Shown piece by piece: positions 1 through 64,000 of a stretch of 64,000 nucleotides of DNA. The number at the start of each line of letters is the position of its first letter. Positions within the stretch are counted from its first letter, which is position 1. The stretch spans positions 1 through 64,000 of the forward strand of contig LOEU01000021.1 of the NCBI GenBank assembly GCA_001516025.1. Reading direction: 5' to 3'. A program made the position numbers and the translations under genes. This DNA is from a bacterium BRH_c32 (GTDB taxonomy: Bacteria; Bacteroidota; Ignavibacteria; Ignavibacteriales; Melioribacteraceae). The notes below the pieces were generated by a model, which was given only the letters and a program-made list of their open reading frames with translations, searched no databases and was not told the DNA's origin.

Positions 1-2
1 GT

Positions 3-827
3 GATAAAACATTTGATTTTCCTAAATCTCTTTATCTCATGGAAGACATTCTTAAGCTGATGCTAAAAAAAGATGGATTAATTCTCGACTTTTTTTCGGG
101 TTCTGCGACAACTGCTCACGCTGTTATCCAATTAAATGCAGTAGAAGGGGGAAATAGAAAATATGTGATGGTTCAAATTCAGGAGCAGACTGATGAAAAA
201 TCAGAAGCAAATAAAGTCGGATATAAAACGATTTCTGATATAGGTAAGGAAAGAATTCGAAGAGCCGGGAAAAAGATAAAAGAAGAGTTCTTGGCTCAAT
301 ACAACAAAGAACTGGAAGATATTAACAAGCAACTTGAACAAGAAACTTTAGATGGTAGTGAAGAGCTTAAAGAAAAAAAAGCAGAACTAGAAGCAAAGAT
401 TGAGCATATAAATAATCTAGATATTGGTTTTAGAGTATATAGAACAGACTCCAGTAACATGAAAGATATTTTCTATCATCCAACTAGTTTAACCCAACTA
501 CAACTATCCGCTTTTGAAAGCAATATAAAAGAAGATAGAACTCCGGAAGACCTGTTAACTCAAGTTATACTTGATCTTGGTCTTGAGTTATCTCTTCCAA
601 TTGAGAAAAAAGAAATTCTTGGAAACAATGTTTTCATTGTTCAAGAGAATGCTTTAGTTGCCTGTTTTGATGATAGTATTGATTTTGGAATAGTTGATAA
701 GATTGCGGATTTAAAACCGCTTAAAGTTGTGTTCAAGGATGCAAGTTTTAAAGATGATAAGGATAGGGTTAATGTTGAAGAGAGGTTCAAAAGATTATCA
801 CCGGAAACAATTATCTCAGTTATTTAA
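3..827 (+). CDS. mod: Type III restriction-modification DNA adenine methyltransferase (Mod), C-terminal part
   Basis: The reading frame is open from base 3, so the N-terminal part lies outside the window. The visible 274 residues begin with FDFPKSLYLMEDIL, as in type III Mod proteins just before AdoMet motif I. Motif I follows as LDFFSGSATTAHAV, which binds S-adenosylmethionine. The TRD and the DPPY catalytic motif would normally precede this point in a beta-class enzyme and are not visible here. A charged coiled-coil-like stretch follows, then the alpha/beta C-terminal domain of Mod proteins. The product should methylate adenine in an asymmetric recognition site, and Mod also supplies specificity to the Mod-Res complex. 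It ends 83 bp before res, so the two are probably co-transcribed. The first ATG in the window (39) is internal to the protein and is not the true start. Confidence 0.88.
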   Translation, partial: DKTFDFPKSLYLMEDILKLMLKKDGLILDFFSGSATTAHAVIQLNAVEGGNRKYVMVQIQEQTDEKSEANKVGYKTISDIGKERIRRAGKKIKEEFLAQYNKELEDINKQLEQETLDGSEELKEKKAELEAKIEHINNLDIGFRVYRTDSSNMKDIFYHPTSLTQLQLSAFESNIKEDRTPEDLLTQVILDLGLELSLPIEKKEILGNNVFIVQENALVACFDDSIDFGIVDKIADLKPLKVVFKDASFKDDKDRVNVEERFKRLSPETIISVI

Positions 828-910
828 TTCAGATATGAATAAAAGTGGTAAATCGGAAATACCGACACACCACACAAGAATATTTCTTATTGATAAAAGA
901 ACGATAAACA

Positions 911-3910
911 ATGAAACTAAAGTTTAAGCAACAACAATATCAGTATGATGCAACGATGGCGGTTGTTAATTGCTTTTCGGGACTGAGCAAGGGTGAAAGA
1001 AAAGAGCTTGTTGCCCGAACTGGTTTTTTGCCGGAAGAAATATTTTCAAATCGCAAGCTAGACCTTACTCAAGATGAGTTACTAAAAAATCTTCAAGAAG
1101 TTCAGAGAGACCAGGGATTAAAGGTTAATAAAACGCTCGAAGGATTGAATTATACTATCGAGATGGAGACCGGAACCGGAAAAACTTATGTATATACAAA
1201 AACCATGTATGAATTGAACGCTCACTATGGTTGGAGTAAATTCATCATCATGGTTCCATCGGTTGCAATTCGTGAAGGTGTTCATAAATCATTGGAAATA
1301 ACAGCAGACCACTTTCAAGAAATTTATGGAAAGAAAATTCGGTTTAGTATCTATAACACTCAAAAGAAATCAAACCTAGTTAATATCAAGAGCTTTGCAA
1401 ATACAACAAATATCGAAGTAATTATTATGAATTATCAGGCGTTTGCGACTAAGAGCAAAGAGTCCAGAAAGATATTCCAAAAGCTCGATAGTATTCAATC
1501 AGAGAAGCCAATAGATATTATAAAACGTGCTAGACCGATTCTAATAATAGATGAGCCTCAAAGATTTGGCGCACAAGCGGAATCACTTCTTCATGTGTTC
1601 GAACCCCTTTTTAATCTTCGTTATTCAGCCACTCATAAAAAAGAATTCAATAAAATATATCGTCTCGATGCAATCGATGCTTATAATCAAAAGCTCGTTA
1701 AGAAAATTAATGTGAAGGGTATTGAGGTTGTTGGAAATAGTGGAACAAACAGCTATTTGTTTTTAGATAGTATTCAAATAAGCACAAAACATTATCCGGT
1801 CGCTTACATTGAATTAGAAGTTGATCAAAAGTCGGGAATAAAGAAGCAAATCAAAAAGATTTCTGAGAGAGACGACTTATATCAACTTTCTGGAGAGTTA
1901 GCTCAATACAAAGGTTTTGTTGTAAAAGAAATTAATGGGAAAAAGAATAAAGTTTCATTTATAAATGGAATTGAAATTTCTGTTGGTCAAACTGTTGGGG
2001 ATGTAGATGAAGAGCATGTTCGAAGAATTCAAATCCGGGAAACGATAAAGTCTCACCTAGAAAAAGAAAAGAAGCTTTATAAAACAGGTATTAAGGTATT
2101 ATCGCTTTTCTTTATTGATGAAGTTTCAAAATATCGTCTCTATGATGATAATAATAATCCAATAGATAGCGAATACGCCAAAGTATTTGAAGAAGAGTAT
2201 AAACAGGCTATCCAAACACAAAGTTTCTTTGACCAGGATTACAATAAATACATAAATGGTCTTTCGGTTGATGAAATACATAAGGGTTATTTCTCGATTG
2301 ATAAAAAGGGAAGGTTTGTTAATTCGTCTGAGAAGAGGGGAGAAGATGGAAGTGATGATGAGAGCGCATATGAATTAATTATGAAGAATAAGGAAAGATT
2401 ATTAAGTCTAAGCGAACCAACAAGATTTATTTTTTCTCACTCAGCATTAAGAGAGGGTTGGGACAATCCAAATGTATTTCAAATCTGCACTTTGAAACAT
2501 AGTCAATCCACGATTAGCAAAAGACAAGAAATAGGAAGAGGTCTAAGAATTTGCGTTAATAACAACGGTGATAGAATGGATTCTTCTGTTCTTGAAAACG
2601 AATTTTTCGATATAAACACGTTAACGGTAGTTGCAAGTGAATCATATGATAATTTCGCTAGAGAATTACAGAAAGAAATTGTTGAATCATTATCCGAAAG
2701 ACCAACAAAACTCACTACTGATGTTTTGGTAGGAAGAGTTCTTAAGAATAAGGATGGAAAGAGTATTGTTTTAGATAACCAAAAAGCAATGGACTTGATC
2801 TTTGGTTGTCGTGAAAAGGGATATGTTGATAAAGAATATATGCTCACAGATAAATTGATGGAAGCTATAGAGAATAATAAAGTAGAGATTCCGGAAGAGC
2901 TCAAAGAATTCAAAGAAGCTATTGTTGATTTGATGAAAGGCATATATACAACAGCTAATTTCAAAGCAACTACTGATGAAAATCAAAATAGTATCAATGA
3001 AGCCGAACTAAAACCAAATGAAAACTTCGCCAAAAAAGAATTCCAGGACTTATGGAATAAAATAAAGGTGAAAACGGTTTACGAGGTTGATTTTGATACT
3101 AATGAGCTTGTTGAGAAAAGTATTAACGCTATCAATGGGCACTTAGAAGTTAAAAAGGTGTTGGTAACAATCACTGAAGGGGAACAAAAAGACCACCTAG
3201 ATGAGAAAGAGCTCAAATCGGGTGGTGGCATGACTAAAAAGAAAGAAGTGGTTGAAAAGACGGAAGCATTACTCGGAGCTTTGAAATATGATTTGGTCGG
3301 AGAAATTACTAAAGAAACAAATTTGACCAGGAAAACTGTTGTAAAAATTCTCCAAGGGATTAAAGAAATAAAGTTTGCCAATTTTAGGGTAAACCCGGAA
3401 AGCTTTATAAAAGAAGTTTCCAAGATTATTAACGGTGAAAAAGCGGCCACATTAATTAATAATATTATATATTCGAAGACCGATAAAGTTTATGATGATA
3501 GTATTTTTACTATCAATAATTTTAAGGGTTCGCTTACTGAAAATATTTTGCAAGTTAAGAAGCATGTTTATGACTATGTAAAGACCGATTCCAAAACAGA
3601 GCGGACTTTTGCAAGTGAATTAGAGAGTGGTCAAGTATTGGTATATGCGAAATTACCTTCGGGATTCAAAATTCCTACACCGGTAGGGAATTACAATCCT
3701 GATTGGGCGATTGTTTTTGATACCACGGAATTTAAGTATGTTTATTTTATTGCAGAAACCAAAGGAACGATGGAAACTTTGCAGTTGAAAGAGATAGAAA
3801 CGAGAAAGATAAATTATGCAAGAAAGCATTTTGAAGCTTTAGGAGATTCTGATATAAAGTATGATGTAGTTTCAACTTATCAGGAATTGAGAGATAAGGT
3901 AATGAGGTAG
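911..3910 (+). CDS. res: Type III restriction enzyme, helicase/endonuclease subunit (Res)
   Basis: This 999-residue protein is the length expected of type III Res subunits. The superfamily 2 helicase core has Walker A METGTGKT at residues 85-92 and motif II IIDEPQ near 212-217. The stretch IFSHSALREGWDNPNVFQIC and the later QEIGRGLRI correspond to motifs V and VI. The C-terminal nuclease is a PD-(D/E)XK fold with NPDWA (D931) and ETK (E949, K951). Res uses ATP to act after the Mod-Res complex meets unmodified sites and then cleaves DNA at a distance from the site. Both ATPase and nuclease motifs are intact, so the system looks functional if the unseen part of mod is also intact. It sits directly downstream of mod. 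Confidence 0.93.
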   Translation: MKLKFKQQQYQYDATMAVVNCFSGLSKGERKELVARTGFLPEEIFSNRKLDLTQDELLKNLQEVQRDQGLKVNKTLEGLNYTIEMETGTGKTYVYTKTMYELNAHYGWSKFIIMVPSVAIREGVHKSLEITADHFQEIYGKKIRFSIYNTQKKSNLVNIKSFANTTNIEVIIMNYQAFATKSKESRKIFQKLDSIQSEKPIDIIKRARPILIIDEPQRFGAQAESLLHVFEPLFNLRYSATHKKEFNKIYRLDAIDAYNQKLVKKINVKGIEVVGNSGTNSYLFLDSIQISTKHYPVAYIELEVDQKSGIKKQIKKISERDDLYQLSGELAQYKGFVVKEINGKKNKVSFINGIEISVGQTVGDVDEEHVRRIQIRETIKSHLEKEKKLYKTGIKVLSLFFIDEVSKYRLYDDNNNPIDSEYAKVFEEEYKQAIQTQSFFDQDYNKYINGLSVDEIHKGYFSIDKKGRFVNSSEKRGEDGSDDESAYELIMKNKERLLSLSEPTRFIFSHSALREGWDNPNVFQICTLKHSQSTISKRQEIGRGLRICVNNNGDRMDSSVLENEFFDINTLTVVASESYDNFARELQKEIVESLSERPTKLTTDVLVGRVLKNKDGKSIVLDNQKAMDLIFGCREKGYVDKEYMLTDKLMEAIENNKVEIPEELKEFKEAIVDLMKGIYTTANFKATTDENQNSINEAELKPNENFAKKEFQDLWNKIKVKTVYEVDFDTNELVEKSINAINGHLEVKKVLVTITEGEQKDHLDEKELKSGGGMTKKKEVVEKTEALLGALKYDLVGEITKETNLTRKTVVKILQGIKEIKFANFRVNPESFIKEVSKIINGEKAATLINNIIYSKTDKVYDDSIFTINNFKGSLTENILQVKKHVYDYVKTDSKTERTFASELESGQVLVYAKLPSGFKIPTPVGNYNPDWAIVFDTTEFKYVYFIAETKGTMETLQLKEIETRKINYARKHFEALGDSDIKYDVVSTYQELRDKVMR

Positions 3911-4059
3911 AGTCCTGAGACAAGATAATATTGGAATAAGATTGATGATGTTGGGAATGTTGATGGGTATGTGTTGATAATTGAAAACGATATGTATTAA
4001 AATTCTATTACGTTTTGCGTTTTTGAGAAAAATCTTTATAAACATAAAATGGAGAAGAA

Positions 4060-5208
4060 ATGACTGACCCAAGAATTAAATATTACCCAGTAGACAATGC
4101 TGATTGTTCTTTGATTACTCTTACGGATGAAACGAAAATTCTAATTGATGTTTCTATTACATTTGATGCAGAGGATGAAAAGAACAAGGACAGATATAAT
4201 GTTCGAAGAGACATATTAGATAATGAACTTAAAAAAGAAAAAGAAATCCCATTTTTAGATGTATTCATTCTCACCCATCCTGATGAAGACCATATTAGGG
4301 GCTATAACGACTATTTCTATAGTGGAAAACCAGAAAATTACGGTGCAAAGGATAAGGAAAATGAAAAAATAGTTATCGGTGAACTATGGTATACTCCAAT
4401 TCTATTTGATCGATATACGGCGGAATTATGTGAAGATGCAATAATTTTCAAACAGGAAGCCAAGCGAAGAATGGATTTATTCAAAGAGGATAAATCAGAA
4501 GGAAATAAAGACGGGAATAGAATTAGAATAATTGGATATACTGAAAATAAAGAACTTGAAGGGTTGGAAGAAAGAATTGTCGTTCCCGGGAGTCTAATTT
4601 CTGAATTCAATGGTAAAATAAAAAGTGATTTTCGTTTATTCATTCACGCACCATTTAAAGATGCTTTTAAAGATGATGACAGAAATGAAACAAGTATAGT
4701 TTTTCAGGCAAAATTTGATGTAGATAAAAAAGTGGATGCTGGTCTATCAATTTTTTGTGGTGACGCAGGATGGCGAGTTTGGGAAAAAATATTAGATGTT
4801 AGTAATGTGGAAGACGTAAACTGGGATTTATTTCTAGCCCCACATCATTGTTCATGGACGTTTTTTAATGATAATACGGAAGAGGGGAAAAAAGAACCAA
4901 AAGAGTCTTCGTTGAAGGTACTTGATAACAAGCTAGGTTCGAATCCAGTAGTAATCTCATCAAGCAAAGAAATCAAGAACAATGACGACAACCCGCCTAG
5001 CTATAAAGCCAAAAGTCAATATGTAAAAAAAGTAGGAGAAAAATGTTTTCTTAATACGGCAACCGATTCTGGAACAAAACCTCCAGAACCAATTGAGTTT
5101 GAAATTAAAAGCACTGGACCACAAAGAACAAACAAAAAAACAAAGAGCGGAACGAAATCTCTCTTAATTGGAGAAGCAGTAAGCCAACCCAAGACTTATG
5201 GAAACTAA
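4060..5208 (+). CDS. ComEC-like metallo-beta-lactamase-fold protein of an E2-E1-JAB operon
   Basis: The 382-residue protein has a metallo-beta-lactamase (MBL) fold without a signal peptide or membrane segments. Metal-binding motif THPDEDH is at residues 72-78. Then come NETSIVF near 209-215, FCGDAGW with D235, and APHHCSW with H262-H263. This is the pattern of the free MBL domain seen at the C terminus of ComEC/Rec2 and in conflict-system hydrolases. The likely role is hydrolysis of a phosphodiester or another small substrate, but the substrate cannot be read from sequence. GGAG lies just before the ATG. The stop codon overlaps the start of the E2-E1-JAB gene by 11 bp, which suggests translational coupling and a shared function. 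The C terminus is a basic, probably flexible tail ending TYGN, which might be a conjugation target; that last point is speculation. Confidence 0.85.
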   Translation: MTDPRIKYYPVDNADCSLITLTDETKILIDVSITFDAEDEKNKDRYNVRRDILDNELKKEKEIPFLDVFILTHPDEDHIRGYNDYFYSGKPENYGAKDKENEKIVIGELWYTPILFDRYTAELCEDAIIFKQEAKRRMDLFKEDKSEGNKDGNRIRIIGYTENKELEGLEERIVVPGSLISEFNGKIKSDFRLFIHAPFKDAFKDDDRNETSIVFQAKFDVDKKVDAGLSIFCGDAGWRVWEKILDVSNVEDVNWDLFLAPHHCSWTFFNDNTEEGKKEPKESSLKVLDNKLGSNPVVISSSKEIKNNDDNPPSYKAKSQYVKKVGEKCFLNTATDSGTKPPEPIEFEIKSTGPQRTNKKTKSGTKSLLIGEAVSQPKTYGN

Positions 5209-7480
5209 ATTATTTTCTTCTGAATATGAAAATATAAAAGAGAAACACTATCCAGTAGGATTAAAACAGGAATTGGACAAGGTTTCAACATTATTTATTG
5301 AACAAGCCTATAACGTATTTTCATATTGTGGCGATATAGGAATATCCTTTTCTTTAAGAATACCCTTACCAACGAGGGGAACATTTAACAACGTTGATAT
5401 CAGGGAAGTGGAACCAGTATTTATTAGAATTAAACATGATTTATGGAGACAACAGGCTCCGAAGGTATATAGTGACAGAAGAGACTTTCCAATGTCAAAA
5501 CTGTCTCACATGAATCCAGTATGGAAAAATTCGCCTCCTTCTTTTTGTTTACATCGGGGAAGCATTAATGAGTGGTATGCGGAACATACACTCACAGAAT
5601 ATATTGAAAGGATTAGAGAGTGGTTAAGAGATGCTTCTGCGGATAGATTAATAAAATTGGGTCAAGGTGACGAATTCGAAATTACTCGGATTGAAAATTC
5701 GATTGGTTATATAGTCTATGATTATGAAGAGTTTAATAATCACGCTTTGAATGGGGAAGAATCTTTTCGATTTATTATGTATGAAATCTCAAAAGACAGT
5801 CTTTTAGAAAAAGAGAATAAGAGCTATTCTATTAAATCAAATGGAATACTCGCAAAAGATAAATATGAGGAAGCGAAACAATTCTTTGAAGAGTTAAGTA
5901 AAGAAATTAAAGTTACGTTTGGAATTCTTTTATATCCCAAAATGGACTTTGTATCAACCGACTATTTCGGAGAAATGCCAGAAAAATATTCGGATTTAAT
6001 AGAATTCTGTAACAGAATTGATATTAACATTGAAAAAGCAATAAATGAATATTTATCTCTAGGATTTAATTTCCTAAAAGGAATTCCTATTACTATTGCG
6101 ATTAGAAGACCACGAAAACTAATAGGATACAAATACAATGTAGAGTTCTTGAATTTTGTAGTATTAAATTCATTGGAGAATAATAGTGTGGAGTTATCAA
6201 TTAATGGTGATAGCACTGTTTCGATGCTTTCAAACCGAAAACCAGTAACATTAGAACTGTCCAAGTTTTTGTCAAATTCAGAACTAGCGGACACAAATAA
6301 AACTTTAGTTTTTGGGTGCGGGGCAGTAGGTTCCAAGTTAATTATGCACCTAGCAAGGGGCGGGCTAAATAACATAGTAGTTGTTGATGATGATAAATTA
6401 TCTCCCCATAACCTAGTTCGTCATGCTTTGTTTTCTCGTAGTGTAGGGAAAAATAAAGGTGAGGCAATAAAAAAAGAAATTGATGACATTTATAAAGCAG
6501 ACCACGATTTTAAATTTGACATTATCGAAAAAAAAGGAGAAGAATTTCTTGAAAAGTTCGAATCAAAAGATTATCAAGTTGAAAGAATAATAGATTCTAC
6601 TGCTTCCCATGTATTTCAAAACTATATATCTGATCATAGAAGAATTTCGAAGCATGTATATAGGTGTGAAATTGCATGGAATGGTAATATTGGAATCCTA
6701 AAGAAAGAAGGTAAGGAAAGAAGCCCACGGCTTGATGATTTAACAATTCAACTTTATGACAGAGCTGTTGAAGATGATTACCTAGCAAATTGGTTGAAAC
6801 AATATTATGATAACATTAAAAGCGGAGGCTTTGAGTTCGAGGAAATAAATGTTGGTGCTAGCTGTAACTCTGAAACCGTTAGAATGTCTGATGATATCAT
6901 TTCGTTACATACTGCTTTGTTTTCTCTTGGCATAAAAGAACTAGAAGAAAGCGAAAGGGGCTTTATTTACTTAACAAAAAGACTTAATGAGCATGGTAGC
7001 AAAAAACTTCTAACTGAAAAAATAGAATTCGGTAAAGTAATGGAGAGATGGTTTGACAATGATAGAAGTTGGCAGTTGAGAATTTCTGAGGAAAGTTATT
7101 CCTATTTATCACAGCAACTCTTTGAAAATATTCCAAACGAAACAGGGGGATTGTTGCTTGGTAGAATAGATTTTAAGAGAAAGATTATTTATGTGACTCG
7201 AGTCATTGATGCTCCTGAAGATAGCGTAAAAAAACCATACTGTTTTAAAAGAGGAGTAAAAGATATTCCAGAAATATTAGAAAAAGTTAGAAAAAGGACT
7301 GGTAATATGATAGATTTTGTTGGAGAGTGGCATACACACCCAGGGAAAGATGGTTCGTTAAGTATCGTTGATAAACAAGCGATTAAAGAATTGCGTAAAA
7401 GCTTGGATAGAATTCCATACCCTACGTTCATTCTTGTAGTAACAACTAAGAAGCTACACCCTTATATATTTGGACAGTAA
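5198..7480 (+). CDS. E2-E1-JAB fusion protein (ubiquitin-like conjugation and deconjugation enzyme)
   Basis: A single 760-residue polypeptide carries three modules. Residues about 70-150 resemble prokaryotic E2-like domains, with candidate catalytic C117 in PPSFCLHRG followed by a helix starting INEWYAEHTL. Residues about 365-590 are a ThiF/E1 adenylation domain: FGCGAVGSK (372-380), acidic VVDDDKLSPHNLVRH with D397-D399, N405 and R408, and a candidate thioester cysteine C556 in VGASCNSET. Residues about 628-760 are a JAB/JAMM metalloprotease: E648, WHTHP with H712 and H714, S722 and D725, so all metal ligands are present. By family knowledge it should adenylate a C-terminal carboxylate, pass it through cysteines, and have a protease to remove or process the conjugate. 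No ubiquitin-like or CD-NTase gene accompanies it, which distinguishes it from Bil/BUB operons and type II CBASS. Confidence 0.9.
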   Translation: METKLFSSEYENIKEKHYPVGLKQELDKVSTLFIEQAYNVFSYCGDIGISFSLRIPLPTRGTFNNVDIREVEPVFIRIKHDLWRQQAPKVYSDRRDFPMSKLSHMNPVWKNSPPSFCLHRGSINEWYAEHTLTEYIERIREWLRDASADRLIKLGQGDEFEITRIENSIGYIVYDYEEFNNHALNGEESFRFIMYEISKDSLLEKENKSYSIKSNGILAKDKYEEAKQFFEELSKEIKVTFGILLYPKMDFVSTDYFGEMPEKYSDLIEFCNRIDINIEKAINEYLSLGFNFLKGIPITIAIRRPRKLIGYKYNVEFLNFVVLNSLENNSVELSINGDSTVSMLSNRKPVTLELSKFLSNSELADTNKTLVFGCGAVGSKLIMHLARGGLNNIVVVDDDKLSPHNLVRHALFSRSVGKNKGEAIKKEIDDIYKADHDFKFDIIEKKGEEFLEKFESKDYQVERIIDSTASHVFQNYISDHRRISKHVYRCEIAWNGNIGILKKEGKERSPRLDDLTIQLYDRAVEDDYLANWLKQYYDNIKSGGFEFEEINVGASCNSETVRMSDDIISLHTALFSLGIKELEESERGFIYLTKRLNEHGSKKLLTEKIEFGKVMERWFDNDRSWQLRISEESYSYLSQQLFENIPNETGGLLLGRIDFKRKIIYVTRVIDAPEDSVKKPYCFKRGVKDIPEILEKVRKRTGNMIDFVGEWHTHPGKDGSLSIVDKQAIKELRKSLDRIPYPTFILVVTTKKLHPYIFGQ

Positions 7481-7497
7481 TAGTAAAGGAGTTTTTT

Positions 7498-7989
7498 ATG
7501 AAAGAAATAATCGAGAAGATTTCATCGTATAACATTTTCAACTATTTATTCCCAGGAATTATATTCACACAGGTACTGAATACACTTACCCCCTATAATT
7601 TAATCGGTGATGATATTGTAACGGAATTATTCAAATATTACTTTATTGGATTGGTTATCAGTCGCTTTGGGTCGATAGTTATTGAACCTTTTTTAAGAAA
7701 AACCAAGCTATTAAAGTTTGCCGATTATTCAGATTTCATTAGCTCTTCAAAAAAGGATCCCAAAATAGATTTATTATCAGAAGTTAATAATATGTATAGA
7801 ACTATATTATCCGCAATTGTCCTTCTATTCTTATCCAAACTTTGGAATATTATCGAAATATATTATTTAATTGATACAAAAATTTCTCTTCTATTGGTTG
7901 TTGCCATGGTAGGATTCTTATTTTTGTTTTCTTATGTAAAACAGACAAATTATATCAAGAAGAGAATTGATAATGCTAAATCAAAATAA
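7498..7989 (+). CDS. Small multi-pass membrane protein of the E2-E1-JAB operon
   Basis: I do not recognise a named family. The 163-residue protein opens with a short amphipathic stretch and SSYNIFNYLFPGIIF, and has about four hydrophobic helices (roughly residues 13-30, 46-64, 102-123 and 129-147). A polar segment (about 66-98) lies between helices 2 and 3, and the C terminus is basic. GGAG precedes the ATG, and the gap to the E2-E1-JAB stop is only 17 bp, so it is the third gene of that operon. Small membrane proteins that end defence operons often act as effectors that damage the envelope; that role here is inferred from position only. Confidence 0.7.
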   Translation: MKEIIEKISSYNIFNYLFPGIIFTQVLNTLTPYNLIGDDIVTELFKYYFIGLVISRFGSIVIEPFLRKTKLLKFADYSDFISSSKKDPKIDLLSEVNNMYRTILSAIVLLFLSKLWNIIEIYYLIDTKISLLLVVAMVGFLFLFSYVKQTNYIKKRIDNAKSK

Positions 7990-7996
7990 TTAATCC

Positions 7997-8584
7997 TTAT
8001 GTAGAATATTTCATCACCGTTCCGGTCGAAATATTCAAAAGTTTTGCTACTCCCCGGATTGAATTATTCTTTCTTAGCTCTAATAATATCCTTTCCTTCA
8101 TTTTTTCTTTTCCAGGGCGACCGATCTGTTTTCCATTAAGACGGGCTTTTTCTAATCCGGCTTTAGTTCGTTCGGATATCTTTTCTCTTTCAAGTTTTGC
8201 AAAGTAGCTCATTACCGATAAAAGAATGTTTGAGACAAGCTCGTTATCGGTTGTGAGATATTCTTCAGTGTAACTATGAAATTTTATACCATACTCATCC
8301 AACTGCTTTAAATACATCATCGTCTTAAAAATTCCTTCGCGCGAAAATCGGTCGATACTCCAAAAGATTATCATCTGAAATTTTCGTTGATGGGCTTCCT
8401 TAAACAACATATCAAAAGAAGCTCTTTCTTTTCTTCCTTTGGAGCCCGACTCGTGGTCTTCATAGATTTTGTAAATCTGATAGTTGTTTGATTTGCAAAA
8501 CTTTTTTAGCTGAATAATTTGGTTTTGTGTGTCTTGTCCATTGTTCTTAGTTAAAACTCTTGAATATATAGCTACTATCATCAT
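7997..8584 (-). CDS. Serine recombinase (resolvase/invertase family)
   Basis: This 195-residue protein has the resolvase catalytic fold. IYSRV near the N terminus carries catalytic Ser8. EDHESGSKGRKERASFDML, the FWSIDRFSREG motif and the long E helix LEREKISERTKAGLEKAR follow. The short C terminus, GVAKLLNISTGTVMKYS, is a helix-turn-helix, so this is a small resolvase/invertase rather than a large serine integrase. It converges on the membrane-protein gene with only 7 bp between stops. A 9-bp inverted repeat (GAATATTTC, 8004-8012 and 8028-8036) lies inside its last codons. It is probably what remains of the mobile element that carried the defence genes, although no att or res sites could be defined. 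Two ATGs are adjacent at the start. Confidence 0.9.
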   Translation of the reverse strand: MMIVAIYSRVLTKNNGQDTQNQIIQLKKFCKSNNYQIYKIYEDHESGSKGRKERASFDMLFKEAHQRKFQMIIFWSIDRFSREGIFKTMMYLKQLDEYGIKFHSYTEEYLTTDNELVSNILLSVMSYFAKLEREKISERTKAGLEKARLNGKQIGRPGKEKMKERILLELRKNNSIRGVAKLLNISTGTVMKYST

Positions 8585-9332
8585 ATAATAAACTAATTTA
8601 AAAATGGATAAGAAAAACCTAGATATAGAGATATACTCGCGTCAGGTCGGTTAATGGTGGCAGTTTCTCCATCGATCTTAATATCTTCCCAAAATGCGAG
8701 GTCTCGATCTCAACGCATTTCAGTATAATCTTATTTTACAGCTCAATAGATGTTAATTCTACTTGAAAATTGACCACAATTCCGCCAAAAACTGACCATC
8801 ATAACATTCAAAATATTATAAAAATTCCCACCATAATTGACCCACCCTAAGCTATTTTAATTTCACTTTAACCATTTTTATATCCGACTAAATCAAGTCC
8901 AAAACAGATATGGAGAATCCATAATAGTGGTCAGTTTTTGAACAGAATTAAGTTTTTGTCAAGAAATATCCATTTTTGTATTAAATAGAAAATGAATATT
9001 AAACTAATTATTTCTGATAATTGCGCAGATTGTGAACGTGCAATAATAGTGCTTGAGTCATTTTAGGACGTTCATTTTTAAACGGGTACTTGCAATTGGT
9101 AATAAAAAAGTGTATGGTATCCTGTGCTGATAATTTTCATTATTTGATATTGATAATTTTAGGCTGAGTTTAGATGGTAAAGGAAGAAGATGAAATGGAA
9201 AAATGTTACTTCGCGTACATTGCTAAGATTTTTAGTGACTTGAGCTAATAATATTAGGATTAGCAATCAGTCAAGGAATTAATAATAATTCTAAAAGCCA
9301 TTATAGAGATTTTTGAAAATCTGAGGAAAATT
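8585..9332. other. Gene-free stretch between recombinase and sensor kinase
   Basis: No coding region is convincing here. The stretch holds the first IS21-like terminal-repeat cluster (about 8755-8950). The rest, from about 8950 to the kinase start at 9333, is AT-rich with several stops in every frame and probably contains the promoter of the kinase operon. I could not fix a -10/-35 pair with confidence. Confidence 0.5.
8755..8950. repeat. IS21-like terminal-repeat cluster A (MITE-like remnant)
   Basis: On the minus strand the cluster reads TGGTCAGTTTTTGGCGGAAT (8798 down to 8779) and GGGTGGGTCAATTATGGTGG (about 8846-8827). On the plus strand TGGTCAGTTTTTGAACAGAA begins at 8928. Repeated TGGnTCAnnTTnnnnGGAATT-type units in opposite orientation are typical of the multi-repeat ends of IS21-family elements. 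No istA or istB remnant lies between them, so this looks like a short internally deleted element. Related units recur near 18050 and 19005-19196. Confidence 0.45.
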
Positions 9333-12305
9333 ATGAGCACTGATAATGAGATAGAAACAATTCTGATCGTAGATGATATGTTGGTAAATCTTCATCTACT
9401 TTCAAAAATACTAACCGACCACGGTTATAAGGTGCGAGCAGTAAAAACAGGATATGAAACAATTGCCTCTGTAAATAATGAACTGCCGGATTTAATCTTA
9501 CTAGACATTATACTGCCGGATATAAATGGATACGAAGTATGCACTCAATTAAAAGCAAATGAAAAAACCTGTTTAGTCCCAATAATATTTTTAAGCGCAC
9601 TAGATAAAACCGAAGAAAAACTTCGCGGGTTTGAAGTTGGCGGAGTGGATTTTATAACAAAACCTTTTATAGTCGAAGAAGTTCTTGTCCGTGTTCAAAC
9701 ACATTTAGAAATTACTCGCCAAAGAACTCAACTTAAAAAAGATGCCGACTTTCTTATTCAATCAAACGATCTACTTAATCATGAAATAAAAGAACGAAAG
9801 TTAGCAGAAGAGAAAATAAAGTCACTTCTAAATAGTGTTGAAATAGAAAAAAGCATGCTGGAATCTTTAATTAACAGTATGACAGCTGAAGTGTGGTTTG
9901 CAGATAAAGACAAAATATATACGCTTGCCAATCCAATTGCTATAAAAACCTTTGGACTAAGTTCTAATGTGATGATAAAAGTAGAAGAATTTATCAGCAG
10001 TCTAAATATTTTACGGCCGGATGGAACTCCACTATTGGTAGAAGAACATCCAACGTTGAAAGCACTTAAAGGTGATACAGTTCTCAACCATGAGGAGATT
10101 GTTCAAATACCAACAACGGGTGAATTTAGATACCGTAGGATTAATGCTGCACCGGTAAAAGATTCAGATGGCAATATTATTGGTGCTGTTTCTGTTGTGC
10201 GCGATATTACTGAATATAAGCAGGCACAAAAAAAAATAATGGCTTCAGAAATTAAGTACCGCAGGCTCTTTGAATCTGCAAAAGATGGAATTCTAATTCT
10301 TGATGCCGAGACCGGAAAGATTGTGGATGTGAATCCATTTCTGATTGAGTTACTTGGTTATTCGCGTGAAGAATTTATTGAGAAAGCAATTTGGGAAATT
10401 GGATTCTTCAAAGATGTTGTAGCAAACTATGATAATTTTTTAGAATTACAGCAGCAAGAATATATTCGTTATGAAAATTTGCCGCTTGAAACGGCTGATG
10501 GGAGAAAGATAAATGTTGAATTTATAAGCAATGTTTATTTAGTAAATGAAAAAAAAGTAATTCAATGTAATATTAGAAACATTTCAGAAAGACTACTTGC
10601 AAAGCATAGACAAATATTTATAGCAAAAATATTGGCAATCTTAAACCGGCCAAATGATTGGCATAAAATTATTAATGATATTCTAACAGAGATAAAAAAA
10701 TTTACAAATTTTGATGCGGTTGCTATTCGTTTAAAAGAAGGTGATGACTATCCGTACTATGCTGTTAATGGGTTATCTGAAATATTTGTTTCGAAGGAAA
10801 GATTCCTATGTTCTAGGGACAAAAACGGGGATATTATATATGATGATAATGGAAAACCACATTTAGAATGTATGTGTGGGAACATCATTTCTAAGCGAAC
10901 AGATCCATTATTACCATTTTTTACTACCAAAGGAAGTTTCTGGTCCAACAATACCACAGAGTTACTAGCAAATAGCACAGAAGAAGAACTGCAGGCAACA
11001 ACACGTAACCACTGCAATGGAGCAGGTTATCAATCTGTAGCTTTAATACCCTTAATTAATAGTGATGAAACAATTGGCATTCTCCAGCTGAATGATAAAC
11101 GTACAAACCAGTTCACACTTGAAATGATCCATTTCTTTGAAAAAATAGCGATGTCATTAGGGATTGCTTTTAAGAGAATGAAAAATGAAAAATTGATAAA
11201 AGAGAGTGAAGAAAATCTTAGAGTTATTTTAGAATCTACAAATGATGGTATTTTAGCTGTTGATAAAAACAATAAGATTATAAAAACAAATAAACGCTTT
11301 ACTGAATTATGGGGCATTCCAAAAGAAATTATCGATTCTAAAGATGAAAATATTCTTTTAAATTTTATTCTCGAACAATTAATCAATCCCATAGAATTTT
11401 TAAATAAAGTAAATAAGTTAAATAATACTACAGAGTCAGATTACGATACTCTATTATTTAAAGATGGACGAATAATCGAAAGATCTTCTTATCACTTAAT
11501 ATTGGCAAATTCTATTTATGGACGTGTTTGGTCATTCCGTGATATTACCGAGCGCAAACGTAACGAGAAAGAATTATTTATTGCAAAAGAAAGAGCTGAG
11601 CAATCCGATAAACTAAAAACGGAATTCCTTTCTCAGATGTCTCACGAAGTTAGAACGCCCTTAAATGTTATTAACGGAAACGTTGAATACCTGAGTGAAA
11701 TATTAAATGACAATATAGATGATGAGGTGAAGCAATGTTTCAATGCAATAGGCTTAGCATCTGAACGAATAATAAGAACAATAGAGATAATTCTGAATTA
11801 TTCCGAATTACAAACCGGCGGGTATAAACCAGATTTAACATATATTGATTTGGGCAAGGATATTATTAACCCATTGATTGCTGAACATAAAAGATCAGCT
11901 GAAACAAAAGGTCTGAGAATTACATTTACCAATAAGATGGATGCCCGGCAGATTCAAGCTGATGAATACAGCATCAAACAGATATTTGCTAATTTGATTG
12001 ACAACGCTATTAAATATTCAAATCATGGCTACATTGAAATTCTGTTGGATATAAATGAAACAGGAAACATCTTTGTGCAAATAAAAGATACAGGCGTAGG
12101 GATGAGTCCGGAATTTCTTTCACATATATTTGAACCATTTGTTCAAGAAGAGCATGGATATTCCAGAAGTTATGACGGAAATGGGTTAGGATTAGCACTA
12201 GTGGAAAAATACTGTAAAATAAATAATGCCGTAATTGAAGTTGAAAGTAAAAAAAATATTGGTTCTACTTTTAAAGTTACGTTTAGCAACCCGGAGATAA
12301 AATGA
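9333..12305 (+). CDS. Sensor histidine kinase with N-terminal receiver (REC-PAS-PAS-GAF-PAS-HisKA-HATPase)
   Basis: This is a 990-residue cytoplasmic protein without membrane segments. Domains in order are: a receiver at about 9-125 with acidic VDD, phospho-acceptor D58 and K110; a coiled-coil linker; a PAS domain about 165-300; a PAS domain about 305-420; a GAF domain about 430-615 with conserved cysteines (C493, ECMCG at 512-516, NHC at 559-561); a PAS domain about 625-742; HisKA with SHEVRTP and H771; and a HATPase with N box NLIDNAIKYS, G1 DTGVGM and G2 GNGLGLAL. It integrates several internal signals and should phosphorylate the single-domain receiver whose gene overlaps its stop codon by 4 bp (ATGA). 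An upstream partner may in turn phosphorylate the N-terminal receiver. The signal is unknown; the Cys-rich GAF subtype recurs in many bacterial kinases. Confidence 0.93.
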   Translation: MSTDNEIETILIVDDMLVNLHLLSKILTDHGYKVRAVKTGYETIASVNNELPDLILLDIILPDINGYEVCTQLKANEKTCLVPIIFLSALDKTEEKLRGFEVGGVDFITKPFIVEEVLVRVQTHLEITRQRTQLKKDADFLIQSNDLLNHEIKERKLAEEKIKSLLNSVEIEKSMLESLINSMTAEVWFADKDKIYTLANPIAIKTFGLSSNVMIKVEEFISSLNILRPDGTPLLVEEHPTLKALKGDTVLNHEEIVQIPTTGEFRYRRINAAPVKDSDGNIIGAVSVVRDITEYKQAQKKIMASEIKYRRLFESAKDGILILDAETGKIVDVNPFLIELLGYSREEFIEKAIWEIGFFKDVVANYDNFLELQQQEYIRYENLPLETADGRKINVEFISNVYLVNEKKVIQCNIRNISERLLAKHRQIFIAKILAILNRPNDWHKIINDILTEIKKFTNFDAVAIRLKEGDDYPYYAVNGLSEIFVSKERFLCSRDKNGDIIYDDNGKPHLECMCGNIISKRTDPLLPFFTTKGSFWSNNTTELLANSTEEELQATTRNHCNGAGYQSVALIPLINSDETIGILQLNDKRTNQFTLEMIHFFEKIAMSLGIAFKRMKNEKLIKESEENLRVILESTNDGILAVDKNNKIIKTNKRFTELWGIPKEIIDSKDENILLNFILEQLINPIEFLNKVNKLNNTTESDYDTLLFKDGRIIERSSYHLILANSIYGRVWSFRDITERKRNEKELFIAKERAEQSDKLKTEFLSQMSHEVRTPLNVINGNVEYLSEILNDNIDDEVKQCFNAIGLASERIIRTIEIILNYSELQTGGYKPDLTYIDLGKDIINPLIAEHKRSAETKGLRITFTNKMDARQIQADEYSIKQIFANLIDNAIKYSNHGYIEILLDINETGNIFVQIKDTGVGMSPEFLSHIFEPFVQEEHGYSRSYDGNGLGLALVEKYCKINNAVIEVESKKNIGSTFKVTFSNPEIK

Positions 12306-12670
12306 AAAAGATACTTATTGTTGAAGATGATATATATTCCCAAGATTTGATGAGAAAAATATTTAGGAAAGATTTTGAAACTGATATATGCAGCTCTTCC
12401 GAAGAGTATCACGAAAAATATTCAGATAAGAAATACTGCGTAATGATAATAGACGTATCCATTAAGGGAAGAAAGAATGGATTGGAATTTATTAAGGAAA
12501 TTAGAGGAATAACTTCTACTAAGAATACGCCAATAATCTGTTTGACAGCACATGCTCAAACAAAAATGAGGGAGATGGCATTGGATTCAGGTGCAGACCT
12601 TTTTATTACAAAGCCTGTATTGAATAAAACACTTAAAGAAGCAATTACGTATTTAATCATGCGAACGTAA
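12302..12670 (+). CDS. Stand-alone response-regulator receiver
   Basis: The 122-residue protein consists only of a receiver domain: acidic pair in VEDD, phospho-acceptor D51 in MIIDVSIKG, T82 in CLTAHAQ, and K104 in ITKPV. It has no DNA-binding or enzymatic output domain, so it must act by protein contact or relay phosphate. The start overlaps the kinase stop (ATGA), which makes that kinase the probable partner. Confidence 0.92.
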   Translation: MKKILIVEDDIYSQDLMRKIFRKDFETDICSSSEEYHEKYSDKKYCVMIIDVSIKGRKNGLEFIKEIRGITSTKNTPIICLTAHAQTKMREMALDSGADLFITKPVLNKTLKEAITYLIMRT

Positions 12671-12681
12671 TTACCAATGAT

Positions 12682-12710
12682 AATTCAGCAGCCATTTCTG
12701 TTGCTGAATT
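12682..12710 (+). terminator. Hairpin after the first kinase/receiver pair
   Basis: A perfect 9-bp inverted repeat (AATTCAGCA ... TGCTGAATT) with an 11-nt loop begins 12 bp after the receiver stop. There is no uridine tract after it, so it may be a weak terminator or mRNA-stabilising hairpin that separates this pair from the VirK-like gene. Confidence 0.4.
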
Positions 12711-12829
12711 TACCTTGTTGTTGGAAAAATATTATTCGAGTTTATAATCTATACTAATTGATTAATGTATAATTATATTTTTATTCAGAGAAATCGGAGC
12801 AAGTAAAATAAAAATGATTATGAGTAACT

Positions 12830-13333
12830 ATGAGAACTTCTAATAACGTTTGTTATCGAATAGCGCGAAAAATATGTTTAACGGCTGCAATAATGGCAAC
12901 CTATACCGGCATTGCATTTTGTACGCCAAATAAGATTAATAGTTTTCAAGAATTATTAACGGCCCTCAAATCAGGGCAAAGTGTTAAAGTTATTATTCAT
13001 TATTCAAATTGCAGATTAGTGATTGCCGGTAAAGATGAAAAAGCTCCGGAAGCTATTGGCGGTATGGAATTAAAATTATTTGAATATTTTGATGTCGGTG
13101 CCGTTAATAATAAAAAAGCATTCATTTCATCTTCGGAAAATATTCTTATTTCTCATCCGCGTTATGGGTATGTTTATAATTATGTCAAGTTGCGCTTCTT
13201 TGAAGATGAATCGGTTGAGATAATTGCAAGGTATCTGGAACCTAAAACTTTTGAAGTGAAGATGGATGAAACATTTTATACAACCATTAATAATATAGAA
13301 AATGATGGGGCAGTATATTTATATTCCGATTGA
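12830..13333 (+). CDS. VirK-family secreted protein
   Basis: The 167-residue protein starts with a basic and hydrophobic signal peptide (cleavage probably after AFC near residue 31). Then comes FQELLTALKSGQSVKVIIHYSNCRL, which matches the conserved opening of the VirK family (Pfam VirK). A GGMELKLFEYF segment and beta-rich C-terminal half follow. The function of the family is poorly defined; it was named from a virulence-inducible gene in plant-associated bacteria. Here it lies between a kinase/receiver pair and a B12-binding sensor, overlapping none, which suggests a periplasmic output or accessory of the signalling cluster. No secretion system is nearby. Confidence 0.65.
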   Translation: MRTSNNVCYRIARKICLTAAIMATYTGIAFCTPNKINSFQELLTALKSGQSVKVIIHYSNCRLVIAGKDEKAPEAIGGMELKLFEYFDVGAVNNKKAFISSSENILISHPRYGYVYNYVKLRFFEDESVEIIARYLEPKTFEVKMDETFYTTINNIENDGAVYLYSD

Positions 13334-13350
13334 TTTTAAGAGGAGGCAGT

Positions 13351-14409
13351 ATGGAAAACCTTAATAGAGAAACTTCGCAAAAGATCCTAGATTTAAAAAG
13401 TAGTTTGCCGCTGATAATTCTTGAAAAACAATTTTTACTTCAACCCCGATTAAAAGAGCAGTATAGTGAAAGGCACAAAAAATTATACTTAGAAGATACT
13501 GCATTTCATTTCAGTTATTTGGCGGAATCAATTGCTGCCGATGAACCAATTCTCTTTAACGAATATTTGAGCTGGGCTAAAATATTTTTTTCTACTTTAC
13601 CTATTGATCTAAATGATATTATTCTGAATTTAGAAATTTTGAGAGATACTCTCGCTTCGAACATGAATTCTGAGATGGCAGCATTAACCAACAGGTATGT
13701 AAATGAAGGAATTGATAAATTCAAAAGTCAAAGCGCTGAGCTTGCATCTTTCATTCTGGAATCTAATCCGTTAAATACTATTGCATCCGACTATTTAAAT
13801 TTCTTAATAGATGGAAACAAAAAAGATGCGCTGGATTTAATATTAGAAATTGTCAATAAGGGAATTTCGATAAAAGATATCTACTTAAATATTTTTCAGG
13901 CAACACAAAAGGAAACCGGAAGATTGTGGCAGATGGGCAAAATAACCGTTGCGCAGGAACATTTTATTACCGCAGCCACCCAGCTTATTATGTCTCAGCT
14001 TTATCCCTATCTATTCTCTTCAACTAAAAAAGAAAAGAAAATTATTATTACTTGCGCCTCAGGCGAACTACATGAAATAGGAGCCCGAATGGTAGCGGAT
14101 TTATTTGAAATGGATGGATGGAATTCCTATTTCTTTGGAGCTAATACTCCACAGAATAGCTTCATTTCAGCCATTGAAGTTTATAAACCGGAAGTGATTG
14201 CTATATCTACAACTATGACTTTTAATCTTAGCACTGTTTCAGATTTGATTAATAGTGTAAGAAAGAATCCTAAGACTAATTATGTTAAAATACTTGTGGG
14301 CGGTTATCCTTTTAATCTGGCAGATAATCTATGGCAAAGTGTGGGCGCAGATGGGCATGCGATGGATGCACTAAGCGCAATAAATCTTGCAAATGAATTC
14401 TTAAATTGA
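13351..14409 (+). CDS. Stand-alone cobalamin-binding sensor with CarH-type photoreceptor motif
   Basis: I place the start at ATG 13351 because AGGAGG lies at 13341-13346; an upstream TTG in frame at 13330 would put this site inside the coding region. The 352-residue protein has an N-terminal helical region (about 1-135) of unknown fold, a four-helix B12-binding cap (about 140-225) and a Rossmann-like B12-binding domain (about 230-352). The cap contains W193, nine residues, then E203-H204, which is the Wx9EH signature of CarH/LitR-type photoreceptors. The binding domain has ELHEIG (E239, H241, G244), an ExHxxG motif whose histidine is the lower cobalt ligand. GGYPFN and GADGHA follow. No MerR helix-turn-helix is present. 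By homology it could bind adenosylcobalamin or methylcobalamin and change state on light or redox change. Adjacent kinases suggest it regulates phosphorylation. Confidence 0.85.
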   Translation: MENLNRETSQKILDLKSSLPLIILEKQFLLQPRLKEQYSERHKKLYLEDTAFHFSYLAESIAADEPILFNEYLSWAKIFFSTLPIDLNDIILNLEILRDTLASNMNSEMAALTNRYVNEGIDKFKSQSAELASFILESNPLNTIASDYLNFLIDGNKKDALDLILEIVNKGISIKDIYLNIFQATQKETGRLWQMGKITVAQEHFITAATQLIMSQLYPYLFSSTKKEKKIIITCASGELHEIGARMVADLFEMDGWNSYFFGANTPQNSFISAIEVYKPEVIAISTTMTFNLSTVSDLINSVRKNPKTNYVKILVGGYPFNLADNLWQSVGADGHAMDALSAINLANEFLN

Positions 14410-14416
14410 ATGAAAT

Positions 14417-15607
14417 ATGATCTACACAGACAAAGGATTGTTAATTACATGTGAGCTTGACGGAAGAATCAATATGGTTCACTACAGTAAATTCGAATCC
14501 GGCGAGACGGTTACAAATGGAAAACTATTTGTAGAGCTATTCAATCAAGAATCGATTGGCAAGGTGCTGGATTTTATTGTCGAGATTAAGAAAAGATCTG
14601 CTTCATTTGGTTGGGAGTTGTTTCTTAAACCGGAATTTTCACTTGAACCGTACTATTTTGGCGGTGTTTTAATTGACGATTCTATTACAATTCTTGCTTC
14701 AAAAAATAAAGTTGATTTTAATAAGTTTCTATCCGGTATAGCTCAGATGAATAATGAGCAGATAAATAAAATAAGAGCTTTAGAGAAAGTTCAAACCGGG
14801 CCGGAAGAATCAAAGATTGATAAAAGCAGTTATTTATTTGATGAAATAAGCCGGTTAAATAATGAATTGGTAAACACGCAAAGAGAGCTTACAAAAAAGA
14901 ATATTGAGTTGGCAGAATTAAATACTCTTAAAAATCAATTTCTTGGAATGGCTGCTCACGATTTAAGAAATCCACTCGGTTTTATTTATAATTTCGTAGA
15001 ATTTATTGAAGAAGAAAGAGAAAATCTCTCTCAAGAACAAATCGAATTTATTGGACAGATAAAATCTTTAAGCAAATTTCTGCTTAACCTGGTAACGGAT
15101 CTATTGGATGTTTCTTCAATTGAAGCCGGTGAAATTAATTTAATTCTGGAACAAATAGACTTAATCTATTTTATAGATCAAAACGTAAAACGTAATAGAT
15201 TTTTAGCTCAGAAGAAAAATATAACAATAAATTTTACGACGAACTGTGAAAACCTGATGATGCAAATAGATAAAAACAAAATTGAGCAAGTAATGACAAA
15301 TCTTATTACAAATGCTATTAAGTTTTCGCAGGCAAACACAATAATTAATGTTGGTCTTAAATTAGACGAGACAAATGTGATTATTTCGGTTACCGATCAA
15401 GGTCAAGGAATAGATAAAGAAGAACTGAATCTTTTATTTAAGCCATTTAAGAAGACTAGCACAAAAAGCACTGCCGGAGAAAAAAGCACAGGTCTAGGAT
15501 TATTTATTGTAAAAAGAATTGTTGAAGCCCATAATGGGAAAATATGGGCAGAAAGTGAATTAACCAAAGGAAGCACTTTTATCGTTTCGCTTCCAATTCA
15601 TATATAA
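14417..15607 (+). CDS. Soluble sensor histidine kinase downstream of the B12 sensor
   Basis: This 396-residue protein starts 7 bp after the B12-sensor stop. The N-terminal 110 residues form a PAS-like alpha/beta domain that I cannot assign to a named family (GRINMVHYS, then a repeated FGGVLIDDSITILASK segment). A coiled coil (about 140-170) leads to HisKA with AAHDLRNPL and H181. The HATPase has N box NLITNAIKFS, G1 DQGQGID and G2 STGLGLFIVKRI. There are no membrane segments. It is probably the kinase that reads the B12-binding protein, and its receiver partner is the next gene. The pairing is inferred from gene order. Confidence 0.9.
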   Translation: MIYTDKGLLITCELDGRINMVHYSKFESGETVTNGKLFVELFNQESIGKVLDFIVEIKKRSASFGWELFLKPEFSLEPYYFGGVLIDDSITILASKNKVDFNKFLSGIAQMNNEQINKIRALEKVQTGPEESKIDKSSYLFDEISRLNNELVNTQRELTKKNIELAELNTLKNQFLGMAAHDLRNPLGFIYNFVEFIEEERENLSQEQIEFIGQIKSLSKFLLNLVTDLLDVSSIEAGEINLILEQIDLIYFIDQNVKRNRFLAQKKNITINFTTNCENLMMQIDKNKIEQVMTNLITNAIKFSQANTIINVGLKLDETNVIISVTDQGQGIDKEELNLLFKPFKKTSTKSTAGEKSTGLGLFIVKRIVEAHNGKIWAESELTKGSTFIVSLPIHI

Positions 15608-15622
15608 TTGATTGAGAATATT

Positions 15623-16000
15623 ATGAAATCAGTAAGTAATAAAAAAATATTAATAGTTGAGGACGAAGAGGAAAGTCAGAAGATATTTCGAAGAATGTTA
15701 GTTGGCTACGACCTTTCTTTTTGTGTATCTGAAATGACTTTAATGGAAAAATTAAGAGAATCTGAATATGGGGTGATTCTAATGGATATTGGGCTTGCCG
15801 GTTCGAAAGATGGACTAATGTTAATTAGGGAACTCAAGTCTACTCCAAAATACTCATCCATTCCAATAATATCCGTAACATCAAGAGTTTACTCAAAACA
15901 GAGAATTCTTGCTACAGAAGCTGGAGCTGCCGCTTATTTGACGAAACCAATTTCAAAAACATTGCTAATTGAAACTATTGAAAAATGTCTTATTCAATAG
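15623..16000 (+). CDS. Stand-alone response-regulator receiver
   Basis: ATG 15623 gives 125 residues that begin directly before the receiver fold; an in-frame TTG at 15608 is possible but has no better ribosome site. Acidic residues in VEDEEE, phospho-acceptor D55 in ILMDIGLAG, a conserved S/T region (ISVTSR) and K in LTKPIS are all present. As with the other receiver in this island, no output domain is attached. It follows the kinase after 15 bp and is probably its phosphate acceptor. Confidence 0.9.
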   Translation: MKSVSNKKILIVEDEEESQKIFRRMLVGYDLSFCVSEMTLMEKLRESEYGVILMDIGLAGSKDGLMLIRELKSTPKYSSIPIISVTSRVYSKQRILATEAGAAAYLTKPISKTLLIETIEKCLIQ

Positions 16001-16040
16001 ATATATTTTTAGTGACCATTATAGGTGCCAAAAAGTTACT

Positions 16041-17732
16041 ATGCTTACATCTGAAATAAAAACTGCTTCATTAGACGAGTATAATTCAAAATCATTGAAG
16101 ATTGCATCTGCAATTGCATTAATTGCAGGTACGTGGTCTTTATTGTTTGAAATATTCTATTTTCACTATTTTGTATTGGACATCTATTTTGCAAGAGTTT
16201 CTTTTACAATAATATCTTTGACTATCTTTTTGTTTTCATTTAAGGAACTTTCCGGACTAGTTTCAACTATCCTTATTCATTTGTTGATTATATCACTCAT
16301 CAGCTCCTTTATTTATACTATTTATAAAATTCCTGCTACTCTTTTCATCAACTCTCAGATTATTTCTTTATTAATATTTACAACCGCACTAATATTTAGC
16401 TGGGAAGTAAAAAATCAAATTATTGTCGCTATTTACTATAACATTCTTTTTGCAGCATCTATAATATTTAATGGATCAAGTATTTTTCTTCTTCCAGATC
16501 TATTCTCAATTACCATTTTTGTCTCCCTTATTAGTTTACTTAGCGTTGTTGCAAGCGCAATAAATTATAAACTGCGGGAAATATATAAGCAAAAGAGTGA
16601 TGAAAATAATTTCCTGTTCAATTCTCTCCCGTTAGGTATTTGCAGAACTGATATTCATGGCAACATAATATCAGCTAATAAATATTTAAATCGGCTGCTC
16701 GGAATAAATGATAAAGAGAATAAATTATTTAATTATCTATTAAGTGATACACTGAAAGAGAATTTTGAAAAAGGAATTACGAAAAATATTGAGATGGAAG
16801 TTGAGTATGAAAAAGAAGGCAGGATAAGACACTTAAATGTTATTGCGGATGTTATTACTGATAATGAATCTGCAAAATCATATGGATTTATTATCCAGGA
16901 TAATACTGAAGTAATAATAGCAAAGCACGAAAAAGAAAGAGCAAATAAAAAATTACTTGATGAAATAACCGAGAAAGAAAAAATATTAAGAGTAGCGTTA
17001 CTACAAAAAAATCAAAAACTTCAGTTACTTGCAAAGATAAACCATGAAGTAAGAACTCCTCTTAACGCAATTCTTTTATTCCATGAAATGGTTGGAGATA
17101 ATATTCTTAAATCAGTTGAAGAAATAAAAACATATTCCAAATCTGTAAAAACATCTTCTAGCCATCTGCTTAATACTATTAATAATTTCATTGACTACGC
17201 AAAAATAGAAACAGGTAAAATGGAAGTGGAGGAGGAGCTGTTTAATATTAAGGAAGAAATAACCGGTGTCATACAATTATTAACTCCCCTAACGTTTAAT
17301 AAAAATATCTCTCTATATCTTAGAATTGATGATGACTGCCTGAACTTGGCTTTCACAGATGCAGTGAAATACAGGCAAATAATGATTAATCTAATTGCTA
17401 ATTCACTTAAGTTTACTAAAGTTGGTAATGTAACGGTTTTTTTGAAAAATGTTCTCGTTGAAAAAGATAAATATATGATTACGACAATTATAGAAGATAC
17501 AGGAATAGGAATACCGCTAGATAAACTTGATTATATTTTTGATCCTTTTGTTTCATCCGGTAATGTAGAAGAAACACAGCATAGCAGCGGACTTGGACTT
17601 GCAATATGTAAAGAATTCATTCAAATGCTCGGTGGAAATATAATTGTTGAAAGCATCCTCGGCAAAGGATCTAAATTTACTTTAACACTCCCTTATGAGT
17701 ATAATCCGGCAATTCAACCACAAATAAGATGA
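16041..17732 (+). CDS. Membrane-bound PAS sensor histidine kinase
   Basis: I chose ATG 16041 over an in-frame upstream start at 15969, because the latter would overlap the receiver gene by 32 bp and adds a non-conserved leader. The 563-residue protein has about six hydrophobic helices between residues 20 and 175. A PAS domain (about 187-295; LPLGICRTDIHGNIISANKY) and coiled coil follow. HisKA has KINHEVRTPL with H335. The HATPase has N box NLIANSLKFT, G1 EDTGIGIP and G2 SSGLGLAICKEF. It is the last gene of the signalling run and lacks a dedicated receiver, so it probably feeds one of the two free receivers. Confidence 0.9.
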   Translation: MLTSEIKTASLDEYNSKSLKIASAIALIAGTWSLLFEIFYFHYFVLDIYFARVSFTIISLTIFLFSFKELSGLVSTILIHLLIISLISSFIYTIYKIPATLFINSQIISLLIFTTALIFSWEVKNQIIVAIYYNILFAASIIFNGSSIFLLPDLFSITIFVSLISLLSVVASAINYKLREIYKQKSDENNFLFNSLPLGICRTDIHGNIISANKYLNRLLGINDKENKLFNYLLSDTLKENFEKGITKNIEMEVEYEKEGRIRHLNVIADVITDNESAKSYGFIIQDNTEVIIAKHEKERANKKLLDEITEKEKILRVALLQKNQKLQLLAKINHEVRTPLNAILLFHEMVGDNILKSVEEIKTYSKSVKTSSSHLLNTINNFIDYAKIETGKMEVEEELFNIKEEITGVIQLLTPLTFNKNISLYLRIDDDCLNLAFTDAVKYRQIMINLIANSLKFTKVGNVTVFLKNVLVEKDKYMITTIIEDTGIGIPLDKLDYIFDPFVSSGNVEETQHSSGLGLAICKEFIQMLGGNIIVESILGKGSKFTLTLPYEYNPAIQPQIR

Positions 17733-18248
17733 TGATATATTACTAAATTTCCTTTCTATTTCTATTTTGTTTCCATTCAAGTCAGCAACCTTCCCGGCTA
17801 ACCAATACCGGAGGAAGCAGCTCTGAGCCTAAATGAATAAAATCAAGACTCTAAAAATGTATATCGTTGGATCAGAGAATTTATTTAATATAACAATATC
17901 GAAATATTTTACAGCGGCTGATTTCGAAGTGAGAAACATTAAATTAGTGGCTTACCTCTCGGTACTGTTAAAGGGGGAAAGATTAAGCAATCCACTTTTT
18001 AAATAAGAGAAATTTTTTAGAATAAAGAACTTTAATAATAATTAACTTATCTTAGGGTGGATTAATTACGAATGGGAATTTACAGAGAGTTACTTGGTAA
18101 ATTGAACGTCTCTAATAATATTAAAAATATGAGCTTGGTTATCAGTGTAGAGTTCCGAAATCCAATAGCGTTCATGCTAAGAAATAGAATGGAGATGCCC
18201 GAAAATCCTTTAAAGAGTAGAGATAAATTTTAAACAAGGAGTATACAA
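17733..18248. other. Intergenic stretch with hairpin, short reading frame and an IS21-like unit
   Basis: Three things can be seen. A stem-loop lies at 17790-17817, where CTTCC-CGG pairs with CCGG-AGGAAG, and is followed by AGCAGC. A 57-codon reading frame is listed separately at 17833-18006. An IS21-like unit (CTTAGGGTGGATTAATTACG, from 18051) ends near 18081. The remainder up to the lipoprotein start appears non-coding. Confidence 0.5.
17833..18006 (+). pseudogene. Possible truncated receiver-like small protein (57 aa)
   Basis: A 57-residue reading frame runs from ATG to TAA. It reads KTLKMYIVGSENLFN followed by a helix-like ISKYFTAADFEVRN. This resembles the first strand and helix of a response-regulator receiver, but the acidic pocket is missing. 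GGAGG is 18 bp upstream, too far for a normal ribosome site. It could be the stump of a receiver gene lost from the signalling island, or a chance frame. Confidence 0.25.
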
Positions 18249-18860
18249 ATGACAAAATTTAAAATGGAAATAAATACAACATTAGTTGCATTAGTTTTTG
18301 CAGCGATTTTTTCGTTAGGAATTACTTCCTGTAAACAAAGCACGCAGAAAGAAAATACTACTACTTCTCAAACAGAGATAAATGTTGTTATTGCAGAACA
18401 AGAAGTATTGGATGTACAGAAAGAATGGGGTGATGGAATTGTGAAGATTGGAAAAGTTTTTATTGAAAAAGGTGACTTCAAAAACGCAGCCACCGAACAT
18501 ATCAATAACTTTTATAATTATCAGGAAGGTACTGTTTTGTTCAAACCGACTATGGCTTCCGAAAAGCAATTCCGTACCGATTTTGAAGGAGCTTTATCAT
18601 ATTTCATAGCTGGAAACGCTAATTACCCGGAAGACCATGGCTTTGCTATAAAACCATGGAGTAGTGTTCGCTGGGAAAGTATTGGGATAAAAATCATTGG
18701 CAATATGGCAGTAGCTATGGGTAACTATTATTTCACACCTGCAAAAGGTGGTGATGAAGTAAAGGTAGAGTATTCTTTTGCTTATTCGAAAGATAAAGAA
18801 GGAAAATTGAAAATTATACTTCATGACTCACACATTCCTTTCTCGACTAAAAAGAAATAA
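18249..18860 (+). CDS. Lipoprotein with SnoaL/NTF2-like fold
   Basis: The 203-residue protein has a lipoprotein signal ending LGITSCKQ, so C28 should be lipidated. The mature part looks like the SnoaL/NTF2-like superfamily: an early helix VLDVQKEWGDGIVKIG, the mid-region tryptophan pattern VRWESIGIKIIGNMAVAMGNYYF, and paired strands at the end (VEYSFAYSKDKEGKLKIILHDSH). Secreted members of this superfamily are often annotated next to carbonic anhydrases or as CaMKII-association-like domains, with no settled role. AAGGAG precedes the ATG. It is monocistronic and lies between IS21-like repeats, so its link to the kinases is unclear. Confidence 0.6.
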   Translation: MTKFKMEINTTLVALVFAAIFSLGITSCKQSTQKENTTTSQTEINVVIAEQEVLDVQKEWGDGIVKIGKVFIEKGDFKNAATEHINNFYNYQEGTVLFKPTMASEKQFRTDFEGALSYFIAGNANYPEDHGFAIKPWSSVRWESIGIKIIGNMAVAMGNYYFTPAKGGDEVKVEYSFAYSKDKEGKLKIILHDSHIPFSTKKK

Positions 18861-19360
18861 AGCACGAAACGCTAACAATATGTAGCAGCAATAATGACTT
18901 TGGTGGTATTCCAAGTATTTTACACTGAAAAAGCTTCAGTGTCGATTGACTGATAAAGACAATTTTGAATTAAGCAATCTAATTCCACTTATCAAATTTA
19001 TATTGATTTTTTTACCCATTTTAAAACTTGCTAATCGGCTTAAAAACAGATAAGTACAATCCGTTATACTGGTCAGTTTTCGGCGGAATTTGGTAAATTA
19101 TCAAGCAGAAAAATCATTCAGCTAATAAGTAGGAGCAATCCGAATTAGTAGTTAGATTTAAAGGAAAAGGGTGGGTCAATTTTCAATGAGAATTTCCAGT
19201 AGCAGATTAAATTAATCAATCCCTGATGAAGCCGGAATAAATATACTAAATAATACCTCTTGACTTATTATACATTTCTATGTAGCTTTCATTAAACAAC
19301 ACCGGAGTGTGTGCTCGTCTTCCATGAATAATAAAGCTAAAATATTTTTTATTACGCACC
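18861..19360. other. Gene-free stretch containing IS21-like cluster C
   Basis: No gene was found. The first 140 bases are plain AT-rich sequence. Bases 19005-19196 carry the IS21-like repeats described separately. The last 160 bases, up to the TTG start of the LytTR regulator, probably hold its promoter, which I could not pin down. Confidence 0.5.
19005..19196 (+). repeat. IS21-like terminal-repeat cluster C
   Basis: TGGTCAGTTTTCGGCGGAAT begins at 19070 and GTGGGTCAATTTTCAATGAG at 19171. The first differs by one base from the inverted copy at 8798-8779. The upstream flank (AAACAGATA ... AATCC ... ATA at about 19047-19069) also matches the flank at about 8902-8927 in direct orientation. No transposase gene is nearby. 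Confidence 0.45.
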
Positions 19361-20095
19361 TTGACTAAATTAAGGGCGATAATAGTTGACGATGAACTCG
19401 CCGGCAGAGAAAATCTCAGAGCAATCGTAGAATCATATTGCCCTGAAATTGAGGTGCTTGATGTAGCAGAATCTGTTCTCAAAGGGAAAGAACTTATATC
19501 TGCTCATAATCCGGATCTTGTTTTCCTCGATATCAGTATGCCGGTGCTCGATGGTTTTGATCTTCTCGACCAATTTGAGAACCGAAATTTTATGGTCGTT
19601 TTCGTAAGTGCTCATGAAGAATTCGGAATCAAAGCAGTTAAAGCCGGAGCCGCTGATTATCTCCTTAAGCCGATCAATATTAAAGAACTCAAGAAGACCA
19701 TTAGACATCTTCTATCGATTCATGAAAAGTCGGATAAAATTTCCTCTCAGTTACAAAATGAAAGGTTAGTTCTCCCTTGTTCTCATGGATTCGATGTGAT
19801 TGTAATTGATGACATAATAAGACTGGAAGCCGATGGATGTTATACCAAAATTATAATTAAAGAGAGCAAGAACAGGATCATTTCGCGCACATTAAAAGAT
19901 TTTGAGGGCTCACTCCCAAAGTGCAATTTTTTCAGAATACACAAAGCCAACCTAATTAATCTTAAGTACATAAAAGAATATTCTAACATCGGCGGAAATT
20001 ACGTTACTATGACGGACGGCAGCAGGGTGGAGATATCACGCCGTAAAGCCCCTGAATTTATTCAAAGAATAAAAGCCGTCTTAAATGCCGTCTAA
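19361..20095 (+). CDS. LytTR-family response regulator
   Basis: The frame is closed upstream by a TGA and has no ATG before the conserved fold, so a TTG start at 19361 is the best choice; no strong ribosome site is seen. The 244-residue protein has a receiver (about 1-125) with VDDE, phospho-acceptor D58 in VFLDISMPVLDG and K in LLKPIN. A LytTR DNA-binding domain (about 140-244) follows, with IIRLEADGCYTKI, FFRIHKANLIN and the conserved ISRRK near the end. It should bind DNA when phosphorylated. The next gene, a LytS-type kinase, overlaps it by 11 bp and is its cognate partner. Likely targets are the surface-protein genes downstream, which is an inference from adjacency. Confidence 0.92.
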   Translation: MTKLRAIIVDDELAGRENLRAIVESYCPEIEVLDVAESVLKGKELISAHNPDLVFLDISMPVLDGFDLLDQFENRNFMVVFVSAHEEFGIKAVKAGAADYLLKPINIKELKKTIRHLLSIHEKSDKISSQLQNERLVLPCSHGFDVIVIDDIIRLEADGCYTKIIIKESKNRIISRTLKDFEGSLPKCNFFRIHKANLINLKYIKEYSNIGGNYVTMTDGSRVEISRRKAPEFIQRIKAVLNAV

Positions 20096-23066
20096 ATATG
20101 TTAAGTGCTGTTTATTACTAGTCGTAATTAATCTTCTTCTATATTCCAACCTTTATTCTCAGACCCCTCCTTATTACCATTATGATTCAGCCGATGGATT
20201 AGCCTCTTCCACAGTATATCAAATTATTCAAGATAGAAACGGATTTATTTGGATTGCTACGGCAAACGGTTTGAGTAAGTTCGATGGTAAAAACTTTACT
20301 ACATTCAGAACCAAAGATGGTCTTAATTCCAATTCAATAATATCATTGGCAGAGGGGAAAAAGGGTGAATTATTCCTTGGCAATTATACAAAGGGGATTA
20401 ATCTCCTTAGAAACGGTAAGATCGAAAAATATTATAGTGAGATTAATGGTAATAGTTTCTCCATTTCATATTTATTGCTTGTAAATCCGAATAATAAAGA
20501 GCAAAAAATATACGCTTATACCGGTTACGGCGCTGTAAGTTCATTCAGTGAAAAAGATGGAAAAATTGAATCGAGTATTTATCATCCTCTCTCCCCAATA
20601 TTTATAAACAAATTAGAATTACTGGATAATAATATAATCGCATTAACCAAAAATGGACTCTCTAATTTCACCAATAATAAATTAACAAGATTAGAGATAG
20701 AAGGCTTGCCCGCTCTCCCTGTTTATTGCCTTGCGAAATATAAAGATGGGAGCTATTTGATAGGTACCAAAGGGATGATTTTCGGAATAAAAGATAATAA
20801 AGTAATAAAAAGTTACAAAATAGACTTGGCAGGTAATAATGAAGTTACGGCGATGCTAATTGATTCGAAGAATAATATATGGTTCTCAATTATGAACAAG
20901 GGTTTCTTTATGATCCCTAATGCTTCAGAGAAACCGATCGATATCGGCAGCAAGATGGATCTTCAGAATACATTAGTTAATAGTTACCTTGAAGATAATG
21001 AAGGAAATATATGGATAAGTACTTATGGCAAAGGTGTCTATTGCTTGAATAATCTCTATATAAAAAACTACAATGAAAAAGATGGGTTAAGCAGTAATAG
21101 CATACAGTCAATAATTAAAGATAAATCCGGTAAATTATTTCTCGGCACTTTTAATGGTATTAATGTTTTAGATAATGGAATATTCACCAAGATTAAAGTT
21201 CATTCAAAGGAATATTTAACGGAATATATATACGGTATTAAAAACATAAATGGCGAGTATTATGTTAGCGCTTCGATTGGAGGAGAGAATAAATTGAATC
21301 TTGAATACAAAGGAATTCAATTGCATATATCCAATTATCCTTCTTTGTGTAAAACCGGCAGCGGACTTTTCCTAATCGGAACAAATCTAAATACTATTCT
21401 TGCTAAGAAAAAATTTAATAATTATGAAGATGGAATAGCATATCATCCCATTTTTGGAGATAGTTCTTATCTAAATACCATTAATGAAATATTCGAAGAT
21501 TCTCAAAAAAATATTTGGGTGGGGACTAATTACGGTCTATGCAGGTTAAATGATTTTTCAGAAAAAACATTTTATCCAAATGATCCGGTTTTGAATTCTA
21601 AGATTGTCTCGATTATGCAAGATAGTGAAAATAATATCTGGTTTGCAGGTGAAAAAGGGATTGCTAAATACAATCTTAAAAATGACTCCATTACTAATTA
21701 TGAAAATATTCTTGGACATGATTTAGCTTCTTCAACTTCCATCGTATCGGGGAGAAAAGGGAGAATCTGGATCGGCAATATGAATGGACTTTATCTGTAT
21801 AACGGGAATTCAATTAAATATTTAAACCGTCAATCCGGTCTCCCTTCAAATGAAGTACTGTCGCTCTTCTATGATAATAAAGAAGAAATCCTTTATGCCG
21901 GTACGAGTAATGGTATTTCCGTTCTGGATATAAGATCGTTCGATAATTACTCTATTTCATTACCCAACGTAAAAATATCAAGTATAAAGGGAGGTATTAA
22001 GAGCTATTCATCATTTGAGAATCTGAAATTTGAACCGGGACAAAATAATATTTACATAAAATTTATGGCTATTAATTTTGCATCACACGGCTCCGTGATA
22101 TATAAATATTCTTTAAATGGAAAATGGGAAGAAACTAATAATGATTTTCTTGATTATAGGTCTCTAAAGAGTGGAACTTACAAACTCCAAATCATCGCTA
22201 GATTACAGAATACATCTTGGGGTGAGCCGTGCTTTTTAACCTTTCAAGTTCTACCTAAGTTTTATGAGACTCTCTGGTTTAGACTTTTGGTAATTGCAGG
22301 CTTTGTTTGTATTTCCCTTCTAATATTTATTAGGCGTACCAAACACGCAACTAATAAGGCAAAAGAAGAGCTTGCGCTAACGCAAAGAATAAATGAACTT
22401 AAACATCAGGCACTTTCTGCAATGATGAATCCGCATTTTATTTTTAATTCTCTCAATTCCGTTCAGCATTTGGTAAATACCAATAAGTTGGAAGAGGCAA
22501 ATGATTATATTGCAATGATGGCTACTCTGATGAGAAAAAACCTCGATACTGCAAGGCAGGGTTTTATACTCCTATCCGAGGAAATTAACCGACTCAAACT
22601 TTATCTCGATCTTGAAAAACTTCGATTTCAGGATAAATTTTCCTATGAGATTATTACCAGACTCGGAATTAATTCTGACTCAATTATGATACCTAATATG
22701 ATAATTCAGCCATTCGTAGAAAATTCTCTTTGGCATGGGATAATTAATTCCGGCAGAGTAGGGCTTTTAAGAGTTACATTCTCGTTTGAAGATGTTGAGG
22801 TGGAATCTATAATAAATAAGACATTGATAATCAAGATAACCGATAACGGAATAGGCATCAAATTAGCACAAAAAAATAAGAAAGAAGATCACATTTCTAA
22901 AGGAATTCAGATAATTGAAGAGCGCCTCAGATTACTGAGTACAAAGATGGAGCTTCCTAAGCCGATTATATTTGAAGATTTGAGCGACTCTAAAAATGGC
23001 TCTCAAGGGACAGATGTAATTATTTCCCTTCCACCGCTTCTTTATAAAATTTCTAAAAAAGAATAA
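20085..23066 (+). CDS. Two-component-regulator propeller / Y_Y_Y / LytS-type histidine kinase
   Basis: This 993-residue protein opens with a signal peptide (cleaved near residue 26). The periplasmic sensor is a two-bladed-type regulator propeller made of about 14 repeats of the kind DxxGNIWIST, GFIWIATANGLSKFDG and NIWVGTNYGL (about 30-630). A Y_Y_Y domain follows (about 640-722; YKYSLNGKW). One membrane helix is at about 731-749. The kinase part has the His_kinase (PF06580) motif MMNPHFIFNSLNS with H784, and the ATPase motifs IIQPFVENSLWHG and ITDNGIGI. Propeller kinases of this type sense ligands outside the inner membrane; in Bacteroidota many respond to polysaccharides, but no glycan-utilisation genes are present here. 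It pairs with the LytTR regulator it overlaps. Confidence 0.93.
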   Translation: MPSKYVKCCLLLVVINLLLYSNLYSQTPPYYHYDSADGLASSTVYQIIQDRNGFIWIATANGLSKFDGKNFTTFRTKDGLNSNSIISLAEGKKGELFLGNYTKGINLLRNGKIEKYYSEINGNSFSISYLLLVNPNNKEQKIYAYTGYGAVSSFSEKDGKIESSIYHPLSPIFINKLELLDNNIIALTKNGLSNFTNNKLTRLEIEGLPALPVYCLAKYKDGSYLIGTKGMIFGIKDNKVIKSYKIDLAGNNEVTAMLIDSKNNIWFSIMNKGFFMIPNASEKPIDIGSKMDLQNTLVNSYLEDNEGNIWISTYGKGVYCLNNLYIKNYNEKDGLSSNSIQSIIKDKSGKLFLGTFNGINVLDNGIFTKIKVHSKEYLTEYIYGIKNINGEYYVSASIGGENKLNLEYKGIQLHISNYPSLCKTGSGLFLIGTNLNTILAKKKFNNYEDGIAYHPIFGDSSYLNTINEIFEDSQKNIWVGTNYGLCRLNDFSEKTFYPNDPVLNSKIVSIMQDSENNIWFAGEKGIAKYNLKNDSITNYENILGHDLASSTSIVSGRKGRIWIGNMNGLYLYNGNSIKYLNRQSGLPSNEVLSLFYDNKEEILYAGTSNGISVLDIRSFDNYSISLPNVKISSIKGGIKSYSSFENLKFEPGQNNIYIKFMAINFASHGSVIYKYSLNGKWEETNNDFLDYRSLKSGTYKLQIIARLQNTSWGEPCFLTFQVLPKFYETLWFRLLVIAGFVCISLLIFIRRTKHATNKAKEELALTQRINELKHQALSAMMNPHFIFNSLNSVQHLVNTNKLEEANDYIAMMATLMRKNLDTARQGFILLSEEINRLKLYLDLEKLRFQDKFSYEIITRLGINSDSIMIPNMIIQPFVENSLWHGIINSGRVGLLRVTFSFEDVEVESIINKTLIIKITDNGIGIKLAQKNKKEDHISKGIQIIEERLRLLSTKMELPKPIIFEDLSDSKNGSQGTDVIISLPPLLYKISKKE

Positions 23067-23197
23067 AACTCCTTCGAAAAGCTTGCCGTTTAATTAAAAA
23101 TCATACCGTTTAATTAGCCATTCATGCAGTCTGCTTATTTGCTATTGTAGTAATATTCTATCAGATGTAGATTCGTATAAAATTTTGGCTAAAAAAA

Positions 23198-23467
23198 TTG
23201 AATATTTTAAAACAGCTTATTGCAATCTTCAAATCGGATCACCCTAAATCTACGCCTCTGATAATAATTAAGTCGGAAATAGATGACTATGAAATCAAAG
23301 AATATAGATCTATTGAAGAAGTATTAGCAGAGCTTGAAAATGATCCGAATGTTTCCAAAGCTAAAATTGAAAAATTAAGATCATCTCTGAAAAATCTTAA
23401 GAACAAAACAGTAATAAAAATCAGAAATGGTGAAATAATAGAATCATCTACAAATAAGGAACTATGA
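23198..23467 (+). CDS. Small hypothetical protein
   Basis: This 89-residue frame starts at TTG 23198 and ends 9 bp before the large secreted protein. It is charged, has no signal peptide and shows a helical pattern (EEVLAELENDPNVSKAKIEKLRSSLKNL). I do not recognise it. Position suggests co-transcription with the next gene; an ATG at 23290 within the frame would give a much shorter product. Confidence 0.4.
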   Translation: MNILKQLIAIFKSDHPKSTPLIIIKSEIDDYEIKEYRSIEEVLAELENDPNVSKAKIEKLRSSLKNLKNKTVIKIRNGEIIESSTNKEL

Positions 23468-23476
23468 AGGTATATC

Positions 23477-26400
23477 ATGAGAAAAATAATATTTCTATTA
23501 ATTTTGTTTTTCATTTCGGGATTATGCGCTGCACAGGACCAAGTCCAGGTAACACTTTCACAACCGCCGCCAAATCAACTTCGAGTAACGGATCTATGGC
23601 GGGCAATCCTGATAAATACTTCAAAAATTACTTTGCATGTAACATTATCCGGAACTCTCCAAGTTAAAGGGGAAGGGATAGTTGCCGATGGTTCTTCGAG
23701 ACTCCTTAGCTTACCCCCCGGCACAAAAATGATTACTTATGACGATGTTAAAACCGGCAATATGAATTTTAAGCAGGGAACTTGGAGCGAAGCATTTAAC
23801 CGCACTGGTATTGCCCCGGCGGGAGATTATACAATTTGTATAACTGTGAAAGCCGAAGACGGTAGAGAAATCGGCAGTAGCTGCATCGATCAGATTATTG
23901 AAACCATAACTCCGGTTAATGTGGATTTAGCTCCTGAAATGGTGAATCTGCAACTTATGACTCCGGCTGATGGATCAACACTGCTCCTGAATCAACCTGT
24001 TTTATTCAGTTGGATGCTACAATCAGTTAAAGCCGGAAGGGACGTTACTTATAAAATAAAAGTAGTGGAGATTTACAACAAACAGTCACCCATTGCGGCT
24101 ATTTTAGGGAACCCGGCACTCTTTGAAAAAAGTGATATAAAAACCACTATTCTTCAATATCCTATATCAGCAAAGAAATTAGAAATAGGGAAAAAATACG
24201 CATGGACTGTTCGGGTAATGAGTGTTGGCGATCAAAGTGTTGATGACGATAGAAGTTCATCCGAAGCATTCATGTTTGATGTCGGAGCAGATGGCGTTAC
24301 AAAAAGCTTAACTATCCCTACTCCTCAGGATAGCACGAATTCAATAGCCGGAAGTGATTCAGTAGCTGTTGGAGATACAATCAGAGCCGGACGCAATGGA
24401 GAATTTAAGGTAGTTGTTACAGATGCAACCATCGAATCTGACGGATCATTAACAGGCAAAGGAAGAGTCCGAATTAATTGGTTGGGGACAAATGTCGCGG
24501 TCGAGTTTAAAAAAATTCTGGTTGATACCACAAAACGATTGACCTCAGGGGGAATAGTTACAACGGAGAGCGGAAGTTCCGGTACCTCTTATACAACCTA
24601 TCCTCTCGCATGGGCACAGAGTCTTTTAAACGGCCCGGGTATAGCAAATGTTGTAGATAACACAGTCAATTGGAGCAACGGCAAAATAGATAATATTGTT
24701 AATTGGATAAACGGTCTTAATTATGGTCAGCCACAAATAAATTACAATGGGAATATACCTCCTCCGGTTCTACCTGATTATTCACTCAAAATGCCTTTCG
24801 GATTACAATTCAGTAATGGCAATCAGAAACTGGTGATTACCGAGATGGTCTTCAAGAAAGATACATCTAAAGTAAATTTTCTGGCTCAAGTGAAATTTAC
24901 AAAATCAGGCACTCCTTATACATTAGGATTTGCGGGAAAATATTTTCCGTTTCATCCTTCCGGTATTAATTTCGGCAGCGGACGTGTGGAACTCGTTCAA
25001 GATATTAAAATTCCTAATACATCTTCAAATCCAAAAATGATTTTTAAATTTATTAAGGGAACATCTAATTCAGGATGCTACGTCGAATGGGATAGCACCG
25101 GAATTAAAGATATAAGTCTTGCACTCGATGTTAATTTCACGAGAGATTGGCTACTGCCGGTCCCGACATCAACCGATACAGTCAAAGCTGCATTGGTAGG
25201 CAATGGGACGAGTATGCATGATATTCTGCTTACCGGAACTTTAGATACTTGCGAGATTGTGGGTACTAACGGAATTAAGATTCAGTCTAGTCCTATTTCT
25301 CTCGATCTCTCCGATAGTAGAAATCCATTGAATATGAATTTCCCTACTAACTATCCAAACGATTCAACTATAACTTGGAAAGGATTTTACGTAAAATCTT
25401 TTGATGTCTCTTTACCGGAGACATGGAAAACAGGAACGAATATGAATCCTGTTATAGTTTCTGCGAATAATTTTATTATTGATGATTTTGGTCTTACGAC
25501 AAAAATAAAAGCAGTGAATGTTTTCAATCTTCAATCCGGACGGATCGCAGATTTAAGCGCCAGTTTAGATACGGTTGAAATTTCTATTATCAGCAGTTCC
25601 TTGGTTAGCGGTAAAGCTAAAGGAATTCTTGTATTGCCGGTTAGTGAAGTAACAACTCAAAATAGTTTAAAATACACAGCAACATTCAATCAGGTCTCAG
25701 GAGGAAATAATTTCCAAATAGCCGTCCTCCCGATTGGTCCCATTGATGCTGATGTACTTAAAGGGAAGATGACATTACTACCGACCTCAAGTATTTCAGC
25801 GAATCTTTCTCCTAACTCAAACACTCTCGCGATTAATCTGAACGGTACCTTTGAATGGGATAATCCTAACTTTCCGATAAAGGGTATTAAAATGGAGATG
25901 GGTTTTGAGAATGTTGGATTAAACTATTTTTATAACTCTACAACTAATACTCTCAGTTTTAATCCGGGTTCATGGAGCTTCGCAAGTCCTCCGAAATGGT
26001 TGGCAAATTTCCCGGTATCGATTAAAAAGGTTTATTTTAAATCGTTAACCAAGGCAAGTTTACCAACTCCTAAAATGGAGCTTTTAAGAGGCGCCTTGAT
26101 GATCGATATTGTTGCTAACCTCACTGAAGATATCGGCGGGGCAACTACTTTAGGAGCATCGTTCGCAATCGAGCTTGATAAATCCAATAGAAAATTTACT
26201 CCTAAATTCATAGAAGTATTTCTTGATAGTATTTCGGTTCATGCAGATATGCCCGCAGTTAAAATCGATGGTAACATTAGTATTAGGAATGAAGACCCGA
26301 TTTTTGGCAATGGTTTTCTTGGTGAATTAAAGGTCAATTTTACTTCGGTCGGTCTTAAAGCAAGAGCATTAGTCGAGTTTGGCAATACCACCTACCAATA

Positions 26401-28405
26401 TGGGAGTTTATATAGATATTGGCGTGTAGAAGCCGATCTTCTCCTGCCGCCACCGGGTGTACCATTTTTGCCCGGAATCGCATTCAGAGGATTTGGCGGA
26501 GGTGCTTATTATAATATGAATGCAACTCAAGTAACATCGACTAAAACTCTTTCAGGTAAGAAATTCACCTTTACACCTTTGAAATCTACTATGGGTTTAA
26601 GGGTAGCCGCTACAATTGCCACTACACCAAAGGAAGAAACTTTTAATGCTGATGTCGGTCTCCTGGCACAATTCTCAAAGAGTCAAGGTTTGACTAATAT
26701 CGATTTTAACGGAGATTTCTGGATTGCTGCAGGATTTGATAAACGTCCTAAGGCAAAGATTAATGGCTCTGTCAATGTGGGCTATAATTTCCCCGATAAA
26801 CATTTTAATCTATCGGCAAGCGTAAATGTAAACGCTCCTCCAATTACTACTCCAAATCCGGCTAATCTTGTATTGGATATCAGAGGAAAAACTAATAAAT
26901 GGTTCTTCAAATTTGGCGAGCCGACTTCAAATGAAAATACATTAGTCAATGTGGATGTTAGTGTTCTCGGAGTAACTGCTCATTTATATGAATATTTAAT
27001 GTTTGGGAATGATATTACACCACCTTCCGGATTTACACAAACATTTAAAAATGGTTACCATGGCGTTTTTGGCAACTATCCCGGTCCTACAACTACAAGC
27101 GGAGTAATCGGAAATACTAATACGGCAACCGGCAGAGGTTTTGCTTTAGGTATTGGATTCCTATTTAATAAAGACCTTAATTTTAGTTTAATTAGCGGTT
27201 ATTCTGCGTCTTTAGAATTAGACGCCGGTGCAGAATTAAATCTGGCATTTGCCGAATATCTTGGCAATAACTGCGAGAATCCTTCTCAACGAATTGGAAT
27301 AAACGGATGGCAAGCTTCCGGAAGTGTCGGTTTTTATGCTTCTGTTTTAGCATCTGTAAAAAAGGGAAGCTCTTCTTGGAATATAGCCGATATTAAAGCA
27401 GGGGGTTGGCTGCAAGGAAAATTCCCTAATCCGGTTTATGTTGTCGGAGCAATTCAAGGTTCTGTTAAAATTGCAGGTATAACAACAGGTATTCATCTAT
27501 TGGGTTGCTGTAGTGTTTGCGGCAGAGCTTTGGGGGATAATTGTGGTGCCCTTTTACACAAAAATGGTTGTGGACATAAATTTAAGCATCAATGGTGCCC
27601 TCATTTACAGACTAATTATTTAGTAAATACTTCTTTTGATAAAAATTTTGAATATGGTACTGATTGTACAGGGATAACAAGTGCCGGCGGTGGTGCAACT
27701 GTTGCTCAAGGAGATGCTGCAGAAGATCAGAAACAATTATTAATTCAGTATGTTAATCCAATTCAGCAATATAGTTTCCCCATTCTTTCTCCGTTAGTAG
27801 TTAAGTTCGGATTAATACCTAATAATATTTTTGATGTTTCGGAACAACAATCCGATGGTTCAATAAAAAATAGAACCTTTAAGATGGTAATTACCACCAA
27901 TATGAAAATTCATAATGATGATGGCTCAAATTCGAATGTGTCATTAAAGAAAAACGAAAATAATCTCGGAGAGTTTCTATATACTGTATTAAACCCAATC
28001 TCTATAAATACTGCAACACCAAAAACATTAGGTTCGGCTCAAACTCTGAATAAAACTAAAACTCTTAATACATTCTTAAATTCAGGGAAGATGACTGCAA
28101 AAAATAGCGCAAGCATTGGACAACCAATAGTTACTAGTTATCCATTGCCTCCTGCAAGTAACACTTATAATAATTTACCTCCCGAACCTCCGGAGGTTAA
28201 AAATACCTTAACAATAAATAAGGATTATACTTTTACTGTAACTGCTACATTAAAAGAATTTGTAGGTAATACTTGGGTAGATGCGAAAAACAAAAATAAT
28301 AGCGCGGTTACTCAATCTGTTACCAAAAAATTCAGAACAGGACCAATGGTTCTAGTTGCAAGTTCAGGTAATACAAATAGTATTCAAATAAATAAAGTAA
28401 AATAA
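23477..28405 (+). CDS. Very large secreted protein with TANFOR-like N-terminal domain and Cys-rich cluster
   Basis: The 1,642-residue protein has a signal peptide cleaved after residue 19-20 (LCAAQ). The first 250 residues (VTLSQPPPNQLRVTDLWRAI, later YKIKVVEIYNKQSP and GKKYAWTVRVM) are clearly homologous to the N terminus of the barrel protein at 33969. This domain resembles what databases call TANFOR, though I cannot confirm that. A long beta-rich middle follows, without recognisable enzymatic motifs. At about residues 1341-1375 there is a cluster of eight cysteines and four histidines (GCCSVCGR ... NGCGHKFKHQWCPH), unusual in an exported protein. The C terminus is Pro- and Asn-rich with no sorting domain that I can name. 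It probably forms part of an envelope or surface assembly together with the next two genes. Confidence 0.7.
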   Translation: MRKIIFLLILFFISGLCAAQDQVQVTLSQPPPNQLRVTDLWRAILINTSKITLHVTLSGTLQVKGEGIVADGSSRLLSLPPGTKMITYDDVKTGNMNFKQGTWSEAFNRTGIAPAGDYTICITVKAEDGREIGSSCIDQIIETITPVNVDLAPEMVNLQLMTPADGSTLLLNQPVLFSWMLQSVKAGRDVTYKIKVVEIYNKQSPIAAILGNPALFEKSDIKTTILQYPISAKKLEIGKKYAWTVRVMSVGDQSVDDDRSSSEAFMFDVGADGVTKSLTIPTPQDSTNSIAGSDSVAVGDTIRAGRNGEFKVVVTDATIESDGSLTGKGRVRINWLGTNVAVEFKKILVDTTKRLTSGGIVTTESGSSGTSYTTYPLAWAQSLLNGPGIANVVDNTVNWSNGKIDNIVNWINGLNYGQPQINYNGNIPPPVLPDYSLKMPFGLQFSNGNQKLVITEMVFKKDTSKVNFLAQVKFTKSGTPYTLGFAGKYFPFHPSGINFGSGRVELVQDIKIPNTSSNPKMIFKFIKGTSNSGCYVEWDSTGIKDISLALDVNFTRDWLLPVPTSTDTVKAALVGNGTSMHDILLTGTLDTCEIVGTNGIKIQSSPISLDLSDSRNPLNMNFPTNYPNDSTITWKGFYVKSFDVSLPETWKTGTNMNPVIVSANNFIIDDFGLTTKIKAVNVFNLQSGRIADLSASLDTVEISIISSSLVSGKAKGILVLPVSEVTTQNSLKYTATFNQVSGGNNFQIAVLPIGPIDADVLKGKMTLLPTSSISANLSPNSNTLAINLNGTFEWDNPNFPIKGIKMEMGFENVGLNYFYNSTTNTLSFNPGSWSFASPPKWLANFPVSIKKVYFKSLTKASLPTPKMELLRGALMIDIVANLTEDIGGATTLGASFAIELDKSNRKFTPKFIEVFLDSISVHADMPAVKIDGNISIRNEDPIFGNGFLGELKVNFTSVGLKARALVEFGNTTYQYGSLYRYWRVEADLLLPPPGVPFLPGIAFRGFGGGAYYNMNATQVTSTKTLSGKKFTFTPLKSTMGLRVAATIATTPKEETFNADVGLLAQFSKSQGLTNIDFNGDFWIAAGFDKRPKAKINGSVNVGYNFPDKHFNLSASVNVNAPPITTPNPANLVLDIRGKTNKWFFKFGEPTSNENTLVNVDVSVLGVTAHLYEYLMFGNDITPPSGFTQTFKNGYHGVFGNYPGPTTTSGVIGNTNTATGRGFALGIGFLFNKDLNFSLISGYSASLELDAGAELNLAFAEYLGNNCENPSQRIGINGWQASGSVGFYASVLASVKKGSSSWNIADIKAGGWLQGKFPNPVYVVGAIQGSVKIAGITTGIHLLGCCSVCGRALGDNCGALLHKNGCGHKFKHQWCPHLQTNYLVNTSFDKNFEYGTDCTGITSAGGGATVAQGDAAEDQKQLLIQYVNPIQQYSFPILSPLVVKFGLIPNNIFDVSEQQSDGSIKNRTFKMVITTNMKIHNDDGSNSNVSLKKNENNLGEFLYTVLNPISINTATPKTLGSAQTLNKTKTLNTFLNSGKMTAKNSASIGQPIVTSYPLPPASNTYNNLPPEPPEVKNTLTINKDYTFTVTATLKEFVGNTWVDAKNKNNSAVTQSVTKKFRTGPMVLVASSGNTNSIQINKVK

Positions 28406-28407
28406 AG

Positions 28408-30573
28408 ATGACTATGAAAAACTTAATAATACCAAATAAACAAAATCACAATAAACAATTAATTTATATAGTCGCCATATTTTTATTAGCAAACATCGCA
28501 TTTGCTCAAGAGACGGATTCTACATTGATCCCGACAAGCTATATAAATATTGTTGGCAGATATACTGATGGCAAAGGTGTTGAATTGCGATTTTTCCCTA
28601 ATAAAAAGTCTGTCTTAGAGGTCGGATTAAAAAATGGATTTATCATTGATAGAATGCTTTTCGATTCAACAGATCAAAGAAACGAAACCGAAACACCGGT
28701 CTATAACGAGATAGCAAGAGTATTCCCCTTTAATGATGATCGGTGGGGAACTACAATTAGTAATGAGAAAAACACAGACTCTAGGAGTGAGCTCGAAATT
28801 GCACGCGATTTCCTGAAAAATATTGATAAGAAAGAGGGGGGAGCTTTTGATTTTGAAAAGGGAATCGCTGAATTAAAGGAGCAAAAAAGTAAAGAGGATT
28901 TTGAGTATATGATATTTGCTCTCTCGGCTATAAAAAATGCAAAAGTAGCTATTGCATTGGGCTTAGCTTATACAGATACTACTGTAAAAAAAGGAGAAAC
29001 TTATATATATAGAGTCAGACCTATTGGTAAATCGAATATCTATGATATCATTTCAGTTGATTATAGAATTTTAGTTGATAAGCCTCGTAATAGCTTTGAT
29101 AATAAAGTATATGTTAAACAAGGAGATACAGAATTATTTTTTAGCTGGATAGAAATACCCGAGATATCCGGTTATTTTGTAGAGCGGGCTAATCCCGGTG
29201 AATCCACTTTTATTCAATTAAATGAAGCACCAATATATAACTTAGGCGGCAGCTCTCCAACCGGCGAATCAAGAAGTGGATATAATGACAAAAACCTAAT
29301 TAATTACAAAACATATACATATAGATTTTTTGGCTACACATTATTTGGAGAAAAAGTGCAGTTTGCAGAAGTTAAAGGAATGCCGAAGGATTTAACCCCT
29401 CCCGAAAATCCATTCCTGCCGCAACCGAAACATGTAAAAGATAAGGAAGTTTTGGTTACATGGAAAATGAATCCGACTTCCGCACCTGACTTAAATGGTT
29501 TTTTTGTTGCTCGATCAGATAAAAATGAAGGAGAATTTAAAGTACTTCACAACACTATGCTCCCGAAAAATTCAAGAACATTTATCGATACTACCTTTAT
29601 CCCCGGAGAACCAAATTATTATTTGGTTCAGGCAGTCGATACAGCTAATAATGTTAGTTCTTCATTTCCTGTTTCAGTTACTCTAATCGATTCTATACCT
29701 CCGGTTAAACCGATTTTTATCTCCGGTAAAATAGATTCATTAGGAGTTGTTACGATTATAGTTGAGAAAAATAAAGAGAAAGACCTGATGGGTTATAGAC
29801 TTTTTAGATCAAATAGTGAAGAGCACGAATTTTCAACTATTTATGAGGGATTCATGAATAACGATTCCTTAGATCAAAAAGTTCTGACGGAGTTTAAAGA
29901 TACTGTTTCATTAAATTCTTTAACCCCTATTATTTACTATAAAATTAAAGCCCTCGATTTTAATTACAATCAATCAGAATTTTCAAATGTACTAAAAGTA
30001 GTTCGACCGGATACTATCCCACCTGTTATTCCTCTATTTAATGATGTGATTGTAGGAGAAAAAAAGATTGAACTCCGATTCGTACCGAGCAGCAGCGAAG
30101 ATGTTAATGAGCATATCATCTATCGAAAGACCGATTTACAATCCAAATGGGAAAATCTTAATACCACGGGACCAAAGGAGACAAAATACGTTGATACTAC
30201 CGTAACAACCGGAACAACATATTATTATTCAATTAGGGCTAAAGACATAAGCGGACTCTTTTCAAAATATTCATCTACGGTTTATGGAAAACCTTACGAT
30301 ACAGGTCTAAGACCATCAATTGAAAAATTTAGTATAGATGTGGAAAAGAAAAATATCATTCTTAAATGGGAATATCCTCCTCTAAAGGCAGAACACGTTT
30401 TTATGATCTATAAGAGGGACGATAAAGGGAAATTACAACAATATGATACGACTAAAGAAAAATCTTATACCGATAAGAACGTGAATAAAGAAAATTACTA
30501 TGCAATAAAAGTTATTACGGAAGACGGCGGTCAATCTAAAATGAGTAATGTACTTGGTAAAAATATTGAGTAG
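28408..30573 (+). CDS. Secreted protein with fibronectin-III-like repeats (intact copy)
   Basis: The 721-residue protein has a signal peptide with cleavage after IAFAQ near residue 35; ATGs at 28408 and 28414 are both possible. After an N-terminal domain of about 200 residues (VELRFFPNKKSVLEVGLKNGF) come about five FN3-like modules. They share the pattern PPVxPxF, a WKxxPxxDLxGF or LMGYRLFRS strand, and YYYSIRAKDxxG ending each module. The motif TWKMNPTSAPDLNGFFVARS is the best preserved. No anchor is visible. It starts 2 bp after the 1,642-residue gene, so they are co-transcribed. Bases from 29398 onwards are repeated exactly at 32728, as part of a 3,330-bp tandem duplication. Confidence 0.8.
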   Translation: MTMKNLIIPNKQNHNKQLIYIVAIFLLANIAFAQETDSTLIPTSYINIVGRYTDGKGVELRFFPNKKSVLEVGLKNGFIIDRMLFDSTDQRNETETPVYNEIARVFPFNDDRWGTTISNEKNTDSRSELEIARDFLKNIDKKEGGAFDFEKGIAELKEQKSKEDFEYMIFALSAIKNAKVAIALGLAYTDTTVKKGETYIYRVRPIGKSNIYDIISVDYRILVDKPRNSFDNKVYVKQGDTELFFSWIEIPEISGYFVERANPGESTFIQLNEAPIYNLGGSSPTGESRSGYNDKNLINYKTYTYRFFGYTLFGEKVQFAEVKGMPKDLTPPENPFLPQPKHVKDKEVLVTWKMNPTSAPDLNGFFVARSDKNEGEFKVLHNTMLPKNSRTFIDTTFIPGEPNYYLVQAVDTANNVSSSFPVSVTLIDSIPPVKPIFISGKIDSLGVVTIIVEKNKEKDLMGYRLFRSNSEEHEFSTIYEGFMNNDSLDQKVLTEFKDTVSLNSLTPIIYYKIKALDFNYNQSEFSNVLKVVRPDTIPPVIPLFNDVIVGEKKIELRFVPSSSEDVNEHIIYRKTDLQSKWENLNTTGPKETKYVDTTVTTGTTYYYSIRAKDISGLFSKYSSTVYGKPYDTGLRPSIEKFSIDVEKKNIILKWEYPPLKAEHVFMIYKRDDKGKLQQYDTTKEKSYTDKNVNKENYYAIKVITEDGGQSKMSNVLGKNIE

Positions 30574-32727
30574 GGGAAGTAGTTCAATGTCGGAGAATAA
30601 TGCGGATTCTGACATCATAAATATTTAAGGAAAATGAAATGAAAATATATAAAATTTTATTACTGTTTTTTATAGCTGCCATATCGACATTTGCTCAAGT
30701 TTCTGTTAAACTTCAGCAGCCCCCGCCTTATCAGTTTAAAGTGGAGGAGTTTTGGAAAATTGTTCTTATCAATGGCGGTGATAGACCCATAAATGTTTAT
30801 TTAATAGGAACTGCTACGGAATCTTTGCAGGGGAAGGTTATCGAAGCTACTTCTTCTATAATCACACTTCAGAAAGGAGTGAAAGCTGTCTCAGGACGCG
30901 ATCTCGGTCCTTTCTCCGTAAGCGAATCGAACAGCCGCTACAAAGATATTATTCTTAACACCGGCGGACTGCCATCCGGTAGCTATAATATTTGCATCGC
31001 CGTTATAGATGCAGCAGATGGAAAGCAGATTGCTACTGATTGCATTTCGGTTAATATTGAAAATTTTAATCGTATGGAATTGGTTTCTCCTATGGATGGT
31101 GAGATTTTAGGAGATAATTTCAATGAAGATGCAGAAATTGATCAAACTACGGATACACAATGGGAAGATTCTACATCAGAAATATCTAAAAAGAAAAAAG
31201 ATAGAGATTGGGATGAAGCTGTTGGCGACTTGAAAAAGAAAAAGGATTATGATTGGGATGAAGTTGTTGGTGACCCAAAGAAGTTAACAGATAATAATAA
31301 GAAGCCGGTTAATAGGAGCAAAAATAGCCCCATCGTTATTTTTTCATGGCTTCCGCCCATTCCCGTTCCACCCGGTGCAAGAATTAGCTACCGATTAAAA
31401 ATTGTGGAAATTTACGGGAATCAATCCGTCCATTCGGCAATGGCTTCAAATCCTCTTTATTATCAATCGTTTAATTTATCCACAACCACAATACGATATC
31501 CGATTGCCGCACAACCATTAATGCCGGGCAGAAAATACGCTTGGTCAGTGGAAGCATTTGCAGGTGATTTCAAAATTCAGGAGAGTGAAGTAAGATCATT
31601 TGAAATTCAGGGTGGGGAGGAGAGTAAGATAAGGTATGATGTAAGTAATGCCGGAACTGTTCAATACAGTTCGTCCGGCTTTTTTGATAAATCGGGTTTG
31701 CCTTCAGGTTTATCCTCATTCTCAATTAGAAGTTCAGGAGCTTCTGCTCTAAGCATGTTTAGGAACACTCCTCCAATAGATATCTTAAGCACTCCCGGTG
31801 CATTGGTATTTTCGGGTGATGCAAAATTGGCAATCGTATCGAATAGCAAACCGCCACAATTTTCCCAGCTTCCTTCTACTTATAAGACTCTTGAAATTAA
31901 TCCCCGTCTGTCAGTTTACGATATTCCATTCGGGCTCAATATCTATTTGAGTTCATTAAATAATTCGAGCCGGCAAAGTTTGAACAGTGTTTCATTTATT
32001 CTTGATATCGAACGCTTGAAATCAAAGATTAAAGAACGCATTTCAGAGAAAGCAAGTTCGGCTATCTCTTCAGCCGATTCAACTTTAGGAAAAATTGATC
32101 CCGCTACATTAAATGATCCTTCTAAACTTGTTGATAATGCGGAAAAACTTGGGCTAATTTCTCCGGCGGAGAAGTTTTTTCTAAATATTAAAACGCTCGG
32201 AATTGGAAGAACATATCCAACATATTCAGATTTCACAGTTAATGGTGTGCCCGTTAATGGATTGGATCTTGGTTACCAACTCGGAATATTATACTTCGCT
32301 GTGGCAGTGGGAAATAATCTGGATGGTATCAATGATGTTTCGTTTAAAAGATCATTTTTATCCGGTCAATTTGGATTCGGTGAAAAAGAAAATACTCATT
32401 TCTTTTTATCTGCCGTAAAAATGAAAGATGATCCCAATTCGATTCAAGTAAGTCCTTCCAATTTATCATTAACACCTCAAGAAAATGTGGTGCTCGGTTC
32501 TGAAGGTAAACTCAATTTATTTAATAAATTAATTGAGATTGATGGAGAGGGAGCGGTATCCGGATTAACACGAAATTTGAATGATGCAGATTTTACAAGC
32601 GGATCGATTCCGGGTTTTATTAACGATCTATTAACTCCGAAGCTAAGTACCTCATTTGATTACGCTTGGAAAGGGAAAATTGCTTTTAATAATCAGGCGA
32701 CTGCCACATATTTTTCATTAGGTGTAA
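29398..32727 (+). repeat. Tandem duplication, copy 1 (3,330 bp)
   Basis: This segment and the next one (32728-36057) are the same sequence at an offset of 3,330 bases; every stretch I compared is identical, as are the encoded proteins. The unit runs from inside the FN3-protein gene to inside the barrel-protein gene. Left parent at 29398 (CCTCCCGAAAATCC) and right parent at 36057 (GGTGTAA) meet at 32727/32728. There is no homology beyond a base or two at the junction. Length is a multiple of three, but the two genes are in different frames so no fusion protein results. Confidence 0.95.
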
Positions 32728-32774
32728 CCTCCCGAAAATCCATTCCTGCCGCAACCGAAACATGTAAAAGATAA
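30639..32774 (+). pseudogene. Truncated barrel-protein gene at duplication junction (3-prime end lost)
   Basis: The first 696 codons equal those of the full gene at 33969. At the junction (32727/32728) the frame enters the duplicated FN3 gene out of phase and stops after about 15 foreign codons (ending ETCKR). The lost part is the C-terminal beta-barrel with its terminal tryptophan, so the product would be an exported but unanchored fragment. The signal peptide and N-terminal domain remain, so it could still be made and secreted. Confidence 0.85.
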
Positions 32775-33903
32775 GGAAGTTTTGGTTACATGGAAAATGA
32801 ATCCGACTTCCGCACCTGACTTAAATGGTTTTTTTGTTGCTCGATCAGATAAAAATGAAGGAGAATTTAAAGTACTTCACAACACTATGCTCCCGAAAAA
32901 TTCAAGAACATTTATCGATACTACCTTTATCCCCGGAGAACCAAATTATTATTTGGTTCAGGCAGTCGATACAGCTAATAATGTTAGTTCTTCATTTCCT
33001 GTTTCAGTTACTCTAATCGATTCTATACCTCCGGTTAAACCGATTTTTATCTCCGGTAAAATAGATTCATTAGGAGTTGTTACGATTATAGTTGAGAAAA
33101 ATAAAGAGAAAGACCTGATGGGTTATAGACTTTTTAGATCAAATAGTGAAGAGCACGAATTTTCAACTATTTATGAGGGATTCATGAATAACGATTCCTT
33201 AGATCAAAAAGTTCTGACGGAGTTTAAAGATACTGTTTCATTAAATTCTTTAACCCCTATTATTTACTATAAAATTAAAGCCCTCGATTTTAATTACAAT
33301 CAATCAGAATTTTCAAATGTACTAAAAGTAGTTCGACCGGATACTATCCCACCTGTTATTCCTCTATTTAATGATGTGATTGTAGGAGAAAAAAAGATTG
33401 AACTCCGATTCGTACCGAGCAGCAGCGAAGATGTTAATGAGCATATCATCTATCGAAAGACCGATTTACAATCCAAATGGGAAAATCTTAATACCACGGG
33501 ACCAAAGGAGACAAAATACGTTGATACTACCGTAACAACCGGAACAACATATTATTATTCAATTAGGGCTAAAGACATAAGCGGACTCTTTTCAAAATAT
33601 TCATCTACGGTTTATGGAAAACCTTACGATACAGGTCTAAGACCATCAATTGAAAAATTTAGTATAGATGTGGAAAAGAAAAATATCATTCTTAAATGGG
33701 AATATCCTCCTCTAAAGGCAGAACACGTTTTTATGATCTATAAGAGGGACGATAAAGGGAAATTACAACAATATGATACGACTAAAGAAAAATCTTATAC
33801 CGATAAGAACGTGAATAAAGAAAATTACTATGCAATAAAAGTTATTACGGAAGACGGCGGTCAATCTAAAATGAGTAATGTACTTGGTAAAAATATTGAG
33901 TAG
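32728..33903 (+). pseudogene. 5-prime-truncated copy of the FN3-protein gene
   Basis: This is an exact repeat of the last 391 codons of the gene at 28408. It lacks the signal peptide and N-terminal domain, and a TAA immediately precedes it in frame at 32725. The first possible start inside it is TTG 32782, without a ribosome site, so export or even translation is unlikely. Confidence 0.85.
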
Positions 33904-36057
33904 GGGAAGTAGTTCAATGTCGGAGAATAATGCGGATTCTGACATCATAAATATTTAAGGAAAATGAAATGAAAATATATAAAATTTTATTACTGTTTTT
34001 TATAGCTGCCATATCGACATTTGCTCAAGTTTCTGTTAAACTTCAGCAGCCCCCGCCTTATCAGTTTAAAGTGGAGGAGTTTTGGAAAATTGTTCTTATC
34101 AATGGCGGTGATAGACCCATAAATGTTTATTTAATAGGAACTGCTACGGAATCTTTGCAGGGGAAGGTTATCGAAGCTACTTCTTCTATAATCACACTTC
34201 AGAAAGGAGTGAAAGCTGTCTCAGGACGCGATCTCGGTCCTTTCTCCGTAAGCGAATCGAACAGCCGCTACAAAGATATTATTCTTAACACCGGCGGACT
34301 GCCATCCGGTAGCTATAATATTTGCATCGCCGTTATAGATGCAGCAGATGGAAAGCAGATTGCTACTGATTGCATTTCGGTTAATATTGAAAATTTTAAT
34401 CGTATGGAATTGGTTTCTCCTATGGATGGTGAGATTTTAGGAGATAATTTCAATGAAGATGCAGAAATTGATCAAACTACGGATACACAATGGGAAGATT
34501 CTACATCAGAAATATCTAAAAAGAAAAAAGATAGAGATTGGGATGAAGCTGTTGGCGACTTGAAAAAGAAAAAGGATTATGATTGGGATGAAGTTGTTGG
34601 TGACCCAAAGAAGTTAACAGATAATAATAAGAAGCCGGTTAATAGGAGCAAAAATAGCCCCATCGTTATTTTTTCATGGCTTCCGCCCATTCCCGTTCCA
34701 CCCGGTGCAAGAATTAGCTACCGATTAAAAATTGTGGAAATTTACGGGAATCAATCCGTCCATTCGGCAATGGCTTCAAATCCTCTTTATTATCAATCGT
34801 TTAATTTATCCACAACCACAATACGATATCCGATTGCCGCACAACCATTAATGCCGGGCAGAAAATACGCTTGGTCAGTGGAAGCATTTGCAGGTGATTT
34901 CAAAATTCAGGAGAGTGAAGTAAGATCATTTGAAATTCAGGGTGGGGAGGAGAGTAAGATAAGGTATGATGTAAGTAATGCCGGAACTGTTCAATACAGT
35001 TCGTCCGGCTTTTTTGATAAATCGGGTTTGCCTTCAGGTTTATCCTCATTCTCAATTAGAAGTTCAGGAGCTTCTGCTCTAAGCATGTTTAGGAACACTC
35101 CTCCAATAGATATCTTAAGCACTCCCGGTGCATTGGTATTTTCGGGTGATGCAAAATTGGCAATCGTATCGAATAGCAAACCGCCACAATTTTCCCAGCT
35201 TCCTTCTACTTATAAGACTCTTGAAATTAATCCCCGTCTGTCAGTTTACGATATTCCATTCGGGCTCAATATCTATTTGAGTTCATTAAATAATTCGAGC
35301 CGGCAAAGTTTGAACAGTGTTTCATTTATTCTTGATATCGAACGCTTGAAATCAAAGATTAAAGAACGCATTTCAGAGAAAGCAAGTTCGGCTATCTCTT
35401 CAGCCGATTCAACTTTAGGAAAAATTGATCCCGCTACATTAAATGATCCTTCTAAACTTGTTGATAATGCGGAAAAACTTGGGCTAATTTCTCCGGCGGA
35501 GAAGTTTTTTCTAAATATTAAAACGCTCGGAATTGGAAGAACATATCCAACATATTCAGATTTCACAGTTAATGGTGTGCCCGTTAATGGATTGGATCTT
35601 GGTTACCAACTCGGAATATTATACTTCGCTGTGGCAGTGGGAAATAATCTGGATGGTATCAATGATGTTTCGTTTAAAAGATCATTTTTATCCGGTCAAT
35701 TTGGATTCGGTGAAAAAGAAAATACTCATTTCTTTTTATCTGCCGTAAAAATGAAAGATGATCCCAATTCGATTCAAGTAAGTCCTTCCAATTTATCATT
35801 AACACCTCAAGAAAATGTGGTGCTCGGTTCTGAAGGTAAACTCAATTTATTTAATAAATTAATTGAGATTGATGGAGAGGGAGCGGTATCCGGATTAACA
35901 CGAAATTTGAATGATGCAGATTTTACAAGCGGATCGATTCCGGGTTTTATTAACGATCTATTAACTCCGAAGCTAAGTACCTCATTTGATTACGCTTGGA
36001 AAGGGAAAATTGCTTTTAATAATCAGGCGACTGCCACATATTTTTCATTAGGTGTAA
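32728..36057 (+). repeat. Tandem duplication, copy 2 (3,330 bp)
   Basis: This is the second copy of the unit described at 29398. It restores the 5-prime region of the barrel-protein gene, which then continues into unique sequence at 36058. One intact copy of each gene therefore survives: FN3 protein upstream, barrel protein downstream. Confidence 0.95.
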
Positions 36058-36830
36058 ATAGAATCGGTCCCGGATTTATATCTCTGGGAGCACCAAATTT
36101 ACGACAGGATCAATTTCAATTTGATGCAAAGTTCGATCAGAAAATAGCAGAAAAGAAAATAACGTTGAAAACATTCTTTAGAGTTTATCATGATAATCTA
36201 ATCAATTGGAAACAATCTACTACGACTACAACATCGTTCGGAATTAATCTAGGATTCTATTTCCCAAAGCTGCCGTTTTTCCAAATTAATTATTCCCCAT
36301 ATTCACAAAGAAACGATAATGTTCTCGTTACGCTACAGATGAAAAACACATTCGATTCGTTCTCATTCATGACCGGTTATTCCTATCAATTTTCAGGTAT
36401 GTATGCATCAACAATGTTCTCATTTAATACTCAATCGCAGAACTCCATGCTCGGTAATACCTCTACCGAATTTTCAAATACATCATATATGATTAATCAA
36501 AATCTTAATTTTGAATTTCCGCTTTCACTGAGCTCGACCTTTAGTTTGTCTCAATCTAAAATACTCTCTATCTCAAGTAATTTAACCGAATTTGATCTCA
36601 ATGGGAGTTATCAGTTAAGCGAAAGTATTTCCGCTAATCTAGGCGGAACAATCTCTAATGAGGAAAGCTTAACAAAGCGCGTGATGGTTACTCTTGGAAC
36701 TAATATTATGATTTCAAAATTGCTACGTTTCCAATTGCAAGGAAATATTTCCAACTATAAAGACCTTTCAGGCGGGGGACTCAATTATAATGATAGTATG
36801 CTTCAGGCATCGGTTATGCTTAATTGGTAA
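33969..36830 (+). CDS. Secreted/outer-membrane protein with TANFOR-like domain and C-terminal beta-barrel (intact copy)
   Basis: The 953-residue protein has a signal peptide (cleavage after STFAQ, residue 20). An N-terminal domain shares KLQQPPPYQFKVEEFWKIVLI and later YRLKIVEIYGNQS and GRKYAWSVEAF with the 1,642-residue protein. Between them is a hydrophilic insert with two repeats of DWDEAVGD and DWDEVVGD separated by lysine runs (about 185-215). The last 270 residues alternate polar and aromatic residues in short strands (NLGFYFPKLPFFQINYSPYS ...) and end in MLNW. A terminal aromatic residue is the usual signature of outer-membrane barrels recognised by BamA. It probably anchors a surface complex with the FN3 protein and the 1,642-residue protein. 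Its upstream 65 bp are duplicated, so both copies share the same leader. Confidence 0.75.
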   Translation: MKIYKILLLFFIAAISTFAQVSVKLQQPPPYQFKVEEFWKIVLINGGDRPINVYLIGTATESLQGKVIEATSSIITLQKGVKAVSGRDLGPFSVSESNSRYKDIILNTGGLPSGSYNICIAVIDAADGKQIATDCISVNIENFNRMELVSPMDGEILGDNFNEDAEIDQTTDTQWEDSTSEISKKKKDRDWDEAVGDLKKKKDYDWDEVVGDPKKLTDNNKKPVNRSKNSPIVIFSWLPPIPVPPGARISYRLKIVEIYGNQSVHSAMASNPLYYQSFNLSTTTIRYPIAAQPLMPGRKYAWSVEAFAGDFKIQESEVRSFEIQGGEESKIRYDVSNAGTVQYSSSGFFDKSGLPSGLSSFSIRSSGASALSMFRNTPPIDILSTPGALVFSGDAKLAIVSNSKPPQFSQLPSTYKTLEINPRLSVYDIPFGLNIYLSSLNNSSRQSLNSVSFILDIERLKSKIKERISEKASSAISSADSTLGKIDPATLNDPSKLVDNAEKLGLISPAEKFFLNIKTLGIGRTYPTYSDFTVNGVPVNGLDLGYQLGILYFAVAVGNNLDGINDVSFKRSFLSGQFGFGEKENTHFFLSAVKMKDDPNSIQVSPSNLSLTPQENVVLGSEGKLNLFNKLIEIDGEGAVSGLTRNLNDADFTSGSIPGFINDLLTPKLSTSFDYAWKGKIAFNNQATATYFSLGVNRIGPGFISLGAPNLRQDQFQFDAKFDQKIAEKKITLKTFFRVYHDNLINWKQSTTTTTSFGINLGFYFPKLPFFQINYSPYSQRNDNVLVTLQMKNTFDSFSFMTGYSYQFSGMYASTMFSFNTQSQNSMLGNTSTEFSNTSYMINQNLNFEFPLSLSSTFSLSQSKILSISSNLTEFDLNGSYQLSESISANLGGTISNEESLTKRVMVTLGTNIMISKLLRFQLQGNISNYKDLSGGGLNYNDSMLQASVMLNW

Positions 36831-37532
36831 GTTGATTTACTTATTAGAGAAAACTATAAATCTAATGAATATTAAACTTAATAAGAGAGTAGCTTCTATT
36901 AAAATGGAAGCAATCGGATGAAAAGCTATTATATAGAAAAAAAAGAAATAAGGTAAAATAAATCATTTCTAAAACAGGGGATAGCAACAGAAAAATTCTT
37001 AATAGATAATAACTACGGAAGGAGAGAATAATGCGAATTTAATTCTTCATTAAAAATATCAAAACATATTCTTCAAGCTGCTAAATCGATTCCTGGATCT
37101 TTCATCAAGCTAAGATTGTGAGAATAAGAATATATCTCCTTATCGAAAAGTCCTATTGCTTTTACTCCATAATCACCAATAACAAGTCCGTCATTTCAGG
37201 CTAAATATATAGAAGTATCATAACCAAAATTTTTAGCTTCTTTAATAATATCAATAGTAAGTTCTTTTCGTTTTTTATTATCGATTAAATCTAATTCTTC
37301 AAGACGAATTAACATTGAACTATGTGAGCAAGAAAAATACTGTTCAAGAGCAATTACAGTACTTAAAAGATATCAAAGATTACCAGATCTGATGGAAGCT
37401 CTTAGCGTATTTGAAATAATATGGGCAAAGTGCGTAATGCCTCTGGAAGGTGCGATAATAACCCGGGATAATGTCGACTCCAATCAATTCTGAGTTTTGT
37501 TATAAAGAACTTTTCAGTAACCTTAAATCCCA
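36831..37532. other. Intergenic stretch with eroded gene remnants
   Basis: No intact gene is present. A minus-strand remnant at 37073-37315 is listed separately. On the plus strand an open frame (37323-37493) contains YCSRAITVLKRYQRLPDLMEAL. This weakly resembles the C-terminal SARAxxRxLKxARTIADLEG region of YifB/ComM proteins and may be a decayed fragment of one. Bases 36831-37072 show nothing. Confidence 0.4.
37073..37315 (-). pseudogene. Decayed gene fragment with internal stop
   Basis: Read on the minus strand from ATG 37315, about 80 codons give LIRLEELDLIDNKKRKELTI, then KEAKNFGYDTSIYLA, a TGA at 37196-37198, then NDGLVIGDYGVKAIGLFDKE. The same frame resumes across the stop, so this is a once-coding sequence. 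The pattern LxRLEELxLI ... A..GYD resembles the C-terminal part of XRE/ImmA-type regulators, but I cannot assign it firmly. Confidence 0.45.
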
Positions 37533-38399
37533 CTAAAAACCCCATAGCAGCCAGCTCCTTTTTGCTTTTTCCATGAGTAATTTCAAACCTACCGCACTAT
37601 CTTTCAGACTAATAAAAGTTGAATCAATATTATTGGCAGTTGTCGGATCCATTAATAAACGCCCAACAGTTCCATTTCCCGATTCAAGGTTATTTGTGAT
37701 ACTCGCCAGGTTTTTTGTGATATTTGAGGTATTTGCCATTGTTTCTTTAATTGATAATAATAGATCATCAATATCATTCGCTTTAGCCATTAGGGTTCTA
37801 AAATCATCAGAGCCGTTTTCCAAATTAGTGAAAGTAGATTCGAATTTTTGTCTCCACTCCTGATCCATTATTAATTTTCCTATTGTTCCTTTCCCCGATT
37901 CAATATTTTTGGTCATACTTGCTAAATCACCGGTGATTTCAGCTGTGTAATCAATAGTTGTTTTTACCTTTGACAATATACTATCGATGTCAATTGGCAT
38001 ACTTGTAGCAATCAAACCGCCGTTTTCTATTCTCTTTTTTCTCCCTGTTCCGGGATTTATTATTAACGCCTTATTTCCCATAAGTCCCTCAGAACCGATA
38101 CTTGCTATGGCATCCTTCTTTATAAACTGCCGTGCATCTTCATCAATCATTATTTCTACATTTACTAAGGTATCACTAATAATTGTAATATTATCGATGG
38201 TTCCGACGTTAACGCCCAACAATCGAACATTATTACCAATTTGAAGTCCGGAAACATTTTTGAATACTCCATTCAAACGAAAAGTGCTTCTGAACATCTG
38301 CTGACGCTCCCCGATAAAATAGACCCCTAAAATGAGAATCAGCATTCCCAGAGAAATAAATATTCCTAGTTTAATTTTATTTGTACTATTTTTTTCCAT
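37533..38399 (-). CDS. mlaD: MCE-domain substrate-binding protein of a lipid ABC transporter (MlaD-like)
   Basis: The 288-residue protein has an N-terminal membrane anchor (about 10-28; LGIFISLGMLILILGVYFIG) and one MCE domain (about 35-115). The domain shows VSGLQIGNNVRLLGVNVGTI and the loop SIGSEGLMGNKALIINPG. A periplasmic helical tail carries two copies of an ESGxGTxGxLxMD motif (about 166-178 and 238-250). MCE proteins form hexameric rings that carry phospholipids or other lipids between the inner and outer membrane. It is the last gene of the three-gene operon, 29 bp after the ATPase. No MlaB or MlaC gene is present in the window, as is common in this phylum. Confidence 0.88.
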   Translation of the reverse strand: MEKNSTNKIKLGIFISLGMLILILGVYFIGERQQMFRSTFRLNGVFKNVSGLQIGNNVRLLGVNVGTIDNITIISDTLVNVEIMIDEDARQFIKKDAIASIGSEGLMGNKALIINPGTGRKKRIENGGLIATSMPIDIDSILSKVKTTIDYTAEITGDLASMTKNIESGKGTIGKLIMDQEWRQKFESTFTNLENGSDDFRTLMAKANDIDDLLLSIKETMANTSNITKNLASITNNLESGNGTVGRLLMDPTTANNIDSTFISLKDSAVGLKLLMEKAKRSWLLWGF

Positions 38400-38428
38400 T
38401 TTATTTGCCTTCAGTTATCTCTTAAATG

Positions 38429-39205
38429 TTATTCGAAAAAGGATCTTATCCATGGGTAAGTTGATTTCTCTAGTTCTTCGAACGATCCTTCTGCAGCGCA
38501 TACGCCATCTTTAAGAACAATAATTCTATTTGCCGTAAGTCTGGCGCATTCAATATCGTGTGTGATAATTATAGATGAAGTATGATATTTTTCTTGTACT
38601 GCAATTATTAAGTTGCTTATTTCTTTTGATGTTATGGGATCAAGTCCCGTTGTAGGTTCATCGTAAAGCATAATTTCTGGTCTTAAAATCAAGGTACGGG
38701 CTAAACCTAATCTTTTGCGCATACCTCCGGAAAGTTCCGAAGGCGTCTTATCGATTGCTTCATCAAGCCCTACTTCATGCAAAGCTTCTTGAATTAGAAT
38801 ATCCAGTTCCTCTTTCTTCATTGAGTCTATCTGCCGTCTTAAAGGAAATTCAAGATTCTCTCTTACCGACATTGAATCGTATAATGCGCCGCTTTGAAAA
38901 AGAAACCCGATTCTTCTATAAATTTTAATTAATTCTTTCTGTTTTAATTCCGATACATCCTTGCCAAATATTATAAGCTTGCCATTATCAATTTCTATTA
39001 ATCCTACAATACACTTAATAAGTACAGATTTACCCGTTCCCGATTGTCCTAGTATTACCAGGTTTTCTCTTTTCTTAATACACAGATTGATATCCTTGAG
39101 CACATCATTATTACCAAATGATTTTTTTAGATGTTGCATCTCAACAACTATTTCTTCCGGACTATTATCGATACTGCTTTTTATTTTTATCTCGCTATCT
39201 GTCAT
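38429..39205 (-). CDS. mlaF: ABC transporter ATP-binding protein (MlaF-like)
   Basis: The 258-residue ATPase has Walker A GQSGTGKS, the Q-loop region FQSGALYDSMSVREN, signature LSGGMRKRLGLA, Walker B IMLYDEPTTGLDP, and the switch histidine in IITHD. The sequence LYDSMSVRENLEFPLR is typical of the MlaF branch. It powers lipid transport by the permease encoded just upstream (18 bp gap) together with the MCE protein. Confidence 0.92.
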   Translation of the reverse strand: MTDSEIKIKSSIDNSPEEIVVEMQHLKKSFGNNDVLKDINLCIKKRENLVILGQSGTGKSVLIKCIVGLIEIDNGKLIIFGKDVSELKQKELIKIYRRIGFLFQSGALYDSMSVRENLEFPLRRQIDSMKKEELDILIQEALHEVGLDEAIDKTPSELSGGMRKRLGLARTLILRPEIMLYDEPTTGLDPITSKEISNLIIAVQEKYHTSSIIITHDIECARLTANRIIVLKDGVCAAEGSFEELEKSTYPWIRSFFE

Positions 39206-39223
39206 TATTAAACCGATTAAATT

Positions 39224-40042
39224 TTATTGAAGTAAACTTGTAATCTGAACTGCTATCATATCAATTATAAAAACCATCAAGGATGCAAATACTACTGCCG
39301 AGTTAGACGCTTTTCCAACACCTTCTGTACCTTTAGTAGAATTGTATCCTTTATAACTACCTATTAGTCCAATTGCAAATCCGAAGAAAAATGTTTTAGC
39401 TATCGCTGGAAAAAGATCAGCGAATGCGAGACTTTGGAATACCTGAGAAAAATAAAAGTAGGCACTTACATTTCCCTTTTTATTAACCCCTACAAAAGAT
39501 CCGAGCAATCCAACTGCATCTGCAAAGATTACTAATATTGGAAGCATTAATGTCGCTGATAGAACTCTTGTAACTACAAGATACTTACATGGATTTGTAT
39601 CAGATACCTGCATCGCGTCTATTTGCTCGGTTACTTTCATTGAAGCTAATTCAGCTCCTATTCCGGAACCGACTTTTCCTGCAAAGATTAATGCAGTAAT
39701 AACAGGCCCTATTTCTCTAATTAGTGAAACCGCCACCATTGCAGGAAGCCACGATTCAGCTCCAAACTTTGCAAGCGTAGGCCTTGATTGTATTGTAAGG
39801 ACTAGCCCTATAATAAATCCCGTTATAGCAATTAATGGAAGTGATTTATAACCTATTAGAAAAGACTGTTTCATAATTTCATTAAACTCATAAGGCGGCT
39901 TTATAACTTCTTTTAAGAATCGAATAGTAAAAAAAGTAATTGAATAGGCTTCTGAAAAGAATTTTCCAATGATTGAATCCGTCTTGAGAATTTGACTATC
40001 ATTTTTTCCCTTTTCAATATTTACATCCTGAGTTTCTGACAA
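39224..40042 (-). CDS. mlaE: ABC transporter permease (MlaE-like)
   Basis: The 272-residue integral membrane protein has about five to six helices and the MlaE family signature LIREIGPVITALIFAGKVGSGIGAEL, ending in the coupling region MKVTEQIDAMQVSDTNP. The start is TTG 40042, with GGAGG about 9 bp upstream. It is the first gene of the mlaE-mlaF-mlaD operon on the minus strand. Confidence 0.92.
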   Translation of the reverse strand: MSETQDVNIEKGKNDSQILKTDSIIGKFFSEAYSITFFTIRFLKEVIKPPYEFNEIMKQSFLIGYKSLPLIAITGFIIGLVLTIQSRPTLAKFGAESWLPAMVAVSLIREIGPVITALIFAGKVGSGIGAELASMKVTEQIDAMQVSDTNPCKYLVVTRVLSATLMLPILVIFADAVGLLGSFVGVNKKGNVSAYFYFSQVFQSLAFADLFPAIAKTFFFGFAIGLIGSYKGYNSTKGTEGVGKASNSAVVFASLMVFIIDMIAVQITSLLQ

Positions 40043-40467
40043 ATATATTCCTCCTTTTCGATCTAATTTTATTCAATGATTAATTCAATGATTAACCAAT
40101 ACAATTTCTCACCATATCTTTCTATATTTATTATGTAAGATGCGGAATAAAGAGTAGGAAAACTATCGATCATAAGGATGAAAAATGGGTTACATCCTTT
40201 TTATAAAATGGCTTGATCTTGAAGGTCCTTGTTCAACTATCTGAGCAGAAATTTCTAATCCGGAATAGACAAGTTTTCCTTTTCTCATTTATTTTAAGTT
40301 TGTTTATTGTTAAAAGAATTGTAAAAGCTCATTGTATTATGTTAAGTATATTCCTAACATAGGAAGTAAATAAAAAGGAAATTCAAATGAAAAATCTATT
40401 CCTATAAACGAAAGCAAAATAGATTACAATATTAGACAGTCAATCAAAGTAATTAAAGACAAGAACA

Positions 40468-40633
40468 AATTGGAATGATAACAACTCGATTGAAGTATCG
40501 GTTCCTGAAAACGGTCTTGGGATACCGGAATTTTATGTCAGAAAAATTATTCAGAATAGAAGAAGACCTAAATAAACTGGATATATTCAAAGGCATCGAA
40601 AAGAGAGATGAAAAAACAAATCTCGCAATGTAA
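40468..40633 (+). pseudogene. Eroded histidine-kinase ATPase fragment
   Basis: One frame reads SIEVSVPENGLGIPEFYVRKII, which matches the G1 region of HATPase domains (VxDNGIGIPEEYxxKIF). After a frame change, DIFKGIEKRDEKTNLAM aligns loosely with the following RLHxxEEYxGTGIGLAI. Only this piece of a kinase remains. Confidence 0.4.
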
Positions 40634-40680
40634 GATTAGTAACAATTTTAGTAACAATCTCGGACATGATAGGAGGGTTT

Positions 40681-40720
40681 AAAAGAAAAAACCTCGTTTT
40701 CGGGATAAAAAACGAGGTTA
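40681..40720 (-). terminator. Rho-independent terminator of tRNA-Arg
   Basis: A perfect stem (AACCTCGTTTT paired with AAAACGAGGTT) encloses a small loop around CGGGAT. On the minus strand it is followed by TTTTTTCTTTT. It lies directly behind the tRNA. Confidence 0.85.
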
Positions 40721-40725
40721 TTTAG

Positions 40726-40799
40726 TACACCCGCAGGGATTCGAACCCCGAACCTTCTGATCCGTAGTCAGATGCTCTATCCAATTAAGCTACGGGTGC
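40726..40799 (-). tRNA. tRNA-Arg (anticodon ACG)
   Basis: The minus strand folds as a cloverleaf: acceptor GCACCCG with CGGGTGU (G-U terminal pair), D arm AGCTTAATTGGATAGAGC, anticodon stem TCTGA/TCAGA around loop CTACGGA with anticodon ACG, and T arm with GGTTCGAATCC-type loop. The 3-prime CCA is not encoded. Confidence 0.95.
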
Positions 40800-41152
40800 A
40801 TTTTATTACTTCTTAAAACTATTTAGTCAACAAATATAATTCATCTTATTAGAACTTGCAATTCAAAATCACTCCATTCTTTTTCATATCGAAATAATTA
40901 TTAGCCATCTGATTATGAGTCAGATGGTAATTCTCAGGGGATAGTAAGTAGCGTATCTTATATGTCTCAACATAAAATGAATGAGGGGTTACTCCGGATG
41001 TTACTCGAAATAGAATTTCGAAATCACCTAACAAAAATAATCCCTTTGAAATGAAGCATTTGAATGATAATTATCTTATATTAAAGTTAAACACCGATAT
41101 ACGTGAAATAATGAATATCAATTGATTATGAATTTCTAAAATAGGAGAATAT
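40800..41152. other. Intergenic stretch upstream of the dehydrogenase gene
   Basis: No gene is supported. It contains a perfect inverted repeat at 40905-40927 (CCATCTGA and TCAGATGG around a 7-nt loop). This resembles the anticodon arm of the neighbouring tRNA-Arg but lacks a T arm. The promoter of the next gene should lie at the right end, where AGGAG precedes ATG 41153. Confidence 0.45.
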
Positions 41153-42298
41153 ATGAATAAATTAAAATTTGGAGTAATTGGTACATCGAAAAAAGAGGAT
41201 GAAAGACGAATCCCGATTCACCCCGATCACCTAATGCGCCTTCCCGAAGATATAAGACGACAATTGATTTTTGAGGAGGGTTATGGCAAACCTTTTGATA
41301 TCACAGATGAGGAATTAGCATATCTTTCAGGTGGCACTGCCTCACGACATGAATTACTTGCCGATCTCGGTAATGTGATTCTCGCCAAACCGGTAACCGA
41401 AGATTTCGAGGAATTGAAAGAAGGCGGAATTCTTTGGGGTTATCCTCATTGTGTCCAACAGATTGCTCATACTCAAGCTGCAATCGACCGTAAACAAACT
41501 CTCATTGCATTTGAGGATATGTTCGTCTGGGGTCCTAATGATCAAATCGGACGACATACATTCTATAAAAATAACGAAATGGCAGGATACTGCGGAGTGA
41601 TTCATTCACTGCAATTAAAAGGAATCGATGGACATTACGGAAATTCGCGCAAAGCAATAATTTTTAGTTTTGGAGCCGTTAGCCGAGGAGCAATCTATGC
41701 GCTTAAAGCTCGTGGATTTACCGATATTACGATTTGCATCCAACGTCCCGATCATGAAGTAAGAGAAGAAGTACTTGATTGTCATTATGTTCGTATTCGT
41801 GATGGACATGAAGGTGAAGCTCGCATGATAGTCGTCGAGCATGACGGAACAGAATATCCATTAGCTGACTTGATTAATCAATCCGATATTATAGTTAATG
41901 GTATCTTGCAAGAGCCAAGTAATCCGATGCTATTCGTTGCAGAAGATGAAATATCCGATCTCAAGCCCGGATGCTTAATTATTGATGTAAGCTGCGATGA
42001 AGGTATGGGATTTTCTTTTGCCAAACCGACTTCGTTTAAGAATCCTATGTTCAAAGTAGGAAAGATAGATTATTACGCAGTCGATCATACACCAAGTTAT
42101 CTTTGGGAAAGTGCCTCGCGCTCTATTTCTGCCGCTCTGCTTGTTCATTTGCCCGATGTAATAAAAGGATACGAAAGTTGGCAAGAAAATGAGACTATCC
42201 GCCGCGCAATAAATTTAGATAAAGGAATTATTCAAAAACCGGATATTCTTTCATTCCAGAATCGTGAAGAATCATATCCCTATGCAATTAAAAATTAA
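41153..42298 (+). CDS. Alanine dehydrogenase / N5-(carboxyethyl)ornithine synthase-like NAD(P)-dependent enzyme
   Basis: The 381-residue protein belongs to the AlaDH/PNT superfamily. The N-terminal domain has the substrate-side DERRIPIHPDHLMRL, EEGYG and a VILAKPV stretch. The dinucleotide-binding segment is AIIFSFGAVSRGAIYALKARG, a variant of the usual GxGxxG. LIIDVSCDEG and AVDHTPSYLWESASRSIS lie near the C terminus, like the VDHTPS-type motif of AlaDH relatives. It should catalyse NAD(P)H-linked formation or breakdown of an alanine- or alanopine-type amino acid. The nearby ornithine carbamoyltransferase makes an ornithine-related substrate plausible, but this is inference. AGGAG precedes the start. 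Confidence 0.7.
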   Translation: MNKLKFGVIGTSKKEDERRIPIHPDHLMRLPEDIRRQLIFEEGYGKPFDITDEELAYLSGGTASRHELLADLGNVILAKPVTEDFEELKEGGILWGYPHCVQQIAHTQAAIDRKQTLIAFEDMFVWGPNDQIGRHTFYKNNEMAGYCGVIHSLQLKGIDGHYGNSRKAIIFSFGAVSRGAIYALKARGFTDITICIQRPDHEVREEVLDCHYVRIRDGHEGEARMIVVEHDGTEYPLADLINQSDIIVNGILQEPSNPMLFVAEDEISDLKPGCLIIDVSCDEGMGFSFAKPTSFKNPMFKVGKIDYYAVDHTPSYLWESASRSISAALLVHLPDVIKGYESWQENETIRRAINLDKGIIQKPDILSFQNREESYPYAIKN

Positions 42299-42515
42299 GT
42301 GAACATAAGCGATCTGAAATTATTTTATTCTTCCCTTGTATTTTTCCTAAAAATTCAAGAACTTGAAGGATTGATTAATAAACAAATTTTATGACAGACC
42401 TCAAGAAAGAAAACAAATTCTACTTTCAAAAGCTTAATGGGCTTTTATTGCGCCATTGCCCGGATCTCTAACTTCGCCGCAATTGCGTTAATATTTTTTC
42501 AATCAAGGAGAAATT

Positions 42516-44348
42516 ATGTGCGGTATAGTTGGATATATTGGAAGCAAAAATTGTGTACCAATTTTAATTGACGGTCTTAAAAGACTCGAATATAGAGGTT
42601 ATGACTCAGCAGGAATTGCAGTTATTCATGAAGACTCCTGCGAATCTATAAAAACAAAAGGTAAAGTAAGCGAATTAGAAAAATTAGTTAATTCAAAAGG
42701 AACTATTTCTAATCTCGGAATAGGGCATACACGCTGGGCTACTCATGGCGAGCCGAGTATGGTGAATGCTCATCCTCATCTTAATGCCGATAAAAATCTG
42801 TTCTTAATCCATAATGGAATTATTGAAAATTATGCTTCCATTAAAAAAGCTCTTATGAAAGAAGGTTATTCATTCGTAAGCGAAACAGATTCCGAAGTTG
42901 TTGTTCATCTTATCGATCGTTACTTAAAAAAGAATTTCAAACTTGCCACAGCAGTTCGCTTCGCTCTTAATGAAGTGGAAGGCACTTATGGTATCGCGGT
43001 TATTTATCAAAAAGAACCCGATAAAATAGTTGTGGCTCGTAAAGGTTCACCACTCGTTCTCGGAATTGGTGAAAACGAAAATTATATTGCTTCCGATGTA
43101 AATGCACTGATTGCACACACCAATAGGATAGTCTATTTGGATGATAATGAAATCGTTGAAGTTTATCGTGATCATTTCCACGCTAAAAATATCACCGATG
43201 AAGATATTATTAAAGAAATCCAGCAGGTGGATCTCGATATAGAATCGATTACAAAAGGCGGTTATCCCCATTATATGCTTAAAGAGATAATGGAGCAGCC
43301 GGATTCACTTTTTAATTCTATGCGCGGTCGCTTACTCGAAGATGAAGGTATCTCTAAACTTGGAGGTCTTCAAGGATTTGAAGATCGAATTGCTAATTCT
43401 GATCGTATTCTTATCTCTGCTTGCGGCACTTCGTGGCACGCAGCTCTTGTAGGCGAATATATGCTCGAGCAATATGCAGGCATTCCCGTAGAAGTGGAAT
43501 ATGCTTCCGAATTTAGATATCGTCATCCAATCATTAATAAGAATGATACTGTAATATTCATATCCCAAAGCGGTGAAACGGCTGATACACTTGCAGCACT
43601 CAAAGAGGCAAAGAAGAAAGGTGCTTTGTGTCTCGGTGTTTGTAATGTTGTCGGCTCTTCAATTGCGAGGGAATCTGATGCAGGTGTTTATATCCATGCC
43701 GGACCTGAAATTGGTGTCGCATCTACAAAAGCTTTTACATCCCAACTTGTTGTATTAGCACTAATCACTCTCCTTGTTGCACGCAGAAGGCATCTCAGTA
43801 TCACTGAGGGTCAATATATCATGCGGGAAATGAGAGATATCCCTGAAAAGGTAAAAGAAATTCTTAAACTCAATGACGCTATTGAATTGATAGCAGAAGA
43901 GTATAAGGACGTTACAAATTTTCTTTATCTCGGAAGAGGATATAATTTCCCCGTGGCATTAGAAGGTGCACTTAAATTAAAGGAAATCTCCTACATTCAT
44001 GCAGAGGGTTATCCCGCTGCCGAAATGAAGCATGGTCCAATTGCTTTAATCGATGATAATATGCCCGTAGTTGTTATCGCTACTAAGGATGCTGTTTATG
44101 AAAAAGTACTCAGCAATATCCAGGAAGTGAAAGCACGAAATGGCAGAATCATTGCTATCGCATCAGAGAACGATGATGAAATCGATTCACTCGTGGATCA
44201 TAGCATTAAGATTCCTAATACGGCTAATCTGCTTTGTCCAATCCTTTCCGTAATTCCATTGCAATTACTTGCATATCATATTGCGGTTAAGAAGGACTTG
44301 AATGTGGATCAGCCCAGAAACTTAGCAAAGAGTGTTACAGTTGAATAA
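42516..44348 (+). CDS. glmS: Glutamine--fructose-6-phosphate aminotransferase (isomerizing)
   Basis: The 610-residue enzyme is full length. The N-terminal Ntn glutaminase starts MCGIVGYIG with catalytic Cys2 after Met removal, and has GHTRWATHG. Two SIS domains follow, with SACGTSWHA, ISQSGETADT and the C-terminal DQPRNLAKSVTVE that is the family hallmark. It makes glucosamine-6-phosphate from fructose-6-phosphate and glutamine, the first step to UDP-GlcNAc for peptidoglycan and LPS. AAGGAG precedes the ATG. The upstream leader does not show the conserved core of the glmS ribozyme. It is followed after 26 bp by the P-loop gene. Confidence 0.97.
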   Translation: MCGIVGYIGSKNCVPILIDGLKRLEYRGYDSAGIAVIHEDSCESIKTKGKVSELEKLVNSKGTISNLGIGHTRWATHGEPSMVNAHPHLNADKNLFLIHNGIIENYASIKKALMKEGYSFVSETDSEVVVHLIDRYLKKNFKLATAVRFALNEVEGTYGIAVIYQKEPDKIVVARKGSPLVLGIGENENYIASDVNALIAHTNRIVYLDDNEIVEVYRDHFHAKNITDEDIIKEIQQVDLDIESITKGGYPHYMLKEIMEQPDSLFNSMRGRLLEDEGISKLGGLQGFEDRIANSDRILISACGTSWHAALVGEYMLEQYAGIPVEVEYASEFRYRHPIINKNDTVIFISQSGETADTLAALKEAKKKGALCLGVCNVVGSSIARESDAGVYIHAGPEIGVASTKAFTSQLVVLALITLLVARRRHLSITEGQYIMREMRDIPEKVKEILKLNDAIELIAEEYKDVTNFLYLGRGYNFPVALEGALKLKEISYIHAEGYPAAEMKHGPIALIDDNMPVVVIATKDAVYEKVLSNIQEVKARNGRIIAIASENDDEIDSLVDHSIKIPNTANLLCPILSVIPLQLLAYHIAVKKDLNVDQPRNLAKSVTVE

Positions 44349-44374
44349 TAACAATATAACAAGGAGCAGTAATA

Positions 44375-45694
44375 ATGGAACGCAGAAATGTAATTATCAT
44401 GGGAGCCGCAGGCCGCGACTTTCATAATTTTAATGTATGGTTTAGAGGTAACGAAGCTTATAACGTCGTAGCTTTCACGGCTACTCAGATTCCGAATATC
44501 GATGGAAGAGTATATCCTACCGAATTAGCAGGGGATTTATATCCTAATGGTATCAAAATTTATGAAGAAAAGGAACTTCCGCAATTAATCAAAGACTTAA
44601 AAGTTGATGAAGTTGTTTTCGCTTATTCAGATGTAACTTTTGAATATGTAATGACAAAGGCATCATTAGTAAATGCTGCAGGTGCATCATTCCGTTTAAT
44701 GGGTGCTGCCGAAACTGAAGTGGCTTCTACTAAACCGGTTGTTGCGGTACTTGCAACAAGAACCGGCTGCGGTAAGTCCCAGACTTCACGTAAGATCGTA
44801 AAATTATTACGCGATGCGGGTAAAAAAGTTGTAGCAATCCGTCACCCCATGCCTTATGGCGATTTAGTAAAACAAAAAGTTCAGAGATTCGCCGAGCTTT
44901 CCGATCTTGATAAACATGAATGTACAATCGAAGAGAGAGAAGAATATGAGCCACATATCGCTCTCGGCGGTATTATATATGCAGGTGTGGATTATGAGGC
45001 AATCTTAAGAGAAGCCGAAAAAGAAGCTGACGTAATTTTATGGGATGGCGGTAATAATGATTTCTCTTTCTATAAAGCTGACGTTACTTTCACGGTTGCA
45101 GATCCTCATAGACCGGGACATGAAATGAAATACTATCCTGGCAATACTTCTTTAAGAATGGCTGATGCGGTTATTATTAATAAAGTTGATTCTGCCGATC
45201 CTAAGAATGTGGAAATCGTTAAAGAAAATATTAAATCCGTTAATCCTAATGCTATAATTATTCCTGCTAATTCACCTTTAACTGTCGATGATGAATCTCT
45301 TATCAAAGGTAAAAATGTATTAGTAGTGGAAGACGGTCCTACTCTTACACATGGCGAAATGAAATTTGGCGCCGGTACAGTAGCTGCAGAAAGACTTGGT
45401 GCTGCTTCAATAGTTGATCCTCGTCCATTTACCGTAAAATCGATTACCGCTACTTACGAAAAATATCCTAATATCGGCATTCTTCTTCCGGCAATGGGTT
45501 ATGGCGATGATCAGATGAGAGACCTTGAAGAGACAATCAATAAAACCGAATGTGATTCAGTGATTATCGGTACTCCAATCGATCTTGGACGTATTCTTAA
45601 AATCAATAAACCTTCTACTCGTGTAATGTATGAGTTAGATGAAATCGGTGAAAACAATTTAGAATCCGTGATGAAGGCAAAAGGGATTTTATGA
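44375..45694 (+). CDS. Cyclic 2,3-diphosphoglycerate synthetase-like P-loop protein
   Basis: The 439-residue protein has an N-terminal Rossmann-like region (RNVIIMGAAGRDFHNFN, about 1-125). A P-loop domain has Walker A ATRTGCGKSQTSRK. Then come WDGGNNDFSFYKADVTF, DPHRPGHE and a GTPase-like base-recognition motif INKVD. This matches the family of archaeal cyclic 2,3-diphosphoglycerate synthetase and its uncharacterised bacterial homologues (COG2403). Bacterial members often occur beside carbamate kinase and ornithine carbamoyltransferase, as here, where its stop overlaps the next start by 4 bp. Whether this homologue makes the cyclic compatible solute or has a regulatory or GTPase role in carbamoyl-phosphate metabolism is not known. 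Confidence 0.82.
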   Translation: MERRNVIIMGAAGRDFHNFNVWFRGNEAYNVVAFTATQIPNIDGRVYPTELAGDLYPNGIKIYEEKELPQLIKDLKVDEVVFAYSDVTFEYVMTKASLVNAAGASFRLMGAAETEVASTKPVVAVLATRTGCGKSQTSRKIVKLLRDAGKKVVAIRHPMPYGDLVKQKVQRFAELSDLDKHECTIEEREEYEPHIALGGIIYAGVDYEAILREAEKEADVILWDGGNNDFSFYKADVTFTVADPHRPGHEMKYYPGNTSLRMADAVIINKVDSADPKNVEIVKENIKSVNPNAIIIPANSPLTVDDESLIKGKNVLVVEDGPTLTHGEMKFGAGTVAAERLGAASIVDPRPFTVKSITATYEKYPNIGILLPAMGYGDDQMRDLEETINKTECDSVIIGTPIDLGRILKINKPSTRVMYELDEIGENNLESVMKAKGIL

Positions 45695-46632
45695 AAAAAA
45701 TAGCTGTCGTGGCATTCGGAGGCAACGCTTTATTGCGAGGCAACGAAACCGGCACTATTGAAGAACAAGAACAAAATACGTACGATACTTGCGAAAAGCT
45801 TATTCCATTGCTCGAAAAGGGTTATGACATTGTCATAACCCACGGCAATGGTCCGCAAGTGGGAAATATTTTATTACGTAATGAAGCCGGTAATAAAGAG
45901 TATAATCTTCCAAAGATGCCGCTTGATGTCTGCGTTGCAGATTCTCAAGGAGGTATCGGTTATATGATCGAAAGATCGATGCGTAATGCTCTTTCTAAAA
46001 CTAAATTTAAGAAGAATGTTGTAGCAGTTATTACTCAAGTTCTTGTGGATGCTAAGGACCCTGCTTTTGAAGCTCCTACTAAACCGATCGGCAGATTTTA
46101 CTTAAAAGAAGAAGCCGATCTTTTATCAAAAGCGAATGGCTGGATATTCAAAGAAGATGCGGGTAAAAGAGGCTGGAGACGAGTTGTCGCATCTCCTAAA
46201 CCGATTGACCTTATGAATAAAAAAGTAATAAGGGACTTGGTGAAGAAGGGGAATATAGTCATTGCGGCAGGCGGCGGCGGTATCCCTGTTTTTAGACATG
46301 AAAATAAATATCTCGAAGCTATCGAAGCAGTAGTCGATAAAGATTCAGCTTCGGCTCTTCTTGCTTCTGAAATCAAGGCTGATGAATTTTTGATAATTAC
46401 CGATGTACCGAAAGTATTTATCAATTATAAAAAGCCGGATCAAAAAGAGCTTGATACTATTACTCTCGCTGAGGCAAAGAAATATTTGGATGAAGGTCAA
46501 TTCCCTGCCGGCAGTATGGGTCCTAAGATTAAAGCAGCAATGGATTTTATCTCCAATGGAGGCATGATTGCCACCATTACTTCGGAAGCTGAATTATTAA
46601 AAGAAAATTTCGGAACTAAAATTATACCATAA
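45691..46632 (+). CDS. arcC: Carbamate kinase
   Basis: The 313-residue enzyme belongs to the amino-acid-kinase fold: VVAFGGNALL at the N terminus, ITHGNGPQVGNILLRNE, AAGGGGIPVF and GSMGPKIKAA. It converts carbamoyl phosphate and ADP to ATP, CO2 and ammonia, or the reverse at high ammonia. It overlaps the P-loop gene (ATGA) and precedes ornithine carbamoyltransferase by 13 bp. Together these two can gain ATP from citrulline. Confidence 0.95.
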   Translation: MKKIAVVAFGGNALLRGNETGTIEEQEQNTYDTCEKLIPLLEKGYDIVITHGNGPQVGNILLRNEAGNKEYNLPKMPLDVCVADSQGGIGYMIERSMRNALSKTKFKKNVVAVITQVLVDAKDPAFEAPTKPIGRFYLKEEADLLSKANGWIFKEDAGKRGWRRVVASPKPIDLMNKKVIRDLVKKGNIVIAAGGGGIPVFRHENKYLEAIEAVVDKDSASALLASEIKADEFLIITDVPKVFINYKKPDQKELDTITLAEAKKYLDEGQFPAGSMGPKIKAAMDFISNGGMIATITSEAELLKENFGTKIIP

Positions 46633-46645
46633 AGGAGAATTATTT

Positions 46646-47578
46646 ATGGCAATCAATATGAAAGGGAAAGATCTTATTTCGATAGCCGATCTTTCGATTG
46701 AAGAAGTTTATCAGATTTTTGATGTTGCAAAAACTCTTAAAGAAGAAAATTATACCGGGAAACCTCATCGTGTTCTCGAAGGTAAAACTCTCGGAATGAT
46801 CTTCGCAAAACCATCCACTCGTACGCGTATCTCTTTTGAAGTTGGTATCTATCAACTCGGCGGAATGGGACTATATTTTAATCAGAACGATCTTCAAATC
46901 GGTAAAAGCGAAAATATTCATGATACGGCAAAAGTATTATCACGCTATTTATCGGGTATTATGATTAGAACTTTTTCTCATCAGGACGTAATCGATTTGG
47001 CAAAGTATGCTTCGATACCTGTAATCAATGGTCTTACTGATTTATTACATCCTTGTCAAGTATTAACTGATCTATTTACTGTCTTAGAGAAGAAGAGGGA
47101 ACTTCGCGGACTTAAATTAGCATATATCGGCGATGGCAATAATATGGCTCATAGCTTGCTTAATGGCTGCTCTAAAGTAGGTATGGATATTTCAATAGCA
47201 TCTCCTTCGGGTTATAAACCGCAAAAAGAAATCGTGGATGCGGCACTCGTTAATGCTAAATATATGGGAAGTAAATTGGAAATACTTGATGATCCTATTG
47301 CAGCGGTTAAAGATGCCGATGTAGTTTATACTGATGTATGGGCATCGATGGGTCAGGAAAAAGAAGCACAGGATAGAAAAGCTAAATTCGCATCTTATCA
47401 GGTCAATCCTGAATTAGTAAAAAATGCTAAAGAAGATTATATATTTATGCATTGCCTGCCGGCTCATCGCGGTGATGAAGTGGTCGATGAAGTTGCGGAT
47501 TCGGCAAATAGCGTGATATTTGATGAAGCTGAAAATAGAATGCACGTTCAGAAAGCGGTAATGGCATTAGTAATGTAA
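46646..47578 (+). CDS. argF: Ornithine carbamoyltransferase
   Basis: The 310-residue enzyme has the carbamoyl-phosphate site KPSTRTRISFEVG, the HPCQVLTD loop and the ornithine-binding HCLPAHRGDEVVDEV. It catalyses ornithine + carbamoyl phosphate to citrulline + phosphate. The linkage to carbamate kinase suggests a catabolic (ArcB-like) direction, but no arginine deiminase gene is in the window and the rest of arginine biosynthesis is absent too. Direction cannot be decided from sequence. AAGGAG precedes the start. Confidence 0.95.
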   Translation: MAINMKGKDLISIADLSIEEVYQIFDVAKTLKEENYTGKPHRVLEGKTLGMIFAKPSTRTRISFEVGIYQLGGMGLYFNQNDLQIGKSENIHDTAKVLSRYLSGIMIRTFSHQDVIDLAKYASIPVINGLTDLLHPCQVLTDLFTVLEKKRELRGLKLAYIGDGNNMAHSLLNGCSKVGMDISIASPSGYKPQKEIVDAALVNAKYMGSKLEILDDPIAAVKDADVVYTDVWASMGQEKEAQDRKAKFASYQVNPELVKNAKEDYIFMHCLPAHRGDEVVDEVADSANSVIFDEAENRMHVQKAVMALVM

Positions 47579-47651
47579 TTTTTCTTTGTGAATACTGATT
47601 TTTATTTGGAATTAAAGAAAATATGTTCTTATATTTGGATTCTATTTTTTA

Positions 47652-47724
47652 GGGCAGATAGCTCAGTCGGTAGAGCAAAGGACTGAAAATCCTTGTGTCG
47701 GCGGTTCGATTCCGTCTCTGCCCA
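47652..47724 (+). tRNA. tRNA-Phe (anticodon GAA)
   Basis: Acceptor GGGCAGA pairs with TCTGCCC. D arm TAGCTCAGTCGGTAGAGC, anticodon stem around CTGAAAA with anticodon GAA, and T arm GGCGGTTCGATTCCGTC are canonical. CCA is not encoded. Confidence 0.97.
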
Positions 47725-47730
47725 CATTCT

Positions 47731-47766
47731 CAAATCCGGTTACCGAGCCGGATTTCTTCTTTTAAA
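47731..47766 (+). terminator. Rho-independent terminator of tRNA-Phe
   Basis: The stem AAATCCGG / CCGGATTT closes an 8-nt loop and is followed by CTTCTTTT. It lies just behind the tRNA. Confidence 0.8.
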
Positions 47767-47838
47767 CCCCTCTCAAAATTTCAACATTAGCAAATATCAT
47801 TTCAATCCTATATATTTAAGAAAAACAAATGAACTATT

Positions 47839-47990
47839 ATGAATAAAAGTGAAATTAAAAAGAAGTCATATACGCCGAATGCTGAGACTCAAAAACGATG
47901 AAAGATGTGAGAGATAATAAGAATCTTTCAAAACCTTTCCATAGTGTTAAAGAATTGCTAAAAGAATTAAATAATGAAAAAAGAAAATAA
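47839..47990 (+). pseudogene. Frameshifted antitoxin remnant
   Basis: The frame from ATG 47839 gives NKSEIKKKSYTPNAETQKR and meets TGA. Shifting the frame at about 47899 continues MKDVRDNKNLSKPFHSVKEL and ends LNNEKRK. Together this has the form of a small RelB/DinJ-like or Phd-like antitoxin, with HSVKELLKEL as the usual C-terminal toxin-binding helix. One single-base frameshift breaks it, and no toxin gene follows. Confidence 0.5.
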
Positions 47991-48004
47991 ATAGATAGAG
48001 TATC

Positions 48005-48673
48005 TCACTCGGCTATTTTTTTTAGCATTGCATAATCTTTTACAAATACGGTTTTTCCCTTTGTAACAATCACTCCACTCTCTTTTAATTTTTTGAATGC
48101 TCGTGATATTGTCTCCGTAATTGTACCCAGATACGCCGCTAAAGTAGGATTCGATAATGCAAGCTTTACAAATGGTTCGGGTAATGATTGACTTCCGTTT
48201 CTTTCAATCTCCCTTATCAAATAATCCGCCAGCCGGTTCATTACCTCTTTTAATGACAGGGATTCAGCTTTTATACTAATCGATTTTAGACGCCTTGCAA
48301 ATCCCGACATTATTTTAAAATTAATAGCCGGATTTTTTTCCAGTAGTTGCATAAACTCATTCTTCGGAATGAATAATAATGTAGTATCTTCCATACATTG
48401 AACGCTTGCCGGGCAGTCACCACCCGTGAACAGGGGAACATCCCCAAATAGATGCGGCTTCCTCAATATATGCAATATATATTCTTTCCCATGAGGGGAG
48501 AGCTTAAATATTTTTACAAGTCCTTTTACAACTATAAATATTCCTTTAAATTCATCTCCTTCATGAAAAACATATTGATTTTTTTCATAATTAACTAATC
48601 TGCTGAAGGATGTTATCTCTCTTAGTTCTTCAACTGATAGCTCCGAAAATAATGGTATCTCAGATAGAATCAT
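48005..48673 (-). CDS. Crp/Fnr-family transcriptional regulator
   Basis: The 222-residue protein has an N-terminal cyclic-nucleotide-binding-like beta-barrel (about 1-120; GDEFKGIFIVVKGLVKIF, HLFGDVPLF), a dimer helix (about 120-145) and a winged helix (about 150-222) with recognition region LAAYLGTITETISRAFKKLKESG. The Fnr iron-sulfur cysteine set is absent from the N terminus, so it is more like the DNR/HcpR type that senses NO or haem status. It is divergent from the cbb3 oxidase operon with 257 bp between. Its probable operator, ATGACTTAAGTCAT, is in that interval and again upstream of 62329. The gene itself may be autoregulated. Confidence 0.88.
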   Translation of the reverse strand: MILSEIPLFSELSVEELREITSFSRLVNYEKNQYVFHEGDEFKGIFIVVKGLVKIFKLSPHGKEYILHILRKPHLFGDVPLFTGGDCPASVQCMEDTTLLFIPKNEFMQLLEKNPAINFKIMSGFARRLKSISIKAESLSLKEVMNRLADYLIREIERNGSQSLPEPFVKLALSNPTLAAYLGTITETISRAFKKLKESGVIVTKGKTVFVKDYAMLKKIAE

Positions 48674-48843
48674 GAATTAAATTAACCTACTCTCTTTTAA
48701 TTTTTGACCATACCCAAAATAAACAATATAATTGTCTTATTCACCGAAAGATTTTGAAGATAGAAACATTAAATTGCTGCTTTCCCCGCATTACAAGTAT
48801 CCGGGAGAAATCCTACTCTCTATCATATCAATAAAAACATTTT

Positions 48844-48859
48844 AATGACTTAAGTCATT
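48844..48859. promoter_or_regulatory. Putative Crp/Fnr operator upstream of the cbb3 operon
   Basis: A perfect 16-bp palindrome (AATGACTTAAGTCATT) has core TGAC-N4-GTCA, the half-site pattern of Fnr/HcpR-type regulators. A possible -10 (TATCTT) starts 29.5 bp after its centre, so the site would be centred near -41.5, the usual class II activator position. The same 14-bp core recurs at 62248-62261 with the same spacing. Confidence 0.65.
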
Positions 48860-48930
48860 TTTATAATAAATAATACATAATATCTTATTCACAACAAAAT
48901 AATATTAATTTGAATCCTTGAAAGTATTGT

Positions 48931-50334
48931 ATGGCGATAGTTGCACAGAAAAGCAAAATAGATGAGATCATTGATGAAGATCAAAAATTAACGAGATTAA
49001 TATATTCTTATATCTATTCTTCGACTGCATGGCTAATCTTTGGTACTCTTATCGGATTGTTCCTTGCATTGCGCTTTGCCTATCCCGATCTATGGGTAGT
49101 CTCTGTGCTTTCCTTCGGGAGATTAAGACCGATTCATACAAATGTAGTCTTTTGGGGCTGGGCTTCGCTCTCAATGATAGGATTGTCCCTCTATGTAGTC
49201 CCTCGAACTAGTCAGAGAAGATTATTCAGCCTTGCATTAAGCAGGCAAGCTCTTTACGTAATAAATGTATCGGTTGCCTTGGGAGTTATCTGTTTATCCT
49301 TTGGAATTAATAACGGAGGACAGGAATACCGAGAATTTATCTGGCCCGTTATGCTTCTTTTCGCCTTAGGTATCGCTTCTAATCTATTTAACCTCTATAA
49401 AACTGTCGCTGATAGGAATACCGAGGAAATATATATATCAAATTGGTATATACTCGCTGCGTATATCTGGACTATCGTAGTCGTCGTAATTGCATACATA
49501 CCATTCTATCAATACAGCTTGGGTGAAACAATAATTCAAGGTTATTATATGCACATGGGAGTGGGTATGTGGTTTACTCCTATGGTTTTAGGGCTTACTT
49601 ACTATTTTCTCCCCAAACTCCTTAATAAACCGATCTATTCATATTCGCTCGGAGTTCTCGCATTTTGGACTCAAATGGTATTTTATTCCTTAATTGGTGC
49701 GCACCATTTCGTCTTTAGTCCCATCCCTTGGTCGCTTCAAACTGTTGCAATTGTTTTTAGTTTCGGAATGTTCGTAACTCTATTTGCCGGTACAGCAAAC
49801 TTTTTATTAACCATGAAGGGGAGTTTCAGAACAATAGGCAAAAGTTATTCTCTCCCTTTTTTTCTCGTTGGTGTCATTTTCTATTTCCTCGCTTCGGGTC
49901 AAGGTTCTTTAGAAGCATTGAGGTCGTTAAATGATATCTGGCATTTTACTAATTATGTGGTAGCTCATTCACACCTTACAATGTATGGATTTGTATGCTT
50001 CCTTATTTGGGGCGGGATTTATGCACTGCTTCCTCGGTTGACTGGCAATGAACCATCTCACCTACTTGTAGGAATCCATTTCTGGTTCGCTTTGATCGGC
50101 TTATTGGTTTATAGCTTTGCCCTCATGATTGGCGGCACTATGCAAGGACAATCATGGATATCACAGGCGCCATTTATTAAATCTGTCGAATTAATGATCC
50201 CCTTCCTTTTATGGCGAATTATAGGCGGAACTTTCATGTTCCTTTCTCATTTAATATTCGCATATAATGTTTATATAATGAAGCCTGCTCCTATTATGAT
50301 CCAAAATCAAAATCAGATAGGAGATACGATATGA
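48931..50334 (+). CDS. ccoN: cbb3-type cytochrome c oxidase subunit I
   Basis: The 467-residue protein has about 12 membrane helices. The haem-copper site is complete: low-spin ligands H69 (RPIHTNVVFWGW) and H348, high-spin haem ligand H346 (VVAHSHLTMYGF), CuB ligands H208 (YYMHMGVG), H258 and H259 (GAHHF), and Y252 in the position of the cross-linked tyrosine of cbb3 oxidases. It reduces O2 to water in the cytoplasmic membrane, usually with high affinity under microoxic conditions. The tyrosine and the cytochrome c partner argue for a cbb3 oxidase rather than NO reductase. It overlaps the next gene by 4 bp and probably is activated by the adjacent Crp/Fnr protein. Confidence 0.92.
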   Translation: MAIVAQKSKIDEIIDEDQKLTRLIYSYIYSSTAWLIFGTLIGLFLALRFAYPDLWVVSVLSFGRLRPIHTNVVFWGWASLSMIGLSLYVVPRTSQRRLFSLALSRQALYVINVSVALGVICLSFGINNGGQEYREFIWPVMLLFALGIASNLFNLYKTVADRNTEEIYISNWYILAAYIWTIVVVVIAYIPFYQYSLGETIIQGYYMHMGVGMWFTPMVLGLTYYFLPKLLNKPIYSYSLGVLAFWTQMVFYSLIGAHHFVFSPIPWSLQTVAIVFSFGMFVTLFAGTANFLLTMKGSFRTIGKSYSLPFFLVGVIFYFLASGQGSLEALRSLNDIWHFTNYVVAHSHLTMYGFVCFLIWGGIYALLPRLTGNEPSHLLVGIHFWFALIGLLVYSFALMIGGTMQGQSWISQAPFIKSVELMIPFLLWRIIGGTFMFLSHLIFAYNVYIMKPAPIMIQNQNQIGDTI

Positions 50335-51302
50335 AATTTAATTTCCACAAAAATCATCAGTTACTTTTTGGGTTTGTTTTCTATGGGTTTGTTGCACTCT
50401 CGATTATAATAGCAATTATTCCCGCAATCAATCTGAATGATATTCCGCCTATCGAAGGTTCAAGACCGATGAATACAAATGAATTGAATGGATTAAATGT
50501 TTATGTCTCCGAAGGTTGTCTATATTGCCATACACAGCAAGTCAGACCACTGGCGAGTGATCAAGTATTTGGACGACCATCAGCACCCGGAGATTATGCC
50601 TATCTAAAACCTTTAGACGATTTGAGGATGACGCCTGCCGTACTCGGAAGCGAAAGAACAGGTCCTGACCTAAGTAACATAGGGAATAGACAGCCAAGCG
50701 AAACTTGGCACTATATCCATCTATATAATCCGCGTGCAGTGGTAAAATCTTCTATTATGCAAGCATATCCATGGCTCTTTGAAATAAAAGATGATATTGA
50801 TCCCGATGATTATGTTGTTTCCCTTCCTCCTGATGTAGCTCCACGTAATGGTGTAGTTGTTGCTAAGCAGGATGCTAAAGATCTTGTAGCATATTTATTA
50901 TACCTAAGGCAAACACCTATAAAAGCAGGTAATTCGGTTGCTTCAAGAGGGAAGGGAACAGTTCCAAAAGAGTTTAATCAAGGTGAAAAATTATACAATT
51001 CGTCATGCGCAAGCTGCCATCAGCAAAAGGGTGAAGGTATCCCCGGAGCTTTCCCTCCTTTAGTAAATTCTTCAGTGGTAAATTCCGATAATGCCGATGA
51101 GCATATTAAAATTGTCCTTTTTGGATTGAAAGGAAAAGTAATCAACGGTGTTCAATACGCCTCCGAAATGCCTCCACTCGGCGGAAATCTTTCAGATACT
51201 GAAATTTCTCAAATAATTAATTATGAGAGAACGAGTTGGGGCAATAAGGGGAAAACAATTTCACCGGACGATGTTAAACGAATTAGAGAGGCAGGTAAAT
51301 AA
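50331..51302 (+). CDS. ccoO: Fused CcoO/CcoP-like dihaem cytochrome c subunit
   Basis: The 323-residue protein has an N-terminal membrane anchor (about 12-32) and a CcoO domain with haem motif CLYCH (C63, C66, H67) in EGCLYCHTQQVRPL plus CcoO features GPDLSNIGNR and DLVAYLLYL. A linker follows, then a second cytochrome c domain with CASCH (C226, C229, H230) and likely Met ligand in EMPPLGG. Classical cbb3 oxidases have separate CcoO and CcoP; here one cytochrome domain of CcoP type is fused to CcoO, and no independent ccoP is in the operon. It passes electrons from a cytochrome c donor to CcoN. Confidence 0.9.
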   Translation: MKFNFHKNHQLLFGFVFYGFVALSIIIAIIPAINLNDIPPIEGSRPMNTNELNGLNVYVSEGCLYCHTQQVRPLASDQVFGRPSAPGDYAYLKPLDDLRMTPAVLGSERTGPDLSNIGNRQPSETWHYIHLYNPRAVVKSSIMQAYPWLFEIKDDIDPDDYVVSLPPDVAPRNGVVVAKQDAKDLVAYLLYLRQTPIKAGNSVASRGKGTVPKEFNQGEKLYNSSCASCHQQKGEGIPGAFPPLVNSSVVNSDNADEHIKIVLFGLKGKVINGVQYASEMPPLGGNLSDTEISQIINYERTSWGNKGKTISPDDVKRIREAGK

Positions 51303-51336
51303 TGCCTTGTTTCGGAATTATTGGAGAAGCTCTTAT

Positions 51337-51561
51337 ATGATGCTCTTCGCAATTACGATAAATATTATTGCTCAATTTTGCTCTCCTATTGTTATTGATG
51401 AAACGTTAAATAAAGCGGGGAGCGATTTTAGTTATTATTTCACTTATGGAATTACATTTTTAATTGTTGCTATCGTTTCTTTTTTAACAATTAAATATCT
51501 ACTGCACCCTGATGAAATATCTCCTGATCATATTAAGCGAAGGATACTTTCAGATGATTAG
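51337..51561 (+). CDS. Small membrane protein of the cbb3 operon
   Basis: I chose ATG 51337, which has GGAG about 10 bp upstream and gives 74 residues; earlier in-frame starts (51223, 51271) would overlap ccoO without adding a conserved region. Two hydrophobic helices (about 1-20 and 33-53) are followed by a conserved-looking tail, LLHPDEISPDHIKRRIL. The size and position fit a CcoQ-like accessory subunit, though the sequence is not a classical CcoQ. Confidence 0.65.
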   Translation: MMLFAITINIIAQFCSPIVIDETLNKAGSDFSYYFTYGITFLIVAIVSFLTIKYLLHPDEISPDHIKRRILSDD

Positions 51562-51588
51562 TATAATTATAAATTACTAGAAATGATT

Positions 51589-52044
51589 ATGGACCAAAAA
51601 GATCATAGCAAAATTGAAGTTTATTTGGATGATGGAGATGAACCAATAGTAGTCTATAATCCTCCTGCCCAAATGGTATTAGACACTACCACTCTAGACG
51701 ATGGCGAACACTTATTAAAATTTATCGCATCTGACGAGAGCAATAAAAAATCGATAAAAAAAATCAAGTTCGTTGTTAGAAATGGACCCGGTATTTCAGT
51801 GGATGGATTAAAAGAAAATGAAGTGGTAGAAGGGAATCTTCAATTATTACTTAATGCTTATGGTGGTGCTTATCTTGAAAGATGGGAACCGCATAGAGCC
51901 GAAACACCTGCACCAATACCTACCTGGACCTGGATAATTTTTATAATTATTGTGGCTTGGAGTATATTTTATTTCGTTGACCAATGGAATCCTTCCGAAA
52001 AATATGAGAATACTCCAACTTATCAGAATAATTCTTCTAAATAA
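51589..52044 (+). CDS. Membrane-anchored Ig-like protein of the cbb3 operon
   Basis: From ATG 51589 (51583 is also possible) the protein has about 151 residues. The N-terminal 90 residues form an Ig-like beta-domain (VYLDDGDEPIVVYNPPAQ, TLDDGEHLLKFIASDESN). Then comes GAYLERWEPHRAETPAPIPTWTW and a single membrane helix (about 112-130). Comparable PxPxW-anchored proteins accompany compact cbb3 oxidases in related phyla, but the role is unknown. It is the last gene of the oxidase operon. Confidence 0.6.
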   Translation: MDQKDHSKIEVYLDDGDEPIVVYNPPAQMVLDTTTLDDGEHLLKFIASDESNKKSIKKIKFVVRNGPGISVDGLKENEVVEGNLQLLLNAYGGAYLERWEPHRAETPAPIPTWTWIIFIIIVAWSIFYFVDQWNPSEKYENTPTYQNNSSK

Positions 52045-52096
52045 GATAATTAATTGAACTATTTTTTATTCGTTAAAAAAATAATATAGAAATCTC

Positions 52097-52125
52097 TTGA
52101 CAAAATAATTTCATTATCATATATT
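52097..52125 (+). promoter_or_regulatory. Promoter of the tetR/efflux operon
   Basis: TTGACA at 52097-52102 and TATATT at 52120-52125 are separated by 17 bp, a consensus sigma-70-type arrangement. The -10 region extended to TATATTTG also fits the TAnnTTTG motif of Bacteroidota promoters. The operator starts two bases after the -10. Confidence 0.65.
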
Positions 52126-52126
52126 T

Positions 52127-52146
52127 GTTAGTGAATGATAACTAAC
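52127..52146. promoter_or_regulatory. Putative TetR operator 1
   Basis: GTTAGTGAATGATAACTAAC is an inverted repeat with half-sites GTTAGT/ACTAAC. It covers the presumed transcription start of the first tetR gene and matches operator 2 at 17 of 20 positions. Confidence 0.65.
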
Positions 52147-52165
52147 ATATAGCAGGCAGTAAAAA

Positions 52166-52753
52166 ATGGCACGTTTAAGTACTGAAGAAAGACAGATATT
52201 AATAATTGACGAAGCGATAAAAATAATCCATGAATTGGGTTATCAAGCTTTTTCTATTCGTGAGCTTTCTAAAAGAGTCGGAATAAGCGAACCTGCAATT
52301 TATAGGCATTTTCTTAATAAAGAAGATATTATCCTTGGAATTCTGGGCAGATTTAATGATTTTGATCAAAGTCTATTCGAAGAAGTGAAAAAATATAAAA
52401 ATCCGATCGACCAAATACAAAGTTTTATCCAATACCATTTTGATTTCCTTGAGAAGAATCCCGGTATGACTTCTATCGTATTTGCAGAGGAGATATTCAA
52501 TCAAAGCGATCTACTACGAGATAAATTAATGTCAATTATAGAAAAAAGAAAAAACTTAATAAAATCTATTCTTGACGAAGCTCGCCGGAACAAAAAAGTT
52601 GTCTCTGTTGACTCGAAAGAATTAGTTACTATAATCTTAGGGTTTATTAGATTGGTTATTCTTGAATGGAGGATGTCCGATTTTGCTTTCTCGCTTTCTC
52701 AACGAGGTAAAAAAGTTGTCCATACAATTGAAGAACTATTAGTTATTAAATAA
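52166..52753 (+). CDS. TetR-family transcriptional regulator
   Basis: The 195-residue protein has the TetR helix-turn-helix at about 10-55 (AFSIRELSKRVGISEPAIYRHFLNKEDII). An all-helical ligand-binding and dimer domain follows. It lies 20 bp after an operator that overlaps its own promoter, so it most likely represses itself and the efflux operon until an inducer binds. Confidence 0.93.
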   Translation: MARLSTEERQILIIDEAIKIIHELGYQAFSIRELSKRVGISEPAIYRHFLNKEDIILGILGRFNDFDQSLFEEVKKYKNPIDQIQSFIQYHFDFLEKNPGMTSIVFAEEIFNQSDLLRDKLMSIIEKRKNLIKSILDEARRNKKVVSVDSKELVTIILGFIRLVILEWRMSDFAFSLSQRGKKVVHTIEELLVIK

Positions 52754-52771
52754 TATTTTTTTAGTAATAAA

Positions 52772-52791
52772 GTTAGTGAGTGTTACCTAAC
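52772..52791. promoter_or_regulatory. Putative TetR operator 2
   Basis: GTTAGTGAGTGTTACCTAAC lies 20 bp before the second tetR gene and has the same half-sites (GTTAG/CTAAC) as operator 1. This implies a second regulated start inside the cluster. Confidence 0.6.
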
Positions 52792-52810
52792 TAATTAAAG
52801 TAAGAGGACA

Positions 52811-53419
52811 ATGAATATTCAAGAATATAAAATATTGATAAACAATTATACAAGAGATAAGATGATGATTGAAGGATATAAAAAAATTACCCTTGAAGAG
52901 ATCGCATCGAATCTCTCTATCAGTAAAAAGAGTATCTATAGGGTCTTCCCTTCTAAAAAAGAACTTGCAGGTTCAATATTTATAAATGAATTAACGAACG
53001 CTTATAACGGTATCATTCTTCTAATGCAGGAAAAAAGCTCAATGATAGAGAAAGTAGAAAAACTATCAGAGATGATTGGAAATTATATTCGCCTATTCAA
53101 TGAACAATCACTCAATAATTTAAAACGAGAGTATCCAGAGCTTTGGAAAGAAATTATTCTTTTTAGAAAAGAACGTGTATTACCATTGATCAATAATTTA
53201 TTAAATCATTCGAAAAAGCATGACATAATTATTGATTACTCAAATGAACTAATAATAAAATTATTTAGCTCTGCATTAACAATATCTACAGAAAGAAGTT
53301 ATTTAATGCAGAACAGTTATGATTATAAATCAGTTTTTAATTCAATTTTCGAAATTCTCTTAAATGGAATATTTACAAAAAAAGGCAAAAAACTATTAGC
53401 AATAAATAAAAGGATGTAA
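52811..53419 (+). CDS. Second TetR-family transcriptional regulator
   Basis: The 202-residue protein has a helix-turn-helix at about 20-55 (ITLEEIASNLSISKKSIYRVFPSKKELA) and a distinct ligand domain. It directly precedes the membrane fusion protein gene (1 bp between stop and start), so it is part of the efflux operon. Two adjacent TetR proteins could sense different ligands, or one may regulate the other. Confidence 0.93.
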   Translation: MNIQEYKILINNYTRDKMMIEGYKKITLEEIASNLSISKKSIYRVFPSKKELAGSIFINELTNAYNGIILLMQEKSSMIEKVEKLSEMIGNYIRLFNEQSLNNLKREYPELWKEIILFRKERVLPLINNLLNHSKKHDIIIDYSNELIIKLFSSALTISTERSYLMQNSYDYKSVFNSIFEILLNGIFTKKGKKLLAINKRM

Positions 53420-53420
53420 A

Positions 53421-54386
53421 ATGAAAACAACTAAAATAATCAGTGCACTTATTCTACTTCTATCTATCTCTGCTTGCGGCGGGAATGAAGATGCTTCGCA
53501 AATTGAAGCTACCGGCACTATTGAATCAACAAATGTTACAATCAGTTCAAAAAATGTCGGCGAAATTAAATCAATCATTGCCGATGAAGGAACGAAAGTA
53601 AATGCCGGGGATACAATACTTGTTATTGATCATGAAGCTTTAGGTTTCCAACTTCTCCAAGCAGAAGCATCAGAAAAGATTGCCGAAGCGCAGCTTAATC
53701 TAATGCTAAAAGGTGCTCGCTCAGAAGATATCAATCAGGCTGAAGAGATGATGAAACAAAGCGAGACAAATTATAAATTAGCAAAAAATGATTTCGATAG
53801 ATATTCAAAACTATGGGAGAGTAAATCGATAACTCAAAAGCAATATGAAGATATTACTGCTCGTTATCAGATTGCGCTTGCACAATATTCTGCTTCAAAA
53901 GAGAATTTTCAAAAAGTAAAGAAAATCTTCAGACCCGAAGAGATTGAACAAGCAAGAGGGAATGCTCAAAAGGCAAAAGCCTCCGTAGGTCTGCTCAAAA
54001 AGAATATAAGCGATAGCTATATAATTGCTCCTTTAGATGGTTTCGTAGTTAAAAAATTTGTTGAGGTAGGAGAAACTGTATCTCCGATGTCCTCGCTTGT
54101 AAAAGTATCTAACTTATCAAGTGTTAATCTGATAATTTATATCTCCGAACTCGAATTGGGCAAAGTAAAGCTTGGTCAAAAAGCAGAGATTACTATAGAT
54201 ACTTACCCCGATAAAAAATATCATGGCGTGGTAACATATATCTCACCCGAGGCTGAATTTACTCCTAAAAATATTCAAACAAAAGATGAACGTACTAAAT
54301 TGGTTTTTGCCGTTAAAATTGAAATACCTAATAAAGATTTTGAACTTAAACCGGGTATGCCTGCTGACGCAATAATTTTATTATAA
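53421..54386 (+). CDS. HlyD-family membrane fusion lipoprotein (YbhG-like)
   Basis: The 321-residue protein has a lipobox ending SISACGG with lipidated C19. A first lipoyl half follows (GTIESTNVTISSKNVGEIKSII ... VIDHEAL), then a long coiled coil (about 75-185), a second lipoyl half (IIAPLDGFVVKKFVEVGETV) and a beta-barrel domain. It should bridge the inner-membrane ABC exporter encoded downstream to the TolC-like outer channel. Confidence 0.9.
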   Translation: MKTTKIISALILLLSISACGGNEDASQIEATGTIESTNVTISSKNVGEIKSIIADEGTKVNAGDTILVIDHEALGFQLLQAEASEKIAEAQLNLMLKGARSEDINQAEEMMKQSETNYKLAKNDFDRYSKLWESKSITQKQYEDITARYQIALAQYSASKENFQKVKKIFRPEEIEQARGNAQKAKASVGLLKKNISDSYIIAPLDGFVVKKFVEVGETVSPMSSLVKVSNLSSVNLIIYISELELGKVKLGQKAEITIDTYPDKKYHGVVTYISPEAEFTPKNIQTKDERTKLVFAVKIEIPNKDFELKPGMPADAIILL

Positions 54387-54398
54387 ACTAACGAGTCA

Positions 54399-55310
54399 AT
54401 GATGGATGCAGTAATAAAAATAAATAATCTTAAAAAAAGCTACAATTCGGTTTTGGCTGTGGATGATATTAGCTATTACGTAAATCGTGGCGAAATGTTT
54501 GGATTAGTCGGTCCCGATGGAGCCGGAAAAACTACTACAATCAGAATGTTAGTCGGTTTAATTAATCCCGATAGCGGTTCCGCAGAAGTTTTAGGGCACG
54601 ACCTCCAATCTCAAAAGAATTTAATAAAAGATGAAATCGGTTACCTTTCTCAAAAATTTTCACTCTATGGCGATCTTACGATAGATGAAAACATTGAATT
54701 TTTTGCGGATATTCATGGAGTAAAACACTTTGAAGAAAGAAGAAATGAATTGCTCGAGTTTACCAGACTTACACCATTTAGAGATCGACTTGCCGATAAA
54801 CTTTCCGGTGGTATGAAGCAGAAACTTGCACTCGCTTGCACTCTGATTCATAAACCAAAAATTATTTTTCTTGATGAACCGACAACCGGTGTTGATCCTG
54901 TTTCGAGAAGAGATTTCTGGAAGATACTTTCAAATCTATTGAAAGAAGGTATTACTATTTTTATGTCAACGCCTTATCTCGATGAAGCAGAAAGATGCAA
55001 TAGAGTTGCCTTAATGGATAAAGGTAAAATAATTAGCTGCGATACTCCGAAGAACGTTAAAGATTCTATTCACATGCAGGTACTGGAAATTGTTTGTAAT
55101 CCCGTTAGAAAAGCATATAACCTGATAAGATCCAATACCGATTATGAAGTCCAGATGTATGGCGATAGATTAAATATTGCATTAACCGATTATGAAAATG
55201 ATTATGAAGTGATTAAAAAATTATTTGAAGAAAACTCAATTGAAGAGATAGATAAACGAACCATTACTCCTTCATTAGAAAATGTCTTTATCCATTATAT
55301 GAGTAAATAA
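54399..55310 (+). CDS. ABC exporter ATP-binding protein 1 (YbhF N-half-like)
   Basis: The 303-residue ATPase has Walker A GPDGAGKTT, signature LSGGMKQKLALA, Walker B KIIFLDEPTTGVDP and a degenerate switch region (MSTPYLDEAE, with proline in place of histidine). The GPDGAGKTT form and PYLDEAE are typical of the N-terminal half of YbhF-type ATPases. A C-terminal regulatory domain of about 90 residues follows. It pairs with ATPase 2. Confidence 0.9.
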   Translation: MMDAVIKINNLKKSYNSVLAVDDISYYVNRGEMFGLVGPDGAGKTTTIRMLVGLINPDSGSAEVLGHDLQSQKNLIKDEIGYLSQKFSLYGDLTIDENIEFFADIHGVKHFEERRNELLEFTRLTPFRDRLADKLSGGMKQKLALACTLIHKPKIIFLDEPTTGVDPVSRRDFWKILSNLLKEGITIFMSTPYLDEAERCNRVALMDKGKIISCDTPKNVKDSIHMQVLEIVCNPVRKAYNLIRSNTDYEVQMYGDRLNIALTDYENDYEVIKKLFEENSIEEIDKRTITPSLENVFIHYMSK

Positions 55311-55342
55311 AGTTTAGTGAAAAATTTGAAAAGGAAACAAAG

Positions 55343-56656
55343 ATGAAAAAACTATTAATATTAATTCTTATCGCAAGTAGCATATTTGCTCAAGAAAAAG
55401 TCCTGACACTAAAAGAAAGTTTAGAAATAGGACTTCAAAACAGCAATGACCTTAAAGTATCGAGATCTAAATTAAATTATGCAGATTCTAAACTAAGCGA
55501 AATCAACAGCCAATTCTTACCAAATTTTAAATTATTTGGTAATTATACACGACTAAGCGATAACATTCCCGCTTTTGAAGTATCGATGCCATTTACTCCT
55601 AATCCGATTAGAATTTCCGAGCCGCTGTATAATAATTATACATTCAAATTCGGTTTTAACCAACCACTATTTACAGGATTCAAATTATCATCCTCCAGAA
55701 ACTTGGCGGAATTAAATCTAAATGCTTCTGAAGAGGATTATTCGAAAGAGAAAAATGAGGCTGCATTTAATATATATCTTGCTTATTGGAATTTCTATAA
55801 AGCAGATGAAATTAAAAAGGTAATTGAACAAACACTTCAACAAATGGAACTCCATTTAAAGGATACAAGAAGCTACTTTGATAACGGATTAATACCAAAA
55901 AACGATATGTTGAAGTTAGAAGTGCAATATTCTAATACGAAACTTATGCTTATAGATGCCGAGAATAATTCGGAACTTGCCAGAATCGCATTTAATAAAG
56001 CAATTGGTCTTAAACTGTATGAGAAAACTAAAATTTCAGCAAATGAGGAACCGTTATTCAACGAGAAATATCAGATATCAGATTTGTTAGATGAAGCATT
56101 AAAAAATAGGAAAGAATTAAAATCATTAGAATATCGAGTTGCAGCAAGCTCTCAAGGAGTAAGTGCGGCTAAATCAGCTTGGTATCCATCAATATTTTTA
56201 ACCGGCAATTATTATTACAGTAATCCTAACCCGAGATTCCAACCGGCAAAAGATGAATTTAATTCAAATTGGGATTTAGGCGTTACCTTAAGTTGGGATG
56301 TATGGAATTGGGGTTTAACTTCCTCTCAAGTATCTCAAGCCGAAGAAACTAAAATCCAACTTGAAACAAATCTTAGTATGATAAAAGATAATGTTCAAGT
56401 GGATGTTTATTCTAATTACTTGAACCTCCTTAAGATAGAAGAAAAAGTAAACGTGAATAACGAAGCATTAGCTCAAGCATTAGAAAACTATCGAATTACA
56501 TCCGAAAAATATAATACTCAATTGGCAACCAGTTCCGACTTAATAGATGCGGAAACCTTAAAACTCCAAGCCGAAACTAATCTGAAAACTGCTGAAGTCG
56601 ATTTTCGAATTGCAAGAGTAAAATTAGAAAAATCTTTAGGGAGAACAATTTATTAA
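55343..56656 (+). CDS. TolC-family outer-membrane efflux protein
   Basis: The 437-residue protein has a signal peptide (cleaved after SIFAQ, residue 17). It has the two-fold repeated TolC architecture of long helices with short strands: LTLKESLEIGLQNSNDLKVSRS early and DLLDEALKNRKELKSLEYRV at the second half start. FFNQPLF-like GFNQPLFTGF and GVTLSWDVWNWG strands are typical. It is the outer-membrane exit duct of this exporter, which is unusual in being encoded between the two ATPase genes. Confidence 0.92.
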   Translation: MKKLLILILIASSIFAQEKVLTLKESLEIGLQNSNDLKVSRSKLNYADSKLSEINSQFLPNFKLFGNYTRLSDNIPAFEVSMPFTPNPIRISEPLYNNYTFKFGFNQPLFTGFKLSSSRNLAELNLNASEEDYSKEKNEAAFNIYLAYWNFYKADEIKKVIEQTLQQMELHLKDTRSYFDNGLIPKNDMLKLEVQYSNTKLMLIDAENNSELARIAFNKAIGLKLYEKTKISANEEPLFNEKYQISDLLDEALKNRKELKSLEYRVAASSQGVSAAKSAWYPSIFLTGNYYYSNPNPRFQPAKDEFNSNWDLGVTLSWDVWNWGLTSSQVSQAEETKIQLETNLSMIKDNVQVDVYSNYLNLLKIEEKVNVNNEALAQALENYRITSEKYNTQLATSSDLIDAETLKLQAETNLKTAEVDFRIARVKLEKSLGRTIY

Positions 56657-57594
56657 TGAATGCCATTGAAGTTAAAAATCTGACAAAGAAATTCGGAAAT
56701 TTCACTGCTGTCGATAGCATTAATTTTAATGTCAGGCAGGGAGAAATATTCGGATTCCTTGGAGCTAATGGTGCGGGTAAATCCACTACCATACGGATGC
56801 TAATCGGGATTTTGGAACCTTCTTCCGGTGATGCTCTCGTAGGAGGCTTTAGTATTAAAAGCCAATCCGATCTTGTTAAAAAGAATATCGGCTATATGTC
56901 GCAAAAATTTTCTCTTTATAATGATTTAACGGTAGTTGAAAATATTCGATTCTTTGCCGGGATATATGGATTAGACGGTAAAAAATATGAAGAGAGAAAA
57001 AAATGGGTATTGAAAGTAGCAAATTTAGAGAATATGGAAAATACAATCACGGGTTCATTACCGGGTGGGATTAAACAACGCTTAGCTCTTGGCACTGCCG
57101 TAATCCACGAACCGAAAATCGTGTTTCTCGATGAACCTACAAGTGGTGTTGATCCAATCTCACGAAGAAATTTCTGGGACTTGATAAATGAACTTTCGGA
57201 CAATGGAACAACAATACTCGTTACCACTCACTATCTAGATGAAGCGGAATACTGCAACGATATTATCTTAATAAATGCAGGCAAACTTGTAGCTCAAGGA
57301 ACTTCTCAAGAATTAAAAACAAATTATATTAAAAATCCTATACTCGAAATTGAAAGTGAACGGGTGGTAGATAGCTTGGAAATATTGGAGAAAGAAAAAT
57401 GGGTAGGAGAAACTTCGATATTCGGAAATTACATCCACGTTATACTTAATGATAGTACTATTAATGAACAGCATATATATCGATTACTCCAAGAGCAAAA
57501 TGGAATTAAACTCCATCGTGTAGAAAAAATTACACCTACTCTCGAAGATGTTTTTATTCATTTAATTGAAAGGGAGAGTAAGAAAAATGTTTAA
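56656..57594 (+). CDS. ABC exporter ATP-binding protein 2 (YbhF C-half-like)
   Basis: The 312-residue ATPase has Walker A GANGAGKST, the modified signature LPGGIKQRLALG, Walker B KIVFLDEPTSGVDP and switch TTHYLDEAEYC. The LPxGxKQRLAL signature marks the second half of YbhF-type fused ATPases; here the halves are separate genes, so they probably form a heterodimer. It overlaps tolC by 1 bp. Confidence 0.9.
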   Translation: MNAIEVKNLTKKFGNFTAVDSINFNVRQGEIFGFLGANGAGKSTTIRMLIGILEPSSGDALVGGFSIKSQSDLVKKNIGYMSQKFSLYNDLTVVENIRFFAGIYGLDGKKYEERKKWVLKVANLENMENTITGSLPGGIKQRLALGTAVIHEPKIVFLDEPTSGVDPISRRNFWDLINELSDNGTTILVTTHYLDEAEYCNDIILINAGKLVAQGTSQELKTNYIKNPILEIESERVVDSLEILEKEKWVGETSIFGNYIHVILNDSTINEQHIYRLLQEQNGIKLHRVEKITPTLEDVFIHLIERESKKNV

Positions 57595-58717
57595 TAGAAT
57601 TTATGCAATTGCTAAAAAGGAAACTCGCCAACTTAAACGCGATACTCGAATGCTCTTTATTGTCTTTTTCTTCCCCGTTGTTTTACTGGCTATCTTTGGT
57701 TACGCAATTAATTTCGACGTTCATCATATAAAACTCGGGGTTTATGATCAAGATCGCTCAGAATATTCGAGAGAATTTTTAAATGGATTAACAAGTTCCG
57801 AATATTTTGATATTGTTTCATATATCGATGATGAAGGGGAAATTAAAAAATTATTAGATGAAAAAATTGTACAAGCAATTGTAGTATTTCCTAAAGATAT
57901 GTCAAGAAGATTACTTTCAAAAGATGAAGTTAAAATACAGTTTTTAGTTGATGGTGTCGATGGCACTTCGGCAAATGTTATTCAAAACTACGTTAACGCT
58001 GCTACTTATAGTTATTCAATTCAATTAACTAAAGAGTATTTAGCGGTAACGGGGAAAAGTCTTTATGTACCTATCGATCTGCAACCCCGGTTTTGGTTTA
58101 ATCCCGATCTTCAATCCACTCGTTTCCTGATTCCCGGTTTGATGGGTATGATATTAATTATTACTGCCGTTATTTCTATATCACTTTCCATAGTTCGGGA
58201 GAAGGAAAGAGGTACAATCGAACAAATTAATGTATCACCCCTTTCTTCAATTGAATTCATTATCGGAAAAACGATTCCATATATCGTTTTTTCTCTTATA
58301 AATGCTTCAATCGTTCTCCTGGCAGGATATCTACTTTTTGGTATTGTTATTAAAGGAAATATATTTTTACTCCTTCTGGGTACTTTCGCCTTTTTATTTG
58401 CTGCATTGAGTTTGGGTGTGTTTATTTCAACAATTTCCGATTCACAGCAGGTGGCATTCCAAGCCGCAAATGTTACTTCATTGCTCCCATCATTAATCTT
58501 ATCCGGATTTATCTTCCCGATAGAAAGTATGCCAGTCGCAGTTCAAATACTTACGAATATTACACCCGCCAAGTTCTATATCGTAATTCTTAGATCTATT
58601 CTTTTAAGAGGTGCCGGGATATCTGCCTTCTGGGATCAATTAATATATCTCGCGATATTCGGATCGGTGTTTATTATACTTGCAACTTTAGCTGACAAAA
58701 AATCAAAAAATAAGTGA
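57587..58717 (+). CDS. ABC-2 type exporter permease (YbhS-like)
   Basis: ATG 57587 is preferred (GGGAG at about 57572-57576), giving 376 residues and an 8-bp overlap with ATPase 2. A first membrane helix (about 22-42; RDTRMLFIVFFFPVVLLAIFGYA) is followed by a large extracytoplasmic domain. Then come five helices in the C-terminal half, with the REKERGTIEQINVSPLSSIEFIIGK coupling motif. It forms a heteromeric channel with the next permease. Confidence 0.9.
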   Translation: MFNRIYAIAKKETRQLKRDTRMLFIVFFFPVVLLAIFGYAINFDVHHIKLGVYDQDRSEYSREFLNGLTSSEYFDIVSYIDDEGEIKKLLDEKIVQAIVVFPKDMSRRLLSKDEVKIQFLVDGVDGTSANVIQNYVNAATYSYSIQLTKEYLAVTGKSLYVPIDLQPRFWFNPDLQSTRFLIPGLMGMILIITAVISISLSIVREKERGTIEQINVSPLSSIEFIIGKTIPYIVFSLINASIVLLAGYLLFGIVIKGNIFLLLLGTFAFLFAALSLGVFISTISDSQQVAFQAANVTSLLPSLILSGFIFPIESMPVAVQILTNITPAKFYIVILRSILLRGAGISAFWDQLIYLAIFGSVFIILATLADKKSKNK

Positions 58718-58722
58718 ACAAT

Positions 58723-59853
58723 ATGAAAACGATATTTCAATTTATTATAAAAGAATTATTACAAGTAAAACGGGATAGAAAGATGCTCGCTGTAATTTTT
58801 ATGGCGCCGATCTTACAACTCATTTTCCTCGGCTATGCCGCCAATATGGACGTTAATATAATTCATACAACGATTTATGACCAGGATCAAACTTCCACAA
58901 GTAGAGAGTTTATTGAACGTTTTGAGCAATCGGGATATTTCCTAATCGATCAGTATGTAGATAATTATAATGAAGTAACTGATCTACTGAATCAAGGGAA
59001 AACTCTTGTCGCAATAATTATTCCGAAAGACTTTGAAAAAAATATTAATATAAGAAAAACAGCTACGCTTCAAACTCTATTTGAAGGATCGGACGGTAAT
59101 AAAGCATCCGTTGCACTTGGATATATTCAAGGCATTGTTACAAAATTTTCGAAAGACATTGTTACTGAAACTAAAGATAAAATTGGTATGAAGATTGCCC
59201 TAAGCGGCTCTCTGATACCCGAAGTCCGTGTATGGTATAATCCGGAGATGAAAACTCGTAACTATATGGTGCCGGGAATACTCGGACTTATCTTAATGAT
59301 CTCCACTATTTCATTGATGTCAATGGCGGTTGTAAGAGAGAGGGAAATCGGGACTCTTGAACAATTAATCGTAACACCGATAAAAAACTACCAACTTATA
59401 CTGGGCAAATTAATCCCTTTTACATTTATTGGTTTTGTCGTTTTAATAATTGTAATGGTAATTATGACGCAATGGTTCGGTATTGTAGTAAGAGGGAATA
59501 AACTCTTCCTTTTATTCACTGCACTGCTATTCGTACTTTCAAATCTGGGTATCGGCTTGTTTATTTCCACCGTTTCTAAAACGCAGCAACAAGCGATGAT
59601 GGCATCGGTATTCGCTGTTATGATGCCTATGATTTACCTCTCCGGTTTTGCTTTCCCGATTGAAAATATGCCGCAAGTGGTACAGTATATAACTTACATA
59701 ATTCCTCTCCGTTATTTTATTACCATACTCCGTGGAATTGTACTCAAGGGAATTGGGTTCTCGGCTCTCTGGGTAGAAACATTGATCCTTTTTGCAATGG
59801 GAATGAGTTTATTAATCTTTAGCTCATTAAGATTTAGTAAGAAAATTGATTAA
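58723..59853 (+). CDS. ABC-2 type exporter permease (YbhR-like)
   Basis: ATG 58723 or GTG 58714 could start it; the GTG overlaps the previous stop. About 376 residues show the same plan as its neighbour: helix one with RDRKMLAVIFMAPILQLIFLGYA, extracytoplasmic domain, and REREIGTLEQLIVTPIKNYQLILGK before the helical bundle. Two different permeases, two ATPases, one fusion protein and one TolC make a complete tripartite efflux pump for an unknown, probably lipophilic, compound. Confidence 0.9.
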   Translation: MKTIFQFIIKELLQVKRDRKMLAVIFMAPILQLIFLGYAANMDVNIIHTTIYDQDQTSTSREFIERFEQSGYFLIDQYVDNYNEVTDLLNQGKTLVAIIIPKDFEKNINIRKTATLQTLFEGSDGNKASVALGYIQGIVTKFSKDIVTETKDKIGMKIALSGSLIPEVRVWYNPEMKTRNYMVPGILGLILMISTISLMSMAVVREREIGTLEQLIVTPIKNYQLILGKLIPFTFIGFVVLIIVMVIMTQWFGIVVRGNKLFLLFTALLFVLSNLGIGLFISTVSKTQQQAMMASVFAVMMPMIYLSGFAFPIENMPQVVQYITYIIPLRYFITILRGIVLKGIGFSALWVETLILFAMGMSLLIFSSLRFSKKID

Positions 59854-59859
59854 ACGAAA

Positions 59860-61296
59860 ATGGATATAAAAAATAAATATAGCGTTTCATATAAAAGTAT
59901 TATTCTAATATTATCGATTTTCTTATTCGCCGGAACTCTTGAATACTGTCTTGGACAGGCGAATAATGGTGAACAATTACCTTCAGGGTTATCAGAATAT
60001 TCGCAATCGAATTATTCGGAAACGTTAATAAAAAATATTAATGTGAAAAAAAATTATTGGTTGCCTGCCGTAGAAGTAGTCGGTCTAAATATGAGTCTTT
60101 GGGCATATCATCGATATTTGAGTGCGGAAGGTTGGTCCGATATTAGTTGGAAATCAATAAAAAGAAATTTTGAATCAGGATTTGAATGGGATGTTGATGG
60201 ATATTTGATGAATCAGTTTTGGCACCCATATCATGGCTCTAATTATTTCAACATTGCTCGCTCAAATGGACTTACATTTTGGGAGTCCGCACCTTATGCA
60301 TTAGGTGGAAGTTTGATGTGGGAATATTTTATGGAAAACGAGCCACCCTCTTATAATGATATCGTCAATACCCCAATAACCGGTATTATTCTCGGTGAAA
60401 TAAGTTATCGAATTTCTGACTTAATAATTGATGAAAGTACCACCGGCAGCGAAAGAGTATTCCGAGAATTTTTCTCCACGCTCGTTGATCCAATGCGCGG
60501 TTTTAATAGAATACTGCGCGGCGATATGTGGAAAGCCGGAGAAGCCAATGAGCCTGCTGAATATCATTTAATCGTTTCTTCCGGAATACATAACCTGTTC
60601 CTTAGCAGCAAATTGAATGATAGTAAATCGTACGCAGCAATTAGAGCCGACTTAAATTATGGTGATCTTTTTGATGTTGATTCACATAAAAACCCATTTG
60701 ATTATTTTACTCTTCATGTTGAACTTAATATTGCCCCCGATGATAATATTGCCGGAATCTTCGCTAGCGGTGTAATATGGGATGGTAAATTAAAGCTCTT
60801 TGAAAATTCAAAGAATATTATCGGTATCTATAAAGAAGTAGATATTCATATTAATACAATATACAAACTATCGGCTACAAGCTTAAGCAGTCAATTAATT
60901 AATACTGTCCCATTATCCTCCTCACTAACTCTGCAGAACTATTTGGGTCTATCGGCAATTCTAATGGGCGCTACAAATTCGCAATATGCATCTGAATTAG
61001 GGAAGGATTATAATATTGGCCCGGGGGCCAGTGGCAAAGTGGGGGCGCATCTACTAATAAAGAATTTTGGCGAATTATATATTAATTATAAACGATACTG
61101 GATTCATACTCTTAGCGGTGCTGATGGTGAAGAGTTTGTTGGCTTATTGAATATCGGAATTAATTATAACCTTTTCGCTGAAAATTCAATTGGTTTGGAC
61201 CTCTTATTATATGAACGATTTGGCGAATATATAGACTATCCTAATACTCGAGATGCTAACTCGGCAGTAAGATTTTATTATAAGCACAGTTTTTAA
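59860..61296 (+). CDS. DUF3943 outer-envelope protein
   Basis: The 478-residue protein has a signal peptide or anchor (about 12-32). It has the DUF3943 hallmark FEWDVDGYLMNQFWHPYHGSNYFN, followed by ARSNGLTFWESAPYALGGSLMWEY and ITGIILGEISYRISDLI. The C-terminal half is beta-rich and ends in F, as outer-membrane barrels do. The role of the family is unknown. It begins 6 bp after the permease stop, so it belongs to the efflux operon and may act at the outer membrane with it. Confidence 0.8.
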   Translation: MDIKNKYSVSYKSIILILSIFLFAGTLEYCLGQANNGEQLPSGLSEYSQSNYSETLIKNINVKKNYWLPAVEVVGLNMSLWAYHRYLSAEGWSDISWKSIKRNFESGFEWDVDGYLMNQFWHPYHGSNYFNIARSNGLTFWESAPYALGGSLMWEYFMENEPPSYNDIVNTPITGIILGEISYRISDLIIDESTTGSERVFREFFSTLVDPMRGFNRILRGDMWKAGEANEPAEYHLIVSSGIHNLFLSSKLNDSKSYAAIRADLNYGDLFDVDSHKNPFDYFTLHVELNIAPDDNIAGIFASGVIWDGKLKLFENSKNIIGIYKEVDIHINTIYKLSATSLSSQLINTVPLSSSLTLQNYLGLSAILMGATNSQYASELGKDYNIGPGASGKVGAHLLIKNFGELYINYKRYWIHTLSGADGEEFVGLLNIGINYNLFAENSIGLDLLLYERFGEYIDYPNTRDANSAVRFYYKHSF

Positions 61297-61347
61297 TCAA
61301 TCGAATCATCTAACAAATTAATTAACTTAAAAATGTAAAGGTGCAGA

Positions 61348-61779
61348 ATGAAAAAAGTAATATTTAGAAAAATAGCAGCTGCGATTGCTCTAATATTTAG
61401 TCTTTTAACGATAGTAGAAGGTTCTCAAGTATTATTTGGAGCGGTTGTACCGGAACATTTTGTTCTCAAGCCTTTGCTCATTTATAATGTTTTAATGGCT
61501 TTGGTGGGAATAATTGCGGGTGTAATAATTTGGATAAATTGTAAACGAGCACTTTTGATTACAACTATTATAACATTTCTCCATTTCATTGTTTTATTTA
61601 CTGTTGAATTTATCTTTTATTCCCGTGGTTCAGTTGCCGAGCATAGCGTTGTAGCGATGATTATACGCGCAGCTATTTGGTTAGTTGTACTTGTAATAGT
61701 GTGGAGGAACATGCCCAAAAGTGATCTTAATTCAAAAAATGAAAAAAATAATATTGACAAGGGAAAAAATGAAAATTAA
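61348..61779 (+). CDS. Four-helix inner-membrane protein
   Basis: I do not recognise a family. The 143-residue protein has four hydrophobic helices (about 7-30, 42-63, 69-91 and 103-121) and a hydrophilic C-terminal tail rich in Lys and Asn. AAGG precedes the ATG. It overlaps the next gene by 11 bp. Confidence 0.65.
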   Translation: MKKVIFRKIAAAIALIFSLLTIVEGSQVLFGAVVPEHFVLKPLLIYNVLMALVGIIAGVIIWINCKRALLITTIITFLHFIVLFTVEFIFYSRGSVAEHSVVAMIIRAAIWLVVLVIVWRNMPKSDLNSKNEKNNIDKGKNEN

Positions 61780-62173
61780 ATTATTTGCAATAATTGGTTA
61801 TTTAGTACTTTCTACATTTGCAGTAACAGCGCAGGATAAGATTTCTCTTTTAGAAATTGATAAGGTTAACCAACTTTTAGAATTATCTACCGATCAGTTT
61901 AAGATAGTTAAAATAGATATTGATAAAATCAAATCGATATTAGAAGAGGATAAAAAAATATTATCCAATCTTAGAGAGCGATTTAAAAATGATGATGAAC
62001 CCGGTTTTTTTGAAAAAATTGGAGTTAAAAGAGGACGTGATAAAAGAATCGATAAAATTGAAGATCTCCTTGAAGAAATAGAAGACCAATTAAATAAGAA
62101 ACAAAAGATTCTCTTCAGTCAAATAGAGAAACCAAAATTAAATCCTTTAAGTAAAAAAGAATTGTCTGAATAG
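61769..62173 (+). CDS. Small periplasmic helical protein
   Basis: ATG 61769 gives 135 residues with a clean signal peptide (KIKLFAIIGYLVLSTFAVTAQ); the frame also extends upstream to 61721, but that part would lie before the signal peptide. The mature part is a charged helical hairpin, LLELSTDQFKIVKIDIDKIK ... DLLEEIEDQLNKKQK. This resembles Spy/CpxP-like periplasmic chaperones in size and layout, though the LTxxQ motif is weak (LSTDQ). Confidence 0.55.
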   Translation: MKIKLFAIIGYLVLSTFAVTAQDKISLLEIDKVNQLLELSTDQFKIVKIDIDKIKSILEEDKKILSNLRERFKNDDEPGFFEKIGVKRGRDKRIDKIEDLLEEIEDQLNKKQKILFSQIEKPKLNPLSKKELSE

Positions 62174-62247
62174 GCAGTATTCAGTCAATTTATTAACACT
62201 TTCAAGCTAAACCATTGATATTGGTTTAATAAGGAAATGGCAGATGA

Positions 62248-62261
62248 ATGACTTAAGTCAT
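62248..62261. promoter_or_regulatory. Putative Crp/Fnr operator upstream of the cupin operon
   Basis: ATGACTTAAGTCAT matches the core of the palindrome at 48844 exactly. A -10-like TATATT (62284-62289) starts 29.5 bp from its centre, placing the site near -41.5 of the predicted start. Identical spacing at both loci supports a shared activator. Confidence 0.65.
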
Positions 62262-62328
62262 AAAATATAAATAAATAAATTGTTATATTCTTCTAGTAAA
62301 CAAGGTTTTATAAAAAGGAGTAATAAAA

Positions 62329-62709
62329 ATGTCTAAAACAGAAAGAGAAAAACTTGACAATCGAGTGCTCAAAGCACAATTACTTACCTTTTCTATCGAC
62401 AATGAGATAGCCCGATTAAAAAAAGAGAATGCGTGGATTAACGGAGATCGCAATGCCGTTACCCTGCAGAAAAATTCACGTTTACGTGTTGTTTTAATGT
62501 CCCTGCACAAAGGTGCTACCCTACGCGAACACAAGGTTGAAGGACCAATAACTTTATTTATTGTATCTGGTAAAATAAATTTCATTTCGGAAAAAGAAAA
62601 AGTCAAAGTAGAAACTAATGGGTTAATCGTATTAGAAAAAGCAATTCCTCACGATGTCGAGGCTTTGGAAGATACAACTATCATACTTACAATCATTCAA
62701 GCAAAGTAA
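62329..62709 (+). CDS. Cupin-domain protein
   Basis: The 126-residue protein has a helical N-terminal segment and a single cupin barrel with motif 1-like SLHKGATLREHKVEGPITLFIVSGK and motif 2-like LIVLEKAIPHDVEA. One His and a Glu of motif 1 are present, so metal binding is possible. The function is unknown. AAAGGAG precedes the ATG. It is the first gene behind the palindrome operator. Confidence 0.85.
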   Translation: MSKTEREKLDNRVLKAQLLTFSIDNEIARLKKENAWINGDRNAVTLQKNSRLRVVLMSLHKGATLREHKVEGPITLFIVSGKINFISEKEKVKVETNGLIVLEKAIPHDVEALEDTTIILTIIQAK

Positions 62710-62778
62710 CGCTCGTACTAATTTAGGGGATTTTAAAACTCAAATTCGATTAAAAACATTTATTTAATGGAGGTCGTT

Positions 62779-63378
62779 ATGTTACTTAAATCAAAATTTT
62801 TGCAGATATTATTTTTATCTCTATTTACACTACTTTATACGAACACGGTTTCTGCACATTGTGATTCTATGGTAGGTCCCGTCGTTAAAGCATCTCAGAA
62901 AGCGCTTGAGACCGGGAATATCAATTATGTGCTAATCTGGGTCCAGGAAAAAGATGAAAAAGATATAAAAGAAATGTTCGATAAAGTCAATAAGGTAAGG
63001 TCATTAGGAAAAGAAGCTAAGGATCTTGCCGATTTATATTTCTTCGAAAATGTAGTTAGAATACACAGGATGGGTGAAGGAGAACCATATACAGGATTGA
63101 AACCTGTCGGATATAAACCGGAAGAAGGAATTGAGGCTGCTGATGTTGCAATCGAAACTAATTCTATCGATAAACTATTATCCGGACTCAATGAGGAATA
63201 TCATGCAAAAATTAAAGATTATTTTGCCGATGTACAATCAAAAGAGAATTATGATGTCAATGATCTAAAAGCCGGAAGGGAATATGTTGAATCTTATGTC
63301 CATTTTATCCATTATATAGAAACACTTTATAGTGGTGGCGAGAGTGAAATGGATGGACATAATCATAATCATAAATAG
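62779..63378 (+). CDS. DUF6448-like exported protein
   Basis: GGAGG at 62769-62773 favours ATG 62779 over 62767. The 199-residue protein has a signal peptide cleaved after SAHC or VSA. The mature protein starts HCDSMVGPVVKASQKALETGNINYVLIWVQ, the pattern of a small uncharacterised family (I believe DUF6448). It ends in a His-rich tail (DGHNHNHK) that could bind metal. It sits between two cupin genes. Confidence 0.7.
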   Translation: MLLKSKFLQILFLSLFTLLYTNTVSAHCDSMVGPVVKASQKALETGNINYVLIWVQEKDEKDIKEMFDKVNKVRSLGKEAKDLADLYFFENVVRIHRMGEGEPYTGLKPVGYKPEEGIEAADVAIETNSIDKLLSGLNEEYHAKIKDYFADVQSKENYDVNDLKAGREYVESYVHFIHYIETLYSGGESEMDGHNHNHK

Positions 63379-63391
63379 AGAGGAATATTAA

Positions 63392-63706
63392 ATGTCAGAA
63401 ATAATTTCAAGTGAGAAATTAATTGACTCAATTAATTATCAAAATGGTTCAATTGTAAGTAAACAGATAATTAAAAAACCCAATGGAAACATTACTCTGT
63501 TCGCATTCGATAAAGATGAGTCTTTAACAGAACATACATCACCTTTTGAAGCGATAGTTTATGTAGTTGATGGAGAGATGGAAATCAAGATTGGCGGAAA
63601 TCCATATAATGTTAAAGCCGGTGAAATAATAATTATGCCTCCAAATGTTCCGCATGCATTATTAGCAAAAGTAAAATCTAAAATGCTTCTAACTATGATT
63701 AAATAA
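63392..63706 (+). CDS. Small cupin protein
   Basis: The 104-residue protein is a single cupin barrel: FDKDESLTEHTSPFEAIVYVVDGEME (motif 1) and VKAGEIIIMPPNVPHALLA (motif 2). It begins 13 bp after the DUF6448-like gene with GAGG before the ATG. Such mini-cupins are often regulated by oxygen or redox state, which fits the Fnr-type operator upstream. Confidence 0.88.
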   Translation: MSEIISSEKLIDSINYQNGSIVSKQIIKKPNGNITLFAFDKDESLTEHTSPFEAIVYVVDGEMEIKIGGNPYNVKAGEIIIMPPNVPHALLAKVKSKMLLTMIK

Positions 63707-63727
63707 TTTTATGATGGGTACTAAATT

Positions 63728-64000
63728 ATGGAACAAAATCGACATGGTATAAATAATAAAAAGATTTCTCAGCTCGAAAAGCTATTTGTTTCATCACCGA
63801 ATGAGATAAAATATTACAGTCTGAAAGAGCTTCAGAAGAAAAAATATAATATTGAAAAACTTCCCTTCTCCATTCGTATATTGCTCGAAAACGTAATCCG
63901 TAATTACAATGGCTTTAGCGTTAATGAAAAGCATTTAGAAACAATTCTAAATTGGAAGCCGAAACCGGCTGTAGAAGAGATTCCATTCTTACCCGCAAGA
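63728..64000 (+). CDS. acnA: Aconitate hydratase, N-terminal part
   Basis: The frame opens at ATG 63728 and runs off the window after 91 codons. IKYYSLKELQKKKYNIEKLP, PFSIRILLENVIRNYNG and the later EEIPFLPAR match the start of AcnA/IRP-type aconitases. The next segment of the family, VLMQDFTG, would follow outside the window. The enzyme interconverts citrate and isocitrate with a 4Fe-4S cluster whose cysteines are not yet visible here. Confidence 0.9.
   Translation, partial: MEQNRHGINNKKISQLEKLFVSSPNEIKYYSLKELQKKKYNIEKLPFSIRILLENVIRNYNGFSVNEKHLETILNWKPKPAVEEIPFLPAR

Follow-up and report, generated by a model that had tools for sequence, protein, structure and literature searches.

A predicted 6A-MBL anti-phage operon from a Melioribacteraceae bacterium, in which an MBL hydrolase may itself be the conjugated modifier

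A single protein carrying E2, E1 and JAB domains raises the question of what it attaches to what, here with its gene lying between those of a metallo-beta-lactamase (MBL) hydrolase and a small membrane protein. The window, by which is meant the whole stretch of 64,000 nucleotides analysed (positions 1 to 64,000 of contig LOEU01000021.1, bacterium BRH_c32), holds these three genes in one direction at 4060-7989. The MBL and fusion genes overlap by 11 bp and the gap from the fusion gene to the membrane protein gene is 17 bp; the same reading frames and spacings had led an earlier note on this DNA to describe a tight operon. Its type III restriction-modification neighbour was likewise recovered, with matches to ResIII, RE_endonuc and N6_N4_Mtase upstream, the mod gene being incomplete because the window begins at the contig start. 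The features of the locus are:

3..827, + strand, type III Mod methylase (neighbour); N6_N4_Mtase, 5' end missing at the contig end
911..3910, + strand, type III restriction enzyme Res (neighbour); Pfam ResIII and RE_endonuc
4060..5208, + strand, MBL hydrolase ORF, 382 aa, core at residues 1-361; 6A-MBL_enzyme NF058524, ComEC-like
5143..5205, + strand, MBL C-terminal tail, residues 362-382, predicted E1/E2 substrate tail; disordered, pLDDT < 50
5200..5202, + strand, codon of the conserved near-terminal G381, with one trailing residue, N382; from the alignment of MBL tails
5198..7480, + strand, E2-E1-JAB fusion ORF, 760 aa; 6A-MBL_cap2_3, NF058523
5381..5674, + strand, E2 domain (Prok-E2_A, residues 62-159), C117 at 5546-5548
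6293..6865, + strand, E1 (ThiF) domain, residues 366-556, with the invariant C556 at 6863-6865
7049..7453, + strand, JAB/JAMM isopeptidase domain, residues ~618-752, with E648, H712, H714, S722 and D725
7498..7989, + strand, membrane protein ORF, 163 aa, four-helix, PDC-M48A family; predicted membrane effector
7997..8584, - strand, serine recombinase (neighbour, mobility), by domain match

The recombinase gene follows the membrane protein gene directly and is convergent to it; recombinase genes are also close to the operon in two related loci (L033 and L042).

Judged by sequence, the MBL-fusion pair belongs to a type that has a name already: it is operon type 6a in Iyer et al. and the "anti-phage 6A-MBL system" of NCBIfam. 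As those authors described it in 2006 (PMC1779556), row 6a comprises a triple-module E2-E1-JAB protein almost always adjoining a metallo-beta-lactamase. Both window proteins scored above the curated NCBIfam cut-offs (the MBL 358.7 bits against NF058524, cut-off 220; the fusion 513.4 bits against NF058523, cut-off 320), the order of MBL then E2-E1-JAB is identical and the two genes are adjacent in one operon. The third gene is PDC-M48A in the window and a patatin, a member of another transmembrane (TM) family or lacking in other loci. The earlier note had correctly placed triple-domain proteins with MBL neighbours in published surveys and knew of no characterised antiviral mechanism for the arrangement; in NCBIfam the pair is already named as an anti-phage system. 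No paper on the 6A-MBL mechanism, on 6A-MBL or on PDC-M48 was found in the openly readable literature, although one may exist, as that name suggests.

Within the fusion the Pfam domains are ordered Prok-E2_A (62-159), ThiF (367-434) and Prok-JAB (634-741), the last region being matched by the PADLOC JAB model as well, and the best match in the PDB was Cap2 (7to3, E 1e-22). Across 35 aligned fusion proteins C117, C556, E648, H712, S722 and D725 are invariant and H714 nearly so, which bears out the E2 cysteine, E1 cysteine and complete JAMM motif that had been read in one chain. Pfam Lactamase_B matched the MBL weakly; its nearest solved fold is the MBL domain of ComEC (E 2e-12), with further matches to PNGM-1 and the RNA-processing MBL of the U7 snRNP and weaker ones to RNase Z types, and AlphaFold gave a pLDDT of ~95 across most of the core. 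H73, D77, H78, H262 and H263 do not vary across the 32 proteins aligned, and the enzyme is likely to be an active nuclease or phosphodiesterase because HxDxDH and the later metal ligands are conserved.

Relatives were found widely. A scan with the MBL alignment gave 208 encoded relatives, of which the 80 kept are mostly from Bacteroidota but also from archaea, Clostridium and Proteobacteria; NF058524 exceeded its cut-off in 8 of 396 genomes of the same phylum, 250 plasmid records carried relatives, half of them from Klebsiella, and the fusion as a single-protein query against genome contigs gave no match. Among the loci examined, 84 (window included) pair an MBL gene with an E2-E1-JAB gene in the same direction, nearly always next to it, and the pair is kept together across phyla, counter to what would have refuted the defence reading of the earlier note. 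Enrichment in defence islands, for which that note had also asked, is seen qualitatively as restriction and abortive-infection genes around the relatives, set against a small control. At 1e-20, 94 neighbour proteins of related loci matched 179 PADLOC families, a count inflated by overlapping models, compared with one family for 39 other window proteins. The families include AbiL, AbiE, AriA and type I and IIG restriction-modification, and Pfam matches in the neighbours include AAA_21, AbiEii, HsdM, RloB, Mrr_cat and WYL, with WYL regulators adjoining the MBL in plasmid copies. One of these, the E. coli plasmid homologue L134, has an MBL with the C-terminus PRAGVSNQ, an E2-E1-JAB protein of 742 aa, a WYL regulator gene in divergent orientation and a TM gene. 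In L072 (3867-5752) the genes immediately upstream of the 6A-MBL operon encode an AAA ATPase and an RloB-like protein, resembling PARIS/AriAB, and L088, L090 and L093 are similar.

The feature that bears most directly on the question is the end of the MBL. A glycine was found 0-6 residues from the C-terminus in 84/84 fusion-paired MBLs and within 2 residues in 72; after dereplication at 70% identity the counts were 45/45 and 37/45, compared with 30 and 17 when the last 30 residues were shuffled. Only 3 of 18 other MBLs of the same loci had such a glycine (Fisher p 7e-12), a p value that, like the one given below, overstates independence, since the loci share ancestry and the dereplication softens this only in part. 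The paired tails are of low complexity and end in glycine plus 0-6 residues, e.g. QPKTYGN (window), IISQG, PRAGR, PKRHG and TGFGSYNE. Plasmid copies from Proteobacteria and Actinobacteria share the tail type (PRAGVSNQ, PHGAS, RGHG, VGFGR), and the glycine is also present in copies from E. coli, Klebsiella, Vibrio, Acinetobacter, Rhizobium and Rhodococcus. No comparable conserved C-terminal residue was seen in the alignments of the fusion and the membrane protein. Members of the MBL family that lack the fusion gene were considered as a natural control and set aside: L064 (6001-7236) and L078 (5980-7170) still have a 4-TM gene, but their MBL tails diverge exactly where the glycine is expected and resemble deletion junctions, and L106 is arranged differently.

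The closest parallel to such a tail is type II CBASS. Its CD-NTase has no ubiquitin fold, and the terminal Gly/Ala shows conservation only where the operon also holds Cap2 and Cap3; the glycine is required for thioester formation and conjugation, which Cap3 reverses (PMC10097602). In a B. cereus system the cyclase is conjugated to PspA (PMC11153139). The window fusion has the equivalents of both accessory proteins, a Cap2-like E2-E1 with its catalytic cysteines and a Cap3-like JAMM isopeptidase, beside an enzyme with a near-terminal glycine on a loose tail; both systems have a membrane-acting effector, a predicted one in the window, with patatins occurring in both, and CapW/CapH-P-type regulators are carried by loci of the 6A-MBL relatives. 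The differences are that the window has an MBL hydrolase in place of a CD-NTase (neither a CD-NTase nor another nucleotidyltransferase was found in the three operon proteins and the scanned adjacent proteins), that E2-E1 and JAB form one chain and that the predicted 6A-MBL effectors have no recognised nucleotide-sensor domain.

The reading preferred here, with a probability of roughly 0.68, is that the predicted 6A-MBL anti-phage operon works like type II CBASS, with the MBL hydrolase replacing the nucleotide cyclase. The fusion probably attaches the neighbouring MBL itself to targets by way of the conserved tail glycine. Because that glycine, on a disordered tail, repeats the signature of the type II CBASS CD-NTase, we infer that the MBL takes the CD-NTase role as a conjugated modifier, which E1/E2 would activate and JAB would trim or release. 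In over half of the loci left by dereplication residues follow the glycine, hence the prediction of a trimming step, in which the JAB domain would first remove them (N382 in the window). The intact motifs and the tail suggest that the E1 domain would then adenylate the C-terminal glycine and pass the MBL as a thioester to C556 and on to C117 of the E2. By analogy with Cap2 and Cap3, the E2 would join the MBL to acceptor proteins and JAB would reverse this. Conjugation or release would poise the ComEC/RNase Z-like hydrolase. On infection the MBL, the membrane protein or both would be unleashed and the cell sacrificed through membrane damage, a step suggested by the interchangeable membrane-acting third genes. 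The earlier proposal that conjugation controls the MBL or a membrane effector thus keeps its defence role and its conjugation acting on the MBL, but in the likeliest view the MBL serves as the modifier that is conjugated and is not merely something controlled.

What the membrane protein contributes is less uniform across loci. The 163-residue protein matched PADLOC PDC-M48A (E 3.7e-62) and phrog_11864 with no Pfam match, and was predicted as four long helices (pLDDT 85), in keeping with the small membrane protein first described; the model had no significant fold match in the PDB. The clusters of downstream genes comprise patatins (12, supported by Pfam Patatin), two 4-TM families (12 and 11), a 2-TM family (7) and M48A (5, with the window). 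Loci with nothing downstream often have the same families directly upstream of the MBL. Among the 74 loci whose flanks are complete, 63 have a membrane-acting partner no more than 1.2 kb away. On sequence grounds the third gene supplies a membrane-acting partner that can be exchanged for another, and it is not a fixed component; the MBL and fusion stay while the membrane gene is swapped among families. By likeness to the patatins of CBASS, the M48A protein would be a membrane-damaging effector. An unlikely variant makes the MBL a ubiquitin-like modifier whose acceptor is the membrane partner or, as for Atg8, a membrane lipid, such that conjugation would place the hydrolase at the membrane and both would act together.

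The same gene also suggests a different division of labour, in which the MBL and the membrane protein would act as a toxin pair like PDC-M48 (an M48A membrane protein and an M48B MBL), regulated by the fusion through conjugation or deconjugation of the membrane protein instead of the MBL. M48A does occur beside other ComEC-like MBLs as a two-gene pair lacking E1/E2 and the fusion gene: in a P2-like phage (L046, 5001-6589), a small plasmid (L045, 1878-3466) and a viral contig (L131, 5592-7100). The window MBL resembles M48B weakly (E 1.5e-4, best stretch 49-83). The pair reading is quite improbable, since patatin, 4-TM and 2-TM families replace the membrane partner while the MBL and fusion remain together. 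A second ComEC-like MBL (MBL2), without the terminal glycine, was observed directly before the membrane gene in L103 (4116-8966) and also in L098, L100, L101, L104, L105 and L094, which gives one operon in the order MBL2, membrane gene, 6A-MBL, E2-E1-JAB.

Bil and Bub systems also combine bacterial E1/E2/JAB conjugation with a defence setting, and among their genes is one for a beta-grasp ubiquitin-like protein. It is very unlikely that the fusion likewise conjugates such a protein encoded elsewhere in the genome, with the MBL as target or independent effector: classical E1/E2 systems do use beta-grasp modifiers and the search covered the local neighbourhood, but no small ubiquitin-like (beta-grasp) ORF was found in the operon or its flanking gaps and the near-terminal glycine of all paired MBLs would be left unexplained.

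A further caveat comes from the gene overlap. In all 17 loci with YG tails, window included, the TAT-GGN codons contain the in-frame ATG of the fusion gene (5198-5200 in the window, overlapping the first base of the G381 codon), and roughly half the loci have a TATGGN start overlap. The overlap may fix the tyrosine and the first base of the glycine codon, and the tail could then be uninformative on conjugation. Yet 21-23 of the 45 dereplicated loci have no start overlap and retain the glycine; in the strict non-overlap set, from which L061 and L114 are left out for having YG in their tails as well, it is present in 21/21 compared with 3/18 controls (p 3e-8). AG, QG, FG and CAC-G tails keep it outside the TATGGN arrangement, and where NAT-GNN pairs occur near MBL ends the second codon is glycine in 24/30, with only its first base fixed by the overlap. 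The overlap as the whole cause of the glycine was rejected on these counts, and a tail that is a by-product of the fusion start is highly improbable.

If the preferred reading is true, the MBL would be a second enzyme-as-modifier besides the CD-NTases, which would extend the enzyme-as-ubiquitin principle from these to MBL hydrolases. What is new from the 84-locus comparison is the near-terminal glycine of the paired MBLs and the interchangeable third gene. When the type 6a E1-E2-JAB machinery was recognised in 2006, no substrate was known for it; the near-universal MBL glycine points to the residue that is likely to be the substrate, and one point mutant could answer the question. It also suggests a shared defence layout, consisting of a sensor or enzyme, reversible conjugation and an interchangeable membrane effector.

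Follow-up and report, generated by a model that had tools for sequence, protein, structure and literature searches.

Photocobilins, a recent class, are defined by the fusion of a B12-binding module to a globin, not by domain order, and the two characterized members, the stand-alone SasPcob and AbDPcob (AbPcob), which is fused to a diguanylate cyclase, bind adenosylcobalamin (AdoCbl) and biliverdin and are converted by both red and green light (PDB 8J2W, 8J2X, and 8J2Y; PMC10979010). In SasPcob, biliverdin is held at its A, B, and C rings by Asp270, while Trp296 touches both its D ring and the corrin; AbPcob has a His in place of Asp270 and binds biliverdin poorly (PMC10979010). Neither protein carries the Cys to which phycobilins are attached, and photocobilins of the stand-alone kind reportedly influence other proteins through contact, with the term “histidine kinase” absent from the paper that describes them (PMC10979010). 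The signatures of light-responsive B12 modules are GxxW, EH, GxxH, and GxxxP, and SasPcob, with a Gln after the Trp, does not form a bis-His light state (PMC11796333).

The window analyzed here is a stretch of 64,000 nucleotides from the bacterium BRH_c32 (contig LOEU01000021.1), and one of its genes encodes a protein, hereafter the sensor, for which the closest known system is, as judged from sequence, a photocobilin and not CarH, since its globin is of the phycobiliprotein/photoglobin type and keeps the Asp and Trp of SasPcob. A globin together with a B12 domain, as in the photoglobin-B12 proteins of Schneider et al. in 2022 (cited in PMC10151467 and PMC11796333), has reportedly been predicted to serve as a light-sensing unit in signaling. 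That family very probably contains the window protein. By sequence, the window protein resembles a photocobilin whose two domains have changed places and whose predicted partner is a dedicated histidine kinase; the 2022 photoglobin survey may list similar architectures.

The sensor gene encodes a B12 module with the complete light-responsive signature

The sensor open reading frame is real, as it begins with ATG behind a Shine-Dalgarno GAGGAGG and its start matches that of full-length homologues in the alignment (Table 1). Both Pfam B12 domains scored well over cut-off, and together the B12-binding module spans residues 147 to 344. All four light-responsive signatures of PMC11796333 are present in the sensor (GRLW193, E203-H204, GELH241, and GANTP267), and W193, E203, H204, and H241 are invariant in 23 sensor homologues (alignment A1). 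The preliminary description had read W193-x9-E203-H204 and E239-L-H241-E-I-G244 as CarH/LitR motifs in a protein devoid of a DNA-binding domain and followed directly by a kinase and a receiver. Both motifs are there, Pfam found no MerR domain, and the two downstream genes are as described. The likeness to CarH/LitR (5C8D, NF052513) holds for the AdoCbl-binding light-sensing module and its CarH-type signature, but not for the nearest system, in view of the globin with the SasPcob Asp and Trp. The sensor differs from CarH in having no MerR domain and in placing Q194 at the position of TtCarH H132, which takes part in the bis-His state, and the CarH model NF052513 scored it at 45 bits against a cut-off of 400. 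The missing MerR domain, Q194, and the low score together rule out CarH membership. SasPcob too has Gln at the position of residue 194, so a CarH bis-His light state is not expected (PMC11796333).

Table 1. Features of the sensor locus, with window coordinates.
Feature	Position	Strand	Evidence
Small VirK-like protein directly upstream of sensor	12830..13333	+	PF06903 23.6 bits, cut-off 23.7
Shine-Dalgarno GAGGAGG of sensor gene	13340..13346	+	sequence read directly
Sensor gene, 352 aa, photocobilin-like, globin N-terminal	13351..14409	+	ATG start, Pfam, homologues
Predicted bilin-type globin, residues 1-142, phycobiliprotein/photoglobin family	13351..13776	+	sequence profiles
Y46, position of phycobilin-attachment Cys	13486..13488	+	alignment to phycobiliproteins
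D49, equivalent of SasPcob Asp270 and phycobiliprotein CxRD Asp	13495..13497	+	alignments, PMC10979010
W75, equivalent of SasPcob Trp296	13573..13575	+	alignment to 8j2w, PMC10979010
B12-binding helical bundle PF02607 (B12-binding_2), residues 147-217	13789..14001	+	Pfam E 4.9e-14
W193 of GxxW	13927..13929	+	alignment; stacks on adenosyl in CarH and SasPcob
E203-H204, EH motif	13957..13962	+	alignment
B12-binding Rossmann domain PF02310, residues 230-344	14038..14382	+	Pfam E 4.1e-20
H241 of GxxH, predicted lower axial cobalt ligand	14071..14073	+	alignment
Histidine kinase: PAS-like input (about 1-100), linker helices, HisKA (H181), HATPase	14417..15607	+	Pfam, AlphaFold2
Single-domain receiver, candidate phosphate acceptor	15608..16000	+	Pfam

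An AlphaFold2 model of the sensor (pLDDT 93.2, pTM 0.87) was all-helical over residues 1 to 126. Foldseek comparison of this model with PDB placed CtMerR 8jbs and SasPcob 8j2w among the top matches, the latter with an rmsd of 1.8 over 209 columns confined to the B12 half, as expected of a sequential alignment between proteins with swapped domain order. Like the characterized photocobilins, the sensor combines a B12 module bearing the WEH signature with a bilin-type globin in which D49 and W75 stand for Asp270 and Trp296, and like SasPcob it has Gln after Trp and is a stand-alone protein. Unlike both characterized members, which have the globin at the C terminus, the sensor has it at the N terminus, is paired with a dedicated histidine kinase, and shares about 27% identity with them over the B12 part. 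As the family is defined by fusion and the order differs, we refer to the window protein as photocobilin-like.

A second, B12-only protein of about 220 aa with a complete W/EH/ExH signature (L002 1459-2127, G000:C35; L017-L038) is widespread, occurring in this genome and in many members of the family, and its gene has no kinase beside it but genes for a membrane protein and a lipoprotein-like product. Viral relatives of the sensor were not found in IMG/VR, and two phage records matched its B12 half only.

The N-terminal region is a bilin-type globin

The N-terminal part of the sensor had been regarded as a helical region of unknown fold. With the single sequence (residues 1 to 141), searches returned weak matches to allophycocyanin subunits and to photocobilin 8j2w. 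Profile A2, made from 19 homologous N-terminal domains and searched against PDB, matched allophycocyanin alpha-B (3.5e-8), SasPcob 8j2w (4e-5), and AbPcob 8j2y (1e-4), and nearly all of its matches below 0.01 were phycobiliproteins, engineered phycobiliproteins, or photocobilins. Of the 19 A2 members, 17 matched the Pfam Phycobilisome model PF00502 with E values of 1 or less, the lowest being 1.6e-7; the window protein alone reached only E 0.012. By these profiles, residues 1 to 142 are a phycobiliprotein/photoglobin-type globin, an assignment that rests on the profiles and the helix content because the Foldseek alignments listed cover the B12 half.

We assigned D49 and W75 from the 8j2w alignment with the numbering of PMC10979010 (Trp61 is chain index 55, an offset of +6). 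Both residues are invariant in all 19 A2 homologues, and a comparison of 27 full-length sequences showed D49 in 23 of them. At position 46, three residues ahead of D49, the window protein and those closest to it have Tyr, and the globin domain of the window protein contains no Cys at all. The sensor shares the globin fold and the CxRD-type Asp with BBAG bilin-binding globins and phycobiliproteins (PF00502; PMC10151467), from which it differs by its fusion to a B12 domain and by Y46 instead of the CxRD-type Cys. A Cys does occupy this attachment position in 11 of the 27 sequences, in a sister branch that includes most of family f43, G118, Azospirillum (including Azospirillum brasilense), and Skermanella. 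For this branch covalent bilin binding is a prediction only.

A second globin copy was not found in the genome, and every globin-profile match in the phylum sample opens an open reading frame of about 350 to 370 aa, the exception being a split copy in one genome of genus g41 (G213; L044/L056). There the sensor is divided into two open reading frames of 173 and 169 aa (G213:C1 288838-289901), with the break between the globin/bundle and Rossmann halves and the kinase intact, representing a pseudogene or a sequencing error. One Methanobacteriaceae MAG (L006) has a separate B12 protein and, next to it, a globin-like protein of 141 aa (hhalign probability 76, E 2e-5). The gene at L006 6653-7078, flanked by those for the B12 protein and for a HisKA_2-like kinase, may, tentatively, encode the globin independently. 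This kinase has the same input domain as the window kinase; contamination of the MAG is possible.

Chromophore supply and alternative functions of the sensor

The genome encodes a PduO-type adenosyltransferase, which makes AdoCbl a plausible cofactor. A search of this genome, which is 94% complete, found no canonical heme oxygenase (PF01126), so that biliverdin has no evident source and a bilin is no more than a candidate chromophore in the window species. Among 25 carriers tested, PF01126 was detected in one (G631), whose divergent sensor lacks D49. Ferrochelatase was likewise not found in this genome and was found in all 11 relatives tested. The anaerobilin synthase TIGR04107 gave no match over cut-off in 12 genomes; matches under the cut-off, probably HemN/HemW-like, were rejected as an anaerobic bilin source. 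Seven Azospirillum plasmids with a sensor homologue also carry a heme oxygenase gene.

These observations bear on the strongest alternative, in which the globin has lost its bilin in this lineage and persists as a lid on the corrin and a contact surface for the kinase, leaving a photoreceptor that uses AdoCbl only. Such a protein would fit the lack of PF01126 here and in all but one of the other 24 carriers, the absence of over-threshold anaerobilin synthase and of a detected ferrochelatase, and the AbDPcob precedent of poor biliverdin binding, and W75 could be retained for corrin contact alone. However, D49, the biliverdin ligand that AbPcob has lost, is retained across the homologues as described above, and a heme oxygenase outside PF01126 or bilin uptake could provide the chromophore in a genome that is not fully complete. 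We regard this alternative as possible but somewhat doubtful.

We consider it unlikely that the sensor reports B12 availability or redox state to the kinase, according to whether AdoCbl is bound, rather than light. The same fold can signal cofactor occupancy and the adenosyltransferase is present, but the light-responsive signature is complete with an invariant EH pair contacting the adenosyl group, the retention of bilin-type residues in the pocket is best understood as serving light capture, and nothing was found in favor of the redox or B12 input that the preliminary description had also allowed. That the sensor is the MtaC/MtgC-like corrinoid component of a methyltransferase system is highly improbable and is ruled out by motifs and cut-offs: NCBIfam corrinoid models score highest, yet the best of them, MtgC, reaches 87.7 bits against a cut-off of 370, the adjacent genes are two-component and VirK-like genes with no methyltransferase among them, and the full W/EH/GxxxP set is missing from two ordinary corrinoid-like proteins that this genome also encodes (L003 and L004), which sets the sensor apart from ordinary corrinoid carriers.

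The sensor is paired with a histidine kinase that has a PAS-like input domain

AlphaFold2 modeled the input domain of the downstream kinase as strand-strand-helix-helix-three strands (pLDDT about 85) followed by long linker helices, which carry NNEQxNxIR and NNELVNxQREL. In the 13 class loci covered (L045-L057), the genes for this kinase and the sensor are immediate neighbors, and the kinase also adjoins the sensor in eight family f43 homologues of another class (L058-L065) and in A. brasilense (L075). As close relatives adjoin one particular kinase gene, light probably reaches signaling through that kinase. A few genomes, G048 among them, combine a B12-only sensor with a shorter kinase. The kinase is absent beside the most divergent full-length relatives (L008, L067, and L068), in which D49 is also missing, and no such kinase stands beside the Skermanella homologue (L076).

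We searched 294 genomes of the class with profile A4, which represents the kinase input domain alone. The domain was found in 11, the same 11 that have the sensor, in one copy each and immediately adjacent; as A4 includes sequences from carrier genomes, the positive side of this result is partly built in, whereas the absence from the other 283 is not. The proposal of an input into phosphorelay signaling thus gained from this co-occurrence. The input domain and the NNELxNxQREL linker are kept where the catalytic part belongs to another HisKA type (SVSHDLKEPLR; L061-L064) or is HisKA_2-like (L006), and in Ilyobacter the sensor has as its neighbor a GGDEF protein whose linker is similar (MNIEMSNLTREL). 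Persistence of input and linker, exchange of outputs, and strict pairing form the pattern that a dedicated input module would show, and the kinase looks like a dedicated partner of the sensor. The receiver gene that follows is not conserved directly beside the kinase in other genomes.

Proposed mechanism of light signaling

Our data favor, with a fair measure of confidence, a stand-alone photocobilin-like photoreceptor with the order globin then B12 that controls a separate, dedicated histidine kinase, and the locus would be best explained if light cleaved AdoCbl and this event were passed to the kinase through protein contact. In the dark, AdoCbl would lie between the helical bundle and the Rossmann domain of a sensor dimer, with H241 beneath the cobalt and the adenosyl group held by W193, E203, and H204. 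The Co-C bond would break under green light, or under red light should the globin hold a bilin, and the light state is expected to be aquo/hydroxo as in SasPcob since residue 194 is Gln. The sensor may then change its shape or oligomer and so meet the kinase differently at the PAS-like domain and linker helices, which would affect both kinase autophosphorylation at H181 and the flow of phosphate, perhaps to the receiver encoded at 15608.

A broader proposal, which we hold with less assurance, is that of a two-gene light-signaling cassette, in which an N-globin photocobilin would work in trans with a dedicated PAS-like input and conserved linker joined to varied outputs (two HisKA types, HisKA_2-like, and perhaps GGDEF). 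The Cys branch (Azospirillum and others) might bind bilin covalently, unlike any characterized photocobilin. The sensor family would link photocobilins to two-component signaling via a separate, identifiable kinase input module, and the question of what a stand-alone photocobilin regulates would become directly testable, with a homologue available in a laboratory bacterium, A. brasilense, where the plasmid bearing this homologue also encodes a heme oxygenase. The sensor-kinase pair also suggests modular green/red optogenetic control of kinases.

Genes flanking the sensor-kinase pair

The sensor-kinase pair is embedded among genes for two more histidine kinases, one hybrid and the other probably membrane-bound, and for two single receivers (9333-12670 and 15969-17732), the whole cluster being on the same strand. 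Among the loci examined, a VirK-like gene occupies the same place only in L051, where it is 48% identical. A serine-recombinase-like open reading frame of the resolvase/invertase type lies upstream of the cluster on the minus strand (7997-8584).
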